A stretch of 32,675 nucleotides of DNA from the NCBI GenBank assembly GCA_949879025.1, contig CATLBO010000031.1, positions 1-32,675 on the forward strand, written 5' to 3'. The translations under genes were made by a program, and so were the position numbers. Shown one piece after another: positions 1-32,675 of this stretch. How positions within the stretch are numbered: position 1 is the first letter of the stretch; each line of letters begins with the position of its first letter. The notes below the pieces were generated by a model that ran no database searches, was not told the origin of the DNA, and was given only the letters and a program-made list of their open reading frames with translations. This DNA is from an uncultured Hungatella sp. (GTDB taxonomy: Bacteria > Bacillota > Clostridia > Lachnospirales > Lachnospiraceae).

Positions 1-73
1 TGTAATTCCCAAAAGGAAATCCGTCCATAAAATTATCAAATAAATTTTCTCCGAAAATACTTGGCATTAACAT
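1..73 (-). CDS. Small heat shock protein Hsp20/alpha-crystallin family, N-terminus only
   Basis: Only the first 24 or so codons are in the window; the gene runs off the left edge. The protein starts MLMPSIFGENLFDNF and continues into MDGFPFGNY, which resembles the amino terminus of clostridial Hsp18/Hsp20 chaperones, ATP-independent holdases that keep unfolding proteins soluble. An upstream in-frame ATG at 79 lies only two bases from the GGAG of the ribosome binding site. The ATG at 73 is about eight bases away and is preferred. A sigma-A promoter and a CIRCE-like element lie just upstream, which supports a heat-shock gene. The diagnostic alpha-crystallin domain is outside the window, so the call rests on the N-terminal likeness and the regulatory context. 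Confidence 0.72.
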   Translation of the reverse strand, partial: MLMPSIFGENLFDNFMDGFPFGNY

Positions 74-124
74 AATCATCTCTCCTTTTCTATGAAAAGC
101 ATTTGTTTTATTTGTTATATCTGT

Positions 125-153
125 AATATAACACTTATTGTCAGCAGTGTCAA
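125..153 (-). promoter_or_regulatory. Sigma-A promoter of the hsp20 gene
   Basis: On the minus strand, TTGACA (153-148) is followed after exactly 17 bases by TATATT (130-125). The -35 is a perfect consensus and the -10 a near match. It sits about 50 bases upstream of the hsp20 start. Confidence 0.75.
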
Positions 154-167
154 GAGCTGAGTGCTAA
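141..167 (-). promoter_or_regulatory. CIRCE-like HrcA operator overlapping the hsp20 promoter
   Basis: The HrcA operator consensus is TTAGCACTC, nine bases, GAGTGCTAA. On the minus strand the first arm is perfect (TTAGCACTC, 167-159), the spacer is exactly nine bases, and the second arm CACTGCTGA (149-141) matches at six of nine positions. The element covers the -35 hexamer, where a repressor would block RNA polymerase. The degenerate second arm suggests weak or relic HrcA control. Binding is inferred. Confidence 0.55.
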
Positions 168-221
168 AGAAAATGTGAAAAATCTGTGAACCCACAATTA
201 ACTATCCGACAGCCAGTTACG

Positions 222-264
222 GGCAAAAAGAAAGCCCCGGTCAGCCGCATGGCCAGCCGGAGCT
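222..264 (-). terminator. Rho-independent terminator after the SASP gene
   Basis: Downstream of the SASP stop on the minus strand there is a GC-rich imperfect hairpin: AGCTCCGG pairs with CCGGGGCT, with an inner GGC/GCC stem. A CTTTCTTTTT tract follows. Confidence 0.75.
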
Positions 265-284
265 CCCTTTTTTCATATTATCTT

Positions 285-491
285 TTACTTGCCGGCCATC
301 TGTCTTTCCTGAGCCTCAATCATCTTCTTCACCATATAGCCGCCTACGGAACCGTTCTGGGCAGATGTCAGGTTGCCGTTGTAACCGTTGGTTAACGGTA
401 CTCCCAGCTCTCCTGCAACCTCCATTTTAAATTTGTCCATTGCCTCTCTTGCCTCTGGTACATTGGTAGTGTTTGTAGATTTGCTAGACAT
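285..491 (-). CDS. Alpha/beta-type small acid-soluble spore protein (SASP)
   Basis: This 68-residue protein coats and protects DNA in the dormant spore core. The sequence contains EAREAMDKFKMEVAGELGV, which matches the SASP signature region around the germination protease (GPR) cleavage site. The C-terminal block has the family's NG.L.S..NG.VGG.MVKKMI pattern. The start at 491 is chosen because AAGGAGG lies eight bases upstream; a longer in-frame ORF reaching 521 would overrun that ribosome binding site. Length is normal for the family. It is monocistronic, with its own terminator and a candidate forespore promoter upstream. It shows that the host makes endospores. Confidence 0.93.
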   Translation of the reverse strand: MSSKSTNTTNVPEAREAMDKFKMEVAGELGVPLTNGYNGNLTSAQNGSVGGYMVKKMIEAQERQMAGK

Positions 492-539
492 AATAAACGC
501 CTCCTTGTTTTTAAATTTCATGGTTAATTGCTACACTCC

Positions 540-568
540 TATTATGTGTCCGCTGAAAAATAATACAC
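540..568 (-). promoter_or_regulatory. Candidate sigma-G type forespore promoter of the SASP gene
   Basis: On the minus strand CATAATA (546-540) fits the -10 consensus CATWHTA used by forespore sigma-G. GTGTA (568-564) is an approximate -35 at 17 bases. The -35 is one mismatch from GHATR, so this is a suggestion supported mainly by the gene it serves. Confidence 0.4.
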
Positions 569-625
569 TAGAAGGTTCTGCGTAAAATGTCATTTTTTAG
601 CAAACCGGCTGTCTTGGTTTTCATG

Positions 626-2683
626 CTACAGATTTACCTTATCATAGCTGGCCTCCAAATACTCTGTAAGCCGCCTCTTTAAGTCCTGATGCTCTTCTTT
701 TAAAAGCTCCTTGTCTTCTTTTAAAAGCTGGTTCACTTCTTCTGACACGGTTTTTAAAATATTTGCGTCTGTAAAGATATCCGCCAGTTTAAATTCCATA
801 TCCCCGCTTTGCCGGATTCCGAAAATATCTCCCGGCCCCCGCAGTTTCAGATCCTCTGAGGCAATATAAAATCCGTCATTGGAGCGGTTTAAAATGTCCA
901 GACGTTCTCCTGTGCCTTCCTGATCCCCGCAGTTGACCATAATGCAGTAGGACTGATGTTCCCCCCGGCCTACCCGGCCCCGAAGCTGATGAAGCTGGGC
1001 CAGGCCGAACCGCTCGGCATTTTCGATCATCATTACTGTGGCATTGGGCACATTGACTCCCACTTCAATCACCGTGGTGGACACCAAAATCTGTATCTCT
1101 CCGGCAGCAAACCGTTCCATAATCTCATTTTTCTCTTTTCCCTTCATTTTCCCATGAAGATATTCAATGGAAATCCCAGGCAAAGCCTCCCTTAAGGTTT
1201 TCGTATAGTCCAGCACGTTTTCCGCCTCAAGCATCTCGCTGTACTCCACCATGGGGCAGATAACGTAAGCCTGCCTCCCTTGTTCCGCCTGTTTCTTTAT
1301 AAAAGAGTATGCATTCTGCCGGTAACCAGTGCCCACCACGCAGTTTTTTATCGGCAGGCGGCCTCCTGGCAGCTCATCTACAATGGAGATATCCAGATCC
1401 CCATATAAGATAATAGCCAAAGTCCTGGGTATGGGAGTGGCACTCATGACCATAACATGAGGCTCCTTTCCCTTATTGCCCAGCATCTCCCGCTGCCCTA
1501 CGCCGAACCTGTGCTGCTCATCCGTAATTACCAAAGCCAGGTTATCATAAACCACTTTGTCCTGAATCAGGGCATGGGTTCCCACAATTATGTCCGCTTC
1601 ATGGCTTTTAATCTTTTCATAGGCAATCCGTTTCTCCTTTGCAGTCATGGACCCTGTCACCAGAACCGGAACTTTATGGATTCCATGGGACTGAAAAAGG
1701 CTGCACATTCCCTCATAATGCTGTTTCGCCAAAACTTCAGTGGGGGCCATAATCGCCCCCTGACAGCCGTTATATGCTGCCGTCAGAAGGGCAAGGACGG
1801 CGATGATGGTCTTTCCGGACCCTACATCTCCCTGAATCAGGCGGTTCATTACCAGGCCGCCTCCAAGATCTGCAAGAACCTCATCCAGAACTTTTTTTTG
1901 GGCTTTTGTCAGAACATAGGGAAGATTCCGGATCAGTTCTTTCACCTGCCCTGACGGCTTCATGACCCATGCACTTTTCCTGTCCTGCCGCTTTTCCTTC
2001 AGCTGCCGCACTGCCATGAGAAACAGGAAGAATTCGTCAAAAACCAGCCGCTTCCTTGCAAACAGAAGCTGCTGCTGATCCTCTGGAAAGTGGATGTGCT
2101 CCAGGGCAAAATTATACTCGGAAAGTTCGTATTTTTTTCTGATATAGGCTGGAAGATACTCCCGCTCCATCTGCCTCATGTCAAGGGCCTGCGCCACTGC
2201 CTTTGTAATGGCTTTGTTTCCCAATCCTTTTGTCTGTCCATAGATTGGCTGCATATGCTCCATCATGGCTTTGTAGCCGTCCTTTGTATATATCTCCGGC
2301 TGTTCCATGGTCAGGCGATTATTTTTTTTAACTATCTTTCCGTAAAAAACATGATAAGTGCCTGCCTGCAGCGTATTTTTCAGAAACGGCATATTAAACC
2401 ATATTAGCTGCAGCGTCCCGGTACCGTCTCCCAATGATGCCGTAATCACCTTGGTATGCTGAAAGCTGCGGACAGATGCCGACTTCTGAAGAATCCCTGC
2501 CACCGCCCCTGTCATGTCCGCCTTTAACTGGCCTATGGCAGCCGGAGCCTCATAAGTATGGTATCCTCTGGGATAGTATCCCAGCAAATCGCCTACCGTA
2601 AACACCCCCAGCTTCTCAAACAGTTTTCCTGTTTTGTCGCCGATTCCTTTTAGTGTACGGATTGATTCCTGATTTTGTGCCAT
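626..2683 (-). CDS. recG: ATP-dependent DNA helicase RecG
   Basis: RecG is a superfamily 2 helicase that remodels stalled replication forks and branch-migrates Holliday junctions. The 685-residue protein has the N-terminal wedge/OB region, Walker A GDVGSGKT at about residue 295, the DEQH box in VITDEQHRFGV, motif III SATPIPRT, VSTTVIEVGVNVPNA, and the QLRGRVGRG motif, all in family order. Length is typical. The frame stays open 12 codons upstream to 2719, but RecG homologues begin near MAQNQESIRTLKGIG, so 2683 is used. The ribosome binding site there is weak (GGAAAG). It lies downstream of fakA, as in Bacillus-type gene order, and is probably co-transcribed with it. Confidence 0.95.
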   Translation of the reverse strand: MAQNQESIRTLKGIGDKTGKLFEKLGVFTVGDLLGYYPRGYHTYEAPAAIGQLKADMTGAVAGILQKSASVRSFQHTKVITASLGDGTGTLQLIWFNMPFLKNTLQAGTYHVFYGKIVKKNNRLTMEQPEIYTKDGYKAMMEHMQPIYGQTKGLGNKAITKAVAQALDMRQMEREYLPAYIRKKYELSEYNFALEHIHFPEDQQQLLFARKRLVFDEFFLFLMAVRQLKEKRQDRKSAWVMKPSGQVKELIRNLPYVLTKAQKKVLDEVLADLGGGLVMNRLIQGDVGSGKTIIAVLALLTAAYNGCQGAIMAPTEVLAKQHYEGMCSLFQSHGIHKVPVLVTGSMTAKEKRIAYEKIKSHEADIIVGTHALIQDKVVYDNLALVITDEQHRFGVGQREMLGNKGKEPHVMVMSATPIPRTLAIILYGDLDISIVDELPGGRLPIKNCVVGTGYRQNAYSFIKKQAEQGRQAYVICPMVEYSEMLEAENVLDYTKTLREALPGISIEYLHGKMKGKEKNEIMERFAAGEIQILVSTTVIEVGVNVPNATVMMIENAERFGLAQLHQLRGRVGRGEHQSYCIMVNCGDQEGTGERLDILNRSNDGFYIASEDLKLRGPGDIFGIRQSGDMEFKLADIFTDANILKTVSEEVNQLLKEDKELLKEEHQDLKRRLTEYLEASYDKVNL

Positions 2684-2755
2684 TGTATCATTCTTTCCGC
2701 AGCCAAATCGCCTTTCCATGGAAAGTTTAAAGCTGATTATGCTGCAATGCTACAC

Positions 2756-2790
2756 AAGGGGCTGCCGCACGCTCTGTGTCACAGCCCCTT
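2756..2790 (-). other. Intergenic hairpin between fakA and recG
   Basis: A perfect nine-base inverted repeat, AAGGGGCTG (2756-2764) and CAGCCCCTT (2782-2790), lies between the fakA stop and the recG start. On the minus strand it is followed by TGTGTAG rather than a T run, so it is not a standard intrinsic terminator. It may be an RNA-processing or stability structure within the operon. Confidence 0.4.
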
Positions 2791-2816
2791 GCCCATATAT
2801 GGTTTTCTTTAATTTT

Positions 2817-4553
2817 CTATTCCACCGAAATAAGATAGTAGTAAATCGGCTGTCCCCCGCTGTGAAGCTCCACTTCACAGTCCGGGAAGGTTTCCTCCAC
2901 CCGCTCCAGAAGCTTTTCTGCCGTGTCCTCTGTAATATCCGCTCCATAATAGATGGTAATTAGTTCTGATTCCTCATCCGTCATGGCTTTCAGCGTATCC
3001 AGAGCCGTGTCCATTACGGATTTACCTACGCATAAAATTCCTGCATCGCCGATACCCATAATGTCCCCTGCATGGATCTCCTTGTCATCGATCATGGTAT
3101 CTCGCACCGCATAAGTAATCTGTCCCGTCTTTACCCGGCTCATCTCCGCCATCATGGCCTTTTTATTCTCCTCCGGCGGCAGATCCGGCGCAAAGTTAAT
3201 AACAGCCGTGATTCCCTGAGGCACAGTCTTGGAGGGAACCACCACAATATCCTTTCCCTCTGCCAGAGAAGCCGCCTGCTCTGCCGCCAGAATAATATTG
3301 CTGTTGTTGGGAAGGATGTAGATGGTATCCGCATTAACCCGGTCAATGGCGTTCAGCATATCCTCTGTGCTGGGGTTCATGGTCTGGCCGCCTTCGATTA
3401 GGTAGTCTGCACCGATTCCCTCAAAAATCTCTCCGAAGCCTTTCCCAATGGAAACTGCAATAAAGCCGTACTCTTTTCTTGGTTCTTCCTCCTGGCTGCC
3501 GCCTTCCTTTTCCCCGTAATCCGGCAGGGTCCCGGAGTCTGCAGCCTGCTCCTGCGCTTTCTGCTCTCTGGCCTTTTTCTCTGAATCCATAATCAGCCGT
3601 TCCTGGTGCTCTTCCCGCATGTTGTCAATCTTCATTCTGGAAAGGGAGCCGAAAGTCAGCGCTTTCTGAATAGCAAGGCCTGGATCGTTGGTGTGGACAT
3701 GAACCTTTACCACATCATCATCAGACACTACCACAATAGAGTCACCGATGGATTCCAGGTAAGTCTTAAATTCACGCTCTTCCCTGTCGCTGTACGTTTT
3801 TTCCACATTAATGATAAATTCCGTGCAGTATCCGAATTTAATGTCCGCTTCTTCCAAAACAGCCTTCTGTCCCTGGCTGGCTTTAGCTGCTTCCGGGGCG
3901 GAAACCGCTCCTGGTTCCAAGCTCAGATCCGTCTCCTTGCCCAGCAGGCCGTCCAGACAGCCTTTCATTACCTGCATCAATCCCTGGCCGCCGGAGTCCA
4001 CCACGCCTGCCTGCTTTAATATAGGAAGCATCTCCGGCGTCTGGCTTAAAACGTAGTCTCCGTGCTCAATAACCTTCCTGGCGAATTCAATGATATCCTC
4101 GGTTTCCGTCACCAGCTCCACGGCTTTGTCCGCCATCCCTTTTGCCACGGTCAGGATCGTACCTTCTTTTGGCTTCATAACCGCCTTGTAGGCAGTCTCC
4201 GAAGCACGTACAAAGGCATTGGCCAGAGTCGTGGTTGTAATGGTCTCCAGAGGTTTAATCTCCTTGGTAAATCCCCTAAACAGCTGGGACAAAATTACGC
4301 CCGAGTTTCCTCTTGCCCCCCGGAGAGAGCCAGAGGAAATAGCCTTGGCCAGGTTTTCCATGGTAGGGTTTTCAATAGCTGCCACTTCCCTGGCTGCAGA
4401 CATAATGGTCATAGTCATATTGGTACCTGTGTCCCCGTCGGGAACCGGGAACACATTCAGTTCATTAATCCATTCCTTCTTAGCTTCCAGCCCTTTAGCT
4501 CCTGCCAAAAATGCCTTTTGAAGAGTTTTTGCATCGATCGTATTCATACCCAC
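2817..4553 (-). CDS. fakA: DAK2-domain fatty acid kinase subunit FakA (YloV)
   Basis: FakA phosphorylates fatty acids presented by a FakB (DegV-type) binding protein, feeding exogenous or recycled acyl chains into phospholipid synthesis. The DAK2 kinase core shows FPVPDGDTGTNM near residue 45, GARGNSGVILSQLFRG near 95 and DSGGQGLMQVMKG near 195. A middle domain and a C-terminal DegV-like domain follow. A charged Q/E-rich linker at about 330-370 separates the halves. About 578 residues, usual for YloV/FakA. The GTG at 4553 is eight bases from AAGGAGG (4568-4562) and is preferred; the ATG at 4547 is 14 bases away. The gene follows yloU directly, the classic Firmicute pairing. Confidence 0.92.
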   Translation of the reverse strand: MGMNTIDAKTLQKAFLAGAKGLEAKKEWINELNVFPVPDGDTGTNMTMTIMSAAREVAAIENPTMENLAKAISSGSLRGARGNSGVILSQLFRGFTKEIKPLETITTTTLANAFVRASETAYKAVMKPKEGTILTVAKGMADKAVELVTETEDIIEFARKVIEHGDYVLSQTPEMLPILKQAGVVDSGGQGLMQVMKGCLDGLLGKETDLSLEPGAVSAPEAAKASQGQKAVLEEADIKFGYCTEFIINVEKTYSDREEREFKTYLESIGDSIVVVSDDDVVKVHVHTNDPGLAIQKALTFGSLSRMKIDNMREEHQERLIMDSEKKAREQKAQEQAADSGTLPDYGEKEGGSQEEEPRKEYGFIAVSIGKGFGEIFEGIGADYLIEGGQTMNPSTEDMLNAIDRVNADTIYILPNNSNIILAAEQAASLAEGKDIVVVPSKTVPQGITAVINFAPDLPPEENKKAMMAEMSRVKTGQITYAVRDTMIDDKEIHAGDIMGIGDAGILCVGKSVMDTALDTLKAMTDEESELITIYYGADITEDTAEKLLERVEETFPDCEVELHSGGQPIYYYLISVE

Positions 4554-4566
4554 CAGCCGGTCCTCC

Positions 4567-4923
4567 TTAATCAATCACTCTGACGCCTTCGACATAGATG
4601 TTAATCTTGTCAACGGTCATCCCCGTGAATTCTTCCACTTTGTATTTTACATTTTCGATTAAATTGTCCGCAACTGCCGAAATGCTGATGCCGTAAGCCA
4701 CAATCACATGGAAATCCAGTGAAATGCGGTTATCTTCAATATTAACATTAATCCCATGTGTCAGGCTTTCCTTCTTAAGCAGCTTCACAAGGCCGTCCTT
4801 CATGCTGATGGCCGCCATACCCACGATGCCGAAACACTCCACCGCCGTCGTGCCTGCATAAATGGCAATTACTTCCGGATTGATCAAGATCTCACCTAAT
4901 TTGTTGCTGATCCGCCCTTTCAT
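4567..4923 (-). CDS. Asp23/Gls24 family envelope stress protein (YloU-like)
   Basis: This 118-residue protein belongs to the Asp23/Gls24 (DUF322) family, small proteins often tied to envelope homeostasis in Firmicutes. The visible family pattern is INPEVIAIYAGTTAVECFGIVGM, then NISLDFHVIVAYG-like strands and VDKINIYVEGVRV at the end. The ATG at 4923 is chosen over an upstream TTG because GGGAGG sits seven bases before it. It ends just upstream of fakA, whose ribosome binding site overlaps this stop codon, so translational coupling is likely. Its promoter contains a perfect palindrome (see 5044-5059), so the pair may be regulated by a dedicated repressor. Confidence 0.9.
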   Translation of the reverse strand: MKGRISNKLGEILINPEVIAIYAGTTAVECFGIVGMAAISMKDGLVKLLKKESLTHGINVNIEDNRISLDFHVIVAYGISISAVADNLIENVKYKVEEFTGMTVDKINIYVEGVRVID

Positions 4924-5033
4924 GAACAAAACCTCCCATCTTTCCTATACTTTGTCTGCTTATTTAATTCTATTCTGCCCAGGCTGATTCCCTGATATAC
5001 TTTTCCAATCCATCCAGGCAGGCATATAGGTAA

Positions 5034-5062
5034 AGTATACCACACACAACATGTTGTGTCTA
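5034..5062 (-). promoter_or_regulatory. Promoter of the yloU-fakA-recG operon
   Basis: On the minus strand TAGACA (5062-5057) and TATACT (5039-5034) are separated by exactly 17 bases. Each is one mismatch from the sigma-A consensus. The spacer and the end of the -35 contain the palindrome at 5044-5059. Confidence 0.65.
5044..5059. promoter_or_regulatory. Perfect 16-bp palindrome, candidate operator
   Basis: ACACAACATGTTGTGT is identical to its reverse complement. It occupies most of the yloU promoter spacer and is 28 bases from the rpmB -35, so a dimeric regulator here could occlude the yloU promoter and perhaps affect rpmB. I do not recognise the cognate regulator. Confidence 0.5.
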
Positions 5063-5086
5063 TTACAAAGATTTTTTAAATTTTGC

Positions 5087-5115
5087 TTGCAAATTGCGGC
5101 ATAATCTGTTATTAT
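5087..5115 (+). promoter_or_regulatory. Sigma-A promoter of rpmB
   Basis: TTGCAA (5087-5092), a 17-base spacer and TATTAT (5110-5115) lie about 60 bases before the rpmB start. Confidence 0.6.
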
Positions 5116-5173
5116 ACATATTGTTGTGGGTTCCGTTTATTGGAAGCCAAGTAGCTGTTAAGGAGGTGCGATC

Positions 5174-5359
5174 ATGGCTAAATGTTCAATTTGCGGCAAG
5201 GGCGTTCACTTTGGTAATGCAGTGAGCCATTCCCATAGAAGATCCAACAAGATGTGGAAACCTAACGTAAAATCCGTTAAAGTAAAAGTGAACGGCGGCG
5301 CTAAAAAGATGTATGTATGTACTTCTTGCCTGCGTTCCGGCTTGGTTGAAAGAGCTTGA
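5174..5359 (+). CDS. rpmB: 50S ribosomal protein L28
   Basis: This 61-residue large-subunit ribosomal protein starts MAKCSICGKGVHFGNAVSHSHRRSNKMW, the L28 N-terminal signature. CxxC pairs at residues 4/7 and near 50/53 form the zinc-ribbon type of L28. The ribosome binding site AAGGAGGTG is close upstream. It is divergent from yloU-fakA-recG, as in Bacillus subtilis, and is a single-gene unit with its own promoter and terminator. Confidence 0.97.
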   Translation: MAKCSICGKGVHFGNAVSHSHRRSNKMWKPNVKSVKVKVNGGAKKMYVCTSCLRSGLVERA

Positions 5360-5374
5360 TTTAAGACCTTTTTA

Positions 5375-5407
5375 AACTCCAGAGTTTTTTACTCTGGAGT
5401 TTTTTTG
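5375..5407. terminator. Rho-independent terminator of rpmB, possibly bidirectional
   Basis: ACTCCAGAG pairs perfectly with CTCTGGAGT across a short T-rich loop, followed by seven or more T on the plus strand. The minus-strand reading also has a short T run, so it can serve the converging EAL-domain gene that ends at 5411. Confidence 0.88.
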
Positions 5408-5410
5408 ATC

Positions 5411-7183
5411 TTATTTATCATCTTTGTCTGGATTGTCCCTCTTCCTCTGCTTTTTTAAAAGGGCGAAAAAGTCATCCTCCGGCATAGGCCTGGCATAATA
5501 ATATCCCTGTACCTGATCGCAGCCGATACTGTTAAGCAGATCAATCTGCCCCTTGGTTTCCACTCCTTCCGCCAAAAGCCCCAGCTCCAGCTTGGAGGCC
5601 ATGGAAACCACCTGTTCCAGAATAAGCTTTCCCTTGTTTGATACCATCATATTCTCGATAAACTTTTTATCCAGCTTTATAACGTCAAAGGGCGTTTCCA
5701 AAAGGATATTCAGGGAAGAATAGCCGCTTCCGAAATCATCCATCAGCAGAGTGAACCCTTCTTCCTTCAGTTCCAGTGCCTTCTTGCTTATCTGCTGATC
5801 ATCTGCGCTTTCCGTTATCTCCAGTTCCAGAAGCTCCTTGGGAATGTCATTGTCTTTCACCATGTCCAGCAGCATCCCTACGCACTCGTCATTGCGCAGA
5901 TGTATTCTGGAAACGTTGACGGAAACAGGGCATGGTTCAATCCCTGACTCCTGGCATCTCTTAATAAACCGGCACGCCTCAGCCCATATAAAGTAGTCCA
6001 CATTCTTTATAAATCCATTCTCCTCAATTACAGGAATAAACTGATCCGGATAGATCATGCCCCGGGTAGGATGTTTCCACCTTACCAGCGCCTCTGCACC
6101 GATGATCTCATTCTTACTGATACTGTATTTAGGCTGAAGGTACATCATAATCTGCCGGTTGGCAATGGCTGCCTGCATATTTTCTTCGATAAATTTCCGG
6201 TTATAAAGATTTTCCTTAAACTGCTCCTTATAAAACACCACATTCGTAAGCAGATTGCTCTTAGCTGCCTTTCTGGCCATAGCTGCGCGGTCCTCCATCT
6301 GCCGAAGTTCCACAGTTTTATCCTCCATGGTGTACACGCCGAAAGCCAGCTGTATCTTAGCCTGGTCAAAACTTCTGATCTTTTTATCCAGCATATGAAT
6401 AAAGTCCACCAGCTCCTGTTCTTTGTCATACTCCATGACAACCATAAACACATCGCTGCGCAGATTCACAAAAAAATGCCCTTCCTGGCACGCTTCTTTA
6501 ACCTGCTGGGTAATAAAGCTTAAAATCTTGTTGCCGAATCTCTCGCCGTACAGATCATTAATAATCTTAAACTTATTAATGTCAAACTGGATCGCCCCAA
6601 TCTGCCTTGAGGAAGAATACATCAAATGGTTTACATCCCTCCGGAAATGGTGAAGCTTAACCATTTCTCCAATCAGGCTGTCAATCTCATCGCTTTGGGG
6701 AATGTCATCCAGGCTGATGCTGCTCTCTGTTATATCTTTCAGGTAGTCTTCCAGCATATCTTCCAGGATCTCAATACATATGCTGATCGCTCTGGGACAT
6801 TCTTTTAAAATCAGTCCTTCCCTGCGGATATCCGCCATGCCCTCCGGGCTGGATATATCTTTGCCTAAAATTTCCCGGCAGTTAAACTTGCCGCCCATCT
6901 TTTCCGTAAACGCTTGTATAAACTCTCCAGTCTTCTGATTGCCGTATAGCTCCAAATCTCTGTCCTGGGCATCATAGAATCCCAAAGCCATCCCCAGAAC
7001 CATAAGCCCTGCTGTTATGCAGCCACACACCGCCCCCTGACGCATCCCCCCGCCAAAGCATGTGCTGATCTTTAAAGCTGTTCTCAGCTCCAGTCCGAAG
7101 TCTTCCGCAAATGCCCCAAACAACGCCTGGGAGCAGTGATACTGCTGATGCAGAAGCTGTTCCGCCTTCTCTTTATGTGTCAT
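5411..7183 (-). CDS. C_GCAxxG_C_C redox-type domain fused to degenerate GGDEF and EAL phosphodiesterase
   Basis: Three parts are visible. Residues ~1-150 match the C_GCAxxG_C_C putative redox-active family, with HCSQA (Cys17), FGGGMRQGAVCGC (Cys53/55), FNCREIL (Cys102) and Cys129/136. Residues ~190-310 are GGDEF-like, but the signature site reads RSDVF, so cyclase activity is unlikely. Residues ~320-585 are an EAL domain keeping EALVRW, SVNVS, ELEITES, DDFGSGYSS, LDKKF, AEGVE and QGYYYARP, the metal and catalytic residues of cyclic-di-GMP phosphodiesterases. No membrane segment is seen, so the protein is probably cytosolic. The start is uncertain: an ATG at 7222 directly abuts GAGGAG, while 7183 fits the family N-terminus. 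I infer that the cysteine domain tunes c-di-GMP breakdown. Confidence 0.88.
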   Translation of the reverse strand: MTHKEKAEQLLHQQYHCSQALFGAFAEDFGLELRTALKISTCFGGGMRQGAVCGCITAGLMVLGMALGFYDAQDRDLELYGNQKTGEFIQAFTEKMGGKFNCREILGKDISSPEGMADIRREGLILKECPRAISICIEILEDMLEDYLKDITESSISLDDIPQSDEIDSLIGEMVKLHHFRRDVNHLMYSSSRQIGAIQFDINKFKIINDLYGERFGNKILSFITQQVKEACQEGHFFVNLRSDVFMVVMEYDKEQELVDFIHMLDKKIRSFDQAKIQLAFGVYTMEDKTVELRQMEDRAAMARKAAKSNLLTNVVFYKEQFKENLYNRKFIEENMQAAIANRQIMMYLQPKYSISKNEIIGAEALVRWKHPTRGMIYPDQFIPVIEENGFIKNVDYFIWAEACRFIKRCQESGIEPCPVSVNVSRIHLRNDECVGMLLDMVKDNDIPKELLELEITESADDQQISKKALELKEEGFTLLMDDFGSGYSSLNILLETPFDVIKLDKKFIENMMVSNKGKLILEQVVSMASKLELGLLAEGVETKGQIDLLNSIGCDQVQGYYYARPMPEDDFFALLKKQRKRDNPDKDDK

Positions 7184-7306
7184 ATGCCATACCCCATTTC
7201 TCCCATGCCTGCTTATGTGCATCTCCTCTATTTGTATATTTTAACAAATAGATCCTGATTTGTGAAGTATAATGCGGCATTTTAAACAGTATATTTACCA
7301 TTTCTC

Positions 7307-7353
7307 TAAAAAATCCCGGTACAGGCATTGTCTTGCATGCCCATACCGGGATT
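7307..7353 (-). terminator. Terminator of the repeat lipoprotein gene
   Basis: On the minus strand AATCCCGGTA pairs with TACCGGGATT, with an inner GGCAT/ATGCC stem, and a run of six T follows. Confidence 0.82.
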
Positions 7354-7400
7354 TTCCCTGTCTCTCATTCAGGCTCTGGCTGTTCTGTCAGGCCCTAGCA

Positions 7401-8555
7401 TTATTCCGCATTCTCTACTGCTTTTACCGCCGCTGTCTGATAGCCGCCGATAGAAACCGTAACTCCGGCCGCCAGATCTGCATCCGTAGGTTTCTGGGAT
7501 TCATCCACTGCAATCCCTGTTACTTCCTCAGCTGTCTTGCCAACCAGGTAATCTTCCATGGCTGCTGCCTGCTCATACCACTCTTTTCCGATTCCTGAGG
7601 CACCTTTCATGCCATAATCATCCCCCAGCTGTCTTTTCGTCTTCACTCCGCCGGTGAGATCGGAAGTAATCTTACCCTCTGCATCAAACTTTACGGTTCC
7701 CTGGGTAGAGTCGATGATGCAGGCTGTAATCTTTCCCTCTCCGTCTGTGGCAACTGCCACATAGGTAGAATATGCCTGGCACTGTCCATCAGCATCTGCC
7801 TCGGCGTCTTTGGACTTGTCCATATTTGTAATAATTCCCAGCCCCAGCTTGTCTTTTTCCTGAACTCCTTGGGCAGTGGCATTCTCAGCCGCCTCTGCTA
7901 TGGCTTCCTTATAGCTTCCGATTTTAATCGTAACGCCTGCCAGCAAGTCTGCATCCGTTGGCTTGGTAGATTCGTCCACTGCAATTCCTTTTATTTCCTC
8001 AGCAGTTTTTCCAATTGCATACTCTTCCATAGCCTTTGCCTGCTCATACCACTCTTTTCCGATGCCGGAAGCCGCCTTCATGCCATACTTTTCCCCCAGC
8101 TCCTTCTTAGTCTGGAAATCCTGGCTCATAACCACTTTACCCTCTGCAGTAAATCCCATCTTTGTCTGTGCCGTATCCAGCTTACAGCTTACGATCTTTC
8201 CATCTTTGTCTATTACTACTGCTGCTGCCACGGAATCCACTTGGGCAACGCCGTCTGCCTCCCCTGCGTCTTTGGAACTTCCCATAGAAGATACCACTGC
8301 CATGCCCATTCTGAAGCCGTCTTCTCCTGCTGCAGAAGCTTCTTTCTCCGCCTCTGTTTCAGCCTCCTGGCCGGAAGTCTCCTCTGCCTTAGTTTCCTCC
8401 GCCTTAGTTTCTTCTTTCGTCTCAGTCTCCGGCTGGGCCGTTGTGGCCTCCGCCTGCACAGTAGCTGCTGGCTGGCCTTCTTCCTTCTGTCCGCATCCGG
8501 CCAGCAATGCCACTGCCATCATAGATGCCGCTAACATACATACCTGCTTTTTCAT
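7401..8555 (-). CDS. Secreted lipoprotein with two tandem ~145-residue repeats
   Basis: A 384-residue protein of unknown function. A signal peptide ends in the lipobox LLAGC (Cys21), so it should be lipid-anchored on the outer face of the membrane. Residues ~25-75 are a low-complexity Glu/Thr/Ala linker. Two repeats follow (about 82-226 and 239-381). Both carry GxGxVxxMxxSKDA near the start, YGMKxASGIGKEWYEQA, AMExYxxGKTAEE, GIAVDESxKPTDADL and AGVTxxIGxY. The last part is loosely like extracytoplasmic FMN-binding or ligand-binding lipoproteins of Clostridia, but I cannot name a family. The ribosome binding site GGAGG is eight bases from the ATG. It is divergent from a two-component system and has its own terminator. 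Confidence 0.85.
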   Translation of the reverse strand: MKKQVCMLAASMMAVALLAGCGQKEEGQPAATVQAEATTAQPETETKEETKAEETKAEETSGQEAETEAEKEASAAGEDGFRMGMAVVSSMGSSKDAGEADGVAQVDSVAAAVVIDKDGKIVSCKLDTAQTKMGFTAEGKVVMSQDFQTKKELGEKYGMKAASGIGKEWYEQAKAMEEYAIGKTAEEIKGIAVDESTKPTDADLLAGVTIKIGSYKEAIAEAAENATAQGVQEKDKLGLGIITNMDKSKDAEADADGQCQAYSTYVAVATDGEGKITACIIDSTQGTVKFDAEGKITSDLTGGVKTKRQLGDDYGMKGASGIGKEWYEQAAAMEDYLVGKTAEEVTGIAVDESQKPTDADLAAGVTVSIGGYQTAAVKAVENAE

Positions 8556-8689
8556 AAAAATATCCTCCGTCTGTTTTTATCCATTCCGGAATCTTCCTGA
8601 TTGTCCTTTTTGGTGGTGACATTCCAAGAATATCCTTCAGTTTCTTTTATCATACCGACAATTTGTATCAAAAATATGTTTTTATCAGT

Positions 8690-8731
8690 TCGATTTTGTG
8701 ATAAAATACAGGCACAAAGGCACAAAATCGA
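8690..8731. promoter_or_regulatory. 11-bp inverted repeat in the lipoprotein/response-regulator divergent region
   Basis: TCGATTTTGTG (8690-8700) and CACAAAATCGA (8721-8731) are exact reverse complements separated by 20 bases, about three helical turns centre to centre. They lie in the 226-bp region between two divergent genes. This is a candidate operator, possibly bound by the adjacent OmpR-type regulator, though OmpR-family sites are more often direct repeats. Confidence 0.4.
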
Positions 8732-8781
8732 CATGTTTTTCCGATATACTATTGATGAGATTTATGCGAAGGGAGTGCATT

Positions 8782-9474
8782 ATGGACAAAATCCTCATTG
8801 CAGACGATAATATTCAGATAACGAAGATCCTCAGCGAATTTGCCAAAAAAGAAGGCTTTGAGCCCATAGCTGCCTATGACGGCGACCAGGCTCTGGAATT
8901 GTTTCGGCTTAACACGTTTTCAATCATCCTTTTGGATGTCATGATGCCTAAACAGGACGGTTTCGAAGTATGCCGCAAAATCCGCCAAGTCTCGGCTATC
9001 CCCATTATTATGATAACTGCCCGGGGGGAAGACTTTGAACGCATTATGGGACTGGATATTGGCGCTGACGATTATATTGTCAAACCGTTTTCCAGCAGCG
9101 AAGTTATGGCCAGAATCCGGGCCGTCCTGCGGCGCATTGACAGCTCCGGCAAATCCGGGGCACCCTTATGCCTTACCTGGGATAATCTTTCTGTTTCCCT
9201 GGACAAAGCCATTGTGGCCATTGACGGCCAGAATATCGCCCTGACTAAAAAGGAACTGGAGATCTTATGGACCCTGCTGTCCAACCCTGGCAAGATTTTT
9301 TCCAGAGACAATTTGTTAAGCACCCTGTGGGGATATGATTATCTTGGCGACAGCCGCACAGTTGACAACCACATCAAAAGGCTGCGGGCAAAGCTGGACA
9401 AATTCCCTCATCCGTCATGGCAGATTAAAACTATCTGGGGCATGGGATATAAGTTTGAGGGCAGTCCGGCATGA
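8782..9474 (+). CDS. OmpR/PhoB-family response regulator
   Basis: A 230-residue cytosolic transcription regulator. The receiver domain (1-115) has the acidic pair Asp8/Asp9, phospho-acceptor Asp52 in LLDVMMPK, Thr79 and Lys101 in VKPF. The C-terminal winged-helix domain (about 130-228) shows LTKKELEILWTLLSNPG, SRDNLLSTLWGYDY and TVDNHIKRLRAKL, the PhoB-type recognition region. The start at 8782 follows GGGAG; the longer open frame from 8698 adds residues foreign to receivers. The stop overlaps the ATG of the histidine kinase (ATGA), so the two are translationally coupled. The target is unknown; the divergent lipoprotein gene is a reasonable candidate. Confidence 0.95.
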   Translation: MDKILIADDNIQITKILSEFAKKEGFEPIAAYDGDQALELFRLNTFSIILLDVMMPKQDGFEVCRKIRQVSAIPIIMITARGEDFERIMGLDIGADDYIVKPFSSSEVMARIRAVLRRIDSSGKSGAPLCLTWDNLSVSLDKAIVAIDGQNIALTKKELEILWTLLSNPGKIFSRDNLLSTLWGYDYLGDSRTVDNHIKRLRAKLDKFPHPSWQIKTIWGMGYKFEGSPA

Positions 9475-10949
9475 AATATAAAATCACTCGCCGCCTTGAA
9501 GGATATTTTTCTGCTGTACTCCTTCTTTTTTCCGTAACCGTAGGCATTCTGTTTGCTGCTCAGTTTGCCTATCACACTGCCAGCACCCATGAGCTGGAGC
9601 TAAAAAATCAGGCAGTCTCCATGGCAGGCACCATCTCACAGTTTCAGCAGAAAATAGCCTGCCGGCCCGGATCTCAGCGGGGGTACGGCGCTTACCTGCA
9701 GTTCATCAGCGACATCTCTTTAGGGGAGGTATGGCTGGTGGATGAACATGCCCAGACCATTGAACTGGATACCGGCAGCTACTCCCTGTCCTACGCCAAA
9801 TTGCCGGAGGGGACTGAGAATCTGATTGACCAGGTATTTAAGGGGCAGGTGGCAGCCAACAAAGCATTCTCCCCCATGCTGGATGTTTCCTCCATTACAG
9901 TCGGGGCGCCTGTGTATGACAGCGAAGGCAATATTACTGCCGCCTTTCTGCTCCACAGCCCGGTCAATGGAATCCATGACGCCCGCCGTCACAGTATCGC
10001 CATACTCATTGCCTGCATTCTCACTGCCCTGCTTCTCACCTTTGCCCTTTCTGTGGCCCTGACCCGCCATTTTATCAATCCGCTTCAGGAAATCGGACAA
10101 GCGGCAGAAAAAGTTATGGCAGGCGATTATTCCGCCCGGGCCCAGGTAAATCAGGATGACGAAATAGGCGCTTTGGCATCCAATATCAACAACCTTTTTG
10201 CCCAGCTGTCTGACATAGAATCACAGCGCCATAACCTAGACAAGATCCAGCAGGACTTCGTGTCCAATGTTTCCCATGAACTGCGCACCCCGATTACGGT
10301 CATCAAAGGCTCCCTGGAAGTTCTAGAGCAGGGACTTGTTACGGATCAGGGAGAAATGCAGGATTACTTCCGGCAGATGCTGTCAGACACTCTTCACCTT
10401 GAGCGTCTGGTAAATGATCTTCTGGAGCTTTCCAGGCTTCAGAACAGCAATTTTGAGATTTCGAAAGCAAGACTGGACTTGGCAGATGTACTGACGGATT
10501 CCGTCCGCTCCATACAGAGAATATCAGATAAGAAACAGGTAGATATCCTGTTTGAAAACAGTGCTGGAACCGTCCTTTTCTGCGGTGATTACGGACGGCT
10601 GCGGCAGATGTTTCTGATTGTTCTTGACAATGCGGTGAAATTTTCCCCGCCTCACTTCACTGTATCTGTAACCATGCATTATGACCAGCAGAAAAACCAG
10701 TGTGCCATCGCTGTCTCCGACTGCGGATGCGGCATACAGCCAGAAGATATTCCCTACATTTTTAACCGGTTCTATAAAAACCGCTCTGAGTCCAACTACA
10801 GCGGCAGTGGCCTAGGCCTGCCCATTGCAAAGCAGATTGCCAGCCGCCACGGAATCTCTATTACCTGCAAAAGCAACTTCTGTGACAGAACCACATTTAC
10901 GTTTCTGCTGACACCAAAGCAGGACAGCTCCTCCTCATGTCTGGAGTAA
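9471..10949 (+). CDS. Membrane sensor histidine kinase (HAMP, HisKA, HATPase)
   Basis: A 492-residue cognate kinase of the preceding regulator. TM1 spans about 12-32, an extracellular sensor of ~140 residues follows (33-172), and TM2 spans ~174-197. A HAMP linker comes next (FINPLQEIGQAAEKVMAGDY). The dimerisation domain carries His269 in FVSNVSHELRTP. The ATPase domain has the N box DNAVKF, the G1 box SDCGCG, the F box IFNRFYK and the G2 box SGSGLGLPIAKQI. All catalytic boxes are present, so it should be active. It is cotranscribed with the regulator, and a strong terminator follows. The signal is unknown, and no PAS domain or other known sensor is evident. Confidence 0.94.
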   Translation: MKYKITRRLEGYFSAVLLLFSVTVGILFAAQFAYHTASTHELELKNQAVSMAGTISQFQQKIACRPGSQRGYGAYLQFISDISLGEVWLVDEHAQTIELDTGSYSLSYAKLPEGTENLIDQVFKGQVAANKAFSPMLDVSSITVGAPVYDSEGNITAAFLLHSPVNGIHDARRHSIAILIACILTALLLTFALSVALTRHFINPLQEIGQAAEKVMAGDYSARAQVNQDDEIGALASNINNLFAQLSDIESQRHNLDKIQQDFVSNVSHELRTPITVIKGSLEVLEQGLVTDQGEMQDYFRQMLSDTLHLERLVNDLLELSRLQNSNFEISKARLDLADVLTDSVRSIQRISDKKQVDILFENSAGTVLFCGDYGRLRQMFLIVLDNAVKFSPPHFTVSVTMHYDQQKNQCAIAVSDCGCGIQPEDIPYIFNRFYKNRSESNYSGSGLGLPIAKQIASRHGISITCKSNFCDRTTFTFLLTPKQDSSSSCLE

Positions 10950-10983
10950 GCCCATCCGGTATTTTGGTATCCCTGAAACGCAG

Positions 10984-11030
10984 CATGCGGATACGAAAAT
11001 CTGGTAATTTTCGCATCCGCATGTTTTCTT
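10984..11030 (+). terminator. Terminator of the two-component operon
   Basis: CATGCGGAT pairs with ATCCGCATG, with an inner CGAAAAT/ATTTTCG stem, followed by TTTTCTT on the plus strand. Confidence 0.85.
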
Positions 11031-11037
11031 CGGCCTG

Positions 11038-13554
11038 CTAAAGCCTGTTGGAAGTCAAAACCTCTTTTAAAGCCTGTTTCAGCCTGTTGATCTCAATTGG
11101 CTTGCCCAGATGGCCGTTCATCCCCTGGCCAAGGGCACGCTTTTTGTCTTCTTCAAATGCATTGGCTGTCATGGCAAGAATCGGGATGCCGGCCAGTATG
11201 GGGTCGTCCAGTCTCCGAATCCTTCTGGCCGCCTCATATCCATCCATAATAGGCATCTGGATATCCATTAAAATCATGTCATACGTTCCCGGCGCTGACA
11301 TAGTTATCTTTTCCACACAGACAGCTCCATTATCAGCCACATCTACCTGGAATCCTGCCTCTTCCAAAATGGTGGCCGCAATCTCCTGATTCAGCTCATT
11401 GTCCTCTGCCAGAAGAACCCGCTTTCCTTGAAACAGTTCTTCCGCCAGTTCCCATTGGGAAGTGTCTTCAGCCTCATTCTCCTCTTTTGTCTGCTGCACC
11501 AGCGTACTGCGCAGCTCTGATAAAAACAGAGGTTTGGAACAAAATGCCGTAACCCCTGCCTCCCTTGCCTCGTCCTCAATATCTGACCAGTCATAGGCTG
11601 TAAGAATGATGATCTGTTTGCCTTCCCCGATGATCTTCCGAATCCTGCGCACCGTCTCGATGCCATTCATATCTGGCATAATCCAGTCAATAATAAACAC
11701 CTGGAACTCATCGTTTTGCTCCATGGCAAGCTGGGTGCGCAGAACGGCTTCCTTTCCCGACGTGGTCCACTCTGATCGCATTCCAAGGCTTCCCAGCATT
11801 TTAGTAACGCTGACGCAGGTATTGAAGTCGTCATCAGCCACCAAAACGCGGAGTCCTGCCAGTTCCGGGATCTTTTCCGCCTTACACGGTTTTCCTGCCA
11901 GCCGGAAATGAAAAGAAACTGTAAATTGGCTGCCTTTGCCCGCCTCGCTTTCCACGGCAATGGTTCCATTCATCATATCCACGATGTTTTTCGTAATAGC
12001 CATCCCCAGGCCCGTTCCCTGGATGCCGCTGACCGTGGATGTCCGCTCTCGCTCGAAAGGCTCAAAAATGTGCTGTAAAAATTCCTGGCTCATTCCAATG
12101 CCTGTATCCCGGATCTGGAACTCATAAGCGCCGTACCCTTCCGGCGCATAGTTTTTTTCCGCTACCCGGACGCTGATAATGCCCCGGGGATGGGTAAACT
12201 TCAGGGCATTTGAAACGATATTTAAAAGAACCTGATTCAGTCTCAGCTTATCACAGATAATGTTTTCATTTACCACATCCAGGGTATCAATATAGAATTC
12301 CATCTGCTTGGATCGGATATCCGCCTGGACAATAGTCTTTAAGTCATGCATAATATCCGAAAGGCTGCACTCAGCTTCCTCAATCCGCACCTTTCCGCTT
12401 TCAATGCGGCTCATGTCAAGGACATCATTGATCAGGGACAGAAGATGGTTGCTGCTGGTCATAATCTTAGCCAGGTAATCCTTTACCAGTTCTTTATTGT
12501 CAATATGGGTCATGGCAAGCACCGTAAACCCGATAATGGCATTCATAGGGGTCCTTATATCATGAGACATATTGTTAAGGAAATCCGTCTTTGCTTTGTC
12601 GGAACGCTGTGCCTGCTTTAGGGCGTCTTCCAGAAGCTTCCGCTGCCTGGCCAGCTGCTGGTCCAATTCTTTTCTTACTGTAACATCCACCACCAGGCCC
12701 ACATAGGTAACCGACAAGCCGTCGTTTCGCCTGAAAGGCTTTCCTATGGCGTGATGCCACCGGTATCCCTTCTCCCTGGTCAGAATCTGATACTCTGCAT
12801 CAAAAATCTTTTTCTTGCTGCGGTTGGCAATGGTATCATAGAAATCTTCCATAACCCGCTCTTTGTCATCTTTATGAATAAGGTCTGACCACGCCTCAAG
12901 CACATTGGGAAAATCCGTTTCATCTGTATAATCCAACATCCTTCGAAACTCATCACTCCAGGATACGCTTTCCAGTTTTCCTCTGAAATCAAATTCCATG
13001 GTCCACATGCTGGAATCCAGCATCTCGTAAACTGTGTTCAAAGTGTTTGTCTTGTGTTCCAGCTTCTCCAGAGCCCTTATTTTCTCCTCAATCAGAGACT
13101 TGTTCTCCTCTGCCCTCTGCCTCTCCAGATACCGTTCTGTAGCATCTTCCACAAACACATAGAAAATATCTCCGTAAACTTTTGTATGCACAAAGTGTCC
13201 ATAATCCTCAATGTACCGGATTCTGCCGTCTTTGCGGAGAATCCGGTAATTTACATGATCCAAACCGTCTTCCCTCTCCTGGATCTGATGCATAATCTGA
13301 TTGTTAACTTCCTTCAGATCATCAGGATGGACAAGCCCTGAAAACTTATACCCTGTATGTTCCCTGAATTCCTCCTCACTGCTGCATCCGTAAATTTCCA
13401 TAAGCGCTTTGTTTGCGTAAATCAGCCGTCCATCCTCATCTGCGTGATAGATAAAAAATCCCCCTGGCATTCCCTCCATAATCTGTTCCATAACAGGAAA
13501 TGTTGTTTCATTGAAAATCAACGTTGAATTATCTTTTTTTTCGCTTTCACCCAT
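11038..13554 (-). CDS. Hybrid histidine kinase: PAS-PAS-HisKA-HATPase-REC-REC
   Basis: An 838-residue protein with no membrane segment. Two PAS domains with PAC-like ends (about 20-140, ending YVFVEDATERY, and 175-295, ending YVGLVVDVTVR) are joined by a coiled-coil stretch near 140-175. The kinase core has the His box NNMSHDIRTPMNAIIGF, N box NIVSNALKF, G1 IRDTGIGM, F box IFEPFERE and G2 GTGLGMAITKNIV. Two receivers follow: ADDD with IIDWIMPDMNG, and AEDN with ILMDIQMPIMDG. No Hpt domain is seen, so phosphotransfer onward needs a separate protein. It sits alone between polC and a converging two-component operon. The ligand is unknown. GAGGGG precedes the ATG at short spacing, so the exact start is less certain. 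Confidence 0.93.
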   Translation of the reverse strand: MGESEKKDNSTLIFNETTFPVMEQIMEGMPGGFFIYHADEDGRLIYANKALMEIYGCSSEEEFREHTGYKFSGLVHPDDLKEVNNQIMHQIQEREDGLDHVNYRILRKDGRIRYIEDYGHFVHTKVYGDIFYVFVEDATERYLERQRAEENKSLIEEKIRALEKLEHKTNTLNTVYEMLDSSMWTMEFDFRGKLESVSWSDEFRRMLDYTDETDFPNVLEAWSDLIHKDDKERVMEDFYDTIANRSKKKIFDAEYQILTREKGYRWHHAIGKPFRRNDGLSVTYVGLVVDVTVRKELDQQLARQRKLLEDALKQAQRSDKAKTDFLNNMSHDIRTPMNAIIGFTVLAMTHIDNKELVKDYLAKIMTSSNHLLSLINDVLDMSRIESGKVRIEEAECSLSDIMHDLKTIVQADIRSKQMEFYIDTLDVVNENIICDKLRLNQVLLNIVSNALKFTHPRGIISVRVAEKNYAPEGYGAYEFQIRDTGIGMSQEFLQHIFEPFERERTSTVSGIQGTGLGMAITKNIVDMMNGTIAVESEAGKGSQFTVSFHFRLAGKPCKAEKIPELAGLRVLVADDDFNTCVSVTKMLGSLGMRSEWTTSGKEAVLRTQLAMEQNDEFQVFIIDWIMPDMNGIETVRRIRKIIGEGKQIIILTAYDWSDIEDEAREAGVTAFCSKPLFLSELRSTLVQQTKEENEAEDTSQWELAEELFQGKRVLLAEDNELNQEIAATILEEAGFQVDVADNGAVCVEKITMSAPGTYDMILMDIQMPIMDGYEAARRIRRLDDPILAGIPILAMTANAFEEDKKRALGQGMNGHLGKPIEINRLKQALKEVLTSNRL

Positions 13555-13642
13555 GACCCCTCTACATCACTTTCTTATATTTGATTTTTATTCCCCCAAA
13601 ATCATTTATGCCATTTTGCTCCCTGCTGCGTTTTGCCATTCC

Positions 13643-16600
13643 TTATTGCGCAAAATCAAACAGCGAAAGCTGATTGGATTCCGGCAAATCTCCAAACAGC
13701 CCCAGATCACTCATTAAATCACAGATGGTCTTGCTGACCTTTGTCCTGTTCCTGAAATCTTCCTTTGATAAAAACATCCCGTCTTTCACTGCGTCCACCA
13801 CGCCGTCTGCCGCTTTGTCCCCCAGGCCGTCAATGCTGGCAAAGGAAGGCATCAGCTTTCCGCCGACAATCTGGAAATCCCTGGCCTTAGCCTTATATAT
13901 GTCAATAGGTTCAAACTCAAATCCTCTAGCATACATCTCCTGAACTACCCGCATATCCCTCATGGAATCCTGCTCTTTCTTTGACAGGGAATCCCACCGC
14001 TTCTTATAGTCCGCAATATAATGCTCCAGTTTATCCCTTCCCTGGCACATAATCTCATAGCTAAAGGCACTGGCGCGGATACTAAAAAACGCTGCATAGT
14101 AGGCCAATGGATAAAACACTTTGCAGTAAGCAATGCGCCATGCCATCATTACATATGCAGCAGCATGGGCTTTGGGGAACATGTATTTAATCTTCAGACA
14201 TGAATCAATATACCATTGAGGCACGTCATGGGCCAGCATGGCTTGTATCCAGTCATCTTTCAGCCCTTTGCCTTTACGCACTGACTCCATAATAGTAAAA
14301 GAAAGGCCTTCCTCCATTCCTTTTTGAATCAGATACACCATAATATCATCACGACAGCAAATTGCTGTCTGAATGGTAGCCTGACCGCTTAAAATCAGAT
14401 CCTTTGCATTGCCCAGCCACACATCTGTCCCGTGGGCCAGACCGGCGATCCGCACTAGATCTGAAAAATACTTCGGCTTTGCGTCCAAAAGCATCTGCAT
14501 GGCAAAATCCGTTCCGAACTCTGGTACTCCCAGGGCCCCCAGGGGGCATCCGCCTATATCCTCCGGCGTGATTCCCAAAGCCGACGTGTTCTGAAACAGG
14601 GACATAACCTCCTTACAGTCCAGCGGAATGTCTTTTACTGGGTCCAGCCCGGTCAGATCCTGCAGCATGCGGATCATAGTCGGATCATCGTGTCCCAGTA
14701 TATCCAATTTTAAAAGATTGTGATCAATGGAGTGGTAATCAAAATGGGTGGTTACTGTGGTGGTTTCCATATCATTGGCAGGCCGCTGGACTGGAGTAAA
14801 CGAATAAATCTCCTCGCCTACCGGCAGAACCACGATTCCTCCGGGATGCTGCCCTGTGGTGCGCCGCACCCCCACGCAGCCCTGGACAATGCGGTTGATC
14901 TCACAGTTGCGTTTTCGATCCCCCCGCTCCTCATAGTAGTTCTTTACATACCCATAAGCCGTTTTGTCCGCCAGGGTGCCGATTGTCCCGGCCCGGAATG
15001 TCTGTCCCTTCCCGAAAATAACCTCTGTATAATCATGAGCATGGCTTTGGTATTCTCCTGAGAAGTTCAGGTCAATATCCGGCTCTTTGTCGCCCTTAAA
15101 TCCCAGAAATGTCTCAAACGGAATGTCATGCCCATCCTTTTTCATAAGAGTTTTGCATTTGGGACACTCTTTGTCCGGCATGTCACACCCGGACATGCCG
15201 GCAAATCTCCTTACATCTTCTGAATCAAACTCTGAATAATGACATTTTGGGCAGTAGTAGTGAGGGCTTAAAGGATTAACTTCTGTGATCCCCGACATGG
15301 TAGCCACCAGGGAAGATCCTACAGAGCCTCTGGACCCTACCAGATATCCGTCCTCATTTGACTTCCACACCAGCTTCTGGGCAATAATGTACATCACTGC
15401 AAACCCGTTGGAAATAATGGAATTTAACTCTCTCTCCAGCCGCTCTACCACAATTTCAGGCAGTTCTTCTCCATAAAGCTCGTGGGCCTTGTTATAGCAA
15501 ATGGACCTTAAGGTTTCGTCGGAATTTTCGATAACAGGAGGGCATTTGTCCGGCCGTACCGGGGCAATCTTCTCGCACTGATTGGCTATGCGCCTGGTGT
15601 TGGAAATCACCACCTCTTCCGCCTTGTCCGGTCCCAAATACGCAAATTCCTCCAGCATCTCCTGGGTAGTGCGCAGATACAAAGGCGCCTGATCATCGCT
15701 GTCCTTAAATTTTCGGTGAGACATAATGATCCTGCGGTAAATTTCGTCTTCCGGGTCCAGAAAATGCACGTCGCAAGTAGCGCATACCGGCTTATGAAAC
15801 TGCTCGCCTAAGAGGACAATTTTCCGGTTAATGTCTTTTAAGTCCTCCTGGCTGTCTATGGAGCTGTCCTCATCCCGCAGCATAAAGTCATTGTTTCCCA
15901 GAGGCTGAATCTCCAGATAGTCATAAAAATCAACAATCTTTCCCAATTCCCTGTCCGGCACTCCCCGAAGCACTGCCTGGTACAGCTCCCCTGCCTCGCA
16001 GGCGGAACCGATGATCAGCCCTTCACGGTATTTTTTCAGCAGGCTTTTGGGAATTCTGGGTCTTTTATAAAAGTAATCAATATGGGACCAGGACACCAGA
16101 CGGTACAGATTGGTTCGTCCCAGATCATTTTTTGCCAGTATGATTACATGGTAGGAGGGCAGCTTTTTTACCATGTCCACATTGGTGTCCCCAAGAGTGA
16201 TAAGCTCCCGCAGCGAGGACATGCCGCGAGACTTTAACATGTTTAAAAATGTCACGAAGATCTCAGCCGTAGCTTCTGCGTCATCCACTGCCCGGTGATG
16301 GTTTTCCAGAGAAATATTCAGGGCCTTTGCAACTGTGTCCAGCTTGTAACGGCTAATCTGGGGCACCAGTATTCTGGCAAGAGCCACTGTATCAAGCACC
16401 GTGGGATCAAAGTCCAGCCCCATGCGGGCCGCATTCCTGCTGATAAAGCTGATGTCAAAGGAAGCGTTGTGAGCCACCAAAGCCGCTCCCTGACAGAATC
16501 TTAAAAATTCCGGCAGCACTTTGTCTATTTTGGGCGCCTCTAAGACCATGGAGTCATTGATCCCTGTCAGCTGCTCAATCCTAAAGGGAATGGGCTCGTC

Positions 16601-18241
16601 AGGATTTACAAACGTGCTGAATCTGTCCACGATCGTTCCCTGCTCCACCCGTACTGCCCCGATTTCAATGATTCGGTTGGAAATAGGAGAAAATCCTGTA
16701 GTCTCAATGTCAAATACCACATAAGGATCATCAAAGCTCTGGCCTCTTTCGTTCTCTACCAGCCGCTTCTCATCATCCACAAGGTAGCCTTCCACCCCAT
16801 AGATAATCTTAAAATCATCCCCCTTGTCCAAGGCATGGCTGGCGTCAGGGAAAGCCTGGACGCATCCGTGATCCGTAATGGCAATGGCCGGCATCCCCCA
16901 CTTCTTCGCCCGCTTTACAATATCCTTTACATCGCTTACACCATCCATATCGCTCATCTTGGTGTGACAGTGCAGTTCTACCCGCTTCACCAGGCTGTTG
17001 TCTGTCCTCTGGTCAGAAAAGTCTTCGCATTTTTTCATCCCTGTCACCGAGCCAATGGTCAGTTCTCCGTCAAATTTATCAATGGTAGTCATACCCTTCA
17101 GCTTGAGGAACCGCCCGTTTTCCACTGCGCTGTTAATATCCTCCAAAGCTTCCTCACGGACAAACAGTTTTACTGTAATGGTATCCGTAAAGTCTGTCAT
17201 GTCGAAAATCACGATGGTCTTTCCGCTTTTTAAAAGCCTGCTATCTTTTGCAATGATCTTTCCCCTGATGGCCACCTCTCCCATCTCGCCGTCAATATCC
17301 CTGATATGTATAAATTCATCATCAAAGTCCCGGCCATAGAGCACATCTGGGTTGTCGCTTTTTCTCTGATAGCTGCCGAATTTCTTTCCGTCTTTGGAAA
17401 AAGTCCTTTTCCAGTGGCCCTGTTTCCCATTAAAATCCTTCCCGCCTTCCAGCGGCTGCTGATTGCCGGAAAATCCTCCTGCTTTGGAATCTTTCTGAGA
17501 GTTTGGCCCTAATGTCTGCACAGGCCCTGCCCCACCTTTTTCCTGGCCATTGGACTGGGGGCTGTCTGCATACTTTTTCTTTGGGGCCGCAGCGCCCTCC
17601 AAATGGTCTGCTGTCTGCTGCCTTTGTCCTTCTTGTTCCCCGCCTGCTTCTTTTGCAAACATGAGATGGTTTAGTATTTTCTCCTCAATCTCTCTCTGGA
17701 CCTGGGCCTCCCGCTGCTTCAGCAGCGAACTTTCCGGCGCTTCCACAAACTCATATTCCACATCAACCGGAATGCCGCACCGCTCATAAAACACTTTTTC
17801 CAGAATTCGTTTCAGATCACCTGTTTTTTCCCGGAAAACTTCATTGTTTTCCACCGTAAGCCTCATAAGCTTTTCCTGGGGAAACCTGCACTGAGCCCTC
17901 CTTAGGATATTATATTCTACAATGCTGTAGCCTTTCAGTTCATAGAGCAGGCTTTCCCTGTAAACCTGAAAAAGCTTCTGTGGATTATACTGGCCTGAAA
18001 GGCTGTATTTTTCCATAATCTTTATGGTAAGCCTTTTCCCTGGAAACAACTGTTCCCGGATGTCGCTTTCCAAGGCATGAATATTTCTTTTGTCAATCAG
18101 CCTTGGGCTGTTAATATAAATGCGGAGGCTGCTTCTGTCCCTGGCAGCAGACACACGCTCAACACTGACCAGTTTTAAAAGCTCCTCCATTTCTGCTGTC
18201 ATATGTAAATCAGGAAATACTTCCAGAAATGGTTTTTCCAT
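13643..18241 (-). CDS. polC: DNA polymerase III PolC-type alpha subunit
   Basis: The main replicative polymerase of low-GC Gram-positives. In order: N-terminal domain (1-195), a Gly/Gln/Lys-rich probably disordered stretch (~198-300), OB fold (~315-400), PHP domain starting VELHCHTKMSDMDGVSD (~420), an inserted DEDD 3'-5' exonuclease starting VVFDIETTGFSP (~508), and the polymerase core with GSRGSVGSS and DIDLNFSGE. Two CxxC pairs (YYCPKCHY and ECPKCKT) form the zinc site. At 1532 residues it is about 100 longer than Bacillus subtilis PolC, mostly because of the low-complexity stretch. AGGAG is seven bases before the ATG. It is the last gene of the uppS-to-polC run, 16 bases after fliB. Confidence 0.97.
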   Translation of the reverse strand: MEKPFLEVFPDLHMTAEMEELLKLVSVERVSAARDRSSLRIYINSPRLIDKRNIHALESDIREQLFPGKRLTIKIMEKYSLSGQYNPQKLFQVYRESLLYELKGYSIVEYNILRRAQCRFPQEKLMRLTVENNEVFREKTGDLKRILEKVFYERCGIPVDVEYEFVEAPESSLLKQREAQVQREIEEKILNHLMFAKEAGGEQEGQRQQTADHLEGAAAPKKKYADSPQSNGQEKGGAGPVQTLGPNSQKDSKAGGFSGNQQPLEGGKDFNGKQGHWKRTFSKDGKKFGSYQRKSDNPDVLYGRDFDDEFIHIRDIDGEMGEVAIRGKIIAKDSRLLKSGKTIVIFDMTDFTDTITVKLFVREEALEDINSAVENGRFLKLKGMTTIDKFDGELTIGSVTGMKKCEDFSDQRTDNSLVKRVELHCHTKMSDMDGVSDVKDIVKRAKKWGMPAIAITDHGCVQAFPDASHALDKGDDFKIIYGVEGYLVDDEKRLVENERGQSFDDPYVVFDIETTGFSPISNRIIEIGAVRVEQGTIVDRFSTFVNPDEPIPFRIEQLTGINDSMVLEAPKIDKVLPEFLRFCQGAALVAHNASFDISFISRNAARMGLDFDPTVLDTVALARILVPQISRYKLDTVAKALNISLENHHRAVDDAEATAEIFVTFLNMLKSRGMSSLRELITLGDTNVDMVKKLPSYHVIILAKNDLGRTNLYRLVSWSHIDYFYKRPRIPKSLLKKYREGLIIGSACEAGELYQAVLRGVPDRELGKIVDFYDYLEIQPLGNNDFMLRDEDSSIDSQEDLKDINRKIVLLGEQFHKPVCATCDVHFLDPEDEIYRRIIMSHRKFKDSDDQAPLYLRTTQEMLEEFAYLGPDKAEEVVISNTRRIANQCEKIAPVRPDKCPPVIENSDETLRSICYNKAHELYGEELPEIVVERLERELNSIISNGFAVMYIIAQKLVWKSNEDGYLVGSRGSVGSSLVATMSGITEVNPLSPHYYCPKCHYSEFDSEDVRRFAGMSGCDMPDKECPKCKTLMKKDGHDIPFETFLGFKGDKEPDIDLNFSGEYQSHAHDYTEVIFGKGQTFRAGTIGTLADKTAYGYVKNYYEERGDRKRNCEINRIVQGCVGVRRTTGQHPGGIVVLPVGEEIYSFTPVQRPANDMETTTVTTHFDYHSIDHNLLKLDILGHDDPTMIRMLQDLTGLDPVKDIPLDCKEVMSLFQNTSALGITPEDIGGCPLGALGVPEFGTDFAMQMLLDAKPKYFSDLVRIAGLAHGTDVWLGNAKDLILSGQATIQTAICCRDDIMVYLIQKGMEEGLSFTIMESVRKGKGLKDDWIQAMLAHDVPQWYIDSCLKIKYMFPKAHAAAYVMMAWRIAYCKVFYPLAYYAAFFSIRASAFSYEIMCQGRDKLEHYIADYKKRWDSLSKKEQDSMRDMRVVQEMYARGFEFEPIDIYKAKARDFQIVGGKLMPSFASIDGLGDKAADGVVDAVKDGMFLSKEDFRNRTKVSKTICDLMSDLGLFGDLPESNQLSLFDFAQ

Positions 18242-18257
18242 TTTTTCACTCCTGCTT

Positions 18258-19409
18258 TTATATCAGCGCCATTAACAGAATTCCCGCCGCAGAGGCCAGT
18301 TTTTTTTCATGAATCTCGTTCATAAGTACGTTTCGGAAATTTTCCGTATGCTCCAGAATTCTGCTGATCGTGCTGATTATGTAGATGTATTCCTCATGAT
18401 CCAGACTTCCTCTTTTTGCAAAAGCTGCCATGGCAATGGTCTGAAACAGCGCAAACTCAATGGCAATGTAGCTGAACTTTTCTTTTGATTTCTCATAGTC
18501 AGGAACTGAGAGCGTATCTGCAAAAATACGGTATACCCAGTAATTGGTATAGAAATCAGGATACGTATCCAGGCATGCCTTTTTAAACTCCTGTACGTCT
18601 GACATATACTGTCCGATGTCATGTTCTTCAAAATACGCCATAGCCTGTCGGACTAACCGGAATAAGCGCACATATCGTTGATTGTAGCTGTCTGCTATTT
18701 TAAGAAGCTGCTCTGCAAACCGGTACTGGCTGCTTCCGTTGACAACCTGGGTCAGCTGCGTCTCTACATTTCTAAGGACGCTTTCCCCGGCATAAAAGCT
18801 GACCTCTTTTTCAAGCTTCCCGGAGTCAAGCTGATTCTCCTGATACATGCGGATACCTTCTTCTAAAATCGTATATGCAGTAAATAAGCGGGTATTCAGC
18901 GTAATCTGGGGCATATCCTGAATAATGCCTATAATAAATGCCCGCACATCGCATTCAAACAGATACAGCTGGGTATAAGGATACTCCGGCGCCGGACTCT
19001 GATCGTGACATGCATCAAATTCAATGGTATGTTTCTCCATTAACTTCATAATAACTTCCGGGCAGGATATTTGCAAATGCCTTTCTATGGTATCTCCATA
19101 TGAGGCATATGCCCGGGGATATATAGTGCAGACGCTGCTTAAATATTCCGGCCCCAGTTTCATCACTACATTGCACAAATTATTATCTGCCAGCATGGGA
19201 CACCTTTCATGATCCAACCTGACGGAAACAATCTCCCCGTTATCTTTAAGCCATTCTTTGGCAGGAATTCCCAGCTGCTCTTCTTTCTCAGCCATTTTTT
19301 TATATGTGTTCTTATCAATAAAAACTTCCCAGCCCACGCAGCAGGTATTGGGGCAGGCATCGGCAATGCATTTAAATTCCCGGTATATGTCCACATCCAG
19401 ATAATTCAT
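18258..19409 (-). CDS. FliB-type lysine-N-methylase family protein
   Basis: A 383-residue protein with the N-terminal cysteine cluster of the FliB/YkgJ-like group: FKCIADACPNTCCVGWEVFID (Cys14, 19, 23, 24), then HERCPML, LCNVV and SSVCTIYPR, likely a metal or Fe-S centre. FliB methylates lysines of flagellin in Salmonella, and many Clostridia carry homologues away from flagellar genes. No flagellar genes are in this window, so the substrate here is open. The ribosome binding site AAGGAG is ten bases upstream. It is inserted between ispG (43 bases) and polC (16 bases), so it is cotranscribed with housekeeping genes. Family membership is fairly sure; the flagellin substrate is not. Confidence 0.82.
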   Translation of the reverse strand: MNYLDVDIYREFKCIADACPNTCCVGWEVFIDKNTYKKMAEKEEQLGIPAKEWLKDNGEIVSVRLDHERCPMLADNNLCNVVMKLGPEYLSSVCTIYPRAYASYGDTIERHLQISCPEVIMKLMEKHTIEFDACHDQSPAPEYPYTQLYLFECDVRAFIIGIIQDMPQITLNTRLFTAYTILEEGIRMYQENQLDSGKLEKEVSFYAGESVLRNVETQLTQVVNGSSQYRFAEQLLKIADSYNQRYVRLFRLVRQAMAYFEEHDIGQYMSDVQEFKKACLDTYPDFYTNYWVYRIFADTLSVPDYEKSKEKFSYIAIEFALFQTIAMAAFAKRGSLDHEEYIYIISTISRILEHTENFRNVLMNEIHEKKLASAAGILLMALI

Positions 19410-19435
19410 CCCAAACCATCTCCTTTTTTCATTCC

Positions 19436-19451
19436 CTTTTCAGCTGAAAAG
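19436..19451. repeat. 16-bp perfect palindrome between ispG and fliB
   Basis: CTTTTCAGCTGAAAAG is its own reverse complement and sits at the end of ispG. As RNA it would form a small stem without a loop of normal size, so it may be a protein site or chance. Confidence 0.3.
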
Positions 19452-19452
19452 C

Positions 19453-20511
19453 TTAGCTTCGCAGCTTAAGCAATTCTTCCCGAAGAGCCGGCAGAAGTTC
19501 CTTCTCCGGCAGTTTCTTAACCACCTCTCCCTTCCGGATAAGCAGTCCTTCCCTAATGCCTCCGGCAATTCCCAGATCCGCCTCCCTGGCTTCCCCAGGC
19601 CCGTTGACCACACATCCCATAACTGCCACCTTCACATCCAGATCGTCAAATTCTGCTGCCATTGTCTCTACTTTTCCCGCCAGGCCAATCAAATCGATCT
19701 GGGTTCTTCCGCAGGTGGGACAAGATACCACAGTTACGCCGCCTTTTCTTAAGCCCAGGGTCTTGAGGATCAGCTTTGCCGATTTCACTTCTTCCACCGG
19801 GGCTCCTGTAAGGGAAACCCTTATGGTATCCCCGATTCCCTGATGAAGAATAAGGCCAAGCCCAACGGCGGACTTAATATTTCCTGCAGTCAGTGTTCCA
19901 GCCTCAGTGATCCCCACATGAAGTGGATACTTTGTTTTTCTGGCAATCTGTTCATGGGCGCACACACACATAAGAACGTCTGAGGATTTAATACTGATAA
20001 CCAGGTTATCATAGCCCATGTCCTCAATCATGCGCACCTTATCCAGGGCGCTTTCCACAATTCCCTCTGCCGTGACGCCGCCGTATTTCTCAATCAAATT
20101 CTTCTCTAATGAGCCGCTGTTAACCCCTACCCGAATAGGAACTGACAATTCCTTTGCCTTTTCCACCACTGCCTTAACTCTGTCCGCAGACCCGATGTTA
20201 CCAGGATTGATCCGGATTTTATCCGCCCCGTGCTCCATGGCCATAATGGCCAGCCGGTAATCAAAATGGATATCGGCCACCAAAGGAATATGGATATGTT
20301 TTTTTATTTTCCCCAGGCTTTCTGCTGCCTCGGCAGAAGGCACTGCAACCCGGATAATGTCGCATCCAGCCTGCTCCAGTTCCAGAATCTGGGCTATTGT
20401 GGCCTCTGCATCTTCTGTTTTTGTGTTGCACATGGACTGAATCAAAACCGGATTGCCGCCGCCTATGACCCGGCTGCCGATCCGCACAGTCTTAGTTTCA
20501 TTTCTGTTCAT
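19453..20511 (-). CDS. ispG: 4-hydroxy-3-methylbut-2-en-1-yl diphosphate synthase IspG (GcpE)
   Basis: The penultimate MEP-pathway enzyme: it reductively converts MEcPP to HMBPP with a [4Fe-4S] cluster. The 352-residue protein has the TIM-barrel N-terminus (RIGSRVIGGGNPVLIQSMCNT), DIIRVAVP, PLVADIHFDYRLA and RINPGNIG. The C-terminal cluster ligands are in VSCPTCGRTQIDL and VMGCVVNGPGEA. Length matches the short bacterial form. It lies 23 bases downstream of rseP, in the same order (dxr-rseP-ispG-polC) found in many Firmicutes. With dxr it gives two MEP steps in one operon, feeding undecaprenyl synthesis by UppS. Confidence 0.96.
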   Translation of the reverse strand: MNRNETKTVRIGSRVIGGGNPVLIQSMCNTKTEDAEATIAQILELEQAGCDIIRVAVPSAEAAESLGKIKKHIHIPLVADIHFDYRLAIMAMEHGADKIRINPGNIGSADRVKAVVEKAKELSVPIRVGVNSGSLEKNLIEKYGGVTAEGIVESALDKVRMIEDMGYDNLVISIKSSDVLMCVCAHEQIARKTKYPLHVGITEAGTLTAGNIKSAVGLGLILHQGIGDTIRVSLTGAPVEEVKSAKLILKTLGLRKGGVTVVSCPTCGRTQIDLIGLAGKVETMAAEFDDLDVKVAVMGCVVNGPGEAREADLGIAGGIREGLLIRKGEVVKKLPEKELLPALREELLKLRS

Positions 20512-20534
20512 CTTTATCTCCCTGTCCGCTCCGA

Positions 20535-21590
20535 TTATTTAAAAAACAGCATGGCAATATCATTAAACAGCACAAACACCATAAGGCCCATTAAAAGAGC
20601 CATGCCAGCCATATGAACCATTCCTTCTTTTTCCTTGTCAACCGGTTTGCCCCGCAGCGCCTCCACAAGAAGAAACACCAGGCGCCCTCCGTCCAGAGCC
20701 GGAATCGGAAGCAGGTTCATGACCCCCAGGTTGGCGCTCAGCATGACGCAAAGATTGGCTAAGGTTAACAGTACTGTTTCCAGCCCATACTGTTTCGTCT
20801 CCTCCACAGTTTCGTCAATCATGCTTACCAGACGCACAGGCCCTGCCATATCCTGGGCTCCCACTTGTCCCCGGAACATCATGCCGATGCTTTTCACCAC
20901 TGTTTTCATCCAGTAGATTACCTCGTATGCCCCGTACTTTATGGTTTCGCCCAGCCCGCCTGTGGCCTGCCTGTATCCCCTTGTCTGAATTCCCAGCATA
21001 TAGCCGCCATGTTCTTTGGAATATTTAGGAGTCAGCAAAACTGTCTGCACCTGGACGGTTTTGTCGTCCAGGGTTCTTTTGTATTCTACATTTACCGGTT
21101 CTGAAGGGTGGAGATACATATACATGGTCACATCCCGGTATACGGTCACCCGCTCCCGGTTCAGTTTCGTGATCACGTCTCCTGCCTGCATCCCCTGCTC
21201 CTGGGCAGGAAAGCCGTCTAAAACCCCTGTAAGTTCCGCCGGATCATATCCAGCCACATGGATAATCACCAAAGCTAATACAAAAGCCAAAATGAAATTG
21301 AACACAGGGCCGGCTGCAATGACTGCAATTCTGGACCATACCGGCTTATTATGGAATGCCTTTGGATTGGCATTATCCTCATCCTCTCCCAGCATCATGC
21401 AGGAACCGCCAAAAGGCAGCGCTTTTATAGAATATCTGGTCTCACCTCTTACAAAACTGCACAGCCGCGGTCCCATTCCCATGGAAAACTCCACCACGCC
21501 GATGCCGCATTTCTTTGCCACAATGAAGTGTCCGAACTCATGAATCAGAATGATGATTCCAAACACAAGAATTGCCACAACCATGCTCAT
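20535..21590 (-). CDS. rseP: Site-2 (M50) intramembrane zinc protease RseP/RasP
   Basis: An intramembrane metalloprotease that clips membrane-embedded anti-sigma factors and signal-peptide remnants. The 351-residue protein has HEFGH (HExxH) in the first TM helix, a second TM near residue 95-115, a PDZ domain (GFPAQEQGMQAGDVITKLN), the NLLPIPALDGGRLVF motif supplying the third zinc ligand, and a final TM helix. AGGG lies nine bases before the ATG at 21590; a second ATG two codons in (21584) is an alternative. Length is normal for the one-PDZ Firmicute form. It is between dxr and ispG in the same operon. Confidence 0.95.
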   Translation of the reverse strand: MSMVVAILVFGIIILIHEFGHFIVAKKCGIGVVEFSMGMGPRLCSFVRGETRYSIKALPFGGSCMMLGEDEDNANPKAFHNKPVWSRIAVIAAGPVFNFILAFVLALVIIHVAGYDPAELTGVLDGFPAQEQGMQAGDVITKLNRERVTVYRDVTMYMYLHPSEPVNVEYKRTLDDKTVQVQTVLLTPKYSKEHGGYMLGIQTRGYRQATGGLGETIKYGAYEVIYWMKTVVKSIGMMFRGQVGAQDMAGPVRLVSMIDETVEETKQYGLETVLLTLANLCVMLSANLGVMNLLPIPALDGGRLVFLLVEALRGKPVDKEKEGMVHMAGMALLMGLMVFVLFNDIAMLFFK

Positions 21591-21675
21591 ACTTTTATTC
21601 CCTGCTTTCTAAAAATTAATGTCAACGTTTTGTGTCGGCCCTGCCAGTTTACATATGGCAGTTTTGGCCCTGCTG

Positions 21676-22809
21676 TCATGACAGTAAATCGTAAGTCCAT
21701 GCTTCTGCTTCCAGAATCTCCTCCACAGTTGGAGCATCCTTTGTCCTATGCTCATCCATGGCCCGCTCAATCATATCCGTTATATCCAGATACGAAATAC
21801 GCCGGTTCAAAAACTCCCTGACTGCAAATTCATTTGCCGCATTAAATACAGTGGGAAGGCTTCCGCCCCGTTTTCCTGCCTTATAGGCAAGGGAAAGTCC
21901 CCTGAAGGTATCAAAATCTGGTTTTTCAAAGGAAATCTGGTTCAAAGCCCAAAAATCCAGTCTGTCTCCCGGAAGAAATCTCCTCTGGGGATGGTAAAGG
22001 GCATATTGAATTGGCAGCTTCATGTCCGGCGTTCCAAGCTGTGCCATGACGGCTCCGTCTTCAAACTCCACCATGGAATGGATAATGCTTTTAGGCTGAA
22101 TCACCACCTGAACCTGATCCATCTCTACTCCAAACAACCATTTAGCCTCCATGACTTCCAGCCCTTTATTTACCATGGTAGAAGAATCAATGGTAATCTT
22201 CTGTCCCATTGACCAGTTAGGATGCTTAAGTGCATCTTCCACCTGGACGCTTTCCAGTTCCTTTCTGGTCCGGCCCCGAAAGGGCCCGCCGGAAGCCGTA
22301 AGGAGAATCTTATGGATTTTGTTTTTATGCTCTCCGTTCAGGCACTGAAATATAGCACTGTGTTCACTGTCCACCGGCAGAATCCTGACGCCTTTTTCCC
22401 TGGCAAGAGGCATAATAATATGCCCTGCCGTTACCAGTGTCTCCTTATTGGCTAAGGCAATGTCTTTTCCTGCCTCAATGGCGGCGATAGTAGGACGTAT
22501 GCCGATCATGCCTACAACAGCTGTAACCGTGATCTCTGCCTTTGTCCCGGCGGCTGCCTCCAAAAGCCCATCCATTCCCCATACTATCTTTACTGGCATA
22601 TCCGCCACTTTCGTTTTCAGTTCTTTTGCCTTCTCCTCATCCCAGACGCATGCCAGCTCAGGAAGGAACTCCCGGATCTGTTTCTCCAAAAGGGATATGT
22701 TCCGTCCTGCTGCCAGAGCCGTTACCTGAATATCCCTGTTATTTCTCACTACGTCCAATGTCTGAGTCCCTATGGAGCCTGTGGAACCCAGAATCGATAT
22801 GTTCTTCAT
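21676..22809 (-). CDS. dxr: 1-deoxy-D-xylulose 5-phosphate reductoisomerase
   Basis: Converts DXP to MEP with NADPH, the first committed step of the MEP isoprenoid pathway. The 377-residue protein begins ISILGSTGSIGTQTLDVV, the nucleotide-binding motif. It has ANKETLV, LPVDSEHSAIFQCL with the metal-binding acidic residues, LTASGGPF and MGQKITIDSSTMVNKGLEVMEA for the catalytic region, and the C-terminal domain. Length is normal. AAGGAG is eleven bases upstream of the ATG. It lies between cdsA and rseP, separated from each by about 84 bases. Confidence 0.97.
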   Translation of the reverse strand: MKNISILGSTGSIGTQTLDVVRNNRDIQVTALAAGRNISLLEKQIREFLPELACVWDEEKAKELKTKVADMPVKIVWGMDGLLEAAAGTKAEITVTAVVGMIGIRPTIAAIEAGKDIALANKETLVTAGHIIMPLAREKGVRILPVDSEHSAIFQCLNGEHKNKIHKILLTASGGPFRGRTRKELESVQVEDALKHPNWSMGQKITIDSSTMVNKGLEVMEAKWLFGVEMDQVQVVIQPKSIIHSMVEFEDGAVMAQLGTPDMKLPIQYALYHPQRRFLPGDRLDFWALNQISFEKPDFDTFRGLSLAYKAGKRGGSLPTVFNAANEFAVREFLNRRISYLDITDMIERAMDEHRTKDAPTVEEILEAEAWTYDLLS

Positions 22810-22893
22810 TCTATTCTTCTCTCCTTAATGCCATCTTCCATGCTCTGTGGCAGTCTGCTTTCTGACAGGCGTATGCAGGGAATGTATGGAATT

Positions 22894-23694
22894 CTACCTT
22901 ACCAGTGTAATCACCAAATAAATAGCCGGGGCTGTGAAAATCATGCTGTCAAACCGATCCAGAATTCCCCCGTGCCCGGGAATCAGATGGCCGTAATCTT
23001 TTACCTGGTGATTCCTCTTAATGGCTGACGCCGCCAGATCTCCGATCTGAGAAATCAGCGCCGCCACTGCACAGGCCAGTGCACAGGCCATGCAGGGATT
23101 GCTCAGATCCAGCATCCTGTGCTCCAGCAGCATACCATAGACATACCCCAGAGCCGCAGACCCTGCCACGCCGCCGATTGCCCCCTCAATGGTCTTTTTA
23201 GGGCTTAAGATCGGCGTCATCTTATGTTTCCCAAACAATTTTCCCGCACAGTAGGCGCAGGTATCGCATCCCCAGGAACTGAAAAATATAAGCCACACCA
23301 GATAAAGCCCTCCTGGCATCTGCCGCACCTGATACAGGTAAGACAGCATAACTGCCACATAAAAGACGCCGAAAAAAGCAGCCGTCACTTCCTCTGTCTT
23401 GTACTTTGGAAATGTAAATACATAAAAGCTCATAAGGCACATCAAAACCGCAATAGCCATAAGCGTCACATATTCATGGCCGTCAAACCAAATCAGGCCA
23501 TAGTATGCGGCGCAAGCCAGATATCCGATGGCGGAAAGAGGCGTTTTCTCAATTTTTAATACCCGATATAGTTCAAACAGCCCCACCATGGAAATGGCGC
23601 CGTTTACCGCAAACAGTATGCTTCCGCCGGCTCCCACAATCAGGAGCGCCAGAACCACCAGAATAATTCCGCTGATCAGCCGGGTCGTAAACAT
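22894..23694 (-). CDS. cdsA: Phosphatidate cytidylyltransferase (CDP-diglyceride synthase)
   Basis: A membrane enzyme making CDP-diacylglycerol from phosphatidic acid and CTP, the branch point to the major phospholipids. About 266 residues with roughly seven to eight hydrophobic segments. The family signature SAIKRNHQVKDYGHLIPGHG followed by GILDR is complete near the C-terminus. The start is placed at 23694 (MFTTRLISG), which follows a GGGGGTGG ribosome binding site. The open frame continues 20 codons further, into the end of uppS, without membrane-protein character. It is tightly linked to uppS (16 bases). Confidence 0.95.
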   Translation of the reverse strand: MFTTRLISGIILVVLALLIVGAGGSILFAVNGAISMVGLFELYRVLKIEKTPLSAIGYLACAAYYGLIWFDGHEYVTLMAIAVLMCLMSFYVFTFPKYKTEEVTAAFFGVFYVAVMLSYLYQVRQMPGGLYLVWLIFFSSWGCDTCAYCAGKLFGKHKMTPILSPKKTIEGAIGGVAGSAALGYVYGMLLEHRMLDLSNPCMACALACAVAALISQIGDLAASAIKRNHQVKDYGHLIPGHGGILDRFDSMIFTAPAIYLVITLVR

Positions 23695-23710
23695 TTGACC
23701 ACCCCCATCT

Positions 23711-24427
23711 TTAAATCCTGCCGCCAAATCTGCGCTCTCTCTTATTATACGCAATAATGGCTTTTTCTAATTCTTCCTTATTAAAATCCGGCCACAGACA
23801 ATCTGTAACATAGAGCTCCGAATAAGCCAGCTGCCACAAAAGATAATTGGACAGCCGCATCTCGCCGCTGGTCCGTATCATCAGATCCGGGTCCGGAATC
23901 CCCGCCGTATCCAGATAGGATGCAAATTCCGCCTCGTCGATAGAATCCGCCGTTTTGCCTGACTGCTGGTAATCTTTTGTCAGCCTTCTTGCTGCCCGGA
24001 CAATCTCATCCCTGCCGCCGTAATTAATCGCTATGACAAAAGTCATGCCTGTATTATCCCTGGTGCCTTCCACCAGATTATCAATGCCTTTAATAATGTC
24101 CGGCGCAAACCGCACCTTGTCGCCGATCATCTTCACCCGGACATTGTTGGCTGACGCAATCTTTAAGAGGCGTACCATATAAAAGCGGAACAGCTGCATC
24201 AAAGCTCCCACTTCCTCCTCGGATCGCTTCCAGTTCTCCGTGGAAAACCCGTACACCGTAAAGTATTCAAGGCCTGTATCGGAAGCCGCCCGAACCATCC
24301 TTTCCAGAGTTTCGCACCCTGCCTTGTGGCCCATGGCCCTGGGAACTCCGTGCTGTTTGGCCCATCGGCCGTTGCCGTCCAGAATTACGGCTACGTGTTT
24401 CGGTATTATCATATTATCTAAATTCAT
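23711..24427 (-). CDS. uppS: Undecaprenyl diphosphate synthase (cis-prenyltransferase)
   Basis: Builds the C55 lipid carrier for cell-wall synthesis from FPP and IPP. The 238-residue protein has HVAVILDGNGRWA (catalytic Asp), GHKAGCETL, YGFSTENWKRS, and the C-terminal RTSGEMRLSNYLLWQLAYSE and VTDCLWPDF motifs. GGGAG is six bases before the ATG. It is separated from frr by about 410 bases containing a 60-bp tandem repeat, an unusual break in an otherwise tight operon. Confidence 0.97.
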   Translation of the reverse strand: MNLDNMIIPKHVAVILDGNGRWAKQHGVPRAMGHKAGCETLERMVRAASDTGLEYFTVYGFSTENWKRSEEEVGALMQLFRFYMVRLLKIASANNVRVKMIGDKVRFAPDIIKGIDNLVEGTRDNTGMTFVIAINYGGRDEIVRAARRLTKDYQQSGKTADSIDEAEFASYLDTAGIPDPDLMIRTSGEMRLSNYLLWQLAYSELYVTDCLWPDFNKEELEKAIIAYNKRERRFGGRI

Positions 24428-24446
24428 AAAGTTCTCCCTGTTTCTT

Positions 24447-24566
24447 TACAAGGTAGAGCGCTGTTGCGCTCGCTGGTCGCCGATTCCTCCGGAATCCACG
24501 ACAAATTACAAGGTAGAGCGCTGTTGCGCTCGCTGGCCGCTGGTTCCTCCGGAATCTGCGGCAAAT
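24447..24566 (-). repeat. Two tandem copies of a 60-bp repeat between frr and uppS
   Basis: Units at 24447-24506 and 24507-24566 share an exact 60-base period and differ at only a few positions. Each contains GAGCGCTGTTGCGCTC, a perfect six-base-pair hairpin with a four-base loop, and a TTCCTCCGGAATC block. A partial third copy of one end (TTCCTGAATCCGCAGCAAAT and following) lies at about 24818-24842, at the frr stop. This looks like a dispersed intergenic palindromic element rather than coding DNA. Confidence 0.75.
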
Positions 24567-24817
24567 ACACAAAGGGCAGGTATTAGTTCCCGCCCCCTGT
24601 ATTTGCTTCCCTTTCTTTCCCCTTGCAGCATGCTCTTTCTGTTCTGTATCTGATAAAGCAGCTTTTCCCTCAATTTCTTCATATCCGGCATAGGGATATC
24701 TGTCCGACGTTCCTTTCGTCTCTGCCGCTTTGTATCAAAAACAGGGGAGTGTATCCGGCCATATGCGGATTCTCCTTCGCTTACCGGCATGCTGCTGTAT
24801 TCATAAGTTTACGGATT
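24567..24817. other. Non-coding spacer between repeat copies, no supported gene
   Basis: This stretch lies between the tandem repeat and the partial third copy. A 94-residue open frame exists on the minus strand (24506-24790), ending inside the repeat, but no ribosome binding site precedes its ATG and I recognise no family. An internal start at about MKKLREKLLYQIQNRKSML would give a small basic protein, which is possible but unsupported. No promoter or terminator was convincing. Confidence 0.3.
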
Positions 24818-24836
24818 TTCCTGAATCCGCAGCAAA

Positions 24837-25391
24837 TTACACGGTAAGGATTTCCTTGGTTTTCGTCTCGACAGCCTTGTCTACCTTCTCGATCATTTTG
24901 TCGATCATCTTCTGAATCTTGTCTCCTGCCAGCTCCAAATCGTCCTCAGACATCTCCCCGGATTTTTCCATCTTTTTGAAGGTGTCATTAGCATCCCGGC
25001 GGATGTTCCGCATAGCTACCTTGGCTCCTTCCCCTTTCTTTTTCACGTCCTTGGCCAGCTGCTTTCTGCGCTCTTCCGTAAGCTCCGGAAATACCAGGCG
25101 GATCACAGTGCCGTCATTAGTAGGGTTGATTCCCAAGTCAGAGGTAAGTATAGCCTTCTCAATAACCTTCAGAAGGTTCTTTTCCCATGGCTGGATCACG
25201 ATCATACGCGCCTCTGGCACCGAGATGTTGCCTACCTGCTGAAGGGGCGTAGGCGTACCGTAATAATCCACTTTAATTCTGTCCAGCACATGAGGATTGG
25301 CTCTTCCTGCACGGATGGTTCCATACTCGCTCTGAAGGACTTCCAGAGTCTTGTTCATTTTTTCCTCATAAGTCTTTAATAATTCCTGCAT
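24837..25391 (-). CDS. frr: Ribosome recycling factor
   Basis: Splits post-termination ribosomes together with EF-G. The 184-residue protein shows the typical sequence: [82 protein letters not shown] and the helical C-terminal half. Length is normal. AGGAGGAGATC directly precedes the ATG. It is 13 bases after pyrH, the usual pairing. Its stop codon lies within a partial copy of the repeat described at 24447-24566. Confidence 0.97.
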
Positions 25392-25404
25392 GATCTCCTC
25401 CTGA

Positions 25405-26106
25405 TTATACGGTCACTATGGTACCGTTTATTTTCCCCTGCATAGCACCGGCAATGCTGTCAGGCTCATTTAAATCAAATACTGCCATACTGATCTTGTG
25501 CTCCATGCACATAATAGACGCCGTCAGATCCACCACTGCCAGCTTCTTTTCTATCACTTCCTCAATGGTGATGGTGTCATATTTTTTCGCATCAGCATTC
25601 ACCGCCGGGTCACTGTCATAGACCCCGTCAATGGACTTGGCCAGAAGTATTACGTCCGCATCCATCTCCACTGCCCTAAGGGCAATGCCTGTATCCGTAG
25701 AAAAATAGGGATGTCCTGTTCCTCCGGCAAAAAACACCACTTTTCCCTGGCTGAAAAACTCATTGGCCAGATCCTTGGAAAAGAGCTTCGTCATAGTTCC
25801 GCAGGCAAAAGGCGTCAGAATCTCTGTCTTCATCCCGGCTCCCCTAAACATCTCCGAAACATAGATGCAGTTCATCACAGTAGCCAGCATGCCGATCTGA
25901 TCCGCCTTGGTGCGGTCCATATCATTGCTTGTACGTCCTCTCCAGAAGTTTCCTCCGCCGATGACGATCCCCACTTCCACTCCCGCATCTGCCGATAATT
26001 TTACCTGCCTGGCCACTTCTTTCACTGTAGCCTCATCAAATCCCGTCTTTTTCGGGCCAGCCAGGGCCTCTCCGCTTAATTTTAACAACACGCGCTTCCA
26101 TCTCAT
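25405..26106 (-). CDS. pyrH: UMP kinase (uridylate kinase)
   Basis: Phosphorylates UMP to UDP for pyrimidine nucleotide synthesis; a hexameric amino-acid-kinase-family enzyme. The 233-residue protein starts [15 protein letters not shown] and has [47 protein letters not shown] and the [14 protein letters not shown] nucleotide site. AAGGAG is about eight bases before the ATG. It is the first gene of the pyrH-frr operon. The usual upstream rpsB-tsf genes are absent here and a symporter gene lies upstream instead. Confidence 0.97.
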
Positions 26107-26208
26107 GGTTTAAGTCTCCTTTATTTAACCTTTCCCCATTATGCTGTGCCAACAGCCGGCAAATGCGCCTCGTTTATTCTGTTATGATTTTTGCCGCCTG
26201 GCTGCACC

Positions 26209-26227
26209 TGCGTTATGCATCAACGCA
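26209..26227 (-). other. Hairpin at the 5' end of the pyrH leader RNA
   Basis: TGCGTT and AACGCA are exact complements around a seven-base loop, placed within the first ~20 transcribed bases after the candidate promoter. It may protect the transcript 5' end. No known riboswitch or T-box feature was seen in the ~120-base leader. Confidence 0.35.
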
Positions 26228-26235
26228 CTTCTTTG

Positions 26236-26264
26236 ATTATAACATAGATTAAGAAGCTTGGAAA
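26236..26264 (-). promoter_or_regulatory. Sigma-A promoter of the pyrH operon
   Basis: On the minus strand TTTCCA (26264-26259), a 17-base spacer and a perfect TATAAT (26241-26236) sit about 130 bases upstream of the pyrH start. Confidence 0.6.
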
Positions 26265-26290
26265 GAAGTTCTTTTTAAAACCAATGTCTG

Positions 26291-26337
26291 CAAAAAACCG
26301 GCTTTTGCAGACATATTTCCCGTCTGCAAAAGCCGGT
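26291..26337 (-). terminator. Strong terminator of the AGCS symporter gene
   Basis: A perfect 16-bp stem (ACCGGCTTTTGCAGAC with its exact complement) and a nine-base loop are followed on the minus strand by TTTTTT. It lies about 70 bases after the symporter stop. Confidence 0.92.
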
Positions 26338-26409
26338 CTTGCCAGATCCTATTTAAAAACGCCGTCTTGGCCGGGGCCATTCCCGGCTTACTGCTTATTT
26401 TATATATGT

Positions 26410-27927
26410 TCAGCCATTCCCAGCCCTGACGGCCTCCTCATGGGCTTTCTGAATATCTGGGAAATGGGAAAGCATATAATTCACGTCTTTCCCTGACTTT
26501 TTCTCTTTAAAAGTCCTTTCGCAGTAATTATTGGTAATAGCAACCACGGTTCCTGACAGCGTAAGAACCCCGATAAGATTGGGAATGGCCATAAGCCCGT
26601 TAAAAGTATCCGACAAATCAATAACTAGATCCGCACTGATGGTGGAACCGATAAACACAACTGCCAGAAAAATTACTTTATAAACCACCGTAGCCTTTGT
26701 GCCGAACAAATACTCCCAAGCCTTTGTTCCGTAATAGCTCCACCCAAGCACCGTAGAAAATGCAAACAGCGTAACCGCAACGGCAATAAAGATCCCGCCA
26801 AACGTACCGAATGCCGCCGTAAACGCTTCTGCTGCCAGTCCCAGCTTAGTAGCCCCGCTTAAGGAAGCCCCTGTCTCCAGATCCACAATCCCGGAAGTCA
26901 GGATCAGCAGCGCTGTCAGGGTGCAGACAATAATGGTATCAAAGAATACTTCAAAAATCCCCCACAATCCCTGGGTAACCGGCTCCTTCACGTTAGATGC
27001 AGAATGAACCATAACAGAAGAGCCAAGTCCCGCTTCATTTGAAAATACGCCTCTCTTAAATCCCCATGTAACAGCCTGCCTGATCACGGCTCCGCCGATG
27101 CCTCCTGCGGCTGCTTTCATACTGAATGCGCCTTTAAAAATCGCTTCGAATGCGGGAACCACCATCCCTGCGTTCCGCAGGATAATGGCCAGTGATCCGA
27201 CAATGTAAAACACTGCCATAAACGGAACAATCCGCTCATTGGCACTTGCAATCCTGCTGATGCCCCCGATAATAACCAAGGCTGCCACTGCTGCAATAAC
27301 CGCACCGATAATCAGACTGTCCCCAATGTCGCTGCCAGTAAAACGCACCACATTAAGAACACTTTCCTTAATTGATGCCACCTGTCCCATATTGCCGATT
27401 CCAAAAGAGGCGAATACGGCAAAAAACGAAAACAAAACCGCCAAAGCCTTTCCGATTTTCTCACACCCTTTTTTGGAACCAAGTCCATCCCGAAGGTAAT
27501 ACATGGCACCTCCGCACCACTCCCCCCGTTCATTTTTCCGCCGGAAATAGATGCCCAGCACATTTTCCGAGTAATTGGTCATCATGCCCACAATAGCTGC
27601 CACCCACATCCAAAACACTGCTCCCGGGCCGCCCATCGTAATAGCGTAAGCAATGCCGGAAATATTTCCTGTGCCGATAGTGGCTGACAGCGCAGTGCAC
27701 AATGCCTGAAACTGGGAGATTGAGTGAGCATCCTCCGTTTTTAAAATGTCCTTCTTCTTAAACAGGCTTCCCACTGTCTCTTTCATGGAATGCCCGAAAT
27801 GGGTAAACTGGAAAAATTTCGTCAGCACCGTCATGAGAATCCCGGTTCCAATCAGCAGCGTAAGAGCCGGGACACCCCATACGATGTTGTTTACCGCACT
27901 GTTAACCTGTGTCACTTTCTCAATCAT
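26410..27927 (-). CDS. Sodium:alanine/glycine symporter, AGCS family
   Basis: A 505-residue membrane transporter importing alanine or glycine with Na+ (or H+). The sequence has about ten to eleven hydrophobic segments and the AGCS landmarks: FQALCTALSATIGTGNISGIA, GGPGAVFWMW, GGAMYYLRDG, the cytosolic loop GVFSNEAGLGSSVMVHSAS and VLGWSYYGTKAWEYLFG. AAGGAG is ten bases before the ATG. Upstream is a glycine riboswitch, which points to glycine as a main substrate. It has its own promoter and terminator, so it is a single-gene unit. Confidence 0.95.
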   Translation of the reverse strand: MIEKVTQVNSAVNNIVWGVPALTLLIGTGILMTVLTKFFQFTHFGHSMKETVGSLFKKKDILKTEDAHSISQFQALCTALSATIGTGNISGIAYAITMGGPGAVFWMWVAAIVGMMTNYSENVLGIYFRRKNERGEWCGGAMYYLRDGLGSKKGCEKIGKALAVLFSFFAVFASFGIGNMGQVASIKESVLNVVRFTGSDIGDSLIIGAVIAAVAALVIIGGISRIASANERIVPFMAVFYIVGSLAIILRNAGMVVPAFEAIFKGAFSMKAAAGGIGGAVIRQAVTWGFKRGVFSNEAGLGSSVMVHSASNVKEPVTQGLWGIFEVFFDTIIVCTLTALLILTSGIVDLETGASLSGATKLGLAAEAFTAAFGTFGGIFIAVAVTLFAFSTVLGWSYYGTKAWEYLFGTKATVVYKVIFLAVVFIGSTISADLVIDLSDTFNGLMAIPNLIGVLTLSGTVVAITNNYCERTFKEKKSGKDVNYMLSHFPDIQKAHEEAVRAGNG

Positions 27928-27942
27928 AATCTTATTCTCCTT

Positions 27943-28112
27943 CCGTCCTTTTGCCTGAGAGATTCAGTCGAAACTGTTGCACCTTCGGCCCCCTGTCCTC
28001 CAGGGCTTCTCCGGAATGCCGTCCATTGACAGTCTTAGGCCGGGCTGCTGCACCGGGACCACCTGAGAGTGTTACTCCTTCGGATGACTGAAACAGTCTG
28101 TTTCCTGCCAAC
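27943..28112 (-). ncRNA. Tandem glycine riboswitch (gcvT type)
   Basis: Two aptamer-like blocks lie in the symporter leader. The proximal one (about 28016-27943) has GCCGAAGGTGCAA and CTCTCAGGCAAAAGGACGG, the textbook glycine aptamer core. The distal one (about 28112-28040) has CCGAAGGAGTAAC and CTCTCAGG, but lacks the usual AAAAGGAC, so it is divergent. The proximal P1 can form TTCCG (28016-28012) with CGGAA (27945-27941), whose last two bases belong to the AAGGAG ribosome binding site. Glycine binding could therefore hide the site. This is an inference; whether the switch is ON or OFF is not proven. Confidence 0.88.
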
Positions 28113-28141
28113 TTCTTACAGCATTATTTCACACGGGTAAC

Positions 28142-28170
28142 ATTTTAACGCAGTGAATTATATCTGTCAA
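28142..28170 (-). promoter_or_regulatory. Sigma-A promoter of the riboswitch-symporter unit
   Basis: A perfect TTGACA (28170-28165), a 17-base spacer and TAAAAT (28147-28142) lie 30 bases upstream of the aptamers and only 30 bases after the stop of the SLATT-like gene. No terminator separates that operon from this promoter. Confidence 0.8.
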
Positions 28171-28200
28171 TCTATTTTTCTGGCGCCGCATTAAACTATA

Positions 28201-28812
28201 TTAAACTGGGCTTTTGTTTTCCTTATCCCCCTCCTGTCCCATGACCTTTTTCCATTCCTCATTTTCTTTTGTCACGTACTCGCTGACCTGCTCCATCAGC
28301 CCTTTAATCAGTGGACACTGATATTCTCCATAAGCGCCTGGTTTACATTGGCATCCGCAGGCTGTCTCTTTCCCTGCGTTTTTCGCCTGGCATTCTTTCA
28401 TTTTAATCACATACTGAGACAGGCTCTCTTTCAGCACTTCCGCAGACTTTCTGTAACGCATCCAATTTTCTTTGTTGCGTCCCAGATTATTGATTCCCAG
28501 GGCGCAGCTGGCGATGGCGGCCAAAACCGTCGTTATCAGCTGCGTATCAAGTGAAACTGCCATAGTTTCTGTAACATTTCCTGCTGCATTGGCAATCAAA
28601 ATCAGAAGGTTTGCCGCCATGGCGGTAATACTTAATACATAGTATACGTGTTTATAGTAGATCGCCTTGTCAATATACCACAAAATCAGGTTGCTTAAAC
28701 GGAATCTAAGAGCATCCTCCTCAACCATGTCCAACATATAAATGACAAATTCCCGTTCCCGCTGCGGAATTACATTCCGCCTTTCATACTGTTCCCATTT
28801 CCCCTTTTTCAT
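28201..28812 (-). CDS. SLATT/DUF4231-like two-TM membrane protein
   Basis: A 203-residue protein. Its core fits the DUF4231/SLATT pattern: an amphipathic helix with LRFRLSNLILWYIDKAIYYK, TM1 (~57-77), TM2 (~92-110), then ENWMRYRKSAEVLKESLSQY, equivalent to the family's W..YR...E.LK.E...Y. SLATT proteins are predicted membrane effectors linked to nucleotide-signalling conflict systems (established in comparative genomics). A cysteine cluster (Cys141, 152, 154, 156, 166) follows and is unusual. The start at 28812 is used because AGGAGG is ten bases upstream; the ATG at 28821 is only one base from it. It is the last gene of the five-gene operon, eight-odd bases after the phosphoesterase gene. 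Confidence 0.78.
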   Translation of the reverse strand: MKKGKWEQYERRNVIPQREREFVIYMLDMVEEDALRFRLSNLILWYIDKAIYYKHVYYVLSITAMAANLLILIANAAGNVTETMAVSLDTQLITTVLAAIASCALGINNLGRNKENWMRYRKSAEVLKESLSQYVIKMKECQAKNAGKETACGCQCKPGAYGEYQCPLIKGLMEQVSEYVTKENEEWKKVMGQEGDKENKSPV

Positions 28813-28829
28813 GCTTTCCATGCCTCCTA

Positions 28830-30230
28830 CTATGAAATCTGCAGCGCCAGGCCGTACCCCTGTCTCTTTTCCCAGTTGCCGTCTGTCAGTTTCAGACTAT
28901 AGGGCTGACACCGCATATGGGAAATATTTCCGCTCATGTCTATCTGGTATGATAAATAGTTTACGGTCAGTCTTGGCTCCAAAGGCGTAATGCCTTTCTC
29001 GCTGAACAATCCCGCTGACAATATGTGAACTGGTTTTCCTTCTCCATAATCATGAGAAACCATGGAGAATGATGAGGACACATGGGAATGTCCCACCATC
29101 AAAAGATTTACATGGTTTTCAAAACATTTTTTCAAAACCAGTCCCTGATTCTTAACCGGCGGTATCCATCCTATGTGATCCCCTCTATTATAATGGTCAA
29201 AATAATAGGGAGGTTCAAATACATTGTGATGGAATGTGCCTATGACAAGATAATTCGGATAGTTTTCTTTTACCTTTTTTAACTTTTTTTCAGCCTGGCG
29301 CAGCTGTTCTGCCGTAATTTCCCCATAATCATAGCCGAACTTTTCATCTTCCATGCATGTAGCTGAATTTAAGCCGCATACAATGGTACGCAGATTGGGA
29401 AATACGCTGACTGTGTTAAGATAGTCTCCATAATTATCCACATCAGGATAGTGATAAGACTCTCCTTCATCAAAGCCGTCACCGTACTCTTCCTCCATGG
29501 CTCTGCGGAAATGCACAAAGTTTGAAAAAGCCTTTTTTACAGGAGTATTCCGTACAATATCATGGTTTCCAGGCACATATACGCTTCTTCTGATGCCAAG
29601 GTCTCTGCATAAGCCGCAGAGAAGTTGCTGGGCTCTTTCAAATTCTTCTCTCTTTCCCCGGTCCGAAATATCCCCGCTGAATATCAGAAGATCTGCCTTC
29701 TCTTCAAAGGCTTTGGCAAATCCTGAAAGAATCTGCCCGCTTCTGTCATCTTGGCTCATATGCATATCCGAAAAATGCAGGATTCCCACATTTCTGGCTG
29801 TTACGGTTCGGATCAATTCCCGGCACCAATTCTCATGATTTCCAGTTTCATAAAATCCGACGATCTTTCCCTCATCCTTGTATTCCTGCAGCTTGTCACG
29901 ATATAGCAAATCATAAATTTTTCCTGATAATACAAATATTTTGGTATGAGGCGAATGTTTTCTGATCATATTGATGGCATTGACTCCATTGAGAGTCTCT
30001 TTATCCAAAAGTTCTATATCTAAAAGCAGGATATCGTATACGCTGCTTTCGTCCTTTGATTTTATGATCTCTGTAATTATTTCGTGGCAATATGCCACAT
30101 TTTTAATTTCCGGCTCTGGCAATGTCTCTCTCTCAAAAACTTTCAGAATGCTCTTTCTGCACGATTCGAACACATCCCGGTTATCCTCTGCATGAAGTAT
30201 ATTCAGTCGTTTCGATGCTAATCTTGACAT
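28830..30230 (-). CDS. Receiver domain fused to calcineurin-like metallophosphoesterase
   Basis: A 466-residue, probably cytosolic protein. Residues ~9-143 are receiver-like: acidic pair Glu15/Asp16, phospho-acceptor Asp71 in ILLLDIELL and Ser102 in FVLSGK. The usual Lys-Pro near the end is not evident (GFYETG). From ~147 comes a complete metallophosphoesterase: HFSDMH (Asp155, His157), GDISDRG (186-192), GNHD (221-224), FHHN (333-336) and GHSH (380-383). All di-metal ligands are present, so it should be a phosphatase, nuclease or cyclic-nucleotide phosphodiesterase; the substrate is unknown. AGGAGG is seven bases before the ATG. A receiver driving an MPE is a rare output arrangement. Confidence 0.88.
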   Translation of the reverse strand: MSRLASKRLNILHAEDNRDVFESCRKSILKVFERETLPEPEIKNVAYCHEIITEIIKSKDESSVYDILLLDIELLDKETLNGVNAINMIRKHSPHTKIFVLSGKIYDLLYRDKLQEYKDEGKIVGFYETGNHENWCRELIRTVTARNVGILHFSDMHMSQDDRSGQILSGFAKAFEEKADLLIFSGDISDRGKREEFERAQQLLCGLCRDLGIRRSVYVPGNHDIVRNTPVKKAFSNFVHFRRAMEEEYGDGFDEGESYHYPDVDNYGDYLNTVSVFPNLRTIVCGLNSATCMEDEKFGYDYGEITAEQLRQAEKKLKKVKENYPNYLVIGTFHHNVFEPPYYFDHYNRGDHIGWIPPVKNQGLVLKKCFENHVNLLMVGHSHVSSSFSMVSHDYGEGKPVHILSAGLFSEKGITPLEPRLTVNYLSYQIDMSGNISHMRCQPYSLKLTDGNWEKRQGYGLALQIS

Positions 30231-30303
30231 ACACTTTCCTCCTTATGGTAAAATGCAGCAGCAGGTTTCTTTACATCAACTATCAGTGGGCCGGAGCCCC
30301 TCC

Positions 30304-30849
30304 TTATGTTCGGAATAAATAGTCTTTTCCTTCTTCAGCCGTCAGCCGGCAGACAGTTCCTCCGTAATAAAACCGCTCTATTATCTGGGACTCATCCAGT
30401 ATTTTTGAAAATAATCTGCAGATAATCTTCTCTTTATCTATATGTTCCAATATCCCGCCTTCCACGGGCGCGTCCACAGCATAGACCATCGTATTGCTAT
30501 CTGCGGCCAGCTTATGGATTAAAGACAAAAACCGCTCATCCCACTCCTGCAGAAATACATCCCCATTATAATATCTTTGAAACAGCACATAGTATGACAG
30601 ATTGTCAATAACCACATATCTGTAATCCGTATACGGAAAGGCGGCAATCTCCCCGGCAGACATATTAAATAATTCTATACACCTCCAAAATCCCGGACGC
30701 CGCTTCTGATGCCTGGCTATTACTTCTTCATATATGCTTAAGTTTGGCAAAGTAGCAACATACAGCGTGCTGCCCTCTTTTTTCTTTATCTGCTCCTCAG
30801 CAAATACAGACTTTCCTGACTTTCGTTCTCCCAAAATACATCTGAGCAT
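30304..30849 (-). CDS. CobU-like P-loop kinase/nucleotidyltransferase, outside cobalamin context
   Basis: A 181-residue protein matching the fold of CobU/CobP (adenosylcobinamide kinase/guanylyltransferase). It has P-loop GERKSGKS (7-14), LYVATLP, then IARHQKRRPGFW with His47 at the position of the guanylylated histidine, Asp82 in VVIDNLSYYV, and an ILEHIDKEKIICRLF stretch corresponding to the family's end region. The NEVGxG motif of true CobU reads DAPVEGG, so it has diverged. No cobalamin genes are nearby. It lies between an unknown 370-residue protein (20 bases) and the receiver-phosphoesterase (73 bases). I infer a nucleotide-dependent kinase or switch in the same system, not vitamin B12 synthesis. 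Confidence 0.72.
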   Translation of the reverse strand: MLRCILGERKSGKSVFAEEQIKKKEGSTLYVATLPNLSIYEEVIARHQKRRPGFWRCIELFNMSAGEIAAFPYTDYRYVVIDNLSYYVLFQRYYNGDVFLQEWDERFLSLIHKLAADSNTMVYAVDAPVEGGILEHIDKEKIICRLFSKILDESQIIERFYYGGTVCRLTAEEGKDYLFRT

Positions 30850-30869
30850 ACTTACTCCTTATAAAGGCA

Positions 30870-31982
30870 TTATGAATTATAATAACTGTAATAGTCCACC
30901 TTTCCCTTTATTTTCAGCTCTGGAAGAATCAAAGGCCTGCTTCCTGAGTTGGGAAGGACCCGTATTTCCCGTCCACACAGGCAGTATATTTCTCCCGTAT
31001 GCCCATTAACCGTAATGTCCCTTAGAATATACCCGTTTGTCTCATCAAGCCTGACGATTTTCCATATCTTATCATTGTTCTTTAAAAACAGATCCTCCAT
31101 CAGCTTTATCTTAAATAAAGCTCCCTCCTCCATACAGACCAGCACTTCCTTATATTTGTCCCGCACAAATGCATCCAGTTTCATCTCCTGATTTACTGCC
31201 CGGGCAATTGCCTTCAGCTGGTTCTTTTCTTTCTGTGAAAAAAAATCATACGGATAATAAAAATACATTCTTTTTATTTTATTTTTCAAAACCCAGGTTT
31301 TGAACATCATCTCCAAAAACCGCGAGTCTCCCTCACCGAAGTCGTTATTTTCAAAAAATACCTGACCGTCTCTGTCATAGCAGATAAAAGATTTTCTCAC
31401 TTCATCCAATGCCAAAATAATATCCTCAGAACCGTCTTTTCTGTCATCCGGAGCCATATTTATGCATACCACCTTGTCGATTGTCTGTTCCTCATTGGTC
31501 TTAAAATCAAAGTATCGCTCCAGCAGATCAAAATTCATATATCTTCCATCTTCTAAAGGCCCCAGCAAGCATCGGTATATCATTCCTGCCTCATTGTGTT
31601 CCCACACTGTCAGGTAAAAGTCTTCCTTTAATCTTAATTCTTTCTTTGTAAACCGAAATGACCTCTTATGATACAATTGCTGCTTTTTGGAAAGGAAAAA
31701 AACATCCATAACAAGATTCTTCCTGTCAATGCAGAATATCTTTTTATCATAAATCTCTACCTGCTGATACTGCCTTTGACCGTGAATATCCATCTCTTCC
31801 ATGGTTCTGGTATCCAGATCCATGCGCATAAATCTCTGTTTACTTTCAGAAAAAAGCAGTAATGAGCCGTGATCATCTTTCTCGCCGCCCTGAAAAAAAA
31901 TTCTGTCAAAATCCGAAAAATCTCCTTTTATATCCATAGCCCTAAACTGGGATCTGCTGTTTCCTCTTTCTTTATCATTCAT
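30870..31982 (-). CDS. Uncharacterised 370-residue protein, possibly beta-propeller-like
   Basis: No family recognised. The protein has no signal peptide or membrane segment. Several stretches look like propeller blades: alternating short strands with turns such as LLLFSESKQRFMRMDLDT, EIYDKKIFCIDRKN, SFICYDRDGQVFF and GEIYCLCGREIRVLPN. A central charged stretch (NKIKRMYFYYPYDFFSQKEK) breaks the pattern. GAGGAAG is about nine bases before the ATG. It starts five bases after the stop of the truncated HATPase gene and precedes the CobU-like gene by 20 bases, so it belongs to the same operon. It may be a sensor or scaffold, by analogy only. Confidence 0.7.
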   Translation of the reverse strand: MNDKERGNSRSQFRAMDIKGDFSDFDRIFFQGGEKDDHGSLLLFSESKQRFMRMDLDTRTMEEMDIHGQRQYQQVEIYDKKIFCIDRKNLVMDVFFLSKKQQLYHKRSFRFTKKELRLKEDFYLTVWEHNEAGMIYRCLLGPLEDGRYMNFDLLERYFDFKTNEEQTIDKVVCINMAPDDRKDGSEDIILALDEVRKSFICYDRDGQVFFENNDFGEGDSRFLEMMFKTWVLKNKIKRMYFYYPYDFFSQKEKNQLKAIARAVNQEMKLDAFVRDKYKEVLVCMEEGALFKIKLMEDLFLKNNDKIWKIVRLDETNGYILRDITVNGHTGEIYCLCGREIRVLPNSGSRPLILPELKIKGKVDYYSYYNS

Positions 31983-31987
31983 ATGTT

Positions 31988-32203
31988 TTATCTTCCTCTA
32001 ATCTTCAATGTAACTAAATCAATAGGCAGTCCAATACTGATTCCCGTTTTATTGTCATCATGCAAAACTTGTATCTGTCCCCCCATAAGATCTTCAAACA
32101 AAAGCTTCATGGAATAAAAACCGTATTTGCTTCCTTCCTTTTTAGTAGATTTTCTGTGTTCCAATCCTTCCCTTATGGAAATCTCTGCTTTCTTTGCTGC
32201 CAT
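31988..32203 (-). pseudogene. C-terminal fragment of a histidine-kinase-like ATPase (HATPase), 5' truncated
   Basis: The 71 residues contain a G2-box-like end of a GHKL/HATPase domain: KYGFYSMKLLFEDLMGG, then a strand pair and GISIGLPIDL at the C-terminus. The N box, G1 box and any His-phosphotransfer region are missing. The frame is closed by TAG at 32212-32210, nine bases before the only ATG, and the ribosome binding site there is poor. Since a spoIIAA remnant in the opposite direction is also cut at this point, the gene is probably truncated by a junction rather than naturally short. Its partner in the operon may be the receiver-phosphoesterase. Confidence 0.65.
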
Positions 32204-32235
32204 TTTATCCTATATGTTTTATTTTGCCGCAGACA
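32204..32235. other. Probable junction (rearrangement or assembly join)
   Basis: To the left, a minus-strand HATPase gene loses its 5' part. To the right, a plus-strand spoIIAA loses its 5' part. Codon use also changes, with GCG, TCG and CGC common to the right. No inverted repeats or transposase were seen at the boundary. Confidence 0.6.
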
Positions 32236-32285
32236 AAATTTTGAATTTAAGCGGTATCTATTCGCTTATCCCTAAGGCGGAATAA
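32226..32285 (+). pseudogene. spoIIAA: 3' remnant of spoIIAA (anti-sigma F factor antagonist)
   Basis: In the frame ending TAA at 32283-32285 the sequence reads ADKILNLSGIYSLIPKAE, matching the C-terminal helix and strand of SpoIIAA (compare KRLFDMSGLFKIIRF in Bacillus). It is 13 bases before spoIIAB, the normal operon order. The STAS domain and the phospho-serine site are absent because the gene is cut at about 32204-32225. Confidence 0.6.
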
Positions 32286-32298
32286 AGAGGTGAAAGAC

Positions 32299-32675
32299 AT
32301 GACTAGCAATTATTTAAAACTGCAATTTTATTCGCTGCCCCGTAATCAGGCTTTTGCGCGCGATGCCGTCGCGGCGTTCTGCCTCGAACTCAATCCTTCG
32401 CTTGCCGCGCTTTCCGACGTAAAAACCGCCGTTTCGGAAGCTGTAACAAACTGCACCGTACACGCGTACAGGGGCAATTTGGGGCTTGTCACAATCGAAT
32501 GTGAAATCGAGGGCAAAGAACTACATATAAAGGTAAGCGACACGGGCAAGGGCATACCCGACGTAAGCAAAGCGGTACAGCCCTTTTTCACGACGCTTCC
32601 TTCCGACGAACGCTCCGGTATGGGCTTTACCATAATGCAGACCTTCATGGATGAATTTTCGGTCAATTCTATTCA
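32299..32675 (+). CDS. spoIIAB: Anti-sigma F factor SpoIIAB (serine kinase), partial at the right edge
   Basis: SpoIIAB binds and inhibits sigma-F and phosphorylates SpoIIAA, setting forespore gene expression. About 125 codons are present before the window ends. The sequence begins MTSNYLKLQFYSLPRNQAFA and has SDVKTAVSEAVTNCTVHAY (N box), VSDTGKGIPDV (G1 box), FFTTLPSDERSGMGFTIMQ (the lid and G2 region) and TFMDEFSV, in order and diagnostic for SpoIIAB rather than other GHKL kinases. GAGGTG precedes the ATG. Codon choice (GCG, TCG, CGC) is unlike the genes to the left, which prefer GCC/GCA and TCC. Confidence 0.92.
   Translation, partial: MTSNYLKLQFYSLPRNQAFARDAVAAFCLELNPSLAALSDVKTAVSEAVTNCTVHAYRGNLGLVTIECEIEGKELHIKVSDTGKGIPDVSKAVQPFFTTLPSDERSGMGFTIMQTFMDEFSVNSI

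Follow-up and report, generated by a model that had tools for sequence, protein, structure and literature searches.

An uncultured Hungatella species carries a rare five-gene operon that encodes, among others, a metal-dependent phosphoesterase together with an intracellular sensor-kinase-like protein and a small membrane protein. Judged from its sequence, the arrangement resembles a switch for responding to phage or stress. All five genes lie on the reverse strand of the window, the 32,675-nucleotide stretch analyzed here. In transcriptional order, they encode the C-terminal piece of the kinase-like protein (31988..32216), a 370-residue protein of unassigned family termed gene 4 (30870..31982), a CobU-like P-loop protein (30304..30849, 181 residues), a receiver fused to a calcineurin-like phosphoesterase (28830..30230, 466 residues), and a SLATT/DUF4231 protein with two transmembrane segments (28201..28821, 206 residues, or 203 from the ATG at 28812). 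The open reading frame coordinates agree with the single strand and the gaps of 5, 20, 73, and 8 bases (17 if SLATT begins at 28812) described in a first-pass annotation of this DNA. That annotation also reported four clear ribosome binding sites. Those upstream of the CobU-like (AAGGAG), receiver-phosphoesterase (AAGGAGG), and SLATT (AGGAGG) genes stood, but the gene 4 site is weaker (AGAGGAAG); the spacing of the SLATT site better suits the second ATG, at 28812.

The first gene of the operon is broken at the contig edge. Its remnant in the window (open reading frame 31988-32203) had been read as a 71-residue HATPase fragment with a gene of its own, whereas it is actually the 3' end of the kinase-like gene. 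A free-standing HATPase fragment gene was rejected on finding the whole 743-residue protein in a second genome of the genus (G010) and residues 1-675 on another contig of the source genome (C21, positions 194-2218). The window matches G010 at 90%, with the match ending about base 32216, and the window contig and C21 both cease matching G010 inside one interval of ~31 bases. Adjacency of the two contigs is further supported by the spacing of pyrH and aroD, which lie within about 5 kb of each other in 5 of 14 relatives; these 14 come from 24 other genomes of the genus, some of the stretches run out at a contig end, and open reading frame selection masked pyrH itself in L190 and L192. The G010 protein combines TPR repeats (TPR_12, 31.6 bits against a cut-off of 30.1) with a histidine-kinase-like core whose HATPase_c match covers profile positions 6-108 of 111 at 14.9 bits, below the Pfam cut-off of 26.4. 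The motifs LHKFKNDL and EIVNNA were assigned to the kinase-like protein by eye, a hydropathy scan predicted no membrane segment, and a search of solved structures returned a designed TPR protein (E 8e-4).

At the other end of the operon, the SLATT assignment held up, with curated cut-offs passed for NF033634 SLATT_1 (55.9 vs 41 bits) and PF14015 (34.8 vs 24.7 bits). The Pfam SLATT_1 and SLATT_3 models were not reached (PF18181, 18.4, and PF18184, 18.1, vs 26.3). A failure to match DUF4231/SLATT profiles, named beforehand as evidence against the proposed system, was not seen. The two predicted membrane segments correspond to hydrophobic regions spanning residues 59-77 and 95-113, each peaking above 1.4 in a 19-residue hydropathy scan.

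The phosphoesterase half of the receiver-phosphoesterase is well matched (Metallophos, PF00149, 53.5 bits vs 21.5, E 5.4e-14), but the receiver half scores beneath its cut-off (Response_reg, PF00072, 21.8 vs 30.2, E 2.1e-4). Against a published definition of pseudo-receivers, as excerpted from PMC12632262, the receiver keeps E15/D16 and D71, probably keeps S102, and apparently misses the Lys, one of the five active-site residues, the nearest Lys being at residue 122 by eye. In alignments, the acidic pair and D71 fall in register, and the C-terminal half, including S102 and the Lys site, is not reliably placed. The phosphoesterase metal motifs DxH, GD, GNHD, H, and GHxH are all present. Positions in both domains come from a text search, and the roles of the residues are those we take to be conserved in such proteins. 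The best NCBIfam profile is NF053862 DS9_1_antiphage, at 72.5 bits far beneath its cut-off of 420. PADLOC models PDC-S60, PDC-S10, and an effector model match residues 144-237 (E 8e-9 to 7e-8), and the solved structures found are cyclic-nucleotide-type phosphoesterases such as Rv0805 (best E 0.0054).

The CobU-like assignment was borne out (PF02283, 51.2 bits vs a cut-off of 27), with the Walker A sequence GERKSGKS and an RH motif kept and CobU proteins found among solved structures (best E 0.0048). The protein shares its Pfam family, Walker A, and His motif with the CobU adenosylcobinamide kinase/guanylyltransferase; unlike that enzyme, it falls below the bifunctional equivalog score (PRK05800, 47.5 vs 161), and its Pfam match stops at residue 134 of 181. 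Given that contig C16 of the same genome encodes a higher-scoring CobU (110.1 bits), the copy in the operon may have a purpose other than cobalamin. Gene 4 had been proposed as a possible beta-propeller, which we could not support, as no significant match was found in Pfam, NCBIfam, or PHROGs; a search of solved structures gave nothing convincing. An identity as BrxB is likewise unsupported by its weak PADLOC matches (E 0.0018, and 0.0026 for the G010 copy).

Gene order is identical in the source genome and G010, two members of one genus, with homology spanning alsT to a divergent LytTR regulator gene adjoining the operon in both and ending just beyond. Five whole genes and 672 kinase codons gave dN/dS values of 0.035-0.147 between the genomes, without a significance test; the receiver-phosphoesterase is the lowest of the six (0.035), and SLATT (203 codons) and gene 4 give 0.090 and 0.111. 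Third-position GC content is 0.425-0.512 in the operon genes and 0.484 in the LytTR gene vs 0.520-0.609 in four housekeeping genes measured, and the lower values may fit acquired genes. The operon is flanked by pyrH/alsT on one side and, in the source genome, by aroD on the other, whereas the far side in G010 holds transporter-type and surface-glycan-type genes; gene content next to pyrH varies within the genus. A PADLOC scan of ten operon neighbors, six of them in G010, gave a split answer to the suggestion of a defense island. In the next two genes past LytTR, the source genome encodes a 432-residue protein matching BnzB of Bunzi (460.8 bits, residues 22-336 on profile positions 158-476 of 504) and a 362-residue protein matching PDC-M09A (99 bits), but the G010 neighbors lack both, with only weak SspA/DndA matches to an aminotransferase-like protein.

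A full-length receiver-phosphoesterase was found in 2 of 61 genomes, the source genome included and both of one genus (any match, 9 of 61), and in 2 of 26 genomes within the genus. In wider samples, each searched with one gene, the source genome was the single match among 391 class genomes for the receiver-phosphoesterase (E 1e-12), 397 family genomes for gene 4, and 387 family (E 1e-5) and 353 phylum (E 1e-6) genomes for the TPR kinase. These samples were drawn from larger groups and evidently lacked G010, which would have matched. A profile search of genome contigs with the phosphoesterase, its alignment widened by adding a distant member, gave at least 588 stretches, of which 85 were confirmed and 80 kept; among the matches listed, the top locus shares 27% identity and short segments reach 36%. 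None of the 1301 open reading frames of the 80 kept loci matched the kinase, gene 4, CobU-like, SLATT, or receiver at E 0.05, and 20 regions around DS9-profile matches, three from the source genome, yielded receiver-phosphoesterase matches only (E 0.01). The module was thus not found outside the genus in any genome sample, nor did the operon proteins tried match plasmids, phages, or viral contigs. Independent co-occurrence, the first-pass annotation's own test of a single system, was not found, the set being seen in only two genomes of one genus; homologs scattered in unrelated neighborhoods, its stated counter-evidence, were not seen either.

Three kinds of known system offer partial precedents. 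In GAP1-N1 GTPase-centered conflict systems, according to excerpts of one survey (PMC7159879), calcineurin-superfamily phosphoesterases are the commonest effector and are joined several times by a 2TM SLATT protein; among vWA-associated effectors in the same excerpts, receivers are only sporadic and histidine kinase domains do not occur. The operon likewise pairs a calcineurin phosphoesterase with a profile-supported SLATT protein. Unlike those systems, its proteins have no Pfam match to GAP1, GASH, DO-GTPase, or GAAD, and a TPR kinase-like protein and a receiver stand in their place. Among DS9-profile matches listed from 348 phylum genomes, all under the cut-off, the receiver-phosphoesterase ranks third; the second, in G934, has a GAAD domain, and GAP1-N1, DO-GTPase2, and GASH proteins accompany the fourth, in G1140. 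GAP1-N1-type operons were recognized in this way in G1140 and, partly by eye, in G934. Ordinary phosphoesterases also match this profile (109 of 348 genomes, 8 of 14 controls), and several further matches, two in the source genome, resemble exported enzymes in ordinary loci by eye. The operon enzyme also shares its broad metallophosphatase family with DS-8 and DS-9, whose metallophosphatase residues are required for defense according to the part of PMC13092281 that covers them. There, DS-8 carries a NACHT domain and the second DS-9 gene encodes a predicted HAD phosphatase, and these descriptions mention no kinase, receiver, or SLATT; the DS9_1 equivalog score is not reached, and no operon protein has a Pfam HAD match. 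From classical two-component systems, the operon has a kinase-like core, a receiver-output fusion, and an adjacent LytTR regulator, and it differs in its phosphoesterase output, a TPR sensor with no predicted membrane segment, and a receiver apparently lacking the conserved Lys.

We give nearly even chances to a module under two-component control that works as the published conflict systems with a calcineurin phosphoesterase and SLATT do, the GTPases being replaced by kinase and receiver. The output of this accessory module would go beyond transcription alone and comprise an enzyme with a nucleotide-related role as well as an effector at the membrane. Its TPR sensor, with a histidine-kinase-like core and no membrane segments, would sense an internal cue through its repeats. 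The targets of this sensor would be the receiver, whose fused phosphoesterase has intact metal motifs, and probably also the divergent LytTR regulator, through which expression of the operon would rise. A nucleotide-type ligand would be altered by the phosphoesterase, with the CobU-like enzyme perhaps opposing or priming it, and the SLATT protein would respond to that ligand at the membrane. Phosphotransfer, substrate, SLATT gating, and a defense role are what we infer here, the likeliest role being a conflict response against phage or another invader. A more specific immune version, in which the TPR kinase recognizes the invader, a nucleotide serving as substrate or product of the receiver-gated phosphoesterase governs a SLATT effector, and the kinase induces the operon through LytTR, seems unlikely. 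The conserved gene order, low dN/dS, BnzB and PDC-M09A neighbors, lower third-position GC, rank of the enzyme among the DS9-profile matches listed, and company of the G934 and G1140 matches argue for the conflict module, as do the excerpted precedents for phosphoesterase-SLATT pairing and DS-8/DS-9 residues and the separate CobU on C16. Counting against it are the receiver and HATPase scores under cut-off, the apparent loss of the Lys, the confinement to one genus in our samples, the lack of plasmid, phage, and viral-contig matches, the absence of these defense-type neighbors from G010, and the matches of ordinary phosphoesterases to the DS9 profile. The first-pass reading of one system accordingly stands in part: a kinase-like protein, a receiver-phosphoesterase, and a genuine SLATT share an operon, but the receiver Lys, the HATPase score, and the missing independent co-occurrence weigh on the other side.

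Low dN/dS fits ordinary physiology equally well, and signaling uninvolved with invaders is an unlikely alternative. The TPR kinase would then read metabolic or envelope state, and the phosphoesterase, CobU-like, and SLATT proteins would tune nucleotide, cofactor, or ion flux. Constraint on the receiver-phosphoesterase is close to that on the alsT transporter (0.043), and the setting between pyrH/alsT and aroD, or beside transporter and surface-glycan-type genes in G010, suits such a role. Yet the patchy occurrence within the genus, the BnzB- and PDC-M09A-like neighbors, the anti-phage profile topping the phosphoesterase matches, and the SLATT/phosphoesterase pairing known from the excerpted conflict systems all speak against it. 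In a further reading, improbable in our view, the effector would be the phosphoesterase, which would target nucleic acid or a metabolite in the way the DS-8/DS-9 enzymes may, and the SLATT and CobU-like proteins would be accessory or independent. The metal motifs, DS9_1 as closest NCBIfam profile, and the catalytic residues needed by DS-8 and DS-9 in the part of that report cited above favor this; the shortfall from the DS9_1 cut-off, the missing HAD match, and retention of a constrained SLATT gene in both genomes oppose it. Chance assembly of functionally unrelated, co-oriented genes at an integration-prone spot is also improbable: occurrence in two related genomes provides no independent co-occurrence, and gene content beside pyrH is variable, but the short gaps, single strand, and joint presence of kinase-like and receiver proteins argue otherwise, as does the LytTR gene, kept although the sequence past it differs. 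If the operon works as the conflict module proposes, two-component phosphorylation would be another trigger for the phosphoesterase/SLATT switch, and the receiver-phosphoesterase would offer a directly assayable link from phospho-relay to a nucleotide-type effector.

Two minor observations concern noncoding and terminal sequence. Intergenic repeats with a period of 10, one of five tried, reach a score attained by 0 of 500 single-base shuffles in the source genome and 4 of 500 in G010, with period 12 scoring nearly the same (15 vs 16; 15 vs 15 in G010). The kinase gene may be interrupted by an insertion in this strain. By alignment, neither contig tip has a G010 counterpart at this place, a second copy of the C21 tip was not found in the source genome, and an inverted repeat was not apparent by eye. 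The longest exact stretch common to both ends, within two short stretches compared, is 12 bases (window 32189-32200, C21 203-214), a match that may reflect either chance or the duplication of a target site. The window tip outside the operon (32217..32675) contains the greater part of an anti-sigma-F (SpoIIAB) gene (TIGR01925, 160 bits vs a cut-off of 135), with a third-position GC content of 0.56, similar to the genome.

For the minus-strand operon at 28201..32203, the best-supported reading, at just under an even chance, is a phosphoesterase module under two-component control whose membrane effector is a SLATT protein and which most likely serves a conflict response. The window is an entire contig (C31); the genome it comes from comprises 255 contigs and is 82.8% complete. 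ORF reading at the high end of the window gives a kinase end (from 31988), a 370-residue protein (gene 4; 30870..31982), a CobU-like protein (30304..30849), a receiver-phosphoesterase (28830..30230) and a SLATT-like protein (28201..28821). These five same-strand genes, with gaps of 5, 20, 73 and 8 (or 17) bases, were evident in the ORFs as first described; of four ribosome binding sites called clear, those before the CobU-like, receiver-phosphoesterase and SLATT genes are so, but the one before gene 4 is weak. A glycine riboswitch (RF00504; 27933-28024; 62 bits, cut-off 32) lies upstream of an alsT-type transporter gene. Elsewhere in the window, a 603-residue ORF (5411-7222) appears by eye to combine a Cys-containing N-terminal domain with GGDEF/EAL-like parts.

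The SLATT-like membrane protein passes its NCBIfam and DUF4231 cut-offs and has two hydrophobic stretches, in agreement with the first-pass annotation. The receiver-phosphoesterase call holds for the phosphoesterase part, where the usual metal motifs are present and three PADLOC defence-gene models match at E 8e-9 to 7e-8, whereas the N-terminal receiver falls under its Pfam cut-off. In that receiver both the acidic pair and the Asp that would accept the phosphate are conserved; Ser looks by eye to be retained and Lys absent, in a part where alignments are unreliable. According to a 2025 perspective (PMC12632262), a receiver that lacks any one of the five residues is a pseudo-receiver. Given this definition and the apparent Lys loss, phospho-switching cannot be taken for granted. 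The CobU-like call passes the Pfam cut-off but misses the equivalog cut-off; the same genome has, on contig C16, a CobU scoring 110.1 bits as well as a partial match of 44.3 bits. The window's CobU-like protein also matches PHROG 28212, of unknown function (E 2e-6), and tblastn against phages gave no match at E 0.001. Profile searches yielded no assignable family for gene 4.

The HATPase fragment, earlier taken as a gene, is instead the cut end of a longer one, whole in G010, a genome of the same genus with a matching operon and 90% identity to the window up to about base 32216. There, the product of the first operon gene has 743 residues and combines TPR repeats (TPR_12, 31.6 bits; cut-off 30.1) with a HATPase-like domain at the C-terminus that is under its cut-off (14.9 versus 26.4 bits). 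Kinase residues 1-675 lie, at 93% identity, on C21, another contig of the window's own genome; C21 begins to match G010 at its base 203, and the ends of C31 and C21 have an exact 12-base stretch in common. Of 14 relatives read, five have pyrH near aroD, which links pyrH on C31 with aroD on C21. The break may reflect either faulty assembly or a gene that is truly interrupted. Beside it, the contig tip (32217-32675) carries most of an anti-sigma-F (SpoIIAB) gene, and C14 of the same genome has another SpoIIAB-like match (35%). The 202-base tip of C21 (L149:1-202) is single-copy in the genome, has no G010 counterpart and shows a hairpin and T-run by eye.

Homology between the two genomes spans alsT, the five operon genes and a divergently oriented LytTR response regulator, ending just past the latter. 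In both genomes, a 10-base repeat occurs three times in tandem in the kinase-LytTR gap (317 to 343 bases), a period of 12 scoring nearly as high. The G010 gap also has a promoter-like site, of a kind counted 22 times in the scanned stretch versus 14.9 expected; LytTR binding to this gap would be a guess. Past LytTR, the genes of G010 include those for a BCCT transporter and an ATP-grasp protein and, by eye, ones of surface-glycan type; PADLOC scanning of six neighbors gave weak SspA/DndA matches to one aminotransferase-like protein and nothing else. The window's genome has two minus-strand genes (C21, L149:3365-5969) and then aroD. One encodes a 432-residue protein matching PADLOC BnzB of Bunzi, an anti-phage system, at 460.8 bits, the PADLOC models having no score cut-off. 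Residues 22-336 align with profile positions 158-476 of 504, so the N-terminal part is missing or different. The other, of 362 residues, matches the candidate-system model PDC-M09A (99 bits) and, weakly, LeoBC; Pfam gives nothing for either protein at E 0.01. Predicted defense-type genes adjoin the operon in this genome and not in G010. A few kilobases beyond aroD, a 404-residue ORF (L149:8423-9637) resembles an IS110-type transposase by eye. The stretch beside pyrH varies within the genus (loci L182-L195), with aroD within ~5 kb in the five relatives and other gene sets elsewhere, and looks like a variable site.

An ordinary physiological role is a serious rival, if an unlikely one, because the receiver-phosphoesterase is as constrained as the neighboring transporter (dN/dS between the two genomes, 0.035 versus 0.043 for alsT) and defense-type neighbors are present in one genome of two. 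The remaining values are 0.088 for the first 672 kinase codons, 0.090 for SLATT, 0.111 for gene 4, 0.145 for LytTR, 0.147 for the CobU-like gene and 0.208 for the short kinase end. GC3 is 0.425-0.512 across the operon genes, 0.484 for LytTR, 0.523 for alsT and 0.520-0.609 for pyrH, frr, polC and aroD. The module was seen only in these two genomes: single-protein searches of sampled genomes from the family (397 and 387), the class (391) and the phylum (353) gave no further module; matches listed from a named-genome scan were distant phosphoesterases without other operon parts; and those proteins that were compared with plasmid, phage and viral collections matched nothing there. Among the papers that the literature searches listed, no title or abstract opening describes this gene set, and a description may be in print elsewhere.

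On the conflict-response reading, the module would work like phosphoesterase/SLATT conflict systems. It is not a member of the GTPase-centered GAP1 systems, since their defining proteins were sought in the operon and none was found. The NCBIfam anti-phage phosphoesterase profile DS9_1 matched 109 of 348 phylum genomes at E 0.001, and also 8 of 14 control genomes; none of the 348 passed its cut-off. The window protein ranked third (71.2 bits), after those of G866, whose gene by eye follows one for a PHP-type large protein, and G934 (L051:7842-12132), whose protein also carries GAAD and is followed by GASH- and GTPase-like ORFs recognized by eye. The fourth, in G1140 (L052:2023-8251), belongs to an operon of GAP1-N1, GASH, DO-GTPase2 and phosphoesterase-GAAD by Pfam; this operon and that of G934 are of conflict type. 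Several lower matches, including those on C89 and C12 of the window's genome and in G1058, G842 and G900, look by eye like exported enzymes in ordinary loci. This phosphoesterase type is associated with conflict loci, which is no proof for this operon. By eye, one phosphoesterase in another genome, G002 (L007:1483-3252), is fused to a phosphoribosyltransferase-like C-terminus; next to it lie a HATPase-like ORF and a further one that resembles a phosphoribosyltransferase. A 1227-residue Bradyrhizobium ORF (L068:5414-9094) combines WD40 repeats, a Roc/Ras-type GTPase and a calcineurin phosphoesterase.
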